Shown here piece after piece: positions 1 through 51,545 of a stretch of 51,545 nt of DNA. The stretch's first letter is position 1, and every line of letters starts with the position of its first letter. Made by a program: the position numbers and the translations under genes. Under the pieces are notes generated by a model that worked only from the letters and a program-made list of their open reading frames with translations, did not search any database and had not been told where the DNA came from. Source of the stretch: Humidesulfovibrio sp. (GTDB lineage: Bacteria; Desulfobacterota; Desulfovibrionia; Desulfovibrionales; Desulfovibrionaceae); the NCBI RefSeq assembly GCF_030689645.1, contig NZ_JAUYFU010000034.1, positions 1-51,545 of the forward strand, given 5' to 3'.

Positions 1-100
1 TTCCGGCTCCGGCGTGAAGCGCCGGAGCCGGAACCCCTCGCCACAGGGAGTCCAGAGGGCCGTGCGCCCTCTGGCGGGGGCCTGGGGGCAGCGCCCCCAG
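1..100. repeat. Three tandem palindromes (REP-like element)
   Basis: Three perfect inverted repeats follow one another: a 14-bp stem (1-14 with 20-33, 5-nt loop), a 9-bp stem (52-60 with 66-74) and an 8-bp stem (82-89 with 93-100, loop AGC). The third hairpin, GGGGGC-AGC-GCCCCC, recurs almost exactly at 1164-1180 on the other side of the Rhs remnant. Such GC-rich palindromes are typical of small intergenic repeats. Here they sit directly against, and apparently interrupt, the upstream part of the Rhs reading frame. Their mobility is inferred, not shown. Confidence 0.6.
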
Positions 101-173
101 CGCTTTCGCGGCGAGCGGCTCTACAGCTACGCCGCTGGCCCTTGCAAACCCCGACGGCGGTGTTGTACAGGCA

Positions 174-683
174 ATGCAATACGACAGCTTCGGCAACCTG
201 TTAGCGGTGGCCGGAGATGTGGTGCGCCTGCCGCTCGGCTTCGCGGGCGGGCTCTTTGACGCCGACACCGGCCTGACGCGCTTCGTCTGGCGCGACTACG
301 ACGCCGACACTGGCCGCTTCACGGCCCTTGATCCGCTGGGCGCGAAGGGTGGCGATAGCGACTGGTATGGCTATTGCGTCGATGATCCGGTGAATCGGGC
401 GGACGCGTGGGGGTTGGAAAGTACATCGGAAGGGCAACGCGACGGCAGCTATGAGGACTGCATGAGCAGCACGAGGTGGTGGAATAGACAGTGCAAGCAG
501 GCAGCAGAGCTTGCAGGTAATATTGTTGGCGAGAAATGGCCGTTGCGGGGCTGGGGTGTCGGCGAGGCGGGGGACTGGTTCTGCAAACAGGTATACGGTG
601 GCAATAAAGAACGTTGTGAGGATGAGTATGGTGGCCAGCGAAAGGCTCCGGACACTGATTCACCGCCTTCTGCCTCGGACTGA
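174..683 (+). CDS. Truncated Rhs core end with variable C-terminal domain
   Basis: This is a fragment of an Rhs/YD-repeat protein. The frame is open from position 18 (stop codon at 15-17), and recognisable Rhs sequence begins at about 111-126, upstream of the ATG at 174. It shows the Rhs-associated core hallmarks: YDSFGNLL, then GLFDADTGLTRFVWRDYDAD, TGRFTALDPLG and DSDWYGYCVDDPVNRADAWG. After the conserved WG the sequence changes to a unique tail of about 88 residues with five cysteines. In Rhs proteins this is the place of the polymorphic C-terminal toxin. The 5' part of the gene is missing and replaced by palindromic repeats, so the gene is probably a displaced, non-functional tip. The tail matches no toxin fold I recognise. 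Confidence 0.6.
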   Translation: MQYDSFGNLLAVAGDVVRLPLGFAGGLFDADTGLTRFVWRDYDADTGRFTALDPLGAKGGDSDWYGYCVDDPVNRADAWGLESTSEGQRDGSYEDCMSSTRWWNRQCKQAAELAGNIVGEKWPLRGWGVGEAGDWFCKQVYGGNKERCEDEYGGQRKAPDTDSPPSASD

Positions 684-960
684 CGAGCGCGGAGAGCTAC
701 TCCGATGCGTGAAGGCCTGGGCCTGCTTGGGCGTGCTCTATGGGATCGGTGGAGTGGCATATATGCTGATGACAATCCGCTTATTGCCCGAGGCGGCTAT
801 TGGCTTGGCGTTTATCATCGTCGTGTATGCCGCTGCCAAAGGTCTTTCATCGGTGGCGTGGTGTGGTTCATTGCCTCAGCCTATAGGGCAGTCAGGGCGC
901 GATTGGGGCGAGAGGACTAGCTTGACATCGGCCATGGTGGCGCGGTTTTCGAAACACTAA
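622..960 (+). CDS. Small membrane protein, possible Rhs immunity remnant
   Basis: This reading frame begins inside the end of the Rhs tail (ATG at 622 or 628, no strong ribosome site). It encodes two hydrophobic stretches, around the sequences LGVLYGIGGVAYMLM and AIGLAFIIVVYAA. Short genes overlapping an Rhs C-terminus are usually cognate immunity genes, which is the only basis for that suggestion. The last third looks shifted: from about 840 the neighbouring frame reads GGVVWFIASAYRAVRARLG and then a stop at 918-920, which is a more natural membrane-protein ending. The gene may therefore be frameshifted. I do not recognise a family. Confidence 0.35.
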   Translation: MSMVASERLRTLIHRLLPRTDERGELLRCVKAWACLGVLYGIGGVAYMLMTIRLLPEAAIGLAFIIVVYAAAKGLSSVAWCGSLPQPIGQSGRDWGERTSLTSAMVARFSKH

Positions 961-1065
961 TGGCCGCTTCACTAATCTTGATCCGCTTGGCGCAAAGGGC
1001 GGCGACAGCGACTGGTATGGGTATTGTGTCGATGACCCGGTGAATAGGGCGGACGCGTGGGGCTG
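938..1065 (+). pseudogene. Displaced second copy of Rhs core end
   Basis: This segment repeats 288-415 at a constant offset of 650 bp with scattered substitutions. It encodes GRFTNLDPLGAKGGDSDWYG, then YCVDDPVNRADAWGW, the conserved Rhs core terminus. It has no start of its own: the frame is closed upstream by a TGA at 923-925. Downstream it runs into the palindromic terminator of the opposing macB operon without a stop of its own. Orphan core-plus-C-terminus copies downstream of a main rhs gene are a known outcome of rhs tip exchange. This one is degenerate. Confidence 0.65.
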
Positions 1066-1066
1066 G

Positions 1067-1110
1067 AGAGAAAGAAAACGGGGCGAGGAGTGTGCAACTC
1101 TTCGCCCCGT
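1067..1110 (-). terminator. Intrinsic terminator of the macAB operon
   Basis: Read on the minus strand, a 14-bp stem (1110-1097 with 1091-1078, one G-T pair, 5-nt loop) is followed by TTTTCTTTCTC at 1077-1067. It lies about 83 nt past the macB stop codon and fits a Rho-independent terminator. Confidence 0.75.
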
Positions 1111-1163
1111 CATCGTTACTTGGAGTGTTCAGGGGGTGACACATTCTCCCTTTGACCGGGGGT

Positions 1164-1180
1164 CGGGGGCAGCGCCCCCG
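1164..1180. repeat. Second copy of GGGGGC-AGC-GCCCCC palindrome
   Basis: This is a 7-bp perfect stem with an AGC loop, nearly identical to the hairpin at 82-100. It lies between the Rhs remnant and the end of macB, so the two copies bracket the Rhs segment. Confidence 0.55.
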
Positions 1181-1192
1181 GATTTTGTGTTC

Positions 1193-2419
1193 CTATTCGT
1201 AGCGCAGGGCGTCGATTGGGTTCAGACCGGCTGCCTTGCGCGCGGGATAGAACCCGAAGAAGATGCCGATGCCGCTGGAGAACGCCACGGCCAGCAGGAT
1301 GGCCTCGCCGGAAATGAGCGTTGGCCAGCCGAAGAACCCGGAAATGGCGAAGGCCCCGCCCACTCCCAGCGTGATGCCGATGAACCCGCCGAGCATGGTC
1401 AAGAGCACTGCCTCGGCCAGGAATTGCAGCAAAATGTCGCGCTCCTTGGCGCCGATGGCCATGCGGATGCCGATCTCCCGCGTGCGTTCCGTCACGCTCA
1501 CCAGCATGATGTTCATGATGCCGATGCCGCCCACGATGAGCGAGATGGAGGCCACTGCGCCCAGCAGAAGGGACATTGTTTTGGCCGATTGCTGCGACAC
1601 GGCCAGGATTTCCGAAAGGTTGCGCACGGTGTAGTCGCGCTCCTTGGTGGCGCTCATGTGGTGGCGCTGGTCCAGAAGCGAGGTGATCTCGCTCTCGGCC
1701 TGGGCCAGCTGCTCCTGGCTTGCGGCCTGCACAAGAACCGGTCCCACCATGCCGGGGAAGGCGTTGCCCAGGATCTTGCGCTGCGCCGTGGTGATGGGCA
1801 CGTAGACCACGTCGTCCTGGTCCGTGCCCTGCGCGCTGCGTCCTTTACGCTCCAGCAGGCCGATGATCAGGAAGGGCACGCCCTTGATGCGCACCTGCTT
1901 GCCGATGGGGTCGTCGTCGCCAAAGAGGTTCTCGGCCACGGTCTTGCCCATGATGCAGACCTTCTGAGCCGTATCCACGTCGCTTGAGGTCATCTCGCGC
2001 CCGGCGGCTAGCCTCCAGTCGCGGATGCTCAAAAGCGCGGGCGTGGTGCCTGTCACCAGGCTGGACCAGTTCATGTTTCCGGCCACCATCTGGGCCGTGC
2101 CGCGCAGTTCCGGGGCTGCCAGGGCCACGGCGGGGCATTCCGACTGGATGGCCTTCACGTCTTCGAAGGTGAGGGTGGGGGCCGAGCCGCCGCCTGCGCG
2201 GATGCCGCCGCTTGTGGTGCTGCCCGGCAGGATGAGGATGAGGTTCGAGCCCATGGTGGCGATCTGGTCGGCTATCTGCTTGGTTGCGCCGGATCCCACG
2301 GCCACCATGACGATGACCGCGCCGATGCCGATCATGATGCCCAGCATGGTGAGGAATGAGCGCATGAGGTTCACGCGCAGGGCGCGCGCCGCGATCTTGA
2401 CGGGCAGCAGGATGTCCAC
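1193..2419 (-). CDS. macB: MacB-type ABC transporter permease
   Basis: This 408-aa inner-membrane permease of the MacB/FtsX family moves substrates with the partner ATPase and a periplasmic adaptor. An N-terminal membrane helix (LTMLGIMIGIGAVIVMVAVG) is followed by a large periplasmic MacB_PCD domain. Three C-terminal membrane segments follow, with the family sequence VTERTREIGIRMAIGA just after the first. The canonical E. coli MacB is a fused ATPase-permease; here the two parts are separate genes, as is common in this superfamily. The start lies 1 nt after the ATPase stop, so translation is probably coupled. The substrate cannot be told from sequence: macrolides, peptides or lipids are all possible. 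No outer-membrane channel gene is nearby. Confidence 0.85.
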   Translation of the reverse strand: MDILLPVKIAARALRVNLMRSFLTMLGIMIGIGAVIVMVAVGSGATKQIADQIATMGSNLILILPGSTTSGGIRAGGGSAPTLTFEDVKAIQSECPAVALAAPELRGTAQMVAGNMNWSSLVTGTTPALLSIRDWRLAAGREMTSSDVDTAQKVCIMGKTVAENLFGDDDPIGKQVRIKGVPFLIIGLLERKGRSAQGTDQDDVVYVPITTAQRKILGNAFPGMVGPVLVQAASQEQLAQAESEITSLLDQRHHMSATKERDYTVRNLSEILAVSQQSAKTMSLLLGAVASISLIVGGIGIMNIMLVSVTERTREIGIRMAIGAKERDILLQFLAEAVLLTMLGGFIGITLGVGGAFAISGFFGWPTLISGEAILLAVAFSSGIGIFFGFYPARKAAGLNPIDALRYE

Positions 2420-2420
2420 G

Positions 2421-3149
2421 CTAGGCTCCCGGTTTTGCGGCTGTTTGCGCCGGGCCTGTGTCGTCGATGATGACGCCGTCCTTGAAGGTGACGCGTCGGC
2501 CCGCGTGGGCGGCGATGTCCGGCTCGTGGGTGACCATGATGATGGTCTTGCCCTGCTCGTTCAGGCGCTTGAAAATGTCCATGATTTCCTCGCTCATGCG
2601 CGAGTCGAGGTTGCCCGTGGGCTCGTCGGCCAGGATGAGGGCCGGATCGCCCGCTAGGGCGCGGGCAATAGCCACGCGCTGCTGCTGGCCACCGGAAAGC
2701 TGGTTCGAAAGGTGCCCGGCGCGTTCGGCCAGCCCCACCATGTGCAAGGCCTCCAGGGCGCGTGCGCGCCGCGTGGCAGCATTCATGCCGCCGTAGACCA
2801 GCGGCAGCTCCACATTCTCCGCTGCGGTGGTGCGGGAAAGAAGATTGAAACCCTGGAACACGAAGCCCAGCTTCTTGTTGCGGATCTCGGCCAGCTCATT
2901 CTTGGACATGTTTTCCACAGACACCCCGTCCAGCGCGTACCGGCCGGAGCTGGGGCGGTCCAGGCAGCCCAGGATGTGCATGCAGGTGGACTTGCCCGAG
3001 CCGCTGGAGCCCATGATGGCCACGAACTCGCCCTGGTTGACGGTGAGCGACACGCCGCGCAGGGCATGCACAGTCTCCTCGCCCATCTGGTAGACCTTGG
3101 TGATGCCCTCGATGCGGACGACTTCCTTCATGGCGCTGCCCATCTTCAT
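2421..3149 (-). CDS. MacB-type ABC transporter ATP-binding protein
   Basis: This cytoplasmic ATPase of the LolD/MacB subfamily, 242 aa at most, energises the permease encoded just downstream. It shows Walker A GSSGSGKST, the signature LSGGQQQRVAIARAL, Walker B LILADEPTGNLDSR and the switch histidine in IIMVTHEPD. The start is uncertain: ATG codons at 3149, 3143 and 3131 are in frame, and the conserved domain begins right after the last (KEVVRIEGITKVY). The first ATG lies only 3 nt after the stop of the adaptor gene, so the three genes form one translationally coupled operon. Confidence 0.87.
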   Translation of the reverse strand: MKMGSAMKEVVRIEGITKVYQMGEETVHALRGVSLTVNQGEFVAIMGSSGSGKSTCMHILGCLDRPSSGRYALDGVSVENMSKNELAEIRNKKLGFVFQGFNLLSRTTAAENVELPLVYGGMNAATRRARALEALHMVGLAERAGHLSNQLSGGQQQRVAIARALAGDPALILADEPTGNLDSRMSEEIMDIFKRLNEQGKTIIMVTHEPDIAAHAGRRVTFKDGVIIDDTGPAQTAAKPGA

Positions 3150-3152
3150 GGC

Positions 3153-4379
3153 TTAACGAGGAGGCCCCATGCCTGGGCTGCCGGAAGCGCCCATGGGGTT
3201 GGCCGCGGCCTTGGACTTGGCGCTGGTCAGAACCTCTAGCACGAGGTCCGCGCCTTCGGCCAGGTCGCCGCTGAGGACTTCCGTTTCCCTGTCGTTGCCG
3301 ATGCCCACGGTGATGACCACGGGCTCTGGCATGCCGTTTTTCAGCGCGTACACGCGCTTCTGGCCGGGGCCCAGCTTGGCCGAGTCCGGCTTCTGGCCAT
3401 TGGCAGGCTTGGGGCGGTAGCGCAGGGCTGCGGTGGGGATCTTGAGCGCGCCCGCATGGGTGGCCGCGATGAAGGTTACGTTGGCCGTCATGCCGGGCTT
3501 GAGCTTCAGGTCGGAGTTGTCCACGCCGACGACCACGGTGTAGGTCACCACGTTGGAAACGGTTGTGGCCGCGTTGCGCACCTGCGTCACCACGCCGGAA
3601 AAACGCGTCTCGGGGTAGGCGTCCACGCTGAAGGTGGCGTTGCCGCCCTCGTTGATTTTGCCGATGTCCGACTCGTCCACTGTGGCGTATATCTGCATCT
3701 TGGTCAGATCCTGGGCGATGGTGAACAGGGTGGGAGTGGACATGCTCGCGGTGACGGTCTGGCCCACCTCGACCACGCGGGAGATGACGATGCCGTCCAC
3801 GGGGGAAATAATGGTGGTGTAGTCGAGGTTGGTCTTGGCCAGGTCAAAGGCGCCCTTGGACTGGGCCACGCTGCCCTCGGCTGCGCTTACCGCCGCGCGG
3901 GCCGAGGCCGCCGCCGTGGCGTAGGTGTCGTAGTCGCTCACGGCCACCGAGCCGTCCTTCACCAGGTTCTTGTATCGGTTCATGGTGCGTTCCGCGTCCA
4001 CCAATGCCACCTTGGCCTTGTCCAGGTTTGCCTGGGCGTTCAGGTGGTTGCCGCGGCTCTGTTCCACCAGCGCGCGGTAGCTGGACGGGTCTATCTGGGC
4101 AATCACCTGGCCCTTTTTGACCTGGGAGTTGTAGTCGGCGAAGAGCGCCTTGATGATGCCGGAAACCGGCGTGCCAACGGTAACCGTGACCACGGGGTTG
4201 ATGGTGCCGGAGGAGGTTACCGTGGCGGTTATTTCGCCACGCTCCGCCTTGCCCGTGCGATAGGTGGTTTCGACCTTGGACCCGCGCAGGAAATACCAGC
4301 CCCCGCCAACGGCAAGAAGCAGCACGGCGGCTGCAAAAGCCAAGCGCACTTTTCCAGTGAATACGGTCTTGAGGTTCAA
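3153..4379 (-). CDS. macA: MacA-type periplasmic adaptor (RND/HlyD family)
   Basis: This membrane-fusion protein links the inner-membrane ABC pump to an outer-membrane channel. One N-terminal membrane anchor (FAAAVLLLAVGGGWYFL) is followed by a split lipoyl (biotinyl-like) domain beginning GEITATVTSSGTINP. A helical hairpin with the RALVEQSRGNHLNAQANLDKA pattern comes next, then the second lipoyl half TTIISPVDGIVISR, a beta-barrel domain and a Gly/Pro-rich tail. I chose the TTG at 4379 because AGGAG lies 6 nt upstream; a GTG at 4409 would add 10 residues (419 codons in all, counting the stop) but has no clear ribosome site. It is the first gene of the macA-ATPase-macB operon. Confidence 0.85.
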   Translation of the reverse strand: MNLKTVFTGKVRLAFAAAVLLLAVGGGWYFLRGSKVETTYRTGKAERGEITATVTSSGTINPVVTVTVGTPVSGIIKALFADYNSQVKKGQVIAQIDPSSYRALVEQSRGNHLNAQANLDKAKVALVDAERTMNRYKNLVKDGSVAVSDYDTYATAAASARAAVSAAEGSVAQSKGAFDLAKTNLDYTTIISPVDGIVISRVVEVGQTVTASMSTPTLFTIAQDLTKMQIYATVDESDIGKINEGGNATFSVDAYPETRFSGVVTQVRNAATTVSNVVTYTVVVGVDNSDLKLKPGMTANVTFIAATHAGALKIPTAALRYRPKPANGQKPDSAKLGPGQKRVYALKNGMPEPVVITVGIGNDRETEVLSGDLAEGADLVLEVLTSAKSKAAANPMGASGSPGMGPPR

Positions 4380-4466
4380 GCGCTTCTCCTGCCTGGCCGC
4401 TCCGCCCACCGGGTATTCCCGGGCCGTAGCGCAGGGGCTGTGAATATTTTATCCCCAAGGATATGG

Positions 4467-4494
4467 AAGTGCTTCTGCACTTTGTTCCTGTCAA
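4467..4494 (-). promoter_or_regulatory. Possible macA promoter/operator palindrome
   Basis: On the minus strand a TTGACA (4494-4489) precedes macA. In the expected spacer lies the perfect inverted repeat AAGTGC-N4-GCACTT (4467-4482). No convincing -10 box follows at 17 nt. The palindrome could be a repressor site, but this is inference only. Confidence 0.3.
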
Positions 4495-4526
4495 ACAGTT
4501 GTTTGCCATATTCGTGCCAGGAGAAA

Positions 4527-4556
4527 TTGCGGCCATACTCGCCATTTGGTTATAAA
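4527..4556 (+). promoter_or_regulatory. Candidate upstream promoter of chrB
   Basis: TTGCGG (4527-4532), an 18-nt spacer and TATAAA (4551-4556) lie in an AT-rich stretch about 90 nt before chrB. It could act together with the closer promoter at 4611. Confidence 0.4.
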
Positions 4557-4610
4557 AATATTTGGCGAAGTGCATCACTCTGCACGTTTGTGAAGGCATG
4601 CGTAAGACTC

Positions 4611-4639
4611 TTGACACGTGTTGCATCTGCTACTATTTT
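4611..4639 (+). promoter_or_regulatory. chrB promoter with overlapping palindrome
   Basis: A perfect -35 box TTGACA (4611-4616), a 17-nt spacer and TATTTT (4634-4639) fit a sigma70 promoter. Transcription would start at about 4646, at or next to the chrB ATG (4647). The palindrome ACACGTGT (4614-4621) overlaps the -35 box. ACACGTG recurs at 4654-4660, exactly 40 bp downstream, inside the start of chrB. This looks like a two-site operator. Confidence 0.55.
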
Positions 4640-4646
4640 ATGTTTC

Positions 4647-5627
4647 ATGAATAACACGTGGCTTGTTTTCTCCGCATCGTTGACGGCTCGCCAGCAGGCT
4701 TTGCGGGTCAAGGTCTGGCGCAGGCTCTCCGGCCTTGGGGCCATGCAGCTTAAGAACTCCTTATGGCTGCTGCCGGAGCGCGAAGAGTGCCGTGAGCAGT
4801 TCTTCTGGCTGGTGCAGGAGGTAGAGGCCGAGGGCGGCGAGGCTGTGGTGCTGGAATGCTCCGGCCTGGGCAATGTGACGGATGCCGAGGCCCAGAGCCT
4901 GTTCCGACGCGCCCGCGATGCCGACTACGCCGCCCTGGAGCAGGAGGCTTCGGACATTTCGGCTTCTCTTGCGGCTGGGCCGGAGGATGAAATCTTGCGG
5001 CGCGAAACGCGCGCCTTCCTGCGCAAGGCCCAGCGCAGGCTCGCGTCCATTCGCGCGGTTGATTTCTTTCCCTCTGGCCGCGCGGAGGTGGCCTCCCAGG
5101 CCCTGAATTTCCTGTCCTCCATGCTGGAGGGCCAGACCGAGGCGCAGCCCGCCGTGTGCAGTCTGCCGGATTTCGCCTGCCGCACCTGGGTCACGCGGGA
5201 GCGCCCCTATGTTGACCGCCTGGCCTCGTTCTGGCTGGTGCGCCGTCGCATCGACGCGGGAGCGCGGATACGTTTCCTGTCCCCGGACGAGGCCGTGCCG
5301 CGCGGAGCTGACTTTGTAAGCTTCGACATGCCGGGCGCTGACTTCACCCACCGGGGCGAGCTTGTGACCTTCGAGGTGCTGGCAAATGACTTTGGCATCC
5401 GCGATGCCGCCGTGCGGCGTCTTATGGCCGTGGTCAAGGCCATCGACCTTGCGGGCGACGCCGAGGAGGCCGGGGAGGACCGGGTGTCTGGCATGCCTGC
5501 GGAGGCCAGGGCCGTGAAGGACGTTCTCGATGGACTGGTCACAATTTCCACCAACGACGCGGAACTGCTCGAACGGGCCACGCTGCTCTTCGACGCGCTG
5601 GCCGCGACATACGACACAGGAGCATGA
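4647..5627 (+). CDS. chrB: Chromate resistance protein ChrB
   Basis: This 326-aa protein has the ChrB layout. The N-terminal domain starts WLVFSASLTARQQALRVKVW and continues RRLSGLGAMQLKNSLWLLPE; the C-terminal domain carries WVTRERPYVDRLASFWLVRR and FDMPGADFTHRGELVTFEVL. Known ChrB proteins help sense chromate and regulate chr operons. The start at 4647 is supported by similarity running right to the N-terminus, although no Shine-Dalgarno sequence precedes it. The promoter at 4611 would give a leaderless transcript. It is the first gene of a plus-strand operon reaching chrA, and it ends 1 nt before the next ATG. ChrB-type regulation of its own promoter is plausible but inferred. Confidence 0.8.
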   Translation: MNNTWLVFSASLTARQQALRVKVWRRLSGLGAMQLKNSLWLLPEREECREQFFWLVQEVEAEGGEAVVLECSGLGNVTDAEAQSLFRRARDADYAALEQEASDISASLAAGPEDEILRRETRAFLRKAQRRLASIRAVDFFPSGRAEVASQALNFLSSMLEGQTEAQPAVCSLPDFACRTWVTRERPYVDRLASFWLVRRRIDAGARIRFLSPDEAVPRGADFVSFDMPGADFTHRGELVTFEVLANDFGIRDAAVRRLMAVVKAIDLAGDAEEAGEDRVSGMPAEARAVKDVLDGLVTISTNDAELLERATLLFDALAATYDTGA

Positions 5628-5628
5628 C

Positions 5629-6189
5629 ATGAAGGACGTAAGCATTCACGTGGCCGGACTCATGGCAGCGGCAGCGCGCACCGCGCCCAAGGCGGGCGGC
5701 AAGGACTTTCTGGAAATCGTTGTCGTCACCGAGCCCGAAGACCTGCGGGCCATTGCCGAACGCATGCGCAGCCACGCGCCGGACAGCACCAATGAGGCCT
5801 TCTGGCGGCGCGATGCGGACAACATTGAGATCGCCCACGCGGTGGTGCTTGTGGGCTTGGCCAAGACCGTGGCCGCCGGGTACGACTGCGGTGCCTGCGG
5901 CTTCGCCACCTGCAAGGAGTTCCTGGCCGGGCGCAAGCATGATGAAAAGCACCTGGGCTACACCGGCCCGCACTGCGCCATGCGCATGATGGACATCGGC
6001 GTGGCGCTTTCCTCCGCCGCCAAGGCCGCCAGCTTGCTTTCCGTCGATTGCCGCGTGCAGCAGCGCGTGGGCGCGGCGGCCCGGGCCCTGGGGTTCATCA
6101 ACGCCGAGGTGGCCATGGGCATTCCCCTTGGCGTGTATGGCAAGAGCCCGTTCTTTGACCGCAAGGCCGCACCGGCGCCAGGGCACTAG
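5629..6189 (+). CDS. DUF2148 (ferredoxin-like) domain protein
   Basis: This is a 186-aa cytoplasmic protein with an AGGAG ribosome site inside the end of chrB. It carries the cysteine motif YDCGACGFATCKEF at about residues 84-97, and GPHCAMRMMDIGVALSSAAK farther on, both typical of DUF2148 proteins annotated as ferredoxin-domain proteins. The cysteines could hold an iron-sulfur cluster; a redox role is inferred. The biochemical function of the family is unknown to me. Its tight position between chrB and the transporter suggests a part in oxyanion handling, perhaps chromate reduction or repair of damage. Confidence 0.75.
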   Translation: MKDVSIHVAGLMAAAARTAPKAGGKDFLEIVVVTEPEDLRAIAERMRSHAPDSTNEAFWRRDADNIEIAHAVVLVGLAKTVAAGYDCGACGFATCKEFLAGRKHDEKHLGYTGPHCAMRMMDIGVALSSAAKAASLLSVDCRVQQRVGAAARALGFINAEVAMGIPLGVYGKSPFFDRKAAPAPGH

Positions 6190-6210
6190 TCCGGTTTTCA
6201 GGAGGACATC

Positions 6211-7440
6211 ATGCAGGCTTTGCCAGCTCTGGCCGGCTTGAACGCCGTGGGTTTTTTGGCCCGGTTCTCCTACGCCCTGGCGCGCAACCCGGTGTTGCCG
6301 CTCTTCGCCCTGTTTCTGGGCGCAGGGCCGGAGGCCGTGGGGCTGGCCGTGGGCATCTCCACCGTCACCGGCATCTTTTTCAAGATGCCCGCAGGAGCCC
6401 TCTCCGACGTTATTGGTCGCAAGCGCACCATGCTGGCCGGGCTTTTCGTGTTCGGCCTGATGCCCTTTGCTTACCTGTTCATCGAAAACTACCAGGCGCT
6501 TGTCGTCGTGCGGTTTATCCATGGCCTAGCCACGGCCATCTACGGGCCGGTGGCTATGGCCGTGGTGGCTGAAATGGCTGGCGAGCGCCGGGGCGAGATG
6601 CTGTCCTGGTTCTCATCCGTGATGATAGTGGGCACGCTTTTGGGCGCGCCTTTGGGCGGGTGGATGCTGCATCATGCAGCCGGAGCGCCCGCGCCGGGCA
6701 TTACCGACTTCCGGCTGGTGTTTCTTGTGAGCGCTGCGGCGGGCATGTCCGCGCTGTTGCTGGGCCTGTGGCTCCTGCGCGGGCCGGAGGCTCACGCGAA
6801 CACCGGCCTGAGCCTCTCGGAGCGGCTGGCGAAGTTTCGCCAGGGCATTGGCGAGGTGGTGGCCGACCGCCGGGTGCTGTTGACCTCGGCCATGGAGGGC
6901 GTGCAGAACATGGGCATGGGCGCGCTGGAGGCCTTTTTGCCCATCTATGCCGTGACCCGCGCAGGCCTTAACGAGCTTGAGGCGGGCCTGCTTTGGGCCG
7001 TGCAGATAGTGGTCACAATGTTTTCCAAGCCGCTCCTGGGGCGGTTGGGAGATGTGCAGGGCCGCAAGGCGCCCATCGCCTGGGGACTCTTCTGCTGTGC
7101 CCTGGGTCTGGCTGCCGTGCCTTGGCTGACGACCTTCTGGACCTTGAGCATCGCCGCCCTGGTCTTTGGACTGGGGGAGGCGCTGGTGACCTCGTCCTCC
7201 GCCGCCCTGGTGGCGGATCTGTGCCGCAAGCGCAACTTCGGCGCGGCCATGGGCACCTTTGGCACCATCTTCGACGTGGGCCACGCAAGCGGTCCCATCC
7301 TGGGCGGGTTGCTGGTGGCGGCGTTCGACTTCCGGCTGGCCTTCGCCATGCTTGCAGTGGTATTGCTGGCCGCAATCCCGGTGTTTCTGGCCGGGGTGAA
7401 TCTGGACAACAACACTGATAACAACGCGGCCTCCGCGTAG
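6211..7440 (+). CDS. MFS efflux transporter
   Basis: This 409-aa protein has about 12 membrane helices and belongs to the major facilitator superfamily. The loop motif between helices 2 and 3 reads GALSDVIGRKRTML, the classical MFS signature, and a related loop GRLGDVQGRKAPIA occurs in the second half. A GGAGG ribosome site precedes the ATG at 6211. It is the third gene of the chrB operon, 21 nt after the DUF2148 gene and 10 nt before the rhodanese-HD gene. Its substrate is unknown; sequence alone suggests a drug-proton antiporter type. A dedicated MFS pump is not a usual member of chr operons. Confidence 0.8.
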   Translation: MQALPALAGLNAVGFLARFSYALARNPVLPLFALFLGAGPEAVGLAVGISTVTGIFFKMPAGALSDVIGRKRTMLAGLFVFGLMPFAYLFIENYQALVVVRFIHGLATAIYGPVAMAVVAEMAGERRGEMLSWFSSVMIVGTLLGAPLGGWMLHHAAGAPAPGITDFRLVFLVSAAAGMSALLLGLWLLRGPEAHANTGLSLSERLAKFRQGIGEVVADRRVLLTSAMEGVQNMGMGALEAFLPIYAVTRAGLNELEAGLLWAVQIVVTMFSKPLLGRLGDVQGRKAPIAWGLFCCALGLAAVPWLTTFWTLSIAALVFGLGEALVTSSSAALVADLCRKRNFGAAMGTFGTIFDVGHASGPILGGLLVAAFDFRLAFAMLAVVLLAAIPVFLAGVNLDNNTDNNAASA

Positions 7441-7450
7441 GGAGACGACC

Positions 7451-8284
7451 ATGAGCACGACCCTGACACCCGACGAACTGCGGCGTGAGCTGGCCTCGGC
7501 CACGCCTCCCCTGGTAATCGACGTGCGCCGCGCTGATGACAGGAAACTGCGCCCCCAGGGCATTCCCGGCGCGGACTGGCGCGATCCGCTGCTCTTGGAG
7601 GACTGGGCCGGGGGCATACCCGCCAGCGCCGAGGTTGCGGTCTACTGCGTGCGCGGAGGCTCGGTGAGCAAAAACGTGCAGGACCAGCTGGCCCGGCGCG
7701 GGGTCAAGGCCCGGTATGTGGAGGGCGGCCTGGCGGCCTGGAGCGAGGGTGAGGCTTTGCGCGCAGATCCTGATGCCGCGCTTCTCTTGTCTCAGGGCGT
7801 GCCTGAAAAGGGGCTGGCCCATGCGGTGCTTGTGGCGCAGATTGCCCTTGCCGTGGCGCGGGACCAGTCGCCCCAGCCGGACCTGGACCTTGTGCGGCGC
7901 GGGGCGCTGTTGCACGACCTGGGCAAGGTGCGCGACATGGGCAACCTGCACGGCGTGGCCGGAGCGGAGCTAGGCCGCGAGCTGGGCCTGCCGGAGGAGG
8001 TGCTGGACTGCATCGAGAAGCACGTTCGCCACGGCGTGCCCCTTGAGCAGGCGGAAGGCTACGGCCTGCCCCGGCGCGACTTCTCCTTCACGCGCGTGGA
8101 GGAGCGCATCGTGTCCTACGCGGACAAGCTGGCCGACATCCTGGCTGCGGGGCTGGCAGCGGGCATGGCCGAGGCGCGCGAGCGATTCCCGGAGATCCTT
8201 GCGGCCAACGCCTCCCTGGCCAAGGACGAGGCCACGCTGGCGCGCTACTCCGACAGTTGGAAGCTGCTGGAGCAGCCGCGTTGA
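7451..8284 (+). CDS. Rhodanese-HD domain fusion protein
   Basis: This 277-aa protein is a two-domain fusion. Residues 1-100 form a rhodanese domain: LVIDVRRADD near the start, the active-site loop YCVRGGSVS with Cys66, and GGLAAW at the end. Residues from about 115 form an HD-type metal-dependent phosphohydrolase domain with LLHDLGKV (His155, Asp156), then HGVAGAELGRELGLP and IEKHVRHGVP. The HD part resembles small HDIG hydrolases. The combination suggests sulfur transfer or sensing coupled to hydrolysis of a phosphorylated compound; no substrate can be named. GGAG lies 7 nt before the ATG. It is the fourth gene of the chr operon. Confidence 0.78.
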   Translation: MSTTLTPDELRRELASATPPLVIDVRRADDRKLRPQGIPGADWRDPLLLEDWAGGIPASAEVAVYCVRGGSVSKNVQDQLARRGVKARYVEGGLAAWSEGEALRADPDAALLLSQGVPEKGLAHAVLVAQIALAVARDQSPQPDLDLVRRGALLHDLGKVRDMGNLHGVAGAELGRELGLPEEVLDCIEKHVRHGVPLEQAEGYGLPRRDFSFTRVEERIVSYADKLADILAAGLAAGMAEARERFPEILAANASLAKDEATLARYSDSWKLLEQPR

Positions 8285-8325
8285 AGGTTGCGACGAGGTT
8301 CGCTTAAAGTGTCGCAAGGAGTCCC

Positions 8326-9609
8326 ATGAGCATAACACCATCGTTTCATGAATTTTTCCGCTACTGGCTGCGCCTGGGCTTCATCAACTTCGGCGGCCCG
8401 GCTGGGCAGATCGCCATGATGCACAAGGATCTGGTGGCCGCGCGCGGCTGGGTGGAGGAGCGGCTGTTCCAGCGCGCTTTGGGCTTCTGCATGCTTTTGC
8501 CCGGACCGGAGGCGCACCAGCTGGCCGTGTATCTGGGCTGGCGCATGCACGGCTACCGTGGCGGTGCCGTGGCCGGGCTGTTTTTTCTCTTGCCTTCGGT
8601 GCTGCTGATGCTCTTTCTGTCTTGGCTGGCTGCGGCCCATGGCAGCGTGCCGCTGGTGGCCGGGATGTTTCGGGGCATCGCCGGGGCCGTGGTGGCCATC
8701 GTGGCCCAGGCCCTGTGGCGCATCGCCAAGAAGTCCCTCAAGCACCCGGTGTTCTATGGCTTCGCTGCAGCCAGCTTCCTGATGGGCTACGTCCTGAACC
8801 TCAAATTTCCGGGAATCGTGGTGGCGGCGGGTCTCATGGGCCTGTGGCTGGGCACGGTGCGGCCGGAGCTCTTTTGCCCAGGCGCCGTGTGCGAGGCCGA
8901 GGAAGAGGCTCCCCAGCGTCCGGCAGGGTCTCCCTGGCGGCACGTGGGCCGGGTGGCCCTGGTCTTCGCCGGCCTCTGGCTGGCCGTGGCCATGCCGGTG
9001 TACCTGCTCTCCGAACCCGGCTCGATTGTGCCGAAACTTCTGGCGTTTTATTCTCGCGCCAGCTTTGTGACCTTTGGCGGAGCCTATGCGGTGCTGTCCT
9101 ATGTGTCGGACATGGCCTTGCGCCTGTCCTGGGTGACCCAGGACCAGTTGGTGCTGGGCCTGGGCCTGGCCGAGACCACGCCCGGGCCGCTGATCATGGT
9201 GACCCAGTTCGTGGGCTTCCTCACGGCCTGGAACCACCCTGGGACCCTGAGCCCGCTCCTGGCCGGGGTCCTGGGCGGTCTTGTCACCACCTATGGCATG
9301 TTCTTGCCGAGCTTTTTCCTTGTCTTCTGCGGCGCTCCCTACATCGAGGCGCTCACGGCCAACCCCAGGCTGCGCTCGGCCTTGACGGGCATCACCGCCG
9401 CTGTGGTGGGGGTCATTCTGAAGCTTGGCGTGGTCTTCGCCACGGCGGCCTTTTGGCCTTCCGGCCCCGCAGGGGGCGGCGGCTTCGACGCCTTCGCCCT
9501 GACCGTGGCCCTGGTCTCGGGCCTGGCCCTGTGGCGCTTCAACACCGGCGTGCATATTCTGGTGCTGGCGAGCGCTGCTGCGGGCGCTGCCTGGACATTT
9601 TTGGGGTAG
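8326..9609 (+). CDS. chrA: Chromate transporter ChrA (long-chain, two-domain)
   Basis: This 427-aa inner-membrane protein has the full two-repeat architecture of long CHR-superfamily transporters, which export chromate. Repeat 1 shows RLGFINFGGPAGQIAMM, FCMLLPGPEAHQLAVYLGWR and LPSVLLML. Repeat 2 shows SFVTFGGAYAVLSYV and LAETTPGPLIMVTQFVGF. The charged linker between the halves is EAEEEAPQRP. AAGGA precedes the ATG by about 6 nt. It lies 41 nt after the rhodanese-HD gene in the operon led by chrB, which is the accepted partner of chrA and supports the chromate assignment. Confidence 0.88.
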   Translation: MSITPSFHEFFRYWLRLGFINFGGPAGQIAMMHKDLVAARGWVEERLFQRALGFCMLLPGPEAHQLAVYLGWRMHGYRGGAVAGLFFLLPSVLLMLFLSWLAAAHGSVPLVAGMFRGIAGAVVAIVAQALWRIAKKSLKHPVFYGFAAASFLMGYVLNLKFPGIVVAAGLMGLWLGTVRPELFCPGAVCEAEEEAPQRPAGSPWRHVGRVALVFAGLWLAVAMPVYLLSEPGSIVPKLLAFYSRASFVTFGGAYAVLSYVSDMALRLSWVTQDQLVLGLGLAETTPGPLIMVTQFVGFLTAWNHPGTLSPLLAGVLGGLVTTYGMFLPSFFLVFCGAPYIEALTANPRLRSALTGITAAVVGVILKLGVVFATAAFWPSGPAGGGGFDAFALTVALVSGLALWRFNTGVHILVLASAAAGAAWTFLG

Positions 9610-9716
9610 AAGACTCGTTCAAATTGCAATCCCGCCGTCCTTGGAATAGGGTGCGCCCTGTTCGGGAATGGCCCCTGCGTTGCACGGGGGGGTGGATCAA
9701 CCAGCGGAGAGACCCC

Positions 9717-10253
9717 ATGCGCCTCATACCTAAAATCATCGGCCAGTCCCTGGGCATTCTCGCCCTTTCCGCAGCTCTGGCTGTGGGCGTCAACGCCCTG
9801 CGGCCAGACGGCCTGCCTTACGTCCAGGCCGCCCAGCAGAGTGCGGTCGCCCTCGACAAGACCGGCGGCGAGATCGCCATCAAGGACGCTGCGCTGTTGT
9901 TCATTTCCGGCCGCGCCGTGTTTCTCGACGCACGCTCGCAGTTCGAGTTCGAGCAGGGTCACATCCAGGGCGCCATCTCCCTCCCCCCGCGTGAATTCGC
10001 CGCGCAGTTTCAGGACATCAAGGCCCGGCTGATGGGCAAAGAAGCTGTCATCACCTATTGCGACGGCGAGCGCTGCCCCTTGAGCCACGCCCTGGCCCAG
10101 CACCTGCGGGGCGCTGGCGTGAAGAACGTCTACGTGCTCAAGAACGGCTGGAGCCTCTGGCTGGCCGAGAAGCTGCCTGTTTCCAAGGGTGCTGCAATGT
10201 CCAGCCAGCCAAAGGGACAGGAGGGTATATGCAGGGACTGCGACAACAAGTAG
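9717..10253 (+). CDS. Membrane-anchored rhodanese
   Basis: This is a 178-aa protein with an N-terminal hydrophobic segment (GQSLGILALSAALAVGVNAL) that is either a signal peptide or an anchor. A rhodanese-like domain follows, facing the periplasm: FLDARSQFEFEQGHIQGAIS, then ITYCDGERCPLSHALA with the active-site cysteine, then VKNVYVLKNGWSLW. The CDGERCP loop carries a second cysteine and the C-terminus ends ICRDCD, so thiol chemistry is likely. It starts 107 nt after chrA and overlaps the next gene by 25 nt. It probably continues the chr operon, though the gap allows a separate promoter. Confidence 0.75.
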   Translation: MRLIPKIIGQSLGILALSAALAVGVNALRPDGLPYVQAAQQSAVALDKTGGEIAIKDAALLFISGRAVFLDARSQFEFEQGHIQGAISLPPREFAAQFQDIKARLMGKEAVITYCDGERCPLSHALAQHLRGAGVKNVYVLKNGWSLWLAEKLPVSKGAAMSSQPKGQEGICRDCDNK

Positions 10254-10699
10254 GCCCCGCGTCAAACGTCCCCTGGGAGGCCTTGGCCTGGCTGCTGCGC
10301 ATGGCCGTGGCCTGCGTGCTCATCTACGCCAGCGCCGACAAGATCATCCGCCCCCATGACTTCGCCATCATCGTGAAGGACTACCGCCTGCTGCCGGATG
10401 CGCTGGTGAACCTAACGGCCATCTGGCTGCCGTGGTTCGAGCTGGTCCTTGGCGTGTGCCTGTTCACGGGCTTTTGGCGCCAGGGCGCGCTGTTTCTGGC
10501 TACAAGCCTCCTCGCTCTGTTCTGGGTGGCGCTCATCGTGAATTATTTCCGCGGCATCAATGTCGGCTGCGGGTGCTTCACCTCCACCCCTGGCGAGGCT
10601 GCGCCAATGCTCTGGTACATTGGCCGCGACGCATTGCTGCTGGCCCTGCCTCTGGCCGCCTGGGAAGCGGGCCGCCGGGCGGAGCATCCCGAAGTCTAA
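10229..10699 (+). CDS. DoxX/MauE-like membrane protein
   Basis: This 156-aa protein has four predicted membrane helices, in the order [57 protein letters not shown] and a C-terminal helix. The motif NVGCGCF lies between helices 3 and 4, as in MauE/DoxX-type redox membrane proteins. AGGAGG precedes the ATG, which lies inside the end of the rhodanese gene, so the pair is translationally coupled. A role in moving reducing equivalents or thiol oxidation together with the rhodanese is plausible but inferred. Terminator at 10721. Confidence 0.72.
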
Positions 10700-10720
10700 G
10701 CCGTTTTTTCGCTGCATGCA

Positions 10721-10763
10721 CAAAGCCCCCGGTCGTCGCCATACGTCCGGGGGCTTTGCTGTT
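10721..10763 (+). terminator. Intrinsic terminator after the chr operon
   Basis: A perfect 12-bp stem (10721-10732 with 10747-10758) closes a 14-nt loop. CTGTTTCTG follows. It separates the chr/rhodanese genes from the chemoreceptor gene. Confidence 0.75.
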
Positions 10764-10982
10764 TCTGTGAATACGCATGCCTTTGCGCGTTGGCACCTGT
10801 ATCCGGAAGTTTGCGTTTCCGGATGCACACTATTTTGCAGCATCCTTGAATTAAAGATGATTGCAGCGATGGGCATATGGAACGGATTGTGCTTTCCCCT
10901 CCAGTTCTTCGAAACACCATGGAACCGGCTGCGGCACAGCCGCAGCGTACACCATTTCTATAACGCACTTCTGGGAGGGGGC

Positions 10983-12746
10983 ATGCATTCACTATCCTTG
11001 CGCGGAAAATTCATTCTTACGCTTTCTGTGGGCGGCTTGGCTCTGGCCTTGCTCTTCACCATGTCCATGCTGGGCATCAAGGACTTTGAGAGCGACTACA
11101 AGCGCATGCGCTCTGTCGATACGGTGGGCCGCCTTGCCGCGCTGGAAATAGCCAAGGATATAAATTATTTCAGCAGGCTCACCCGCAACATCATGCTTGG
11201 AAGCGACATCGACAAGGACCTGAAGCAGATTGAGCAGACCGTGGCGCGCATTGAGAAGAACTTCCAAGTGCTCGCGCAGCTTGATTTTTCCCAAGCCGAA
11301 AAGGAGCTCATCCAGAAGGCCCGCGACGCCTCCATCCCTTTCACCCGCGATGGCGTTGAGATCGTGGCCGGGCTCAAGTCCATGCACCAGGATGAGCGCC
11401 ACAACGCCTATAAGGACTATGAGCGCAGGGCCACCCCCTTTGCCATGGCCTTCCGCGAGCACTATGGCAATTTCGAAAAGAGCATGAACGCCCGCTTCGA
11501 CACCGGCATGGCCCGCATGCAGGACCGCCTGGCGGAGCACGAGCGGCTCATGTGGATCATCCTGGCTGGCGCTGTGGCGGCCATGTACGCCGTGGGCTAT
11601 TTCATCTCCAACAAGGACCTTTCGGGCATGCGCCAGTGCATCGCCTTTGCTCAGGAATTGGGCCAGGAGAATCTCACCCGGCGTCTGGAGCCGGGCCGCA
11701 TGTCCTCCATGCGCGACCTGGCCACGGCGCTGAACGAGACAGCCCAGAGCCTGAGCGACTTCCGGCTCCACGTGGCCCAGGCCACAGCCGAGGCCCGGCG
11801 CGAGGGCGACGAGGCCCGAAAGGCCCTGGCCGAGGCGGACGAGGCCAGGGGCCAGGCCGAGCGTGCGCGACGCGAGGGCATGCTCCAGGCGGCGGGAAAG
11901 CTACAGGACGTGGTGCGCGTTGTGGCTCAGGCTTCTGACGAACTGAGCACGCGGGTGGACCAGTCCACGCGCGGCACGGAGCACCAGTCGCGCCGGGTTG
12001 GCGAAACCGGGCTGGCCATGAGCCAGATGAACGATGCGGTGCTTGATGTGGCCAAGAACGCCTCCCAGGCTGCGGAGACCTCCGGCGGGGCCCGCAGAAA
12101 AGCCCAGGACGGCGCGGCAATCGTGGCCCAGGTCATGACGGGCATCGGGCAGGTGCAGCGGCAGTCCCTGGAGCTCAAAGGCGAAATGACGGCCCTGGGC
12201 CAGCAGGCCGAGGCCATTGGCAAGGTCATGAACGTCATCAACGACATTGCCGACCAGACCAACCTGCTGGCGCTCAATGCTGCCATTGAAGCAGCGCGCG
12301 CGGGCGATGCCGGGCGCGGTTTCGCCGTGGTGGCCGACGAGGTGCGCAAGTTGGCCGAAAAAACAATGGCCTCCACCAAGGAGGTGGGTGAGGCCATCAA
12401 CGGCATTCAGCAAGGCACCCGCGTGAACATAGACAAGGTGGACCGCGCCGCCTCCACCATTGACCACACCACCGGGCTGGCGAGCAAGTCCAGCGAGGCT
12501 TTGGCCGAGATCGTGTCTCTGGTGGACCTGGCCACGGACCAGATACGCGCCATCGCCGCCGCAAGTGAGCAGCAGTCCACCTCCAGCGAGGAGATCAACG
12601 CGGCCATCGACGAGGTCAAGCGCATCTCGGCGGACACCGCCGAGGCCATGCGCCAGTCGTCTCGCGCCGTGGGCTCCCTGGCGAGCCAGGCCCAGGCCCT
12701 CAAGGGGCTCATCGAGGAGATGCAGGCCGAGGGCGTCCACGCATAA
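10983..12746 (+). CDS. Methyl-accepting chemotaxis protein
   Basis: This 587-aa transmembrane chemoreceptor has a first membrane helix at residues 8-30, a helical periplasmic sensor of about 160 residues resembling four-helix-bundle ligand domains, and a second helix ([20 protein letters not shown]). A HAMP-like linker follows, then a long coiled-coil signalling domain. The hairpin tip, [20 protein letters not shown], is the canonical CheA/CheW contact sequence. A strong GGGAGGGGG lies just before the ATG. No C-terminal NWETF-type pentapeptide is present. The ligand is unknown. It stands alone between two terminators; an apparent relation to the chr operon upstream is positional only. Confidence 0.9.
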
Positions 12747-12782
12747 GGTTGAGGCAGGGCTAGGCCCCTTGAGCCACGAGAA

Positions 12783-12822
12783 AAGGCCCCAGACGTTGCG
12801 AGACGTCTGGGGCCTTGGTTGT
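12783..12822. terminator. Bidirectional hairpin terminator
   Basis: A perfect 14-bp stem (12783-12796 with 12803-12816, 6-nt loop) lies between the convergent chemoreceptor and TerC genes. T-rich sequence follows on the plus strand, and AAAA precedes it, giving TTTT on the minus strand. Confidence 0.8.
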
Positions 12823-12839
12823 GTTGTGCCCGCCGGAAA

Positions 12840-13853
12840 CTAGTCCTTGGGCGGCTTTCCGCTTATCGGCGGATCCTCCTTGGTGGGGCTCAGGGGCACC
12901 CAGCCGCGCAGGGCGTCATCCGCAGCTTCCGCAGGCGGCAGGTCCTTGGTGCGGTAGATTGAAAGCCACATGGAGCCGCCGATGATGGCAGCGGTGGCCA
13001 AGAGCGCCCATTCCGTGGGGATCACCGACCCGAAGGCGGCGTTGATGACCATCTTTGCGCCGATGACCACAAGCACGATGGACAGGCCGTACTTGAGGTA
13101 GTGGAAACGGTGGATGATGCCGGCCAGGGCGAAAAACAGCGCCCGCAGGCCAAGAATGGCGAAGACGTTGGAGGTGTACACCAGGAACGGATCCTTGGTG
13201 ATGGCGAAGATGGCTGGGATGGAGTCCAGGGCGAAGACCACGTCGGAAAGCTCCACCAGCACCAGCACGATGAACAGCGGGGTGATGTAGCGGGCGCCTT
13301 TTCTCATCACTGTGAAGCGCTCGCCCTCGTAGTCCTCGGTGACGCGGAAGTGCTTGCGCATGAATTGCGTCACCCGGTTGCCCGAGAGGTCCGGCACGTC
13401 GTTAATGGTCATGAGCATCTTGATGCCCGTGAGGATGAGGAACGCGCCGAACACATAAATGACCCAATGGAAGGCCGAGATCACCGCCGCGCCCGCCAGG
13501 ATGAGGACCGCGCGCATGACGAGCGCCCCGAGCACGCCCCAGAACAGCACTGTGTGCTGCGCCTTTTTGGGTACCTGGAAGTGGGTGAAAATGAGCACGA
13601 AAACGAAGATGTTGTCGATGCTCAAACTTTTTTCAATGAGATAGCCGGTGAGAAATTCGAAGCCAGCTTGCCTGCCCTCGAAGTGGAAGATTACCCCGGA
13701 AAAGCCGAGGGCCAGAATGAAATAGCCGAGACTCAGCCAAAGTGACTCTTTGACGCCCACCTCGCGGTGGTTCTTGTGCAAAACGCCAAGGTCAAAGGCA
13801 AGCAGGAACAGGACCAGCAGGTTGAAGCCGACCCAGTGCCACAATGTCGTCAT
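12840..13853 (-). CDS. TerC/Alx-family membrane protein
   Basis: This 337-aa integral membrane protein of the TerC family has about nine helices. The family acidic motifs are visible: FLTGYLIEKSLSIDNIFVF in the first half and LVLVELSDVVFALDSIPAIF in the second, which form the metal site. Alx/TerC proteins are linked to tellurite resistance and to manganese export. The C-terminal tail is charged and proline-rich. AAGGAG precedes the ATG. A short perfect hairpin lies just upstream of that site (13869-13883). No tellurite gene neighbours are present, so metal-ion homeostasis is more likely than tellurite resistance. Confidence 0.85.
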   Translation of the reverse strand: MTTLWHWVGFNLLVLFLLAFDLGVLHKNHREVGVKESLWLSLGYFILALGFSGVIFHFEGRQAGFEFLTGYLIEKSLSIDNIFVFVLIFTHFQVPKKAQHTVLFWGVLGALVMRAVLILAGAAVISAFHWVIYVFGAFLILTGIKMLMTINDVPDLSGNRVTQFMRKHFRVTEDYEGERFTVMRKGARYITPLFIVLVLVELSDVVFALDSIPAIFAITKDPFLVYTSNVFAILGLRALFFALAGIIHRFHYLKYGLSIVLVVIGAKMVINAAFGSVIPTEWALLATAAIIGGSMWLSIYRTKDLPPAEAADDALRGWVPLSPTKEDPPISGKPPKD

Positions 13854-13868
13854 GAATCGCTCCTTAGC

Positions 13869-13883
13869 ACCCCCTTAGGGGGT
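13869..13883 (-). promoter_or_regulatory. Hairpin next to the terC ribosome site
   Basis: A 6-bp perfect hairpin, ACCCCC-TTA-GGGGGT, ends 4 nt before the AAGGAG ribosome site of the TerC gene on the minus strand. It could affect translation. I could not fit the rest of the leader to the yybP-ykoY manganese riboswitch that often controls alx/terC genes. Confidence 0.35.
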
Positions 13884-14018
13884 CGCAAACAGCATCATTA
13901 AGCGGTGCGGGTGCCGCTGGCAAGGGGCTTTCCGGGGGCTGGACGCCGCTGGTTGGGCTGAAAGCGAAAATTGTGGTTGCTGTGTGGTGTTGCCCTGAAG
14001 TTGGCCTTGGACAGGGCG

Positions 14019-14555
14019 CTACCACCAGTATTCGGGATAGCGTCGGCCGGTGGTCAGGGCGTTGGCAGCGAGGGCCACGCAGAGAAGGATTGCCGCGCCC
14101 GTGAGCGCCGGGCACAGCACGTAGAGGTAGCCCAGGGCGGCGATCTTGGGGCCGCCCGTGACGGCGATGTATGCCGTTGCGCCGCCGGGCGGGTGCAGGG
14201 TCTTGGTCATAAGCATCACCGCGATGGCCGTGGCCACGGCCAGGGCTGCGGCCAGCCAGGGCATCTCGGGCAGGGCCAGGCGGAAGCTGACGCCGATGAT
14301 GGCCGAGAGCACATGCCCGCCCAGCAGGTTGCGCGGCTGGGCCAGGGGGCTTTTGGGCGCGGCGAAGAGCAGCACGGCTGAGGCCGCGAAGGAACCGATG
14401 ATGAGCACCTGGTCCACAGGGTCGGCCACAGCGGCGTGCAGCCAGCCCAGGAGCGCAATGCCCGTCAGCGATCCCAGGAAGGAAGAGACGATCTCCGTGC
14501 GTCGGACGCGCGGCGGACTTTTGCCTGCTCCGCGCATCTTCGCGAAAAATTCCAT
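14019..14555 (-). CDS. HPP-family membrane protein
   Basis: This 178-aa protein has four to five membrane helices and the HPP-family signatures SPLAQPRNLLGGHVLSAIIG and KTLHPPGGATAYIAVTGG. HPP proteins have been linked to nitrite transport in plastids and cyanobacteria, but their bacterial roles are mostly unknown. The ATG at 14555 has GGAG at a suitable distance within the end of the preceding CBS gene; a start at 14570 would add five residues. It lies 4 nt after the CBS-domain gene, so the two are coupled. HPP and CBS pairs also occur as fused proteins, which supports a joint function. Confidence 0.82.
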   Translation of the reverse strand: MEFFAKMRGAGKSPPRVRRTEIVSSFLGSLTGIALLGWLHAAVADPVDQVLIIGSFAASAVLLFAAPKSPLAQPRNLLGGHVLSAIIGVSFRLALPEMPWLAAALAVATAIAVMLMTKTLHPPGGATAYIAVTGGPKIAALGYLYVLCPALTGAAILLCVALAANALTTGRRYPEYWW

Positions 14556-14559
14556 CAAA

Positions 14560-15156
14560 CTACTCCGCAATTATGAGGGATTGGGATGCGCGCACCACGT
14601 CGCCGCGCGTGATGATGCCCACCAGCCTCCCCGCCTCGGTGACGGGCAGGCGGTTGATGCCGCGCTCGTCCATGATTTTCGCCGCTTGGCCCACCGGGGT
14701 GGCGGGCGCGATGGTCAACGCCGGGGCGGTCATGAGTTCGCGCGCGGTTACGGCGGTGAAGTCGCTTGATCCGCACTGGTCGCCTGTGACCAGCAGGGCC
14801 ACCAGGGCCATGGGCGTGGATTGCCTGGGCAGGCCGAGCCGGGGCAGGAAGTCCTTGATGCTCACCACGCCCGCCACCTCGCCGTTCTCCACCACCGGAG
14901 CGCCGGAGATGCCCGCATCGGCCAGCAGCCGGGCCACCTGGGCGGCGGTGGCGTCCGGGGCCACGCTGCGCACCTCGCGGGTCATGAGCTGGCCCGCGGT
15001 GAGGCTCAGGCGCACGCGCTCGGTGGCGTGGCGCAGGGCCAGCCGGTACAGGGCCAGGGCGTCCGCTGGGGTTATGTCCAGGTAGCCGTCGGCCTGACCC
15101 ATGGCGGCCAGAATGTCGTCCACATCGACGCCAGCCAGGGACTGCTTGCTGCTCAT
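14560..15156 (-). CDS. CBS-domain pair protein
   Basis: This 198-aa protein has two CBS motifs after an N-terminal helical region of about 55 residues. CBS1 runs from LMTREVRSVAPDATAAQVAR to GVVSIKDFLPRL. CBS2 runs from LMTAPALTIAPATPVGQAAK to LVGIITRGDVVRA. CBS pairs bind adenosine nucleotides and regulate attached enzymes or transporters. A GGGAGG site precedes the ATG. The gene ends just before the HPP membrane protein, so it probably gates that protein according to energy state (inference). Confidence 0.83.
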   Translation of the reverse strand: MSSKQSLAGVDVDDILAAMGQADGYLDITPADALALYRLALRHATERVRLSLTAGQLMTREVRSVAPDATAAQVARLLADAGISGAPVVENGEVAGVVSIKDFLPRLGLPRQSTPMALVALLVTGDQCGSSDFTAVTARELMTAPALTIAPATPVGQAAKIMDERGINRLPVTEAGRLVGIITRGDVVRASQSLIIAE

Positions 15157-15250
15157 GAGGTCCTCCCGCGCTTGGAAAATTCGCGCCCCGGCCTATGGCA
15201 TGGTCGGGGCTGGGCTGGCAAGGGGCTTGGCCGCCGCCGTGCGCAGGGTG

Positions 15251-16324
15251 TCAGCTGGTCTCCGCAGCCGCGCCGCTGTCGTTCAGGAGCGTGAGCGTGC
15301 GCGTGTTCCAGTCCAGCACGGCGGCCTCTCGGAGCATCTTTGGGTGCAGGTCCGGCCATTCGCGCCGGATGACCTCGTCGGCGAATTCGGAAAGGAAGCG
15401 CGACTTGAGCTCGGCGCGCGCGCGGTCCATGCCCGCCTCGCGGTAGGGGGCCGAGGCGAGGAGCAGGAAGCCGTCATCCGGGATGCGCCCGCTTTCCATG
15501 TTGCTCTGGATGATGCCCGCAGCCCTGGCTATGGGGCCGGAAAGATCCGGGCTGTAGGGGCCGATGATGAGCGCCATGTTGGGCACGTGCAGGAAGTCGA
15601 AACCCCGGCCCACGCAGATGACCCACTCGCGGTGCTCCGTGGCGAGCTCCCGGCCCGAGGCGCGCACCTGGGCGATGTGCCGGATGTTGCCCTGCACCAG
15701 GGGCAGCAGGTCCGCCAGGATCCGGGCGGGCATGTCTGGATACAGGGCGCGCAGTTCGTAGGCCAGCCGCTGCTCGTCGGCATCCTCGGCCTGGGTCAGG
15801 TCGAGGACGCCTTCGGGCCCGTGCAGAATCAATGCGTCTTCGTCGGTTTCAAAGCCGAAGACCACGGGGTAAACGGTCTGGTGCGCCTGGCCGAAGGTGT
15901 ATTCCATCTGGCGGCGTATCTCGTGCACGTGGCGCACGCTGGCGGCCTTGTCGTAGCCGAAGCCTGCGCAGCCGCGGTGTGGGTCGCCCTTGGAGAAGTG
16001 GTAGGTGATGATGACCAGCACGCGCCGTCCGGCGGCCACGGCTTCGGACACGGAGTTCGCCACCACCTCGCCCAGGAGCGGCCAGCCAAGGTGGAACATG
16101 CCGCCCAGGTTGCGCAGGGGCTCGATGATGCCGAGGGGCGTGCCGGTGACGAAGGGCAGATGGATGCGGCCGTCCATGCACTTGAGCACCATGACGTGGG
16201 TCGGATGCTGGGCCAGATAGTGCTTGCGGGCCAGTGCGGCCTCTGGCGTGCAGAACTCCCGCGCGTGCTCGCGACCCAGATTCCACAGCCAGTCTATGCG
16301 CTCGTGGATGCTCCGGTTGCTCAT
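15251..16324 (-). CDS. Carbonic-anhydrase-like protein (beta/CsoSCA type)
   Basis: This is a 357-aa protein of uncertain function. The zinc signature of beta-class carbonic anhydrases can be read: CMDGR (Cys49, Asp51, Arg53) and HRGC (His116, Cys119), i.e. CxDxR and HxxC. Around the first, VMVLKCMDGRIHLPFVTGTP resembles the beta-anhydrase core, and LGIIEPLRNLGGMFHLG the following strand. The length is nearly twice that of an ordinary beta enzyme, closer to carboxysomal CsoSCA proteins. The C-terminal half has no motif I recognise. No carboxysome genes are present. It lies among membrane transport genes (HPP, Na/Ca exchanger), which fits bicarbonate/CO2 handling, but activity is not proven. 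Confidence 0.6.
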   Translation of the reverse strand: MSNRSIHERIDWLWNLGREHAREFCTPEAALARKHYLAQHPTHVMVLKCMDGRIHLPFVTGTPLGIIEPLRNLGGMFHLGWPLLGEVVANSVSEAVAAGRRVLVIITYHFSKGDPHRGCAGFGYDKAASVRHVHEIRRQMEYTFGQAHQTVYPVVFGFETDEDALILHGPEGVLDLTQAEDADEQRLAYELRALYPDMPARILADLLPLVQGNIRHIAQVRASGRELATEHREWVICVGRGFDFLHVPNMALIIGPYSPDLSGPIARAAGIIQSNMESGRIPDDGFLLLASAPYREAGMDRARAELKSRFLSEFADEVIRREWPDLHPKMLREAAVLDWNTRTLTLLNDSGAAAETS

Positions 16325-16461
16325 AGCCCCCCCCTATGCAAAGCGTATTTGTCTACGCATCACCTATGGCACGGACCGGGCCTGGCTGGCAACGGGCGGC
16401 GCATGGAGACGAGGGGGCCGAGCGCGGAGGCCAGGGCTTTGGAGCTGCGTGGACGATGGGG

Positions 16462-17694
16462 TTAGACTATCCGCTGCTCCACGCTGGCGCCGAGGCGCAG
16501 CTCCCACATTTCCTGGCGCTTCAGCCAGGCTATGACAAGGAAAAGGACCACATACACTGCGCTGAAGAGCTGGTGTAAACCGTCGGTGCCGTTGCCCCAG
16601 GGCAGTTCGGGCAGGTTCAGGCCCTCCACCACATAGGGGCTCAAAAGCTGGCCCGCGAAGAGGCCGAAGAGCAGCAGCGCCGCGCCGGGGCCAAGAGCCA
16701 GGGAGGCGAGCAGCGCCACAGCCATGAGCGATTGCGCAGCGGTGAGAAAGATCTCGTGCAGCTGGAACGGACCCAGTGGCAGCGGGTGCTCAAAGGTGCC
16801 GCTGGAGATGCCGTACACGGGGGGAATCATGCCCACGAGAAGGGTCCACTGGTTCAGCTTGCTCGAAAGCAGGCTGCCCATGGCCGTGGCCGCCTGGCCG
16901 CGCAGCACGAACATGATGGCCACGATGAACTCCGGGGCTTCGCTTGCGATGGGCGCGAGCCACTGCACCAGCAGGAATTCGTTGATGCCGAACACCTTGC
17001 CAGAGGCCACCAGGTTTTCGCTGAACAGCTCCGCGCTGGCGAGGATGACCCCGGCGGCGAAGAGGAACAGGGCCACGGTGGCTTGCCTGCGTCGGGTCTT
17101 GGGCAGCGCGCCGATGAGCTCCGCCGGTCCTTCCAACTCGCACTCCTGGCAGGGGCGCTGACTGGCCAGGCGGATGTACCAGGCGTACAGGGCCAGGAAC
17201 ACTATGCTGTCGTACCAGGCCAGGCTGCCCTTGATTGGGATGAGGAAGGCGTAAGCCGTGGCCAGGCCCAGGAACAGCACCTCGGTGCGCTGCTCCACGT
17301 CCAGGATCACGCGGCGGCGGGTCTTGAACCAGTGCAGGCCTGCGATGGCAGACCAGGCCACGCCGATGAGGAGTCGATTGGCGCCCGTCATGTTGGCGAT
17401 GGCGTAGTGGGCGTAGTCCGATTCCGGGTGCTTGCCCGCCTGCCAGGTGAAGTACATGTCCACGGCGTACTCCGGCAGCACGGCGATGAGCGCCACCACG
17501 GCCAGGGCCAGGGTCTGCGGAATGTCCATCTGGGCCACGTCGCAGGCCCACAGGAGCAGGAACGAAGCGCCCAGGATGGCCAGACCGGAGATGAGCGCCG
17601 CCGGGGGAGGGGCCAGATGCGCGCCGGAGAGCTTGAGCCAGAGCCCTGGCAGAGTGATGAGGGCCGCCAGGATCAGCGGCACGATTTTTCGCAT
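16462..17694 (-). CDS. Sodium/calcium exchanger-family membrane protein
   Basis: This 410-aa integral membrane protein has about 11 helices and two alpha repeats typical of cation/Ca2+ exchangers. The first is around AVLPEYAVDMYFTWQAGKHP, the second around WLAPIASEAPEFIVAIMFVL, each with the conserved acidic residue. A hydrophilic loop with two close cysteines (RPCQECELEGP) links the halves. The cation transported is not evident. It is 137 nt upstream of the carbonic-anhydrase-like gene on the same strand and 12 nt downstream of a small gene, so these probably share a transcript. Confidence 0.78.
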   Translation of the reverse strand: MRKIVPLILAALITLPGLWLKLSGAHLAPPPAALISGLAILGASFLLLWACDVAQMDIPQTLALAVVALIAVLPEYAVDMYFTWQAGKHPESDYAHYAIANMTGANRLLIGVAWSAIAGLHWFKTRRRVILDVEQRTEVLFLGLATAYAFLIPIKGSLAWYDSIVFLALYAWYIRLASQRPCQECELEGPAELIGALPKTRRRQATVALFLFAAGVILASAELFSENLVASGKVFGINEFLLVQWLAPIASEAPEFIVAIMFVLRGQAATAMGSLLSSKLNQWTLLVGMIPPVYGISSGTFEHPLPLGPFQLHEIFLTAAQSLMAVALLASLALGPGAALLLFGLFAGQLLSPYVVEGLNLPELPWGNGTDGLHQLFSAVYVVLFLVIAWLKRQEMWELRLGASVEQRIV

Positions 17695-17706
17695 TACCCG
17701 CGTCGT

Positions 17707-17967
17707 CTACTCGTCGGCCAGCAGGCGTTCAGCAACGGCGAGGTCGTACAGTGTGGTGGGATCGCTCTCCTTGCCGGTGGCCTTGAACATGGCCGCAGCC
17801 TGCTCGATGACGGCGTAGGGCAGCCAGTTGTGCTTTTCCCAAACGTTTGCGTCATCGCGGTGCCACATGCGGAACTCAATGCGTCCGGCATAGCGGCGCA
17901 CGTACATGCGGGCCTCCGGGTGCTGGGGGGCGGGGTAGTAGAAAACGCCAAGCTCGTCTTTCATCAT
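17707..17967 (-). CDS. Small hypothetical protein (86 aa)
   Basis: This is an 86-aa soluble protein rich in aromatic and charged residues (FYYPAPQHPEARMYVRRYAG, WHRDDANVWEKHNWLPY). GGAG precedes two adjacent ATG codons at 17967 and 17964. I do not recognise a family. The gene sits between the cysteine-cluster gene and the exchanger gene with short gaps, and codon usage matches its neighbours, so it is likely real. Confidence 0.6.
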   Translation of the reverse strand: MMKDELGVFYYPAPQHPEARMYVRRYAGRIEFRMWHRDDANVWEKHNWLPYAVIEQAAAMFKATGKESDPTTLYDLAVAERLLADE

Positions 17968-17991
17968 AATCTCCAGAGTGTTGCGGATTGC

Positions 17992-18687
17992 TTAGTCCCG
18001 CCAGAGGGGATCGGGCTGAATGCGGCAGCCCAGGCGAGCGTCCGCGCGCAGGGCCAGCCCTGCGGCGGAGAACAGGGCTGTGGCCCCGCGCCCAAAAAAG
18101 AAATCGTGGTATTCCGAGCCGATGCCTGCGCGCTCTTCCAGGCTTTTGCGGAATGCGCGGTCGGCGCGGGCGATTTGCGAAAGTTCGGACTCAGCGTCAA
18201 GGGCCTCTTGCCCGCCGGCGCGCAGCAACTTGGCCAGGGGCGCGATGCGCGGCACAGGAACCAGCGCCTCGTGCTCGGCCAGCACCGCCAGCACGGCGTG
18301 TCCTTTGGGCAGCAGGTCGCGGCGGGTCAGGCGGTCCTGTTCGTACATGGCGGCCAAGGCGCTGGTGTCCTGGCAGGACAGGGTGCGGCATTCCTCCGGG
18401 CGGCGCTGGTACAGGCCGCAAGCGCGGGCCTCGGCGTCATAGAGGGCGCAGGTCCAGGAGCCGTCCCGGCCACGCAGCTTGAGCAACTCGGACTCGAGGG
18501 GCAGCACCTGGCCGCGCACCTGATCGAAGGCGGGCTCGCCCGCGCGGAGTGTGACCACAAGGGAAAGGTCCAGCGCATTGGGCCCGTCGAACAGCAAGGC
18601 ATCGGCCCGGTGCAGGGCAGGGCCGCCCTTCAGGCAGCAGGCGCCGCAGCGGCGGCAGGCGGATTCGCTCGAAGGTGTTGTGTTCAA
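17992..18687 (-). CDS. YkgJ-type cysteine-cluster protein
   Basis: This protein has the N-terminal CRRCGACCLKGGP motif of the YkgJ/zinc-or-iron chelating cysteine-cluster family, followed by WTCALYDAEARACGLYQRRP and EECRTLSC, which supply the remaining cysteines. Members are thought to bind Fe-S or zinc and are often called Fe-S oxidoreductases; the function is not established. The start is uncertain. I favour the TTG at 18687, just before the cysteine motif (231 aa). The ATG at 18816 would add 43 residues that look non-conserved. The C-terminal half is helical and unrecognised. Confidence 0.68.
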   Translation of the reverse strand: MNTTPSSESACRRCGACCLKGGPALHRADALLFDGPNALDLSLVVTLRAGEPAFDQVRGQVLPLESELLKLRGRDGSWTCALYDAEARACGLYQRRPEECRTLSCQDTSALAAMYEQDRLTRRDLLPKGHAVLAVLAEHEALVPVPRIAPLAKLLRAGGQEALDAESELSQIARADRAFRKSLEERAGIGSEYHDFFFGRGATALFSAAGLALRADARLGCRIQPDPLWRD

Positions 18688-18868
18688 GATAGTGATTGCC
18701 TGGCAAGTCGAGTTTGGGATAGTCAGAACAAGCACGCAGGCCGAATTCGGCTTGCCAGCGTTCCGGGCAAGGCTGCTTACCCCGGAGCGGGCCGGAAAGC
18801 AACTATGCGCAACCACGCGCGGTGCTATGCAGTTATCGGCTGAGTAGTGTTGTTGAACCGGATTTATG

Positions 18869-18898
18869 TTGACAGAGACTGTGGAATTTCCGTAACAG
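18869..18898 (+). promoter_or_regulatory. Candidate dsrA promoter
   Basis: TTGACA (18869-18874) is perfect. The best -10 match at a suitable distance is TAACAG (18893-18898, 18-nt spacer), which is weak. It would give a leader of about 165 nt before dsrA. Other promoters in the 385-bp gap cannot be excluded. Confidence 0.35.
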
Positions 18899-18908
18899 AT
18901 GAGGAATC

Positions 18909-19025
18909 ATGCGCTGGAATTGGACGACTGGGCCGTGCCCGTGTTCGCCAATTCACAAGCGCCTCGCCAGATGGAGGAAAGACATCCGGCGACGGCCCGC
19001 GCGCCAGCGGGCGCATGCCGGATAG
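18909..19025 (+). CDS. Possible leader peptide upstream of dsrA (38 aa)
   Basis: This short frame, ATG at 18909 with GAGGA 4 nt upstream, stops with TAG at 19023-19025. It would encode a 38-residue basic peptide with eleven arginines, beginning MRWNWTTGPCPCSPIHKRLA. Its end overlaps the second arm of the leader hairpin (18984-19023), so ribosome movement could alter that structure. It may equally be a chance frame; only conservation would decide. Confidence 0.3.
   Translation: MRWNWTTGPCPCSPIHKRLARWRKDIRRRPARQRAHAG
18984..19023 (+). promoter_or_regulatory. Nested hairpin in the dsrA leader
   Basis: The outer stem ATCCGGC/GCCGGAT (18984-18990 with 19017-19023) encloses the inner stem GCCCGC/GCGGGC (18995-19000 with 19007-19012). 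It ends about 36 nt before the dsrA ribosome site. No T tract follows, so it is not an intrinsic terminator. It may stabilise the mRNA or act in regulation. Confidence 0.5.
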
Positions 19026-19072
19026 TTTAGGTGTGTGGCAACATTTTACTTCAAACAACGGAGGTTAAGGGA

Positions 19073-20386
19073 ATGGCGAAACACAAAACCCCCTTGTTGG
19101 ACCAGCTGGAAAGCGGCCCGTGGCCCAGCTTCGTGTCCGACATTAAGCAGGAGATTGAGCACAGATACGCGAATCCCAAGGGTATCGACTATCAGATTCC
19201 CGCTGAGTGCCCGGACGACCTGCTTGGCCTGCTCGAGCTTTCCTTCGTGGACGGCGAGACTCACTGGAAGCACGGCGGCATCGTGGGCGTGTTCGGTTAC
19301 GGCGGCGGCGTCATTGGCCGCTACTGCGACCAGCCCGAAAAGTACCCCGGCGTGGCCCACTTCCACACCGTGCGCGTTGCCCAGCCCTCCGGCATGTTCT
19401 ACAAGACCGAGTTCCTGCGTCAGCTTTGCGACCTTTGGGAACTGCGCGGCTCCGGTCTGACCAACATGCACGGCGCCACCGGCGACATCGTGCTTCTTGG
19501 CACCACCACCCCGCAGCTTGAGGAGATCTTCTTCGAGCTGACCCACAAGATGAACAACGACCTGGGCGGCTCGGGCTCCAACCTGCGCACCCCGGCTTGC
19601 TGCCTCGGCGAGAGCCGTTGCCAGTACGCCTGCTACGACAGCCAGGAGCTTTGCTACCAGCTGACCCAGGAGTACCAGGACGAGCTGCACCGCCCGGCCT
19701 TCCCGTACAAGTTCAAGTTCAAGTTCGACGGCTGCTCCCTGGGCTGCGTCGCTTCCATCGCCCGCTCCGACATGAGCTTCATCGGCACCTGGCGCGACGA
19801 GATCCGCGTTGACCAGAAGACCGTTGCCGCTTACGTGGGCGGCGAGATTGCTCCCAACGCCGGCGCTTACGCTGGTCGCGACTGGGGCAAGTTCGACATC
19901 CAGGCTGAAGTCGTTGATCGTTGCCCGAGCCAGTGCATCCGCTACGAGGGTGGCAAGCTTGAGATCAACAACAAAGAGTGCGTGCGCTGCATGCACTGCA
20001 TCTGCGTCATGCCCCGCGCCCTGAAGATCGGCAACGATCGCGGCCTGTCCATCCTCGTCGGCGCCAAGGCCCCGATCCTTGATGGCCCGCAGATGGGCTC
20101 CTTGACCATTCCCTTCATCAAGGCTGAGGGCGACTTCTCCGAGATCAAGGAATTCGTCGAGTCCGTTTGGGATTGGTGGATGGAAGAGGGCAAGAACCGC
20201 GAGCGCATCGGTGAGACTCTGAAGCGTCTTGGCTTTGCCCGTCTGCTCGAGGTCACCGGTACCGCTCCGGATCCTCGCCACGTGAAGGAACCCCGCCACA
20301 ATCCCTACATCTTCTGGAAGGAAGAGGAAGTGGAAGGCGGCTGGAATAAGTCCATCGCGGATTACCGCGCCAAGCACCAGCGCTAA
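19073..20386 (+). CDS. dsrA: Dissimilatory sulfite reductase subunit alpha
   Basis: This 437-aa subunit is the length of Desulfovibrio DsrA. With DsrB it forms the cytoplasmic alpha2beta2 enzyme that reduces sulfite, the central step of sulfate respiration, handing sulfur to DsrC. Siroheme-[4Fe-4S] ligands are in place: Cys177, Cys183, Cys221 and Cys225 (motifs CCLGESRC and CSLGC). The inserted ferredoxin domain has Cys284 and ECVRCMHCICVMP with Cys303, 306 and 309. I chose the ATG at 19073 because GGAGG lies 8 nt upstream; the conserved N-terminus MAKHKTPLLDQLESGPWP begins there. The next gene, dsrB, starts 20 nt after its stop. Confidence 0.98.
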   Translation: MAKHKTPLLDQLESGPWPSFVSDIKQEIEHRYANPKGIDYQIPAECPDDLLGLLELSFVDGETHWKHGGIVGVFGYGGGVIGRYCDQPEKYPGVAHFHTVRVAQPSGMFYKTEFLRQLCDLWELRGSGLTNMHGATGDIVLLGTTTPQLEEIFFELTHKMNNDLGGSGSNLRTPACCLGESRCQYACYDSQELCYQLTQEYQDELHRPAFPYKFKFKFDGCSLGCVASIARSDMSFIGTWRDEIRVDQKTVAAYVGGEIAPNAGAYAGRDWGKFDIQAEVVDRCPSQCIRYEGGKLEINNKECVRCMHCICVMPRALKIGNDRGLSILVGAKAPILDGPQMGSLTIPFIKAEGDFSEIKEFVESVWDWWMEEGKNRERIGETLKRLGFARLLEVTGTAPDPRHVKEPRHNPYIFWKEEEVEGGWNKSIADYRAKHQR

Positions 20387-20406
20387 CCTGAAGGAGGACT
20401 AAAAAA

Positions 20407-21552
20407 ATGGCCTTCATTTCTTCTGGGTACAATCCCGCTAAACCGATGGAGAACCGTATTACGGACATCGGTCCCCAGCACTTCTCCAAATTCCTGCCCC
20501 CGGTTCTTGCCAAGAACAAGGGCGCGTGGGACTACCATGAGATTCTTGAGCCCGGCATCCTGATGCACGTGGGCCTCTCCGGCGACAAGGTCTTCACCGT
20601 CCGCGCCGGCGCCGCCCGCCTTATGTCCGTGACCAACATCCGCGAGATCTGCGACATCGCCGACGAGTTCTGCGGCGGTCACCTGCGCTTCACCACCCGC
20701 AACAACGTGGAGTTCATGGTCACCACCCTTGAGGAAGCCAAAGCCCTCAGGGACAACCTGAACGCCCGCAAGTTCGCTGGTGGTTCCTTCAAGTTCCCCG
20801 TTGGCGGCACCGGCGCCGGCGTCACCAACATCGTGCACACCCAGGGCTGGGTCCACTGCCACACGCCCGCCACGGACGCCTCCGGCACCGTGAAGGCGAC
20901 CATGGACGTGGTGTTCGAAGAGTTCACCAACATGCGTCTGCCCGCCCCCGTGCGCATCTCCATGGCTTGCTGCCTGAACATGTGCGGCGCGGTGCACTGC
21001 TCCGACATCGCCATCCTGGGCATTCACCGCAAGCCCCCGATCCTCGACCACGAGAATCTGGACAACGTGTGCGAAGTGCCCCTGGCCGTCGCCGCCTGTC
21101 CTACCGGCGCCATCCGCCCCACCAAGATCGAGTTCCAGGGCAAGCAGATCAACACCGTTGCCGTTAAGAACGAGCGCTGCATGTTCTGCGGCAACTGCTA
21201 CACCATGTGCCCTGCCATGCCCCTTGCTGACAAGGAAGGCGACGGCATCGCCCTGATGGTTGGCGGCAAGATCAGCAACCGCATCACGACCCCCAAGTTC
21301 TCCAAGGTCGTTGTGCCCTTCATCCCCAACGAGCCGCCCCGCTGGCCGACCATGACCAAGGTCATCAAGCAGATCCTTGATGCCTACGCCAAGGACGCCC
21401 GCAAGTACGAGCGTCTGGGCGACTGGGCCAACCGCATTGGCTGGGAGCGTTTCTTCGAGAAGTGTGAGCTTGAGTTCTCCGCTCACCTTATCGACGACTT
21501 CCGTGATCCGGCGTACTACACCTGGCGCCAGACCACCCAGTTCAAGTTCTAA
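20407..21552 (+). CDS. dsrB: Dissimilatory sulfite reductase subunit beta
   Basis: This 381-aa partner of DsrA carries the catalytic siroheme. Cluster and siroheme ligands Cys151, Cys188, Cys189 and Cys193 are present (MACCLNMCG). The ferredoxin domain holds Cys231 and [12 protein letters not shown] (Cys258, 261, 264, 268). AAGGAGG lies upstream of the ATG. Codon usage in dsrAB is strongly biased to a few codons, as expected for a highly expressed enzyme. A GC-rich hairpin follows the stop, before dsrD. Confidence 0.98.
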
Positions 21553-21567
21553 GCATTAGACCATCAC

Positions 21568-21597
21568 GGGGCGCGGGGAAAATCTCCGCGCCCCTTT
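21568..21597 (+). terminator. dsrB-dsrD intercistronic hairpin
   Basis: A GC-rich stem of 9 bp (21568-21576 with 21586-21594), extendable to 11 with a G-T pair, is followed by TTT. It lies between the dsrB stop and dsrD. It probably acts as a partial terminator or as a 3'-stabilising stem that sets dsrAB mRNA above dsrD. Confidence 0.6.
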
Positions 21598-21618
21598 ACC
21601 TCAAAAAGGGGCATCACT

Positions 21619-21861
21619 ATGGCGCTCGTATACGAAGAAGCCAAAAAAACGATTGTTGACTTCATCAACTCCAAGGCCAAGAATAAGAGCAAGTTCTACT
21701 TCAACGACTTCACCGCCCTGTTCCCCGAAGAAAAGGGCCGCGACGTCAAGAAGATTCTGACCCAGATGATCAACGAGGAAGTCCTCGTGTTCTGGTCCAG
21801 CGGCAGCACCTCCATGTACGGCCTGCACGGCGCCGGCAAGCATGCCGACGGCGAGGACTAG
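21619..21861 (+). CDS. dsrD: DsrD, sulfite reductase accessory protein
   Basis: This 80-aa winged-helix protein is found after dsrAB in sulfate reducers. Family sequence is clear: KKTIVDFINSKAKNKSKFYF, ALFPEEKGRDVKKILTQMI and VLVFWSSGSTSMYGL. DsrD has been shown in related organisms to activate DsrAB rather than act as a transcription factor. AAAAGGGG precedes the ATG. The gene ends before a strong terminator at 21893. It is two residues longer than the usual 78. Confidence 0.95.
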   Translation: MALVYEEAKKTIVDFINSKAKNKSKFYFNDFTALFPEEKGRDVKKILTQMINEEVLVFWSSGSTSMYGLHGAGKHADGED

Positions 21862-21892
21862 ACTCCTCTTGCCTCACGCTTAGTTCGAGAGG

Positions 21893-21924
21893 GCCTTGCC
21901 CAGGTGCTGGGCAAGGCTTTTCTT
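21893..21924 (+). terminator. Intrinsic terminator of dsrABD
   Basis: A perfect 11-bp stem (21893-21903 with 21907-21917, 3-nt loop) is followed by TTTTCTT. It is a textbook Rho-independent terminator 32 nt after dsrD and 40 nt before cobB. Confidence 0.9.
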
Positions 21925-21964
21925 GTTCCGCACGCCGTACCCAGAACCGCCCAAGCGCAACACC

Positions 21965-23368
21965 ATGACAGCGTTTCCCCGCATCATCCTGGCCGGCCTC
22001 TCCGGCGGCTCGGGCAAAACCTTCGTTTCCATCGGCCTGTGCCGGGCCTTGTCCCGCCGGGGCGTCATCGTGCGGCCTTTCAAAAAGGGTCCGGACTACA
22101 TCGACGCCTCCTGGCTGACGCACGCCGCGCGCGCTACGGCCTGCAACCTCGACCCCTTCCTGCTCCCGCGTGAGACCATCGCCGCGCTGTTTCAGGAAAA
22201 GGCGGCCGAGGCGGATATTTCCCTCATTGAAGGCAACCGCGGCCTGTTCGACGGCAAGGACCGCGAGGGCACCTGCTCCACGGCGGAACTTGCACGCCAG
22301 CTCGACGCCCCGGTGATTCTGGTGCTCGACGCCACGAAGATGACGCGCACCGCCGCGGCCATCGTTGCCGGTTGCCGCTCCTTCGAGCCGGGGCTCAATC
22401 TGGCCGGGGTGATTCTGAACCGCACCGCAGGCGAGCGCCACCGCGCCATCCTCAAGCAGTGCATCGAGGAGTTGGCCGGAGTGCCTGTGCTGGGCTGCCT
22501 GCCGAAGATGCTCGACAATCCCATCCCGGAACGCCACATGGGCCTTGTTTCCGACCAGGAGCACATGAGCCGCGATGCGGCGCTCAACGCCATTGCCGAC
22601 GTGGTGGAGCGCTGGGTGGATGTTGACCGGGTGGTTGACGCGGCCCGCCGGGCCGAAGCGCCCGCGCCAGCCCGGCCAGTGCCCTGGCCGGCGTCGGTGC
22701 TTGCTGATCCGAAGGCCGAAGGCCCGGTCATCGGTTACGTGCACGATGCCGCCCTGTGGTTTTACTACCCTGAGAATTTGGAGGCGCTGGAGCGCGCCGG
22801 GGCCACCTTGCGCAAGGTCAGCCTGCTTTCAAGTGAACCCTGGCCTGAGCTGCACGGCCTGTATCTGGGCGGCGGCTTTCCAGAGACCCAGGCCGCCGGG
22901 CTTGCGGCAAATATTGACGTGCGCGCGCGCGTGCGCTCCCTGGCTTTGGCGGGCCTGCCTATTTATGCGGAATGTGGCGGGTTCATGTATCTCTGCGAGG
23001 GGTTGCAGTTGGAAAGCGGCCTGCACGAACTGGCCGGGGTGTTCCCCTTGTCCACGCGGTTGTGCCCGCGGCCCCAGGGGCTTGGGTATGTGGAGGCGCT
23101 GGTGGAGACGGAGAATCCCTTCCACCCGCTCGGAGCGCACATCACGGGCCATGAATTTCACTACTCGGCCTGCACAGAGCCCAGCCGTCCGGCGGACATG
23201 CCCCCCCTGGCGCTTAAGATGCTGCGCGGCCATGGCATGCTGGCCGGGCGCGACGGCTTGCTCATGGGCCGCACCTTCGCCTCGTACACGCACATCCACG
23301 CCCTTGGCGCGCCTCATTGGGCGCCAAGCTTCGTGCGCGCAGCCCTGGCCTTTCAGCAAGGCCGCTAG
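21965..23368 (+). CDS. cobB: Cobyrinate a,c-diamide synthase
   Basis: This enzyme (467 aa, CobB/CbiA family) uses glutamine and ATP to amidate the a and c side chains of (hydrogeno)cobyrinic acid. The N-terminal P-loop domain begins IILAGLSGGSGKTFVSIGLC. The C-terminal class-I glutamine amidotransferase domain has YAECGGFMYL with the nucleophilic cysteine, and HITGHEFHYS. The ATG at 21965 was chosen because the conserved domain starts four residues later; an in-frame ATG at 21896 lies in the dsr terminator. A cobB-like gene behind dsrD is usual in Desulfovibrio, where tetrapyrrole amidation also yields siroheme amide for Dsr. Its stop codon overlaps that of the convergent cyclase gene. Confidence 0.9.
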   Translation: MTAFPRIILAGLSGGSGKTFVSIGLCRALSRRGVIVRPFKKGPDYIDASWLTHAARATACNLDPFLLPRETIAALFQEKAAEADISLIEGNRGLFDGKDREGTCSTAELARQLDAPVILVLDATKMTRTAAAIVAGCRSFEPGLNLAGVILNRTAGERHRAILKQCIEELAGVPVLGCLPKMLDNPIPERHMGLVSDQEHMSRDAALNAIADVVERWVDVDRVVDAARRAEAPAPARPVPWPASVLADPKAEGPVIGYVHDAALWFYYPENLEALERAGATLRKVSLLSSEPWPELHGLYLGGGFPETQAAGLAANIDVRARVRSLALAGLPIYAECGGFMYLCEGLQLESGLHELAGVFPLSTRLCPRPQGLGYVEALVETENPFHPLGAHITGHEFHYSACTEPSRPADMPPLALKMLRGHGMLAGRDGLLMGRTFASYTHIHALGAPHWAPSFVRAALAFQQGR

Positions 23369-25329
23369 CCCTTCACCGCTTCCGGCAGGTCCACGGTCAG
23401 GGCCTCCACCTCCTTGTCAAACCCCTTGAGCTTGAGCGCGCCCGCGCTGGTGAGCCGGAACTGGTCATGCACCAGGGCTGCCGTACGCGCGCTCAGCAGC
23501 ACGCCGCCGTGCGGGGCTGCCCCTTCCAGGCGCTGGGCCAGATTCACGTTGCGCCCCAGCAGGGTGAAGTCCTTTCGGGTGCGCGAGCCCATGTCGCCCA
23601 CAATGGCGTGGCCGGTGTTCAGCCCGATGCGTATAGTGATCATCTGCCGCCCCTGCGCCTGCCATGTGCGGTTCAGCCGGGATACGGCGGACTGCATCTC
23701 CACTGCTGCGCGCACGCCGCACAGTGCAGAGCGCCGGGCGTTCTCCACGGAGTCCACGCCTTCGACTTCCGGATAGCCGAAAAAAGCCATGAGCCCATGG
23801 CCCATGAACTTGTCCACTGCGCCCTGATTGCGGAAGATGCAGGCCGTCATCTCCTCAAGATACTCGCCGAGGAAGCGCTGCACCTCGGCGGGTTCCATGT
23901 GGTCGCTCATGGCAGTGAAACCAGCAATGTCCGCAAAGAGCACCGTGACGTCCACGCTGCGGCCAGCCATGATGTCCGAGCCGGACTCAAGTATCTGCCG
24001 GGCGATGCTGGGAGAAAAATAGGTTTCCAGCATGTGCCGCTGCCGGGCGGAGTCGCGGGCGACTCGAACCAGGCCGTGGGCCAGAAGCGTAAGCACGCAG
24101 AGCCCCACGGCGAGGCTGCTGGCCGTGAGGTTGAGCGCCAGCCCCGTGGTCAGGTAGAGTCCGATGTTCGATGCCGGGCAAAGGACCACGAGGCCCAGGC
24201 CCGATGGCAGAAAGGCGCGGATGGGCAGACGCAGGAACAGCAGCCCCGACAAGGCCAGGAACGCTGCGGCAAAGGCTGCTGAAGCCCAGGCTGGTGCCAC
24301 AGGCAGGTGGGCGCCGGTGAGCAGTTGGCTTGTGAGGTTGGAGTGCAGGGTAATCAGCGGCTCCGCCGGGGAAAGGGCCGTGGCCTTGATGTCTGTTGTG
24401 CCCGAAGCCGTGAGGCCCACCAGGACGATCTTGCCTTTGAGACCCTGCCGCAAAAAAGCCAGGCGTGCCGGGTCGGCGGCGGCGTCCAGCACCTCGGCGT
24501 AGGACAGGTGCCAGAAACCGTGCCCCCAGGGTGCGGTGAGATTCACGGACAACATGCTCCGGGAGTCGGTGGGGACAAAGCTGCGTCCAGCCTGTCGGAT
24601 GATGTCCACGCCTCCTTGTCGGATTACAGCCTTGGCGTCCAGGTGGTGTAGCGCCAGGGTCAGGGCCAGGGCTGGCAGGGGCTGTCCGTGGTACCCCACC
24701 AGCAGCGGCATGCGGCGGTATGCGCCATCCAGGTCCGGGGTGGCGGCGATGTGCCCCAGGCCCAGAGCGTTGCTGGAAAACAGGGCCGCAGGCAGCACAG
24801 TGCGTTGGGCCTGGAGCAGGTCTGGGACGTGCATGCCGCTGGCAGGCAGAAGCGATGCCAGGAGCGGCAGATCGTCGGTTTCGGGGGAAAGGCGGACCAC
24901 ATCGGACTCGTGCACCAAGCCCACGCCCACTGGGAACACGACGCGGCCACTGCGGGCAATGGCCGTTTCCAGGTCCGCGTCGTCGGTCTGGCCGTCTGCG
25001 CGTGCTGCGGAACCCCGAAACACAATGTCGAAACCCACAACAGACACGCCGCAATCCGTAAGCACGTTAAGCACGCGGGCGTGGATGGAGCGCGGCAGCG
25101 GCCAGGGGCCTAGGCGTCGAAGGGAGGCGTCGTCGATGTCCAGGAGCACGACGTCTGGGCTGGGCAGGGGGCGGGTGGCCAAGCGGAAGCGCAGGTCCGA
25201 GGCGGCGAGTTCAAGGCGCTCAAAGGGCGCAGGCAGCAAGAGCAGGGCGGGCAGGAAGCAGGCCAAAGCCAGGGCGGCCACCAACAGGCCGCGTGTTTCA
25301 GGCGAGAGGTTCCGCTTGGGCTCTGCCAT
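23365..25329 (-). CDS. CHASE2 adenylate/guanylate cyclase-type protein
   Basis: This 654-aa membrane sensor has an N-terminal helix, then a periplasmic CHASE2 domain (about residues 45-335, with SDLRFRL, VVLLDIDDASL and GWPLPR-like WPLPRSIHA). Three membrane helices follow at about 348-420, and a class III nucleotide cyclase domain from about 458. The first metal Asp is present (LFADIAGFT, Asp467), as is VNLAQRL. The second metal-binding position reads DKFMGHGLMAFFG, with His511 in place of the usual Asp, so catalysis may be impaired or altered. AAGGAG precedes the ATG. It follows a secreted-protein gene by 21 nt and shares stop-codon bases with cobB. Confidence 0.85.
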   Translation of the reverse strand: MAEPKRNLSPETRGLLVAALALACFLPALLLLPAPFERLELAASDLRFRLATRPLPSPDVVLLDIDDASLRRLGPWPLPRSIHARVLNVLTDCGVSVVGFDIVFRGSAARADGQTDDADLETAIARSGRVVFPVGVGLVHESDVVRLSPETDDLPLLASLLPASGMHVPDLLQAQRTVLPAALFSSNALGLGHIAATPDLDGAYRRMPLLVGYHGQPLPALALTLALHHLDAKAVIRQGGVDIIRQAGRSFVPTDSRSMLSVNLTAPWGHGFWHLSYAEVLDAAADPARLAFLRQGLKGKIVLVGLTASGTTDIKATALSPAEPLITLHSNLTSQLLTGAHLPVAPAWASAAFAAAFLALSGLLFLRLPIRAFLPSGLGLVVLCPASNIGLYLTTGLALNLTASSLAVGLCVLTLLAHGLVRVARDSARQRHMLETYFSPSIARQILESGSDIMAGRSVDVTVLFADIAGFTAMSDHMEPAEVQRFLGEYLEEMTACIFRNQGAVDKFMGHGLMAFFGYPEVEGVDSVENARRSALCGVRAAVEMQSAVSRLNRTWQAQGRQMITIRIGLNTGHAIVGDMGSRTRKDFTLLGRNVNLAQRLEGAAPHGGVLLSARTAALVHDQFRLTSAGALKLKGFDKEVEALTVDLPEAVKG

Positions 25330-25350
25330 GGCCCTACTCTCCTTGAGGTC

Positions 25351-26250
25351 TTAGGGCGCAGGCTTTGGGGGAACGGGCAGTCCGCCCTCGCGCCCGGCTG
25401 CGCCGGTCATGTTCACCGGGGGTTCGGAGCTTTTGAGGCGCATGGCACGCGCGCCGCCAATGGCAGGAGAAATGCGCTGTTCCACGCAGTCGGAAACCAC
25501 GCCCTCCAGCTGCGAGGGCCGGGGCCGACCGGCGCGGGCCTTGGTGAAGGCCTCGTCCAGGCTGGCCGGGTTGGCTGGAATGGTGAGCCCGCCGGTGCAG
25601 GCCAGGACGGACAGGCTGGAAACTCCTGCGGGCAGCGTCTGCTTCACGCTCTTGCCGGGGGTGAGGCGAAAGACCTGCACCCCAGCTGGCAGGAACTCCG
25701 GATCAGCGCCCGTGGTTGGGGCATAGGCGGCAACTGCCTCGCAGGGGCGGTTGGCCTCCAGGGTCAGCACGCCGTCGAAGGCGCTGGCGCGAAGGGTCAG
25801 AAGCTTGGCGTCAGCAGGCAGGGAATCAGCATGGCCGCGAAGACGCAGCTCCATCAACACCACAGCTCGTGCAGCGCCAAAGCCCATGCCCGGAAAATGC
25901 TTGAGATTCACAACGCGCTGGCCTTCTGGAGCGGGCGCCAGGTCATGGGCTCCGCCAAGGCTGGCGAGGTGCTTGGCGGCCAGGCTTCGGGCGTTGTGCA
26001 CCGCCTGGTCCTCTGCTTCATGCGTTGTGGCTCCCTGGCCCAGAGCCTTCACCAGCAGGTAGCGCACCGGGGCGGGCGACAGACCCCGTTCAGGCGCTGC
26101 AGATTCGGTGCTGCTTGCCGCGGACTCGGCCACAGCCTGAGAGGCGAGGGCCTGTGAAGGCAAAACGCATAAAAACAGGGCGACGAACAAAAACAGGGCC
26201 AAGGGTGCAAAGACAGCGGCGCGATGGGCGCGAGACGTGGGATTGAGCAT
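25351..26250 (-). CDS. Secreted hypothetical protein
   Basis: This 299-aa protein has an N-terminal signal sequence (AVFAPLALFLFVALFLCVLP, then ALASQA as a likely cleavage region). The mature part has GQGATTHEAEDQAVHNARSL, reminiscent of the LPP20/SIMPL-like segments of envelope proteins, but I cannot assign a family with confidence. The C-terminus is proline-rich. GGAGG precedes the ATG. It is cotranscribed with the CHASE2 cyclase downstream, so it may supply or modulate the periplasmic signal for that sensor (inference). Confidence 0.65.
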   Translation of the reverse strand: MLNPTSRAHRAAVFAPLALFLFVALFLCVLPSQALASQAVAESAASSTESAAPERGLSPAPVRYLLVKALGQGATTHEAEDQAVHNARSLAAKHLASLGGAHDLAPAPEGQRVVNLKHFPGMGFGAARAVVLMELRLRGHADSLPADAKLLTLRASAFDGVLTLEANRPCEAVAAYAPTTGADPEFLPAGVQVFRLTPGKSVKQTLPAGVSSLSVLACTGGLTIPANPASLDEAFTKARAGRPRPSQLEGVVSDCVEQRISPAIGGARAMRLKSSEPPVNMTGAAGREGGLPVPPKPAP

Positions 26251-26447
26251 GGTGTGCCTCCGGGTCTGAGGGGCTTCCTTTCATGTTAGCCCATCGTGGC
26301 GGGACTGACAACACGCAGTGCTGGGCGCAGGCTGTGGTGATTGCCCTGCGTGGGCTCGTCTGCTAAAGCCCTTGGCACCGTGCGGGCATGGTCCGCGTTC
26401 GGCCTGTGAACATCCGCTTCCAATCCGCGAAACAAGGAGACCTCACG

Positions 26448-27053
26448 ATGCAGCGCTTTTTTCGTCTGATTCTGGCTCTGGGCCTCGTGCTGGCCCTGGC
26501 CGTGCCCGGTCTGGCCCAGAACGCGTCCTCCACTCCCGCGCAGGGCGGCAAAGTCCTGGTGAAGCTTGAGACCAGCAAGGGCGATATCGTCCTTCAGCTC
26601 AACAAAGACAAAGCGCCGCTTTCCGTGGCCAGCTTTTTGGCCCACGTGAAGAACGGCCATTACGACGGCACCATTTTTCATCGCGTCATCAATGGCTTCA
26701 TGATCCAGGGCGGCGGCTTCGACGTTAACATGAAGGAAAAGCCCACTGGACGTCCCATCAAGAATGAGGCCGACAACGGGCTCAAGAATTCGCTGTACAC
26801 CGTGGCCATGGCCCGCACATCGGACCCGAATTCCGCAGCCGCCCAGTTCTACATCAACGTGAAGGAAAACCGCTTCCTGGACCATCGCAACAAGAGCGAC
26901 GAGGGCTGGGGTTACGCCGTGTTCGGCGAAGTGGTTGAAGGCAAGCGCGTGGTGGACGAGATCAAGGGCGTGCAGACCGGTCGCAAGGGCATGTTCGACG
27001 ATGTGCCCACCCAGCCCGTAATCATCAAGAAGGCCACCATCATTTCGCAGTAG
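26448..27053 (+). CDS. Periplasmic cyclophilin-type peptidyl-prolyl isomerase
   Basis: This is a 201-aa PpiA-type isomerase that speeds folding of exported proteins. A signal peptide (FFRLILALGLVLALAVPGLA, cleavage before QNAS) is followed by the cyclophilin core: TSKGDIVLQLNKDKAPLSVA, GTIFHRVINGFMIQGGGF, SAAAQFYINVKEN and YAVFGEVVEGKRVVDEI. AAGGAG lies 8 nt before the ATG. The gene is single and ends at a terminator. Confidence 0.93.
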   Translation: MQRFFRLILALGLVLALAVPGLAQNASSTPAQGGKVLVKLETSKGDIVLQLNKDKAPLSVASFLAHVKNGHYDGTIFHRVINGFMIQGGGFDVNMKEKPTGRPIKNEADNGLKNSLYTVAMARTSDPNSAAAQFYINVKENRFLDHRNKSDEGWGYAVFGEVVEGKRVVDEIKGVQTGRKGMFDDVPTQPVIIKKATIISQ

Positions 27054-27076
27054 CCTGAATCGTTTCAGCCCGGTAC

Positions 27077-27112
27077 GGGCGGCTTCCGCGCAGGCGGGGG
27101 CCGCCTTTTTTT
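27077..27112 (+). terminator. Intrinsic terminator after cyclophilin gene
   Basis: The stem GGCGGC/GCCGCC (27078-27083 with 27100-27105) has a structured loop and is followed by seven T residues (27106-27112). Confidence 0.85.
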
Positions 27113-27139
27113 GCGCCCGGCGGCGCACCAGGCTGAGCT

Positions 27140-27316
27140 TCAGGTCGTGCGGAAATAGCTTTTCAAGGCTTCGCGCAGGTGGCGGGTGGCCTCTTCATGG
27201 GACAGTCCATGCTTGTGCCGCAGTGCGGTGTACAGAAGCTTTGCCGGGGCGGCGTTCCCGGTCGCGGCGGGTTTCCGGCTGGGTGCGGGCGTGTTGGCGT
27301 GGGGTACACGAATCAA
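27140..27316 (-). CDS. Small protein, TTG start (58 aa)
   Basis: This short minus-strand gene would start at TTG (27316) with a perfect AGGAGG 8 nt upstream. It encodes 58 residues: a proline-rich N-terminus, then a helical part with AKLLYTALRHKHGLSHEEAT and REALKSYFRTT. The frame stays open upstream to 27598, but that part is low-complexity and lacks a ribosome site. I do not recognise a family. The strong ribosome site and the helical C-terminus argue for a real gene. Confidence 0.5.
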   Translation of the reverse strand: MIRVPHANTPAPSRKPAATGNAAPAKLLYTALRHKHGLSHEEATRHLREALKSYFRTT

Positions 27317-27439
27317 GGGCGTAACCTCCTGGGGCAGCGTCAGGCGCCGATGAGCTTTCTGCGGAAGCGCTGGCCTCGATGCGCACCCTGGCATATGGCG
27401 GTGACGCGGGCAGGGCGCTTGTGTGACAACTTGCGCACG

Positions 27440-27466
27440 GCTCAACAAATGGTAATGATGTTGAGC
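27440..27466. promoter_or_regulatory. Operator-like inverted repeat upstream of phosphatase
   Basis: GCTCAACA (27440-27447) and TGTTGAGC (27459-27466) form a perfect 8-bp inverted repeat with an 11-bp spacer. It overlaps a possible TTGCGC -35 region (27431-27436) between the divergent small gene and the alkaline phosphatase gene. It fits a dimeric repressor or activator site. No Pho-box-like repeat was seen. Confidence 0.4.
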
Positions 27467-27582
27467 GCGAGCCAGACAGCCGCAGCAGAATTGTTGCGCG
27501 GCGTAATTATCCAATTTTTGCGGCAGGGGAAAGCGCCCCTTTTCTTCATGGGACCAAAAACAGCTCCAAAGCCGGAGGGCAC

Positions 27583-29241
27583 ATGCGTCTTTCAGCACAC
27601 CGACCCCGCGCCAGCATTGGCGTCTTCAGCCTGCTTTTGCTCTTGTTCTTCTGCCAATCGGCCCTGGCTGCGGGCGCGGCGAAAAATGTCATTGTGCTCA
27701 TCGCCGATGGCACTGGCGCGGAGCAGTATACCCTGGCGCGCTGGTTCAAGGGCGCGCCCCTGGCCCAGGACGCCATTCTGACCGGCATGGTGCGCACGCA
27801 CATCAGCGATTCCGTCGTGGCTGACTCGGCCCCGTCCGGCTCGGCCTACGCCACGGGAACGCGCACCTCGGACAAGTTCATAAGCGTCGGCCCCAGGGCC
27901 AAGGTGTTGTCGAGCGAGCCTTCCCCTCCGGAGGAACTGCGCTACAGGCCGCTCGCCACCGTGCTTGAGGGCGCGCGCGTGCAGGGCCGGTCCACGGGCA
28001 TCGTGGCCACTGCCGGGGTGTGGCACGCCACTCCGGCGGCGTTCTACGCCCACGTTCCCAGCCGCACCCTTGAATCCACCATAATGAAGCAGGGCGTGCA
28101 TCAGGGCATCGACGTGGTTCTGGGCGGCGGGCGCGGATATCTCACCCCCAAGCACGCGGGCGGGCTGCGCGAGGACGGCCAGGACCTGGCCGCCGTGCTG
28201 CGGGAGCGGGGGTATGAATTGCCCACCACGGCCAAGGAGCTGGGCGCCGCCAAGGGACCAAAGATCTTCGGCCTGTTCGCGGGCGGGCACATGGCCCCGG
28301 ATCTGGATCGCGCGGCCCTGGCCCCGCAGGAGCCAGCCCTGGCGGAGATGACCGCCAAGGCCATCGCCGTGCTGTCAAAGAATCCCAAGGGCTTTTTCCT
28401 GATGGTTGAGGGCAGCCAGGTGGACTGGGCCGATCACGCCAATGATCCGGCGCACCTGATTTCCGATCTTTTGGCCTTTGACCGTGCGGTGCAGACGGCC
28501 CTGGACTACGCCAAAAAGCGCAAGGACACCCTGGTGCTTGTGGTCTCTGACCACAACACCGGAGGCATGAGCATCGGCAACATGCGCACCAACAAGAGCT
28601 ACACGCAGACTTCCGTGGAGGACCTGCTGGAGCCCCTGCGCAAGATGCGCGCCTCTGCCGCGGCATTGTGGGCGCGGCTGGGCAAGGACCAGACTCCGGA
28701 GCGGCTCCAGGCGGTTGTGCGCGAAGACTGGGGGCTCAGCATCACTGCCGAGGAAGCCAAGCTGGTTCTTGAAGCCGCCGCCGCGTATCCGGAGGAGCCT
28801 TACTACGCCCTGGGCCAGATACTCTGCCCCCGGTACACCGTGCTTGGCTGGACCACGCATGGCCACACCGGCGGCGATGTCCCCATGTTTGCCTACGGCC
28901 CAGGCGGCCCCAAGGGGCTCATCGCCGGATTTGAATTTGGGCAGGCCACGGCCAAGGCCCTGGGCATAGATCTGGCGGCGTTGAACCGCAGGCTCTTTGT
29001 GGATGCCGCTTTGGCATTCCCTCCGGGCAGCGTGCGGCTTGACGAGACGGACAAGAACGCGCCCGTGCTGCGTATCGAGCACCAGGGGCGCAGGGCCGAG
29101 CTCCCGGTGAACACGAACCTGCTGCGCATGGATGGTCGTGAGCTGCACCTGGAAGGGCTGGTGATCCACGCGCCGGACACGGGCAGGACATATGTTCCGG
29201 CTCAGGCCGTGCAGCGCATCCTGGGCAAGCGCGTCCCATAG
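27583..29241 (+). CDS. phoA: Alkaline phosphatase (PhoA family)
   Basis: This 552-aa secreted phosphomonoesterase has a signal peptide (residues about 12-30, ending SALAA). The metal motif is VIVLIADGTGAEQ, and the nucleophile lies in DSAPSGSAYATGT (Ser82). Further metal ligands lie in FFLMVEGSQVDWADHANDP, VVSDHNTGG and WTTHGHTGGDVP. About 100 C-terminal residues after the core contain a strand-rich tail. GGAGG is 5 nt before the ATG. It is a single gene ending at a bidirectional terminator. Confidence 0.9.
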   Translation: MRLSAHRPRASIGVFSLLLLLFFCQSALAAGAAKNVIVLIADGTGAEQYTLARWFKGAPLAQDAILTGMVRTHISDSVVADSAPSGSAYATGTRTSDKFISVGPRAKVLSSEPSPPEELRYRPLATVLEGARVQGRSTGIVATAGVWHATPAAFYAHVPSRTLESTIMKQGVHQGIDVVLGGGRGYLTPKHAGGLREDGQDLAAVLRERGYELPTTAKELGAAKGPKIFGLFAGGHMAPDLDRAALAPQEPALAEMTAKAIAVLSKNPKGFFLMVEGSQVDWADHANDPAHLISDLLAFDRAVQTALDYAKKRKDTLVLVVSDHNTGGMSIGNMRTNKSYTQTSVEDLLEPLRKMRASAAALWARLGKDQTPERLQAVVREDWGLSITAEEAKLVLEAAAAYPEEPYYALGQILCPRYTVLGWTTHGHTGGDVPMFAYGPGGPKGLIAGFEFGQATAKALGIDLAALNRRLFVDAALAFPPGSVRLDETDKNAPVLRIEHQGRRAELPVNTNLLRMDGRELHLEGLVIHAPDTGRTYVPAQAVQRILGKRVP

Positions 29242-29262
29242 GGGGGCGGCCCGGCAAAAAAG

Positions 29263-29295
29263 AAGGCCCCGTCTTGCGGCGGGGCCTTTTCTTTT
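29263..29295. terminator. Bidirectional terminator
   Basis: A perfect 9-bp stem (29263-29271 with 29280-29288) is followed by TTTTCTTTT on the plus strand. AAAAAAG upstream gives a T tract on the minus strand. It serves the convergent phosphatase and acyl-CoA ligase genes. Confidence 0.88.
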
Positions 29296-29312
29296 GCATT
29301 GGGTTGGGCGGC

Positions 29313-31040
29313 TCAGGCGTCCGAGCTGGTGGTGTCCACCACGGGCGCGGCGCTGCAGGCCTTGGTGCGTTCGGCTTCTTCTGCGCGCAGGGCCCGGCGC
29401 AGCACCTTGCCGACCATGGTTTTGGGCAGGCTCTCGCGGAACTCCACATGGCGCGGCACTTTGTATGCAGCCAGCTTCTGGCGGCAGAAGGCGATGATCT
29501 CGGCCTTGGTGGGTTTTTCGCCGGGCTTTGCCACCACGAACACCTTGACCACCTCGCCGCGCGCGTCGCAGGGGATGCCAACGGCCACGGCCTCCTGCAC
29601 CTTGGGGTGCGCGTGCAGAACCTCGTCGATTTCGCGCGGGTAGATGTTGTAACCAGCGCTGATGATGAGGTCTTTCTTGCGGTCTACGATGAAGAAGTAG
29701 CCGTCCTCGTCCATGTAGGCGATGTCGCCGGTGTAGAGCCAGCCGTTGCGCAGAACGTCGGCGGTTTCGTCAGGTTTGTTGAAGTACCCGGCCATGACCT
29801 GCGGGCCGCGAACGGCCAGTTCCCCCAGCTTGCCTGGAGGAAGCGGCGGGCCGCCCAGGTCCATGTCCACGATTTTGGCGTCGGTGCCAGGAACGGGCAG
29901 GCCGATGGACCCGTGCTTGGCCACGCCTTGCACAGGATTTATGTGCGTCACCGGGCTGGCCTCAGACAGGCCGTAGCCCTCGCAAATGCTCGCGCCTGTT
30001 GCGGTTTTGAACTGCTCGAACCACTCTACAGGCATGGGGGCCGAGCCCGACACGCAGAAGCGGATGGAGGACAGGTCGTAGCTGCCCACGTTTTTTTGCT
30101 GCAATAGCGAGATGTAGACTGAGGGCGCACCGGGGAACACCGTGGGGCGCTCCTTGTGGATGGTTTTGAGCACGTCTCCGGGCATATAGCGGGGGAAGGG
30201 GATCTGCGTGGCGCCCAGCGCCGTGCATAAATTCAGACACACGGTGAGGCCGTAAATGTGGAAGTAGGGCAGCACGCCCAGGAACAGTTCGCGGTTTTCG
30301 CCCATGCCCGGCAGCATCGCCGTGCATTGCAGGGCGTTTGCGCAGAGGCTGGCGTGGGTGATCATGCAGCCCTTGGCCAGGCCCGTGGTGCCGCCGGTGT
30401 ACTGCAGGAGCGCCAGGTCCTTCCCGGGGATGATGCCCTCGACAGTATAGGTGGACATTCCGCCCAGAAGGGAACTCCAGGTGTGAACCGTCTCGGAGTC
30501 GAAGGGCACCTTGCTGTTTTGGCCCTCGCGCCAGGCGCGCAGCTTGTACAGCATGCTCAAGGGGAAACGCAGGGCGTCGGCAATGCTGGTGACAAAATAC
30601 TTCTCTATGCCCAGCTGCGCGCGCAGCGGCTCGATCTTGTTCCACAGGATGTCTATGGTGATGAGGAAGCGCGCGCCGGAGTCCTTGAACTGGTGGACGA
30701 TCTCCGTCTCCATGTAAAGCGGGTTGGTGAACACCACAGTGCCGCCCGCGCGCAGAACGCCCCAGTAGGCGATGACCGTCTGGGGGGTGTTGGGCAGCAT
30801 GATGGCCACGCGGTCGCCGCGCTTGAGACCGTGCTTGCGCAGGTTTGCCGCCACTAACGAAGAGAGTTTTCGTAGTTTGGCATAGGTGATGCTGGTGTTT
30901 TGGAAAACAATGGCTGGACGGTCCGGCCAACGCGAAGCGGCCTCGTCGAGGAGCTCAAACACCGGCTTCACAGCAAGGTGCGGAGAACTCGGGACATTTT
31001 GATCGTAATGCGTGAGCCAGGGGCGGTCAATCTCGGGCAT
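29313..31040 (-). CDS. Long-chain fatty acid-CoA ligase
   Basis: This 575-aa AMP-forming acyl-CoA synthetase activates fatty acids by adenylation and then thioesterification. The P-loop is LLQYTGGTTGLAKG. Further motifs are CEGYGLSEASPVTHINP, WLYTGDIAYMDEDGYFFIVD, RKKDLIISAGYNIYPREID and the catalytic lysine region LPKTMVGKVLRRALR. AGAGG lies before the ATG at 31040. It is a single gene. FadD-like specificity is inferred from overall similarity; medium-chain or aryl substrates cannot be excluded. Confidence 0.9.
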   Translation of the reverse strand: MPEIDRPWLTHYDQNVPSSPHLAVKPVFELLDEAASRWPDRPAIVFQNTSITYAKLRKLSSLVAANLRKHGLKRGDRVAIMLPNTPQTVIAYWGVLRAGGTVVFTNPLYMETEIVHQFKDSGARFLITIDILWNKIEPLRAQLGIEKYFVTSIADALRFPLSMLYKLRAWREGQNSKVPFDSETVHTWSSLLGGMSTYTVEGIIPGKDLALLQYTGGTTGLAKGCMITHASLCANALQCTAMLPGMGENRELFLGVLPYFHIYGLTVCLNLCTALGATQIPFPRYMPGDVLKTIHKERPTVFPGAPSVYISLLQQKNVGSYDLSSIRFCVSGSAPMPVEWFEQFKTATGASICEGYGLSEASPVTHINPVQGVAKHGSIGLPVPGTDAKIVDMDLGGPPLPPGKLGELAVRGPQVMAGYFNKPDETADVLRNGWLYTGDIAYMDEDGYFFIVDRKKDLIISAGYNIYPREIDEVLHAHPKVQEAVAVGIPCDARGEVVKVFVVAKPGEKPTKAEIIAFCRQKLAAYKVPRHVEFRESLPKTMVGKVLRRALRAEEAERTKACSAAPVVDTTSSDA

Positions 31041-31191
31041 GGTCCAACCTCTTGGAGAGTCGTGGGGCTAAAAGCGCCGGTGGACTATAGTTGCGCGCCA
31101 ACAAGGTGGCAAGGGAAATGAATAGGGGAGCCTGCTCGGCTTCCGCCGCCGTGGAGACGTTCTTTTGACGCAGATGGTTTGTTGTGTCTAC

Positions 31192-31344
31192 GAATGATTC
31201 GGCCATTGGCGAGGCTCTTTCTCGTGGTTGTCGAATATTCCTTGAATATGGCTGGACCTTGACAGCTATTGGGCTGTTGAGCTATTCAGCGAATAATCAG
31301 GGCACAGCTTTTCAGAAAATATTATTGATCGAGTGAATGATTCG
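31192..31344. promoter_or_regulatory. Cluster of GAAT-ATTC inverted repeats
   Basis: The 422-bp gap between the acyl-CoA ligase and the winged-helix gene is notably AT-rich. It holds GAATGATTCG twice (31192-31201 and 31335-31344), GAATATTC (31233-31240) and a partial GAATAATC (31291-31298). A possible promoter, TTGACA (31259-31264) with TATTCA (31283-31288), lies among them. The repeats could bind the winged-helix protein encoded downstream. Otherwise I see nothing in this stretch. Confidence 0.4.
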
Positions 31345-31462
31345 CAGGTTTTTTGCCCGAAATTTGCATTCCTCTAGGCGAGGCCACGGTGCGGAAGACC
31401 CTTCCGCCCGATATCGGCCCCGCAGGCCAGCAAATATTCAGGACGCATCAACCACCGAGTGA

Positions 31463-32083
31463 ATGAACATGCTGCTTTCAGACGGAAAATACATCAAGCC
31501 CAGCAAAGAGACCAGGGTGCTGGCCATTCTGGACTCGCTGTCCCAGGACTCGGCGCTGTCCCAGTTTGAACTGGGCAGACGGCTCAAGCTCAGCGGAGCC
31601 ATGGTCAACCAGTACCTGAAGCTCCTGCAGGAACAGAACCTCATAGAGTACCGGCCGGTGAACGGCAAAAGCTACCGCTACGTGCTTACCAGCGGCGGCG
31701 AGAAAAGCCGCAGGCAGATGTTCAGCGACTATTCGAGCGAAACCATCCGCCTTTACACCAACATCAAGGACTTCATCATCTCCAAGTTGAAGAGCCTGGA
31801 GGTTCGGGGGCGCAAGAAGATCGCCTTGTTCGGGGCCTCCGAAACCTGCGAAGTTGTGCTTTCCGCACTGCGCGACACCGGCTTCCATGTGGTGGCCGTG
31901 GTGGACAACGATGTGGAAAAGCACGGCGCGCTGTTCCACGGCTACGTTATTTCTTCGCCTCTGGTGCTTGAGCATGTGGATTGCCAAGCCGTGGTCATCA
32001 CCTCTTTTGGCCGCCAGGACGAAATTCATCAGCAACTGCAGCCTGTCTCCGCCAAGAGAGGGCTCGAGACCGTGAGGTTGTGA
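31463..32083 (+). CDS. Winged-helix and Rossmann-fold protein
   Basis: This 206-aa protein has two parts. Residues about 15-75 are a MarR/Lrp-like winged helix (SQFELGRRLKLSGAMVNQYL, KLLQEQNLIEYRPVNGKSYR). From about residue 115 a nucleotide-binding fold follows: GRKKIALFGASETCEVVLSA, FHVVAVVDND and a later AVVITSFGRQDEI. The Rossmann part resembles the N-terminal sensor of sugar acyltransferases and CoA-binding redox sensors. ATG codons at 31463 and 31469 are both possible. It lies 2 nt before a sialic-acid-type synthase gene, so it probably regulates glycan synthesis according to a nucleotide or sugar signal (inference). Confidence 0.7.
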   Translation: MNMLLSDGKYIKPSKETRVLAILDSLSQDSALSQFELGRRLKLSGAMVNQYLKLLQEQNLIEYRPVNGKSYRYVLTSGGEKSRRQMFSDYSSETIRLYTNIKDFIISKLKSLEVRGRKKIALFGASETCEVVLSALRDTGFHVVAVVDNDVEKHGALFHGYVISSPLVLEHVDCQAVVITSFGRQDEIHQQLQPVSAKRGLETVRL

Positions 32084-32085
32084 GC

Positions 32086-33180
32086 ATGGCGCACGTCACC
32101 TCCATTACGCTTTCCTCCGGCCAGAAGATTGGCCAAGGACAGCCCTGCTTCATTGTGGCCGAGGTGGGCAACAACCACCAGGGCGACATGGCGCAGGCCC
32201 GGCTCATGGTCCAAGAGGCCGCCAAGGCCGGGGTCCAGGCCGTGAAGTTTCAGAAACGGCACATGGAATCCCTGCTGACCCGCGCCGGGCGCGAGGCCCC
32301 GTACACCGGGGCCAACAGCTTCGGCCCCACCTACGGCGCGCATCGCATGGCGCTGGAGCTTTCCGCCGAGGAAATGGCCGAGCTCAAGACCCTGGCCGAA
32401 TCCCTGGGCCTGGTGTTCTTTGCTTCGGCCTGGGATGAAGTGAGCCTTGAGGAGATGCTGGCCCTGGACATGCAGGTCATCAAGATCTGCTCCGCCGACG
32501 TGGTCAACGTGCCTCTGGTGCGCAAGGTGGCCGACAGCGGCCTGCCGGTGATCCTCTCCACGGGAATGAGCAGCCTGGAGGAAGTGGACACCGCAGTGAA
32601 CATCATCCGCGCCCGCCACGACAATCTGGTGCTCCTGCATTGCAACAGCTCCTATCCCTGCGTGGAGGACCAGATCGGCCTGCCGGTGATGGATTCCCTG
32701 CGCGAGCGTTACAATCTTCCGGTGGGCTACTCCGGGCACGAGCGCGGCCTGGCCCCCAGCGTAGCCTCTGTGGCCCTGGGCGCCTGCGTTGTGGAACGCC
32801 ACTTCACCTTGGATAAGAGCCAGGTTGGGACCGACCACAAGGCGTCTCTTGAGCCTGCGGAGCTGGCCCTGCTGGTGCGCATGATCCGCGAGGTGGAAGC
32901 CTGCATGATCCTGAAGGGCAAGAAGGTCTTCCCGGAAGAGCAGGCCGCGGCCAAGAAGCTGCGCAAGTGCATGGTCTTCTCGCGCGATCTGCCCGCCGGG
33001 CACGTTTTGACCCCGGCGGACCTGACCACCCGGAGTCCCCTGGACGGCATCTCCCCGGTGCACTGGGATGAAGTGCTGGGCGCGGCGCTTGTGCGCAGCG
33101 TGAAGCATGAAGAGCCCCTGCAATGGGAATACCTGGCCCTGCCAGGAAGCCAGAACAGTGCTGCCTCGCTTTCCACCTAG
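32086..33180 (+). CDS. NeuB-family sialic-acid-type synthase
   Basis: This 364-aa enzyme of the N-acetylneuraminate synthase family condenses phosphoenolpyruvate with a hexosamine to form a nine-carbon acidic sugar. Conserved sequence includes FIVAEVGNNHQGDMAQARLM, VQAVKFQKR, SADVVNVPLVRKVA, VILSTGMSSLEEVD, LLHCNSSYPC and VGYSGHERGLAPSVASVALG. A C-terminal SAF-like domain starts at about residue 300 (RKCMVFSRDLPAGHVLTPAD). Neu5Ac, legionaminic or pseudaminic acid precursors are all possible. The other genes of such pathways are not next to it. It is followed by cheV, which hints at flagellin or surface glycosylation, but the gap allows separate transcription. Confidence 0.82.
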   Translation: MAHVTSITLSSGQKIGQGQPCFIVAEVGNNHQGDMAQARLMVQEAAKAGVQAVKFQKRHMESLLTRAGREAPYTGANSFGPTYGAHRMALELSAEEMAELKTLAESLGLVFFASAWDEVSLEEMLALDMQVIKICSADVVNVPLVRKVADSGLPVILSTGMSSLEEVDTAVNIIRARHDNLVLLHCNSSYPCVEDQIGLPVMDSLRERYNLPVGYSGHERGLAPSVASVALGACVVERHFTLDKSQVGTDHKASLEPAELALLVRMIREVEACMILKGKKVFPEEQAAAKKLRKCMVFSRDLPAGHVLTPADLTTRSPLDGISPVHWDEVLGAALVRSVKHEEPLQWEYLALPGSQNSAASLST

Positions 33181-33228
33181 CGAACCGGGCGGACGCTGCG
33201 GCAACGGCCACACCTGGGACGGTGAAGC

Positions 33229-34182
33229 ATGAATCAGACCAACATTCTGCTGGAAACCGGCACCAACGAGCTTGAGATCATCGAGCTCTTCATTACCGAG
33301 AGGGGCGCGGACGGAGCAAACGTCAACGCCTTTTTTGGCGTCAACGTGGCCAAGGTGCTGGAGATCATCGAAGCTCCAGAGTACCTGGAGCCCGCCACCT
33401 CGGCGGAGCATCCCAGCTATCTCGGCGTCATTCCCCTGCGCGACATGGTCCTGCCCGTGGTTGATCTTGCCGTGTGGCTGGGCGTGGATCGCGTTGAGAA
33501 TCATCACGAGCCCATCCTGGTGACGGAGTTCAACGGCGTGCGCACCGGCTTCCTTGTGTCCGGCGTGACCATGATCCACCGCGTGAGCTGGAGCGACGTG
33601 GAGCCGCCCAGCCGCTACCTTTCCGATCTGCCCGGCAACTGCATCACCGGCACCGTGCGCCTGGGCGAGCACTTTGCGCTTCTGCTCGACCTGGAGCGCG
33701 CCCTGGTGGAGCTGAACGCCCTGGACACCACCGAGCCCGAGCACGCGCCAGTTCCCGCCACCGATTCGCCCCTGCGCGTGCTGCTGGTGGACGACTCCAC
33801 TTCGGTGCGTTTTCTTTTGCGCCGCAACTTCGAGGGCGCCGGGTTCACCGTTGACGTGAAGAACAACGGCGAGGACGCCTGGAACCATCTGCTGGCCCTG
33901 AAGGCCGAGGCTGCCAAAACCAACACCCCCCTGACGCAGCTTCTGGACGCCGTTGTCTCCGATGTGGAGATGCCGCGCATGGACGGCTACACTCTGACCA
34001 AGAACATCAAGACCGACAAAGATTTGAGCGCGCTGCCTGTGATCCTCTTCTCCTCGCTCATCTCCCAGGGACTGCTGCACAAGGGCCAGAGCGTTGGGGC
34101 CGACGCCCAGATAACCAAGCCGGAATTCGGCGGCCTCACCAACCAGGTGCGCGAAATGATTCTGGAGCGCCGGGCGCGATAG
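33229..34182 (+). CDS. cheV: CheV-type chemotaxis coupling protein
   Basis: This 317-aa cytoplasmic protein joins an N-terminal CheW domain (about 15-165) to a C-terminal CheY-like receiver. The CheW part shows NAFFGVNVAKVLEIIE and YLGVIPLRDMVLPVVDLAVW. The receiver starts LRVLLVDDSTSVRFLL (acidic pair Asp188-Asp189) and has the phospho-accepting Asp245 in VVSDVEMPRMDGY. The conserved Thr/Ser region reads VILFSSL and the lysine lies in AQITKPE. CheV couples receptors to CheA and aids adaptation. The gene starts 48 nt after neuB. Confidence 0.92.
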   Translation: MNQTNILLETGTNELEIIELFITERGADGANVNAFFGVNVAKVLEIIEAPEYLEPATSAEHPSYLGVIPLRDMVLPVVDLAVWLGVDRVENHHEPILVTEFNGVRTGFLVSGVTMIHRVSWSDVEPPSRYLSDLPGNCITGTVRLGEHFALLLDLERALVELNALDTTEPEHAPVPATDSPLRVLLVDDSTSVRFLLRRNFEGAGFTVDVKNNGEDAWNHLLALKAEAAKTNTPLTQLLDAVVSDVEMPRMDGYTLTKNIKTDKDLSALPVILFSSLISQGLLHKGQSVGADAQITKPEFGGLTNQVREMILERRAR

Positions 34183-34277
34183 TTTTTAAAGCCCTTGGGA
34201 GGGGCTTGACCTCCTGCGCGATTTGGGCGTAAGCAACAAAACAGTCAATAACCCCGCAACCTGCGAGCCCATACGAA

Positions 34278-34385
34278 ATGAACCGAATCGCCGCCGCATC
34301 CGCCCTGGCCCTAGCCGCCCTGGCCTCCTGCGCCGACGTTCGCGTCGTCGTAGTAGTAGGCGTAGTAGGCGACAGCGCGTCGTAG
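34278..34385 (+). CDS. ilvBN leader peptide (35 aa, valine-rich)
   Basis: This short frame starts at ATG 34278 and stops with TAG at 34383-34385. It encodes an Ala/Leu-rich first half, then [10 protein letters not shown]: eight valines in ten codons (residues 21-30). A strong terminator hairpin follows about 30 nt later and ilvB begins 145 nt after the stop. The E. coli ilvB leader also has a Val run and works by ribosome-mediated attenuation. Here the same role is inferred from composition and position. I could not define a clear antiterminator pairing by eye. Confidence 0.8.
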
Positions 34386-34413
34386 CGGGCAGGATTCTTC
34401 TTACAGGAAACCC

Positions 34414-34447
34414 AAACCCCCGCCGGCGCGAGTCGGCGGGGGTTTTT
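34414..34447 (+). terminator. ilvBN attenuator terminator
   Basis: A 12-bp stem if the A/T pairs are counted (34414-34425 with 34434-34445; GC core of 9 bp, 8-nt loop) is followed by a run of T to 34447. It lies between the valine-rich leader peptide and ilvB and would stop transcription when valyl-tRNA is plentiful. Confidence 0.85.
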
Positions 34448-34530
34448 CGTTCTCCCGGTCCACACGGGCCGCCCCAAGGGGAGAACCAAGCCAGCCGACC
34501 GCGCTCAGGGGCACCTTCAGGAGGTGTCTC

Positions 34531-36300
34531 ATGCAGACCAAACCACAGGCGAAACCGATCACCATGTCGGGCGCGGAACTCACCATCCGCCTGCTTGAGC
34601 GGCAGGGCATCGACATCATCCCCGGCATCCCGGGCGGGGCCAACCTGCCCCTGTACGACGCGCTTTCCAAAAGCACGATCATCCGCCACGTGCTGGCCCG
34701 CCACGAGCAGGGCGCAGGTTTCATGGCCCAGGGCATGGCTCGCACCACGGGCAGTCCGGCAGTATTTTTCGCCACTTCCGGTCCGGGCGCCACCAACACC
34801 CTCACGGCCATCGCCGACGCCAAGCTCGATTCCGTGCCCATAATCTGCATCACCGGGCAGGTGCCCAGCAGCATGATCGGCACCGACGCCTTCCAGGAGG
34901 TGGACATCTACGGCATGTCCATCCCGGTGACCAAACACAATTTCCTGGTGCGCAGCGTGGAAGATCTGCTGCGCGTCATTCCGGAGGCCTTCCGCATCGC
35001 GTCCTCTGGTCGGCCCGGCCCGGTGCTGGTGGACATTCCCAAGGATGTGCAGACCGCGCGCATCGAGATCACCGAGCTCCCGGAGCCTGGCGGCCCGGAC
35101 CCGGTAGAGGCCCCGGACCAGGAGTCCCTTGGCCTGGCCGCGCGAATGCTGGCCGAGAGCCGTCGGCCCATATTGATGCTGGGCGGCGGAGTGGCGGCAT
35201 CGGGAGCGGCAAACGTGGCCCGCGCCTTTGCTGAGGCCGCCAGCCTGCCTGTGACCATGTCGCTGCTCGGCCTTGGCATATTGCCCGATGCCCACCCCCT
35301 GAATCTGGGCATGCTGGGCATGCACGGCACGCGGGCGGCCAATATCCTGATGCACGAGTGCGATCTGCTCATGGTTGCGGGCGCGCGACTGGACGACCGC
35401 GCCACGGGCCGCCTGGAGCAGTTCTGCCCGGGCGCCAAGCTGCTGCACCTGGACATCGACCAGAGCGAGCTGGACAAGCTCAAGGCCACGCATCTGGCCA
35501 TCCGGGCGGATGTGGGCGCGGCGCTTGCGGCTCTCATGCCCTTGGTTGGCGTGCAGAAGAGCTGTGCAGACAGGGCGGGTTGGCTTGAGCGCGTGGCCTT
35601 TTGCAAGGTCGAGAATCCGCAGGAGCTGCCCGGCGCAGGAAATCCGCTGACGCCCTATGGGCTGGTGCGCTGCACTGGCGAGATTCTGGGCGACGGGGCC
35701 ATTGTCGCCACGGACGTGGGCCAGCATCAGATGCGCGCGGCCCAGGCGTACCCGGACCTGAAGCCCCGGGCCTGGCTGACCTCCGGCGGGCTGGGCACCA
35801 TGGGCTTCGGCCTGCCCACGGCCATCGGCGCGGCCCTGGCCAATCCGGGCAGGCGCGTGGTCTGCTTCACAGGCGACGGCTCCCTGCAGATGAACATTCA
35901 GGAACTGGCCACGGCGGCGGAAACCGGGGCCAATGTCACCATCGTGCTGGCGGACAACGGAGGCCTGGGACTGGTGCAGCAGCAGCAGGACCTGTTTTAC
36001 GGGCGGCGCATCTTTGCCTCAACCTATCGGAACCACATAGACTTCATCAAGATTGCCGAGGGATTCGGCGTTCGCGCCGTGGAACTCTCCGAGAGCCGCG
36101 ACCCGATGGCCGCCCTTGAGCGCGCCCTGAAGTGCGAGGGGCCGTGCCTGGTGCGCGTGCCTGTGCAGGCGGCGGAAAACGTGTATCCCATGGTGCCCCC
36201 GGGCGGCGCCAACACCGACATGATCTGCCAGGACGCCCCGGCGGCCTGCGAAGCCAGCAAAGGCGGCAATGCCAAAGATGGAGGACGGACACATGCCTAA
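34531..36300 (+). CDS. ilvB: Acetolactate synthase large subunit
   Basis: This 589-aa thiamine-diphosphate and FAD enzyme makes 2-acetolactate or 2-aceto-2-hydroxybutyrate, the first common step to valine, leucine and isoleucine. The catalytic glutamate region is [19 protein letters not shown], and [18 protein letters not shown] follows. The ThDP/Mg2+ motif is [20 protein letters not shown], continuing to [26 protein letters not shown] precedes the ATG. The stop overlaps the start of ilvN by 8 nt. Expression is probably set by the attenuator upstream. Confidence 0.95.
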
Positions 36301-36622
36301 GAATGAACAGAACCTCATGGCCCTGCGGCTCACCGTGAACAACCACCCTGGCGTCATGACCCACGTGTGCGGGCTGTTTGCGCGCCGGGCCTTCAACGTC
36401 GAGGGCATTCTGTGTACTCCACAGGAGGACGGCACCACCAGCCGCATCTGGCTGGTGGTCAAGCGCGACGAGCGGCTGGAGCAGATGATCCGCCAGGTGC
36501 GCAAGCTGTACGATGTGCTTGAGGTGCTGGCCTTCGAGGCCGATGCCACGGCCCTTGCGCGCATGGACGCCTGCATGGAGGGCTGGGAGGCCGCCGGTCC
36601 GTGCGCGGAGTCAGCGGCGTAG
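36293..36622 (+). CDS. ilvN: Acetolactate synthase small (regulatory) subunit
   Basis: This 109-aa regulatory subunit has a single ACT domain: [20 protein letters not shown] and [17 protein letters not shown]. It binds valine for feedback inhibition and raises IlvB activity. GGAGG inside the ilvB end precedes the ATG at 36293. It lacks the long C-terminal domain of IlvH-type subunits, matching the short IlvN type of E. coli ALS I. Confidence 0.9.
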
Positions 36623-36733
36623 GGCGTTCACAGGCGCATGGGCGGCTGTGGCTGATGGCAGGGCTGGCTTGGCTTTGGCGGCGGGTCTGGCGTTGAGCCG
36701 GACGGGGATTCGCTCCTCGTCTGGCTCGGTCAG

Positions 36734-37174
36734 CTAGTAGCGCGGCAGCGCCGGCTGTCCTGCCTGATTGGGCTGGCCCAGGCGGCCCAGTGTGGCGCCC
36801 AGCTGCATGTGCACGGGCATGGTGAAGTCCTTGGCCCCGATGTTGGTGGCAGTCTTGCGGCGTGAGAGCACGGTGACGCTGGTGCCGGTTCCGGAAGGCG
36901 CAAGGTATACGCCCACGTTCTCGCCGTTGCTCATGGCGTTGACCCCGCGCTCGGCCAGGAGGTACTTGCCGCCAGCGTCGACCTCCACCACGTGCAGCCC
37001 GATTTGCGGCAGGCTTCGGATAGCCGCTTCAAGCACGGCTTCGGGTTTCTGGGGGTAGAGCATGGTCATGCCGCCTGAAGGGGGAGCGCCATCGGCTCCG
37101 GGCCGCAGTCCCTGGGCGCTGGCGCAGGCGGCCAGCAGAAGCAGCAGTGCGAGGGCGGTGAGGCGTCGCGGCAT
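36734..37174 (-). CDS. Putative lipoprotein
   Basis: This 146-aa protein has a lipoprotein signal: a basic start, ALALLLLLAACASAQ with the lipobox LAAC and the modified Cys at about residue 18. The rest is an envelope domain with PEAVLEAAIRSLPQIGLHVV and VGVYLAPSGTGTSVTVLSRR, which recalls small BamC/NlpB-like folds, but I cannot name the family. GGAGG precedes the ATG at 37174; longer readings upstream are in the wrong frame of the riboflavin synthase gene. It is the last gene of the long housekeeping operon. Confidence 0.72.
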   Translation of the reverse strand: MPRRLTALALLLLLAACASAQGLRPGADGAPPSGGMTMLYPQKPEAVLEAAIRSLPQIGLHVVEVDAGGKYLLAERGVNAMSNGENVGVYLAPSGTGTSVTVLSRRKTATNIGAKDFTMPVHMQLGATLGRLGQPNQAGQPALPRY

Positions 37175-37197
37175 GCGGTCCTCCAGGCTGTTGTTGT

Positions 37198-37860
37198 CTA
37201 GAACCCGTGATCTTTGAGGAAATCCATGCTGAGCTTGGAGGAGGGTTTGCCCACGCCATTGCCCGAACCCATCCATGCGCCAAGCATGTTGCGCACGTAT
37301 TTGCCGATGAGGTCCGTCTCCATGTTCACGCTTGTGCCAGGTGTCCAGCCGGAAATGGTGGTGTCGCGCTGGGTGCTGGGGATGATGTTCACCGAGAGGA
37401 AGTCCGGGCCGCAGTCGTTTACGGTCAGGCTGATGCCGTCGAGGGTCACCGAGCCTTTCTGGATGACGAACGCGCCGTGCTCCGCCGGAAAGTTCAGGGT
37501 GTACACGCGGCTTTCGCCCGCGGGCTTCACCTCGGCAACGGTGGCCAGGCAGTCCACGTGGCCGCTCACCAAGTGGCCTCCCAGGCGGTCGCCCAGGGCC
37601 AGGGCGCGCTCCAGGTTGACCACGCTGCCGCTTTTGAGTCCGCCCAGGTTGGTGTGGCGCAGGGTCTCTGCGCTGGCGTAGGCCGTGTACCAGCCGTCTC
37701 CTGCGGTCTCCACAGTCAGGCAGGTTCCGTTGACGGCGATGGATTCGCCGAGCACGATATTCTTCAAGTCGAACAGGGCGCGTATGCGCAGGCGCGTCTC
37801 CGCGCCGCGGGCCTCTACGGCTTCCACGCGGCCCATGCCCTGCACCAATCCAGTGAACAT
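37198..37860 (-). CDS. ribE: Riboflavin synthase alpha chain
   Basis: This 220-aa enzyme converts two 6,7-dimethyl-8-ribityllumazines into riboflavin. Two lumazine-binding barrels are seen: the first with MFTGLVQGMGRVEAVEARG and IAVNGTCLTV, the second with GGHLVSGHVDCLATVAEVKP and LDGISLTVNDC. The C-terminal helix is ETDLIGKYVRNML. AGGAGGGG precedes the ATG. It follows ribD by 12 nt. The lyase/cyclohydrolase genes of the pathway are not in the window. Confidence 0.95.
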   Translation of the reverse strand: MFTGLVQGMGRVEAVEARGAETRLRIRALFDLKNIVLGESIAVNGTCLTVETAGDGWYTAYASAETLRHTNLGGLKSGSVVNLERALALGDRLGGHLVSGHVDCLATVAEVKPAGESRVYTLNFPAEHGAFVIQKGSVTLDGISLTVNDCGPDFLSVNIIPSTQRDTTISGWTPGTSVNMETDLIGKYVRNMLGAWMGSGNGVGKPSSKLSMDFLKDHGF

Positions 37861-37872
37861 CAGCTTCCCCTC

Positions 37873-39042
37873 CTATTTGCGACGGGGCTTGTAGGTAAGT
37901 TTCAGGTCTTCCCCGCAGGAGACCGTGTGCGCCAAGCGGAAGGGCAGGGCCTGCTCCATGGTCTGCACCGCCTCGCCCGCGAACAGGCTCTTGCCTTCGG
38001 CGTCGCCCAGCACGCGCGGGGCCAGGTAAAGCACGAACTCGTCCACCAGCCCTTGCCTGCACAGGCTCAAGGCCAGGTGGCCGCCGCCTTCGCACAGGGT
38101 GATGTGGGCCGAAAGCTCTTGGCGCAGGCGCTCAAAGGCCGGGGCGAAGTTCAGCCCGTGGCCTGTGGAGCCGGAAAGCTCGGGAAGCCCCCAGATGTGC
38201 GTGCCGCGTTCACGCAGTTCATCGGCAAGGGGCGTCTTGGCCGAGTATTCGCTGGTCCAGAACACGGCCTGTTGTGGTCTCTGTCGTAAAATTGTGTAGT
38301 TAGAATAGGCCTTTGGCAGCTTGCTGGTGACGATGACCGCCAGGGGCTGGCAGACGCCTTGGGGCAGGCCGGGCGTCTCAGTCTCCAGGCGGCAGGTGAG
38401 CTGCGGGTTGTCGCCGTAGAAGGTGTTGCCGCCCACGATGACGGCCTGCACCTGGGAGCGCAGCCGGTGCACGTCCTGCTGCGACTGCGGCCCGCTGACG
38501 GACTGGGGCCTGCCGCCGCGCGCGGCGATCTTCCCGTCGATGGTGCTGGCCATCTTGAGAATGTTGTATGTGCGGCTGGTGGTCTTCCAGGTGATGAACT
38601 CGTCGATGAGGTCGCGGCAGAGCGCTTCCTCAACGCCCACCGTGACGTCCACTCCGGCGGCGCGCAGGGCTTCCACTCCGCCTCCGGTCACATCCTGGTT
38701 GGGGTCGCCGCAGCCGATCACAACGCGCTTCACCCCGGCCTTCAACACGGCCTGGGTGCAGGGCGGGGTCTTCCCCTGATGGTTGCAGGGCTCCAGGGTC
38801 ACGAAAAGCGTGCAGGCGGCGGCGTCGATGCCCTTGGACGCCGCATCGGCCAGGCATTCGACTTCCGCGTGGGGGCCGCCGTGGGTCTTGTGCCAGCCCT
38901 CGGCCACCACGGCGCCGTCCTTGACCAGCACCGCGCCCACGCAGGGGTTGGGGGCCGTTGCTCCGCGCCCGCGCAGGGCCAGTTCAGCCGCGCGGCGCAT
39001 GAACAAATCAAGTGGACTTGTAGTCTCCAGGCATGTGGGCAT
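37873..39042 (-). CDS. ribD: Riboflavin biosynthesis deaminase/reductase RibD
   Basis: This is a 389-aa bifunctional enzyme. The N-terminal deaminase (about 10-150) has the zinc motifs [13 protein letters not shown] and [19 protein letters not shown]. The C-terminal reductase has [18 protein letters not shown], and [20 protein letters not shown] near the end. It performs steps two and three of riboflavin synthesis. I chose the ATG at 39042 since the next residues lead into [20 protein letters not shown], the usual RibD start. This overlaps the end of the dCMP deaminase gene by 35 nt. Confidence 0.92.
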
Positions 39043-39472
39043 GTTCCACCCCCGCTTCCTTAAGCATGGCGTTGGCCAAGTCGTCGGGATACGACTCGGC
39101 GAAATAGATGGCCTTGACCTGGCAGTTGATGAGCATCTTGGTGCAGATGAGGCAGGGCTCGGTGGTGCAGTAGATCTCTGCACCGGCGAGGGAGAGCCCG
39201 TGCAGCGCGCACTGGATGATGACGTTCTGCTCCGCGTGCAGGCCCCGGCAAAGCTCGTGGCGCTGGCCCGAGGGGATGCCCAGGCGCTCGCGGATGCAGC
39301 CCACCTCGCGGCAGTGGGGCACGTTTGTGGGGGTGCCGTTGTAGCCTGTGGCGATCATGCGTTTGTCGCGCACGGCCACGGCGCCAACCATGCGGCGCAG
39401 GCAGGTGGAGCGTTCCGCCACAAGGTGGGCGATGCGCATGAAATAAATGGGCCAGGGGACGCGTTCGCTCAT
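39008..39472 (-). CDS. dCMP deaminase-type cytidine deaminase
   Basis: This 154-aa zinc-dependent deaminase of the ComEB/dCMP deaminase type makes dUMP for thymidylate synthesis. The motifs [10 protein letters not shown] (His-Ala-Glu) and [14 protein letters not shown] (Pro-Cys-x2-Cys) form the zinc site, and [16 protein letters not shown] is the nucleotide loop. GGGAGG precedes the ATG at 39472. Its 3' end overlaps ribD. Location just after glyA (one-carbon supply) fits thymidylate metabolism. Confidence 0.88.
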
Positions 39473-39498
39473 GTGGGCCTCCCGAAGCCTAGGGATAC

Positions 39499-39538
39499 GC
39501 CGCCCGGACCTCGGCTTCAAGCTTGAGATCCGGGCGGC
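39499..39538 (-). terminator. Hairpin between glyA and deaminase genes
   Basis: A 10-bp perfect GC-rich stem (39499-39508 with 39529-39538) has a 20-nt loop that itself can fold (AAGCTT). It follows the glyA stop but lacks a T tract on the minus strand. It is more likely an RNA-stability or partial-termination element than a full terminator. Confidence 0.5.
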
Positions 39539-39550
39539 CTTAAGGGCGTT

Positions 39551-40789
39551 TTACCAGGCGTAGAGCGGGAACTCGCGGGCGAAGTCCTCCACCTCGAGGC
39601 GGATTTCCTCCAGCACGGAGTCGTTGTCCATGTTCTCCAGCGCGGCGGTGATGGCCTCGGCCACGGCCAGCATGTCTTCTTCGACCATGCCGCGTGTGGT
39701 GAGGGCCGGCGTGCCGATACGGATGCCCGAGGTGATGGTGGGCGGCGTGGTGTCGAACGGAATGCCGTTCTTGTTCACGGTGATGCCAGCCTTCTCCAGC
39801 GCGGCCTGGGCGTCCTTTCCGGTGATCTTCTTGCTGCGCAGGTCCACCAGCATGAGGTGGTTGTCCGTGCCGCCGGAGACCAGGTCGAATCCGGCGTCTT
39901 TCAGGAACCCGGCCAGGGCGCCGGCGTTCTGGACGACCTGCTCCTGGTACTGCTTGAATCCTGGCTGCAGCGCTTCGCCGAAGGCCACGGCCTTGGCGGC
40001 GATGATGTGCATCAGCGGTCCGCCCTGGATGCCGGGGAAGATGTTGGAATTGAGCGACTTGCCCATTTCCTCGCCAGCCAGGATCATGCCGCCGCGGGGG
40101 CCGCGCATGGTCTTGTGCGTGGTGGTGGTGGTGTAGTGCGCGTGTTCGATGCAGGAGGGGTGCAGCTCTGCGGCGATGAGGCCCGCGATGTGGGCCATGT
40201 CGACCATGAGCACCGCGCCCACTTCATCGGCGATTTTGCGGAAGCGCGCAAAGTCGATGATGCGGGGGTAGGCGCTGGCGCCGGCCACGATCATCTTGGG
40301 CTTGCACTCCTTGGCGGTCTTTTCCAGAGCCTCGTAGTCGATGGTCTGGGTGTCCTGGGACACGCCGTAGGAGACGATATTGTAGAGCTTGCCGGAGAAG
40401 TTCACCGGGCTGCCGTGGGTCAGGTGTCCGCCGTGGGCCAGGTTCATGCCCAGCACGGTGTCGCCGGGCTTGCAGGCGGCGAAGTACACGGCCATGTTGG
40501 CCTGGGAGCCGGAGTGCGGCTGCACGTTGGCGTAGCCCGCTCCGAAGATCTGCTTGGCGCGCTCGATGGCGAGCTCTTCAGCCTGGTCCACGAATTCGCA
40601 GCCGCCGTAATAACGCTTGCCGGGGTAGCCTTCGGCGTACTTGTTGGTCATCACGCTGCCTGCGGCCTGGCGCACGGCGGTGGAGACGAAGTTCTCCGAG
40701 GCGATGAGCTCAAGCCCGCCCACCTGGCGGTCAATTTCTCCGGCGATGGCGGCGGCGATTTCCGGGTCTTGGATGAAGAGTTCTTCCAT
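39551..40789 (-). CDS. glyA: Serine hydroxymethyltransferase
   Basis: This 412-aa pyridoxal-phosphate enzyme converts serine and tetrahydrofolate to glycine and methylene-tetrahydrofolate. Signature sequence includes [40 protein letters not shown], the PLP-lysine region [17 protein letters not shown], and [15 protein letters not shown]. Length is standard. It is within the fatty-acid/riboflavin operon, 55 nt after fabF. Confidence 0.97.
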
Positions 40790-40844
40790 GGTGCGTCCTC
40801 GTGTGGCTGATTATGCCTGATGGTTGCGTTGGCGTGAAAGTCCG

Positions 40845-42083
40845 CTAGTCTGTGAAGCGTTTGAAGAGCATGCAGCCGTTGGTGCAGCCGAAACCGAAGG
40901 AGTTGGACAGGGCGTATTCGGCCTGCTTCTTCCTTGGTCCGTCCGCGCAGTAGTCCAGGTCGCACTCGGGGTCCGGGCTGGTCTGGTTCACCGTGCCGGG
41001 GATGATGCCGGTTGCGAGCGTCATGACGCTGAACACTGCCTCGACCCCGCCGGCTGCGCCGAGCAGGTGGCCGATCTGACCCTTGTTGCCGCAGATGACT
41101 ATGTTCTTGGCATGGGCGCCGAACACGCTCTTGATGGCCCGCGTTTCGCACAGGTCGTTCAAGTAGGTGGAGGTGCCGTGGGCGTTGATGTGGTCCACAG
41201 CGCTTGGGGCGATGCCCGCTTCCTCGATGGCCTTTTGCATGGCTATGGCCGCGCCGGAACCGTCTTCGGGCGGAGCGGTCATGTGGTAGGCGTCGCCGGA
41301 AGCGCCGCAGCCCACAACTTCCGCCAGGATCTTGGCGCCGCGCGCTCTCGCGTGGTCCAGGCTCTCCAGCAGCAGCAGGCCGCAGCCCTCGCCCATGACG
41401 AAGCCGTCGCGCTCCTTGTCAAAGGGGCGGGAGGCGTGCTCCGGGTCGTCGTTGCGGGTGGAAAGCGCCTTCATGGCGTTGAAACCGGCAAAGGCCAGGG
41501 GCGTGATGGTGGATTCCGAGCCGCCGCAGATCATGACGTCGTTGCGGCCCAGCTTGATTTCAGAGAAAGCGCTGCCGATGGCGTGGGTGCCGGAGGCGCA
41601 GGCCGTGGTGGTGCAGATGTTCGCGCCGCGAGCCCCGTGCTCAATGGACACCATTCCAGCCGCCATGTTGGCGATGATGGTGGGGATGAAGAACGGGGTG
41701 ATGCGGCCTGGACCGGCATCGATGAGCTTTTGGTGCTGGTGCTCGATGCCGTCGAGTCCGCCCAGGCCGACGCCGATGATGACGCCAGCGCGGTGCGCTT
41801 CTTCTGCAGGGATCTTCCAGCCAGCCTGGTCCATGAGCATCTTGGAGGCGCTCACCGCATACTGGGTAAACTTCTCCATGCGTCGCGCGGCCTTGGCATT
41901 AATGTACTTGGTCGGATCAAAGCCCTTGACCTCGCCGGCGATGCTTGTGTCATGGCCGGTGGTGTCGAAGCTGGTGAGTTTGGCTATGCCGGATTTCCCG
42001 GCCAGCAGGTTCTCCCAGCTCGACTCGATATCGTTGCCAAGGGGGGTGATGGCGGCCACAGCCGTGACGACAACCCTGTTCAT
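40845..42083 (-). CDS. fabF: 3-oxoacyl-ACP synthase II
   Basis: This 412-aa condensing enzyme extends the fatty acyl chain. The catalytic cysteine is Cys162 in TTTACASGTHAIG; the two histidines lie in NAHGTSTYLND and CGNKGQIGHLLGAAGGVE. The latter has GQIGH in place of the usual KSxxGH, with Lys two residues earlier. The ribosome site is weak. It is separated from acpP by 118 nt with a hairpin, so its level relative to ACP is probably lowered. Confidence 0.95.
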   Translation of the reverse strand: MNRVVVTAVAAITPLGNDIESSWENLLAGKSGIAKLTSFDTTGHDTSIAGEVKGFDPTKYINAKAARRMEKFTQYAVSASKMLMDQAGWKIPAEEAHRAGVIIGVGLGGLDGIEHQHQKLIDAGPGRITPFFIPTIIANMAAGMVSIEHGARGANICTTTACASGTHAIGSAFSEIKLGRNDVMICGGSESTITPLAFAGFNAMKALSTRNDDPEHASRPFDKERDGFVMGEGCGLLLLESLDHARARGAKILAEVVGCGASGDAYHMTAPPEDGSGAAIAMQKAIEEAGIAPSAVDHINAHGTSTYLNDLCETRAIKSVFGAHAKNIVICGNKGQIGHLLGAAGGVEAVFSVMTLATGIIPGTVNQTSPDPECDLDYCADGPRKKQAEYALSNSFGFGCTNGCMLFKRFTD

Positions 42084-42127
42084 GCAGACATATCCGTTTT
42101 CGGGGGCAGCCCGTGCGAGGAAAATGA

Positions 42128-42165
42128 CGGAGCGCCCCGCAGCCCAACGCAGGCAGGGCGCTCCG
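42128..42165 (-). terminator. acpP-fabF intercistronic hairpin
   Basis: A perfect 10-bp GC-rich stem (42128-42137 with 42156-42165, 18-nt loop) is followed on the minus strand by TCATTTTCC. It probably terminates part of the transcripts, or protects the acpP mRNA end, leaving acpP in excess over fabF. Confidence 0.6.
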
Positions 42166-42201
42166 AGAAAGTCTTATGCAAGAAGAGCCGTGTGGCTCGT
42201 C

Positions 42202-42432
42202 TTAGGTGTGCTTCTCAATGTATTCGATGGCGTCCTTGACCTTGAGGATCTTCTGAGCCTCTTCGTCGTCGATCTCGATGTCAAAGGACTCTTCCATGGC
42301 CATGATCAGCTCGGTGAGGTCCAGGGAGTCGGCGCCCAGATCTTCAACAAAGGAGGCCTCGGGCTTCACTTCATCGGCGGACACGCCCAGCTGCTCAACG
42401 ACAATGGCTTTGACTTTTTCGGCTACGGACAT
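42202..42432 (-). CDS. acpP: Acyl carrier protein
   Basis: This 76-aa acidic protein carries the growing fatty acyl chain on a phosphopantetheine. Ser36 in [17 protein letters not shown] is the attachment site. GGAGG precedes the ATG. It lies between fabG and fabF as in many bacteria. Confidence 0.97.
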
Positions 42433-42468
42433 ATTTCCTCCAAAAGGTGGTTTAACGTGACAATTTAG

Positions 42469-43212
42469 TTACATATACATTCCGCCGTTGACGGCAAGAA
42501 CCTGTCCGGTGACATAGCCTGCGCCCGGACCAGCGAGGTACGAGACGGCGGCGGCAATGTCCTCGGGCACGCCCAGGCGGCCAAGGGGAATGCTTTCCAG
42601 CATCTTAGCGACAATGGCTTCAGACAAAACCGAGGTCATGTCGGTCTGGATGAAGCCCGGGGTGATGGCGTTGACGGTGACGCCGCGGCCCGAAAGTTCG
42701 CGCGCTGCGCTTTTGGTGAGCCCGATCAAGCCCGCCTTGGCGGCGACGTAGTTGGCCTGTCCGGCGTTGCCCATCTGCGCCACAACGGAAGAAATGTTGA
42801 TTATGCGGCCCACGCGCTGCTTGGCCATGATTTTTGCGGCCTCGCGAAGGCAGGCGAAGGCTCCGGTAAGGTTCACCTGGATGACGCGGTCCCAGTCCTC
42901 ATCCTTCATGCGGATGAGCAGGGCGTCTTTGGTGATGCCGGCGTTGTTGACCAGCACCTCAAGGCTCACCTTGTCTTTGATCTCCTCGGCGAAAAAGGCG
43001 CAAACAGCCTGCCGGTTCGAGGCGTCGAGGCAGAAGGCCTTGGCCTCTCCCCCAGCGTCAGTGATGGCAGAGACTGTCTTTTCGGCTTCTTCGGGCCGAC
43101 TCACGTAGGTCAGGTAGACCTCGAAACCGTCTTTGGCGAGACGTTCTGCACAGGCGCGGCCAATGCCGCGCGATCCGCCTGTCACCAGTGCAACCCTGGA
43201 CATGTCGCTCAT
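42469..43212 (-). CDS. fabG: 3-oxoacyl-ACP reductase
   Basis: This 247-aa short-chain dehydrogenase reduces 3-oxoacyl-ACP with NADPH. The cofactor motif is VTGGSRGIGRA, the NNAGIT motif is present, and the catalytic residues are Ser in NISSVV and the YVAAK motif. ATG codons at 43212 and 43203 are both possible; the second begins right before the conserved first strand. Confidence 0.96.
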   Translation of the reverse strand: MSDMSRVALVTGGSRGIGRACAERLAKDGFEVYLTYVSRPEEAEKTVSAITDAGGEAKAFCLDASNRQAVCAFFAEEIKDKVSLEVLVNNAGITKDALLIRMKDEDWDRVIQVNLTGAFACLREAAKIMAKQRVGRIINISSVVAQMGNAGQANYVAAKAGLIGLTKSAARELSGRGVTVNAITPGFIQTDMTSVLSEAIVAKMLESIPLGRLGVPEDIAAAVSYLAGPGAGYVTGQVLAVNGGMYM

Positions 43213-43304
43213 TTGGTTTCCTCTCTTCCGGTCTGGTTTACAACCAGCATGGTTTCCGTGCAGTACCCGAATTTCCGCCAGACTGCAAACCCGCTCTTAC
43301 CGTT

Positions 43305-44297
43305 CTAGAACCTGAGAAGGCTGGAGCCCCAGGTGAAGCCGCCGCCGAAAGTGCCCAGGAGCACGAGGTGGCCGGGCTTGACAACCCCGGCCGCCACGGC
43401 CTCGGAAAGAGCCAGCGGCACCGAAGCGGCAGAGGTGTTGCCGTACTTCTGAAGATTGGTGAACACCTTGGATTCGGGGATATCCAGCCGCTTGCCCACG
43501 GCCTCGACAATGCGCAGGTTGGCCTGGTGCGGGATGAACACGTCCACGTCGTCCTTGGTGTACCCGTGCTTCTCGAGAATCTCGCCGCAGACGGAGCTCA
43601 TGGAGCGCACGGCGTGTTTGTAGACCTCGCGGCCATTCATCTCCACGAAGAAGTCCCGGCGGATGGCGTCGCCCAACTTGTATGGCGTGCCTGAACCGCC
43701 GCCCTTGACGGTCAAGAGGTCGCCCATGGCGCCATCGGAGGACACCAGCACGTCCAGTACCTGCGCGTCTGAGGCGCCCGGCGTTCCGCTCGACAGAACA
43801 ACCGCGCCCGCGCCGTCTCCGAAAAGGATGCAGGTGCCGCGGTCGGTGTAGTCCACGCGGGAGGAGACGATGTCGCAGGCGGCCACGAGAACCTTGGCCT
43901 CTGGGTGCAGGGCCAGGATGCTCCGCGCGGTTTCCAGCGCGTAGAGAAAGCCGGAGCAGGCGGCGGAAACGTCCATGGCCATGCGGCCGCTTATGCCCAG
44001 GCGGTGCGAGAGCGTGCAGGCGGAGGAGGGGATGAAGGCATCGGGCGTGAAGGTGGCCACAATGATGTGGGTCAGTTCCTCGGCCTGCATTCCGGCCTTT
44101 TCCAGGGCGGCCTTGGCGGCGCTGAAACAGAGGTCGACGCAGGTTTCGCCATTCAGGGCTACGCGCCGCTCGCGGATTCCGGTGCGGCTGACGATCCATT
44201 CGTCGTTGGTCTCGACCATGCGTTCGAGATCGGCGTTGGTTATCACGCTGTCCGGCGCACAGTGACCCAGTCCGCGGATGATGCAGGATGTGTTCAT
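43305..44297 (-). CDS. fabH: 3-oxoacyl-ACP synthase III
   Basis: This 330-aa enzyme starts fatty acid synthesis by condensing acetyl-CoA with malonyl-ACP. The catalytic triad is seen: Cys114 in DVSAACSGFLYAL, His in VFIPHQANLRIVEA and Asn in KYGNTSAASVPLAL. The C-terminus GTFGGGFTWGSSLLRF is typical. It is encoded between plsX and fabG. Confidence 0.96.
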   Translation of the reverse strand: MNTSCIIRGLGHCAPDSVITNADLERMVETNDEWIVSRTGIRERRVALNGETCVDLCFSAAKAALEKAGMQAEELTHIIVATFTPDAFIPSSACTLSHRLGISGRMAMDVSAACSGFLYALETARSILALHPEAKVLVAACDIVSSRVDYTDRGTCILFGDGAGAVVLSSGTPGASDAQVLDVLVSSDGAMGDLLTVKGGGSGTPYKLGDAIRRDFFVEMNGREVYKHAVRSMSSVCGEILEKHGYTKDDVDVFIPHQANLRIVEAVGKRLDIPESKVFTNLQKYGNTSAASVPLALSEAVAAGVVKPGHLVLLGTFGGGFTWGSSLLRF

Positions 44298-44384
44298 GGG
44301 TATGCTCTGTTGAAGCTAGTGCCAGCGGTTGCCAGCGTGGTTTGCGTATTGGCCTGGCCGGGAGCGAGACGCTCCGGGCTCATG

Positions 44385-45422
44385 TCAAGCCCTATTCCTG
44401 CCGAACTGGGCCAGCTCGGCGTGGGCGGAAAGTTCGGCGGCCAAGTGCTCATGAGATTTCTTTTCCACAAAGGTCGCGGCCATGCGCGTGGCGTTGGCCA
44501 CGGCTTTCACGTTGCTCGATCCGTGGCAGACGATGAGAATGCTCTTGAGGCCCAGAAGCGGCGCTCCGCCATACTCGGCGTAGTCCATCATCTTGGCAAA
44601 GTTCTTGAGGGAGCGCATGGACAGGGCGGCCCCCATGCGGGAAAGCATGTGGCGCTTGAGCTCGCGTTTGAGCACGCGGCCAAAGCTGCGGGCCAGCCCT
44701 TCGGAGAGCTTGAGGCAGATGTTGCCGACAAAGCCGTCGCACACGGCCACGTCAAGGTCGCCGGTGAAGATGTCGCGGCCTTCCACGTTGCCCACGAAGT
44801 TCAGCGAGGTCATTTTCAGGAGGTCGTAGGCCTCCTTGACCATGATGTTGCCCTTGCCCTCTTCTTCGCCAATGGACAGAAGCCCCACGCGCGGATGGTC
44901 CACGCCCAGCACGTCGCGGGCGAGGACATCGCCCATGATGCCGAACTGGGCCAGGTGGAAGGGCTTGGAGTCGACGTTGGCGCCGACGTCGAGAAGGACC
45001 ACCGGCTCTTTCTCCGTGGGCATGATGGTGGCCAGGGCCGGGCGTTCGACGCCCTTGATGCGGCCAAGCACGAACATGCCGCAGGCCACGGAGGCCCCGG
45101 AGTTGCCCGCACTGACCACGCCGTCGGCAAGGCCATTCTTGACCAGCTGGCACGCCACCTGGATCGAGGAGTCCTTCTTGCGGCGCAGTACGTCAGCGGG
45201 CTTCTCCTTCATGTCCACCACCTGTGAGGCGTGGTGGATGGTGATGGGAAGCTCGGAGACGTCTTCAAGGCGCGCAAGCTCGCCGCGAAGGACTTCCTCA
45301 TCGCCCACAAGGGTGATGTGGATGCCTTCGCGGGCGGCCTGCACGGCAGCAGGGACGTTGACCCTGGGGCCTATGTCGCCCCCCATCGCGTCAACGGCTA
45401 TGCGGGGCGCCTTATCAAGCAT
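44385..45422 (-). CDS. plsX: Phosphate acyltransferase PlsX
   Basis: This 345-aa peripheral membrane enzyme makes acyl-phosphate from acyl-ACP for phospholipid synthesis. Family motifs are IAVDAMGGDIGPRVNVPAAV, VSAGNSGASVACGMFVLGRI, VLLDVGANVDSKPFHLAQFG and VCDGFVGNICLKLSEG. The start overlaps the end of rpmF by 8 nt, so the two are translationally coupled. Confidence 0.96.
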   Translation of the reverse strand: MLDKAPRIAVDAMGGDIGPRVNVPAAVQAAREGIHITLVGDEEVLRGELARLEDVSELPITIHHASQVVDMKEKPADVLRRKKDSSIQVACQLVKNGLADGVVSAGNSGASVACGMFVLGRIKGVERPALATIMPTEKEPVVLLDVGANVDSKPFHLAQFGIMGDVLARDVLGVDHPRVGLLSIGEEEGKGNIMVKEAYDLLKMTSLNFVGNVEGRDIFTGDLDVAVCDGFVGNICLKLSEGLARSFGRVLKRELKRHMLSRMGAALSMRSLKNFAKMMDYAEYGGAPLLGLKSILIVCHGSSNVKAVANATRMAATFVEKKSHEHLAAELSAHAELAQFGRNRA

Positions 45423-45594
45423 TCGCGGGCGTCAGGGCCTGGCGGTCTTTGTAGTTCCCGCACGCATTGCACGCGCAATGGGAAAGCACGGGCTCGCCGC
45501 ACTTGCACAGCACGACATTGGGAACAGCCACGTGGTCGTGGGAACGGCGCATGTTTCTGCGGGATCTGGAGGTCTTTTTCTTCGGTAAGGCCAT
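45415..45594 (-). CDS. rpmF: 50S ribosomal protein L32
   Basis: This 59-aa protein has a basic N-terminus (MALPKKKTSRSRRNMRRSHD) and a zinc-ribbon cysteine set: Cys30, Cys32, Cys40, Cys42 and Cys45, of which four would bind zinc. The stop at 45415-45417 lies inside plsX. The yceD-rpmF-plsX order is widespread. Confidence 0.96.
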   Translation of the reverse strand: MALPKKKTSRSRRNMRRSHDHVAVPNVVLCKCGEPVLSHCACNACGNYKDRQALTPANA

Positions 45595-45653
45595 GATGGC
45601 TCTCCTTTGTTCTTATGGAACGCGCCGGAGGGGGCTCCGGGGTGCGCTGGTGT

Positions 45654-46175
45654 TTATGATAACTTCAAGTTGCGCAGGACCGCAAGCCTTGGATCGCCCT
45701 CTTCGCGGGCGCAGGCGCAAGAGCCCTGATTCCTGTTGATGCCGCAATTGGGGCACAGGCCCTTGCAGTCCTCGGAGCACACGGGGTTCTCCGGCAGGGC
45801 CAGCAGGTACTGCTCCCAAAGAAAGCCAGCCGCGTCGAACTCGGGCTGTCCCGCAGTCATGCGCAGTCGGCATTCATCCTCCAGAACCTCGCCAGCCTTT
45901 GCGTGCTCCTCGAAGCTGTCGAACTCGCCTTCGACGGGCAGTTCGAATTCTTCGATGCAGCGGCCGCAGGGAAGCAGGATGGAGCCCTGGAAGCTTCCGC
46001 TCACCAAGTACCCGTCATCCTGGGGGATGATGAGCATGCTGGCCTCGAATTCGCGCCCCACCTTGGCGGGCACGCTGAATTCGTTCATCGGCCCGGTCCA
46101 TAAGGACTGGTCCGTGAAATGAAATTCCCGGCCCTCGGCCGGGATGTCCTGTAGTGCAATCCATAGTTCGCTCAT
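45654..46175 (-). CDS. YceD-family protein (DUF177)
   Basis: This 173-aa protein is of the DUF177/YceD family, which in other bacteria affects 23S rRNA accumulation. It has an internal [18 protein letters not shown] motif, typical of the family, and a C-terminal cysteine set [16 protein letters not shown] with GSCACA that looks zinc-binding. It is the first gene of the operon, 14 nt downstream of the predicted transcription start. Confidence 0.88.
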
Positions 46176-46195
46176 GCTGCCTCGCAGGCCGCATC

Positions 46196-46223
46196 TCTAT
46201 ACGGGCGGCTTTTTGTTTGTCAA
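46196..46223 (-). promoter_or_regulatory. Strong sigma70-like promoter of the yceD-rpmF operon
   Basis: On the minus strand TTGACA (46223-46218), a 16-nt spacer and TATAGA (46201-46196) precede yceD. Transcription would start at about 46189, giving a very short 5' leader. It probably drives the whole yceD-to-lipoprotein operon. Confidence 0.75.
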
Positions 46224-46234
46224 GAAAAAAGCAC

Positions 46235-46263
46235 TTGCGTTTTTTCTGGTCCGAGGCTAAAAG
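46235..46263 (+). promoter_or_regulatory. Candidate rpmB promoter
   Basis: TTGCGT (46235-46240), a 17-nt spacer and TAAAAG (46258-46263) lie back to back with the yceD promoter. The leader then contains a 7-bp hairpin (46301-46307 with 46314-46320) ahead of the ribosome site. Confidence 0.45.
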
Positions 46264-46355
46264 TCCTCTTCCTTGAGGCCGGGAGCCCGGTTTCAGCCAT
46301 GATGCGGACTTTGCCGCATCCACCAGCACAGAGAATGTTTCAGGAGGATTCCAAT

Positions 46356-46580
46356 ATGTCCAAGACCTGCGATATCTGCGGCAAGCACCCCAGCTCCGGC
46401 AACAACGTGAGCCATGCCAACAACCGTACCCGGCGTCGTTTCCTGCCTAACCTGCAGCGCACCAAGGCCGTTCTTCCCTCTGGCGAAGTCAAGTACGTCC
46501 GCGCCTGCACCCGCTGCATCCGCAGCGGCTCGGTGGTGAAGCCAGCCGTTCGCCGCGTGCCCACCGAGGCCGCAGCCTAA
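46356..46580 (+). CDS. rpmB: 50S ribosomal protein L28
   Basis: This 74-aa ribosomal protein has the family sequence [34 protein letters not shown] and [16 protein letters not shown]. The two CxxC pairs indicate the zinc-binding form of L28. CAGGAGG precedes the ATG at 46356. It is a single gene ending at a strong terminator. Confidence 0.97.
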
Positions 46581-46613
46581 AGCCCGCTCAACCAACGCCT
46601 TGCGAAACGAGAG

Positions 46614-46638
46614 AGCCCCGGCATGCCGGGGCTTTTTT
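46614..46638 (+). terminator. Intrinsic terminator of rpmB
   Basis: A 20-bp perfect palindrome (46614-46633) folds into a GC-rich stem and is followed by T residues to 46638. Confidence 0.9.
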
Positions 46639-46841
46639 CGTGCCATTTTTCCGGCCCGGCAGTCAAGGGAGGACATCCCTTGCGCCCTTGCCCTTCTTGG
46701 CTGCCCCCTGTTCTTCACGCCATAAGCAAAACGGAACATCGGCTTCAGACATTCCCATTAGACACTTTACCTTGGCATCTGGCACCTTGTGGTTTCGGGC
46801 CGGGACTCCTCCGGCTAAAGTCCGCAGACAGGAGGCCGCTT

Positions 46842-47966
46842 ATGTCCAGTACGGATTATTTCGCCAAGGTGGCTGTGCAGTGGGACCAGCTGCGCTCTGG
46901 ATTTTTCCCTGAGGCAGTACGTGTGAAGGCCCTGGCCCTGGCCGGGATACGCGGCAGGCAGGGCGCTGGCAAGACAGCCGCCGACCTTGGCGCAGGCACG
47001 GGCTTTGTGAGCCAGGCCCTGCTCGACGCGGGACTTGCGGTTTTCGCCGTGGACCAATCTGCCGCCATGCTGGCCGAACTGCGGGCCAAATTCGACCCGG
47101 AATGGCAGGCGGGCCGTTTGACGGCGCTGGAGGGCGGGGCCGAAAGGCTGCCGGTTCCCGACGCCTCCGTGGATTTTGTGTTCGCCAATATGTTCCTGCA
47201 CCACGTGGACGATCCGTCCCGGGCCATCGCCGAAATGGCGCGTATTCTTCGTCCTGGCGGGCGGCTGGTGATCACCGACCTGGACGCGCATGCACACCAA
47301 TTTCTTCTGGTTGAGCACCACGACCGCTGGCCCGGCTTCCAGCGCGAGGCAGTCATCGCCTGGCTTGAGGCCGCTGGCCTTGTCTCCGTCAGTGCGGACT
47401 GCTGCGGCGAGAGCTGCTGTGCGGATTCCTGCGACGCAAGGGACCACGCGGAGATCTCCATCTTTGCGGCCAGCGCCAAGCGGCCTGTGCTTTCCATTCG
47501 TCCGGCTGTCGCCGACCCGCTTGCCGTGGGCAGGCGCGCGCGCCAGCTTTTCAGCGAGGCTCCCAACCTGCTGTGCGCCGAGTCCGTGTTTCAGGCCGCA
47601 GCAGAGGGGCTGGGCGTGGATTCGCCCCTGGTGCCGCGCGTGGCCACAGGGTTTTGCAGCGGGCTTTCGCGCACCGACGGTCCCTGCGGGGCCTGGACCG
47701 GCGGGGTCATGGCCCTTGGGCTGGCCCTGGGCCGCGAGAACGGTTCGGACGACCTTGACGACACCTACGCGCCGGTTCAGGAATTCCGCGAGTTCTTTCT
47801 GGCGCGCTTCGGCGACCTTTCGTGCACGCGCATCTGCGGCTGCCATCTGGGCACGGACGAGGGCCGCAAGAACTTCGGCCTGAGCGGTGCCAAGGGGCAT
47901 TGCCTGGATGTTGTCGAGCAGGCTGCGGCGCAGGCCATCCGCATTCTTCAAGTGAGCGAACGTTAG
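46842..47966 (+). CDS. SAM methyltransferase fused to C_GCAxxG_C_C domain
   Basis: This 374-aa protein has two domains. Residues 1-185 are a class I methyltransferase: SAM motif AADLGAGTGFVSQALL (46-61), VFAVDQSAAMLAEL, FVFANMFLHHVDDPSRAIAE and ILRPGGRLVITDLD. Residues 187-197 are a cysteine cluster, CCGESCCADSC. Residues about 225-374 match the C_GCAxxG_C_C family: ATGFCSGLSRTDGPCGAWTG, GVMALGLALGREN, and CTRICGCHLGTDEGR with a last Cys354. That family is of unknown function and often occurs near redox proteins. A thiol- or metalloid-directed methyl transfer, for example to arsenic or selenium, is possible but not shown. AGGAGG precedes the ATG. Confidence 0.78.
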   Translation: MSSTDYFAKVAVQWDQLRSGFFPEAVRVKALALAGIRGRQGAGKTAADLGAGTGFVSQALLDAGLAVFAVDQSAAMLAELRAKFDPEWQAGRLTALEGGAERLPVPDASVDFVFANMFLHHVDDPSRAIAEMARILRPGGRLVITDLDAHAHQFLLVEHHDRWPGFQREAVIAWLEAAGLVSVSADCCGESCCADSCDARDHAEISIFAASAKRPVLSIRPAVADPLAVGRRARQLFSEAPNLLCAESVFQAAAEGLGVDSPLVPRVATGFCSGLSRTDGPCGAWTGGVMALGLALGRENGSDDLDDTYAPVQEFREFFLARFGDLSCTRICGCHLGTDEGRKNFGLSGAKGHCLDVVEQAAAQAIRILQVSER

Positions 47967-47977
47967 CGCCGGGACTT

Positions 47978-47996
47978 GCCCTGAGCCTCTCAGGGC
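47978..47996 (+). promoter_or_regulatory. Hairpin before pabBC
   Basis: A perfect 8-bp stem (47978-47985 with 47989-47996, 3-nt loop) lies between the methyltransferase stop and the next start. No T tract follows. Its role is unclear. Confidence 0.35.
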
Positions 47997-48011
47997 GGTA
48001 GAGCGGGGCGC

Positions 48012-49790
48012 ATGGAAGCAACGGATCTGACAGGCGTGACCGCCGAGTTTCTGGACGCATCTGCGGATGGCGGCGGCTGGGGCCGCAGGCTTTTCTTCGG
48101 CGCGCCCCTGGACAGCCGGCAGGCCTGGGGCTTGTCAGAGGTGGCGCAGGTTGTGGCCTGGGCCGAGGCGCAGGCCCGTGCGGGCCGCTGGGTTGTGCTC
48201 GCCCTGGCCTTTGAGGCTGCACCCGCCTTTGACGCCGCCCTTTGCGTCCACCCGCCCCAGGAGGGCCTGCCCCTGGCCTGGGCCTCCAGCCATGTCGAAC
48301 CCCTGGCGACCGCGCCAGCCGCTCCGGCTTCCTCATGCCACCACGGGCCCTGGCGGGCTTTGGTTCCGCCCCGACAGTACGCCGAAGGCTTCGCCCGCCT
48401 CCAAGACTGGATCAGCGACGGCGAAACCTATCAGGCCAACTACACCGTTCCTTTCGAATGCGCCTGGGCCGGCGACGCGCGCGCCTGGTTCGCGGACCTT
48501 GCCAGCGCCCAGACTGCGGGCTTCTGCGCCTGGCTGGACCTGGGGCGGCACCAGGTTCTGTCCGTATCGCCGGAGCTGTTCTTTCGGTTGCAAGGGGACG
48601 GCGGGGTGCTGGCCCGGCCCATGAAGGGCACGGCCCCGCGCGGCGGCGATGCCTCGCAGGACCTGGAGCTGCGCGAGGAGCTTGCCCGCTGTCCCAAGAA
48701 CCGCGCCGAGAACGTCATGATCGTGGACCTCCTGCGCAGCGACCTGGGCCGCGTGGCCCTGGCGGGCAGCGTGCGCGTGCCCCGGCTTTTCCACATCGAG
48801 GATTATCCCACGGTGTTCCAGATGACCTCGGATGTGCGCGCGCGCCTTCGGCCTGGAGTCACGCTCTTTGAGGTTCTGGCCGCGCTCTTTCCCTGCGGTT
48901 CCGTCACCGGAGCGCCCAAGGTGCGCACCATGCAGCTTATCCGCGAGCTTGAGCCCCACCCGCGCGGACTTTACTGCGGGGCCGTCGGGCTCCTTGAACC
49001 CAGCCAGGAGGGAGGCTTGCGCGGCGTCTTCAGCGTACCCATCCGCACACTGGCGCTGGATAGCGACACAGGACTGGCGCGCTTCGGCGTCGGCGGGGGC
49101 GTGACCCATGACTCCACCGCTGAGTCGGAGTACGCGGAAATTCAGACCAAGATGCGCTTCCTCGTGCCGCCGGAGCAGGACTTCGAGCTGCTGGAGTCGC
49201 TTTTGTTGTTGCGCGGGCGCTTTCCCCTGCTGGAAGGGCACCTGGACCGGCTCCGGCGTTCCGCCGCGCACTTCGGTTTTCCCTTGGATGAGGTCGAGGT
49301 TCGTCGTGTGCTGGAGGTGTTGGCCCAGACGCATGTTTCGGGGCGTCGCAAGGCCCGGCTGCTGCTGGCGCGCGACGGTTCGCTCAAGGCCGAGGCCGCG
49401 CCCATAGCTGGCGGCAGGGTCAAGGTGCGCGCCTGCTTCGCGACCGGGCGGGTGCAGTCCGCCAATGAACTGCTGGCGCACAAGACCACGCGCCGGGCCG
49501 TGTACGAAGACGCCTTGTCCGCGTGTCCAGGGTATGACGACGTGCTGCTGCTGAACGAGCGCGGCGAGGCGACGGAATCCACGCGGGCTTCGCTGGTGGT
49601 ATTGCTGGATGGGGCGCTGGTGACGCCGCCGCTTTCGTGCGGGCTCCTGCCTGGAGTGTTTCGTGAGCGTTTGCTGGAGCGCGGAATCGTGCGCGAACGG
49701 GTGCTGCTCCCGGCGGATGTGCTCCGGGCCGAGCGCGCGTGGCTGGTGAATTCCGTGCGCTGGTGGATGGATTGCCAGGTTGCGGGGTAG
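48012..49790 (+). CDS. Aminodeoxychorismate synthase/lyase fusion (PabB-PabC)
   Basis: This 592-aa fusion makes p-aminobenzoate for folate. Residues to about 395 are the chorismate-binding PabB domain: GETYQANYTVPFECAW, MKGTAPRGGDASQDLELREE, KNRAENVMIVDLLRSDLGRV, FPCGSVTGAPKVRTMQLI and FGVGGGVTHDSTAESEY. The C-terminal part is a PLP-dependent class IV aminotransferase-like PabC with AHKTTRRAVYEDAL, which carries the PLP lysine, and NERGEATESTRASLVVLLDG. Such fusions are known. The glutaminase partner PabA is not in the window. Confidence 0.9.
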   Translation: MEATDLTGVTAEFLDASADGGGWGRRLFFGAPLDSRQAWGLSEVAQVVAWAEAQARAGRWVVLALAFEAAPAFDAALCVHPPQEGLPLAWASSHVEPLATAPAAPASSCHHGPWRALVPPRQYAEGFARLQDWISDGETYQANYTVPFECAWAGDARAWFADLASAQTAGFCAWLDLGRHQVLSVSPELFFRLQGDGGVLARPMKGTAPRGGDASQDLELREELARCPKNRAENVMIVDLLRSDLGRVALAGSVRVPRLFHIEDYPTVFQMTSDVRARLRPGVTLFEVLAALFPCGSVTGAPKVRTMQLIRELEPHPRGLYCGAVGLLEPSQEGGLRGVFSVPIRTLALDSDTGLARFGVGGGVTHDSTAESEYAEIQTKMRFLVPPEQDFELLESLLLLRGRFPLLEGHLDRLRRSAAHFGFPLDEVEVRRVLEVLAQTHVSGRRKARLLLARDGSLKAEAAPIAGGRVKVRACFATGRVQSANELLAHKTTRRAVYEDALSACPGYDDVLLLNERGEATESTRASLVVLLDGALVTPPLSCGLLPGVFRERLLERGIVRERVLLPADVLRAERAWLVNSVRWWMDCQVAG

Positions 49791-49796
49791 GCTGGC

Positions 49797-51248
49797 CTAG
49801 GCCGTTTTCACGCAGTTCCGGCCCGCCTGCTTGGCCGCGTAAAGCGCAGTGTCGGCTCGGCCAACAAGGGTTTCCACACATTCGCCTGGAATGAGCTGCG
49901 TCACGCCGAAGCTGGCCGAGATGCCTCCGGGCACCAGGGCGGAAAGTTCCGGGTCGTCCACCAGGGCGGCGCGCAACTTTTCGGAAAGGGCCGCACCCGC
50001 GTCGGCATCGCAGTTTTTCAAGATCATCAGGAACTCCTCGCCGCCCCAGCGGCACACCGTGTCCGAGGAGCGGAGCTGCTGCCGCAGGCTGGCTGCCGTG
50101 AGTTTAAGCACCTGATCGCCCACCATGTGGCCGTACTTGTCGTTGACGGCCTTAAAGTGGTCCAGATCGGCCAGGATCACCACCAGGGGTTCGTTGGCGC
50201 GCAACGCCAGGCTGATGGCTTGCTGGAACAGCACGTCCAGGGTCTGCCGATTCAGAAGTCCCGTGAGCTTGTCCCTGGTGGCCATTTCCTCCATGCGCCT
50301 CTGATAGCGCGTAAGGGCCAGGCCGGTGATGCACACCACGAGGATTGTGACGGCGAAGCACACGGCGAGGTTCACGTACAGCGTGCGCCGAATGCCGACC
50401 AGAGCGCTGTCCTCCGTCTTCTCCACGAAGAGGAACCATTTCAGTTCCTGAATGTAGCGCACGTTCAGCAACCGCGTCTTGCCGTACAGCTCGTACTCGT
50501 AGGAGCCGGTCTTCTGGCTCAGGATGGTGGGCGCCAGTTCGCGCAGGCCCTCTATGAAATGGATGTTGTTTTCCTTCTGACCCGCGTCGTCGGCTGAGAG
50601 CAGGATGCGTCCTTGCAGGTCCACGAAGGAGATGCGGCGCCCGAAGCGCTCCTGGTGATGGCTGATTGCGGTTCGAACCGCGTCGACCGTGAGCCCGACG
50701 CCTGTTGCGCCGATGAAGTTTCCGTCAAAGTCGTTCACTCGGTAGTTGATGAAGATGGTCAGGAGGTCGCGGTTGGCCAGATCCGGGTCCACGTTGATCT
50801 CGTAGGGGTCGCGCATGGCGCGCACGCGGTAGTACCAGGCGTCGCGGTTCTCCAGCTGGTTGACCTGTTTGACCACGCCTGAGGGGTGGTAATAATTGCG
50901 TGATTTGTCAGATACGAAGAAGCTGGTGAAGGCACCGTATCTGACCATGACCTCGCTGAGGTAGCGCATGAGCTGGCTTTTGTCGCGCTCGCCTTCCAGA
51001 ACCCAGTCGCGCAGGAAGGTGTTGCTGGCCATCATGGAGCCCACAAACAGCGGACGCACAAGATCCTTCAGAATCTCGGAGTAGACGTTGTCCGAGGTGA
51101 GGGGCAGTTCCTGGGTGAGGATGGACTCGCGGATGGCCTTGCGCGACACTTGGTAGCTCACCAGGGTGGTGCCCAAAAAGCCCAGCACCAGAAACAGCGT
51201 CACCAGCAGCAGTACCGGGCGTTTGCGGGGCAGGGCTCTTTTGGACAT
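49797..51248 (-). CDS. Diguanylate cyclase with extracellular Cache sensor
   Basis: This 483-aa membrane protein has an N-terminal helix (LLLVTLFLVLGFLGTTLVSY), a periplasmic region of about 240 residues resembling a double Cache ligand domain (WYYRVRAMRDPYEINVDPDL, FINYRVNDFDGNFIGATGVG), and a second helix (NLAVCFAVTILVVCITGLAL). A C-terminal GGDEF domain begins TRDKLTGLLNRQTLDVLF. The active site reads RWGGEEFLMIL, competent for c-di-GMP synthesis, and RSSD upstream is the RxxD inhibitory site. The ligand is unknown. Confidence 0.9.
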   Translation of the reverse strand: MSKRALPRKRPVLLLVTLFLVLGFLGTTLVSYQVSRKAIRESILTQELPLTSDNVYSEILKDLVRPLFVGSMMASNTFLRDWVLEGERDKSQLMRYLSEVMVRYGAFTSFFVSDKSRNYYHPSGVVKQVNQLENRDAWYYRVRAMRDPYEINVDPDLANRDLLTIFINYRVNDFDGNFIGATGVGLTVDAVRTAISHHQERFGRRISFVDLQGRILLSADDAGQKENNIHFIEGLRELAPTILSQKTGSYEYELYGKTRLLNVRYIQELKWFLFVEKTEDSALVGIRRTLYVNLAVCFAVTILVVCITGLALTRYQRRMEEMATRDKLTGLLNRQTLDVLFQQAISLALRANEPLVVILADLDHFKAVNDKYGHMVGDQVLKLTAASLRQQLRSSDTVCRWGGEEFLMILKNCDADAGAALSEKLRAALVDDPELSALVPGGISASFGVTQLIPGECVETLVGRADTALYAAKQAGRNCVKTA

Positions 51249-51275
51249 GGGGAACTCAGCTTTTCCGCCTGTCCC

Positions 51276-51303
51276 GGAGCGGTCGCAGGTGCGCGGCCGC
51301 TCC
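51276..51303 (-). other. Hairpin between glmS and diguanylate cyclase gene
   Basis: A 7-bp stem GGAGCGG/CCGCTCC (51276-51282 with 51297-51303) follows the glmS stop on the minus strand. No T tract is present, so termination is uncertain. Confidence 0.35.
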
Positions 51304-51313
51304 GGCGGCGGGG

Positions 51314-51545
51314 TTATTCAACGGTGACGCTTTTGGCGAGGTTGCGCGGTTGGTCCACGTCCTTGCCCAGATAATCGGCCATTTCATAGGCGAAAAGCTG
51401 CAACGCGGGCAGAATGACAAAGGCCGCCAGCGGTCCGGCTGCCCTGGGCAGGGTCCAGGGGTGCTCCACGGCCAGGTCCAGCCCCTCGTTGGTGAGGGCG
51501 ATGATCTCGCCAGCGCGCGCCTGCACCTCCACCAGATTGGACTTC
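51314..51545 (-). CDS. glmS: Glucosamine-6-phosphate synthase, C-terminal end (partial)
   Basis: The gene runs off the window; only the last 76 codons are present. The sequence EMADYLGKDVDQPRNLAKSV followed by TVE at the stop is the invariant end of GlmS (glutamine-fructose-6-phosphate transaminase, isomerising), which makes glucosamine-6-phosphate for cell-wall precursors. LQLFAYEMADYLGKDVD lies in the second SIS isomerase domain. Confidence 0.93.
   Translation of the reverse strand, partial: KSNLVEVQARAGEIIALTNEGLDLAVEHPWTLPRAAGPLAAFVILPALQLFAYEMADYLGKDVDQPRNLAKSVTVE

Follow-up and report, generated by a model that had tools for sequence, protein, structure and literature searches.

The closest described system to the locus studied here is the leader of the ivbL-ilvBN operon of E. 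coli, and the available part of PMC6127279 states that, with leucine and valine plentiful, IvbL reduces the expression of ilvBN. Leaders of ilvB have also been described in Actinobacteria, in which, according to the available passages of PMC1262725, a short branched-chain-rich frame overlaps a candidate terminator before ilvB, as at our locus; the same passages call the mode of regulation unclear and report that codon changes in the Streptomyces coelicolor ilvB leader were without effect, and the likeness to these leaders is drawn from their description. The attenuator of the E. coli leu operon, the rare-codon example in the available part of PMC1183508, is likewise ribosome-mediated and uses rare control codons. 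It serves another amino acid and another operon, and is likened to our locus by description only. The rare control codon of the leu leader is CTA. Among the open-access matches listed, no title named an ilvB attenuator for Desulfovibrio or Rhodocyclales, by which we claim no absence from print, and the main text of PMC2965389 contains neither "ilv" nor "Desulfo".

We analyzed a 51,545-nucleotide stretch of DNA from Humidesulfovibrio sp. (hereafter, the window), in which a Val-rich leader frame precedes ilvBN (Table 1). As in E. coli ivbL-ilvBN, the leader ends a few codons past its Val run, segment 2 of the attenuator lies on the last codons and the stop, the terminator reads CCCCGCCGGCGC...GGCGGGG followed by T, the sequence of the stop region is common to both, the genes downstream belong to the same family, and CTA Leu codons (two in E. 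coli, one in the window) stand upstream of the Val run. The initial annotation of this DNA had proposed the attenuator logic of E. coli ilvB, and the likeness extends to the terminator sequence and the gene family. The two leaders differ in their Val codons (GTG 5 and GTC 4 in ivbL; GTA 5, GTC 2, and GTT 1 in the window), and their N-terminal halves, from different phyla, are unlike by eye. A conserved leader frame and two conserved, overlapping helices, linked to ilvB as described below, indicate that the leader region is very probably an attenuator of the E. coli ivbL-ilvBN type, in which a translating ribosome controls transcription.

Table 1. Features of the ilvBN leader region and the genes that follow it (positions in the window)
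Feature	Position	Strand	Basis
Candidate promoter: TTGACC (-35, 34206-34211), 18 nt, TAAGCA (weak -10, 34230-34235)	34206..34235	+	
Leader peptide, 35 codons	34278..34385	+	ORF listing; relatives with leaders at the same place
Rare CTA codon for Leu (codon 12), retained by 13 of the 14 genus leaders	34311..34313	+	
Val control codons, residues 21-30: GTT CGC GTC GTC GTA GTA GTA GGC GTA GTA	34338..34367	+	
Possible segment 1 (protector), could pair with 34378-34390	34360..34371	+	RNAalifold, 14 genus leaders
Segment 2, 5' arm of the antiterminator (CGCGUCG-UA-GCGGG), overlapping the final Ala/Ser codons and the stop (TAG)	34376..34389	+	
Segment 3, 3' arm of the antiterminator (CCCGCCGGCGCG), which also lies within the terminator 5' arm and loop	34419..34430	+	
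Predicted intrinsic terminator (segments 3:4); T run 34443-34447	34414..34447	+	Scan and conservation
ilvB, acetolactate synthase large subunit, AHAS I type	34531..36300	+	NCBIfam PRK08155, 917.4 bits vs cut-off 870; tree
ilvN, acetolactate synthase small subunit; start ATG 36269, 36278, or 36293	36269..36622	+	ORF; NCBIfam PRK08178

The leader is a short frame rich in codons for the end product, valine, which occupies eight of residues 21-30, as the initial annotation had read it, and it ends at a TAG codon (34383-34385). The run is the sole one of its kind: a six-frame scan of the window returned four overlapping stretches with at least seven Val per ten stop-free codons, all of them in the leader Val run, and no second place with seven Val in ten. 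Upstream of the frame, CTTGAC is invariant among the 12 aligned of the 14 genus leaders; a consensus scan returned no promoter at threshold, and the -10 element is therefore unsure. The ribosome site at the leader start is weak and of the GAG type, as judged by eye. Immediately before the start codon, a conserved element, CCGCAACCTGCGAG (34250-34277), could form a tiny hairpin.

Both genes downstream exceed the cut-offs of PRK08155 and PRK08178, which we take to be the NCBIfam models of E. coli IlvB and IlvN, and the first reading of the locus as ilvBN holds. IlvN scored 145.5 bits against a cut-off of 128 on residues translated from 36308. The pair is of the AHAS I type, and E. coli IlvB groups with that of the window in the tree described below. 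In a search of a plasmid collection, the best five records (Enterobacter, E. coli, and Klebsiella, some of them chromosome-sized) showed 58.8-60.5% identity to IlvB. On the same strand upstream (31981-34182) are genes for a NeuB/PseI-like synthase, which scores below the NCBIfam cut-offs, and a CheV-like protein with CheW and receiver domains.

Between the leader and the first gene lies the predicted intrinsic terminator, with a stem at 34414-34445 of 14 pairs and a loop of 4 bases, in agreement with the strong stem and T run noted at the outset. The fold of 34270-34450 had a z score of -2.06, equalled by 5 of 200 shuffles. In the surrounding 461-base region, two terminator-like sites were found against 0.8 expected by chance, so the stem alone is no argument, and its place and conservation carry the case. 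The same chance expectation would suit a plain terminator, for instance of the CheW-receiver gene (33229-34182), which has the same orientation and stops 231 bases upstream of the stem, with the Val-rich frame a product of chance in GC-rich DNA; some plain terminators in relatives also match the last third of the covariance model described below.

The conservation of the leader was examined in 64 loci, which comprise the 61 of 79 with an IlvB identity of at least 56% (L031-L088, L099, L106, and L109), the window (L001), one whole-genome relative (L003), and E. coli K-12 (L110). The likely Desulfovibrio of the initial annotation narrows to one genus within Desulfovibrionaceae, twelve of whose loci come from named records (3 of them labelled Humidesulfovibrio, 2 Desulfovibrio, and 1 Desulfocurvus). 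A Val-rich leader, a stem, and a T run precede ilvB in 63 of these 64 AHAS-I-type loci, which span Desulfovibrionaceae, Rhodocyclales, others, and E. coli ivbL, as found by a search that picks the most Val-rich frame before the terminator pattern and is thus biased towards finding one. The sole miss, L085, is a fragment whose match begins at IlvB residue 85. A minimum distance in the terminator pattern removes early false matches in L003, L032, L086, and L109, the terminator of L040 was found only with a widened pattern, and the weakest leaders (L051-L053 and L075) contain 4 Val in 12 codons. The initial annotation had made its case depend on the Val run being conserved in related ilvB leaders, and it is.

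Among the whole-genome AHAS-I loci (L001-L019, overlapping with the 64), 18 of 19 carried at least 6 Val in 12 codons and L019 carried 4. The counts were at most 4 for 11 fetched housekeeping-type ilvB loci used as controls (L020-L030, of which ten are from the order and one is from the family), at most 4 for the 18 excluded loci with 38-46% IlvB identity, mostly from Paenibacillus, and 2 upstream of the genome's own second ilvB, a paralog. In a midpoint-rooted tree of 79 of the 82 candidate rows (L088, L099, and L109 were left out for their short length), the 65 leader-bearing rows, including E. coli, formed one group with a support of 100 versus the 14 rows of housekeeping and Bacillota sequences. 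Given the length of several terminal branches, the internal branching order is uncertain. Within the Desulfovibrio part of this tree fall the ilvB genes of two MAGs labelled Betaproteobacteria (L043 and L048), which reflects either gene transfer or a wrong label.

A covariance model built from the 63 leaders was searched in 395 genomes of the phylum, and 45 genomes gave matches at E <= 0.001, those in the genus of the window by construction. In the 21 genomes whose best match reached at least 37 bits, the match stood right before ilvB in 19, before ilvD in one, and at a contig end in one (L130). Among the 30 matched loci that were fetched, all 19 with ilvB come from these 21 genomes, and none of the nine weaker fetched matches had ilvB downstream. 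A second match in one genome (G315, 34 bits) was rejected as a plain terminator with no ilv gene.

These results largely contradict a plain terminator with a chance frame: the Val run before ilvB is conserved across phyla, the distance from the leader stop to the stem end stays within 46 to 62 nt across the 63 leaders, and the strong model matches precede ilvB or ilvD. We therefore regard that explanation as very improbable.

Two further arrangements were seen in this survey. The leader before ilvD (L124, G115:C182:13945-14080) is of the same kind, MNRDVHSPNTMLPIRLALLGVGVGVRVLDAAVP; its gene has ilvD (dihydroxy-acid dehydratase, NCBIfam) as best family, below the cut-offs, and is cut by the fetched stretch. 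Two Val/Leu-rich leaders, MEHYSTNLQSVVLQLLVVVVNRMPSAG and MKQLLVLVLMVVLVVVVPPGRDCPWD, stand in tandem before ilvB in L190 (G169:C36:31000-34200, reverse strand; also L131). Both have a terminator of their own and a possible antiterminator, and the arrangement is present in 1 of 24 genomes of the family of G169.

Folding for mutually exclusive stems located the antiterminator that the initial annotation could not define by eye. It lies near the leader stop, where 34376-34382 pair with 34424-34430 and 34385-34389 with 34419-34423, leaving the stop-codon bases 34383-34384 bulged. Because it and the terminator both use the 5' arm and loop of the terminator (segment 3), the two helices are mutually exclusive. 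Essentially this switch was returned by RNAalifold for the 14 genus leaders, which folded into the antiterminator when segment 4 was omitted and into the terminator on the whole leader. The same switch was obtained with fewer pairs for all 63 leaders, and part of the antiterminator was recovered for 24 Rhodocyclales-type leaders.

Across the 63 leaders, 92.7% of the terminator cells were paired, with 7 pairs showing two-sided changes. None of 500 shuffles reached the covariation on four of the five measures; on the fifth, the number of pair types, 26 did. For the antiterminator, 87.0% of the cells were paired versus 35-54% with slid partners, a share reached by 3 of 500 shuffles. The covariation of segments 2 and 3 was no better than that of shuffled columns, the four other measures being reached by 101, 119, 194, and 260 of 500, and is weak because segment 3 hardly varies. 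The segment 2/3 duplex of the window has an energy of -23.0 kcal/mol; of 300 plain shuffles made of segment 2, 5 reached this value. Counted by hand, segment 2 beats 95% of its own shuffles (<=15 of 300) in only 29 of the 63 leaders, with Aromatoleum-type leaders among those that fall short, and the native duplexes (mean -21.2 kcal/mol) are only slightly better than cross-species ones (-19.5 kcal/mol).

The effect of ribosome position was calculated by masking the bases covered, in an equilibrium model that lacks kinetics and includes some bases 5' of the likely transcript. With 29 bases masked at the stop codon, the antiterminator was lost (0.0 expected pairs in the window; mean of 0.22 for the 63 leaders), whereas with the ribosome in the middle of the Val run it stayed (10.7 and 6.33, respectively). 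The stalled state gave more 2:3 pairs than the stop state in 55 of the 63 leaders, and at least 8 expected pairs in only 29. With no ribosome, the 2:3 helix still formed (10.7 in the window; mean of 5.41), and stalling exceeded this state in 43 of 63. Because the helix forms almost as well with no ribosome as with a stalled one, termination driven by a protector helix when translation is absent is unsupported. The pairing of 34360-34371 with 34378-34390, the possible protector, is present in the 14-leader genus consensus and absent from the all-63 set. Another candidate, the pairing of 34327-34338 with segment 2, was discarded since it is absent from the RNAalifold consensus.

The Ala/Leu-rich N-terminal half of the leader peptide resembles, by eye, a short membrane or signal segment, as would suit a leader that acts as a small protein; alternatively, its translation might be coupled to that of ilvB, with no part in attenuation for either. 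The N-terminal half, however, varies in length and sequence between clades, whereas the Val run, the end of the frame, and the hairpins are kept, and 145 bases and the terminator separate the leader stop from ilvB. We consider it highly unlikely that the leader works in either of these ways.

The attenuator leaders are marked by their choice of Val codon. In the 63 leaders, GTA accounts for 269 of 472 Val codons, versus 58 of 2440 in their ilvB genes; the ilvB counts cover up to the first 533 codons per gene, with codons past the break in the broken ilvB of L109 possibly out of frame, and no probability is given since the sequences are related. The difference was seen in the genus (43/103 in leaders vs 4/439 in ilvB), in the 32 Rhodocyclales-like leaders (175/242 vs 28/1373), and in the other loci (51/127 vs 26/628), and the GTA share was higher in the leader than in ilvB at 59 of the 63 loci. 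The four remaining loci include those of E. coli, Desulfobulbaceae, and Desulfuromonas, whose leaders lack GTA; in this device, Val is encoded almost exclusively by GTG and GTC in E. coli, two Desulfobulbaceae, and a Desulfuromonas. Other A-ending codons number 25 of 329 in the genus leaders (13 of them CTA) versus 230 of 6850 in ilvB, 32 of 662 versus 773 of 15533 in the Rhodocyclales-like set, and 60 of 395 versus 672 of 8296 in the other loci, which indicates some general rise of A-ending codons outside the Rhodocyclales-like set.

For leucine, CTA appears a single time in each of 13 of the 14 genus leaders, at 21 to 28 codons upstream of the stop; their ilvB genes have no CTA among 833 Leu codons. 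In the remaining 17 leaders, among them E. coli with its two, CTA makes up 14 of 48 Leu codons versus 4 of 941 in ilvB; in the 32 Rhodocyclales-like leaders it is 1 of 94. The assembly lists one tRNA gene each for Val with anticodons UAC, GAC, and CAC and one for Leu with UAG, a set that is probably incomplete because no isoleucine tRNA with its own anticodon is listed.

The GTA codons and the kept CTA codon suggest that valine and leucine are sensed via particular tRNAs. The leader could then be a two-input, isoacceptor-specific sensor, reading tRNA-Val(UAC) through the rare GTA codons and tRNA-Leu(UAG) through the one kept CTA, a reading that we put forward tentatively, at rather less than even confidence. 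We hold to a similar degree, as a possible account, that the attenuator is real and the codons are kept for RNA pairing or for some reason other than tRNA supply. By eye, several genus leaders show complementarity of the CCUA/UAGG type between the CTA codon and the Val run, and the E. coli leader shows CUACUACC/GGUGGUGG complementarity. Pairing of this sort is at odds with the Rhodocyclales-like leaders, in which GTA is abundant but CTA is nearly absent. In addition, when GTA was replaced in silico by GTG, GTC, or GTT in 62 leaders, the native antiterminator was better in 11, 11, and 7 and worse in 15, 17, and 18, respectively; folding as the reason for the GTA codons is thus unsupported, as synonymous swaps cause no consistent weakening of the antiterminator.

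Supply is itself a matter of more than rarity. In the available passages of PMC1183508, leaders are said to prefer codons whose translation responds most sensitively to supply, rarity alone is called an oversimplified reason, and leaders that use major codons are named. Under the selective-charging theory set out there, an isoacceptor with a high concentration and low codon usage stays charged, so that rarity does not by itself make a codon sensitive, which weakens the simple rare-codon argument and favours reasons other than supply. GTA would be sensitive only if tRNA-Val(UAC) were scarce or also served the much-used GTG.

From the anatomy of the attenuator we infer leader translation, stalling, termination, and a response to valine. 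RNA polymerase would start upstream of 34278, with a ribosome translating the leader behind it. When charged tRNA-Val is ample, the ribosome would reach the TAG codon and cover segment 2, so that segments 3 and 4 pair and transcription terminates at the T run. Under a shortage of charged tRNA-Val, it would halt in the Val run, leaving segment 2 free to pair with segment 3; the terminator would then be blocked and ilvBN transcribed. As a possible refinement, the kept CTA may add leucine sensing, and the GTA codons may make the sensor depend on tRNA-Val(UAC).

Overall, anatomy and comparison support the ilvBN leader as a very probable additional member of the ilvB-type attenuators, ordinary in its predicted mechanism and unusual in its choice of rare codons. 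The ivbL-type attenuator, together with its terminator sequence, would thereby extend from E. coli to Desulfobacterota, as a property of the AHAS I gene group. Rfam at its gathering score gave no match in the window, and only istR and a tRNA on the E. coli ivbL stretch and six further loci; a family could be built from the 63-leader alignment. If the two-input reading is true, a codon choice has been fixed in lineages of two phyla. The 63 leaders offer natural variants for testing, outside E. coli, the theory of selective tRNA charging of Elf and co-workers, as presented in the available part of PMC1183508.
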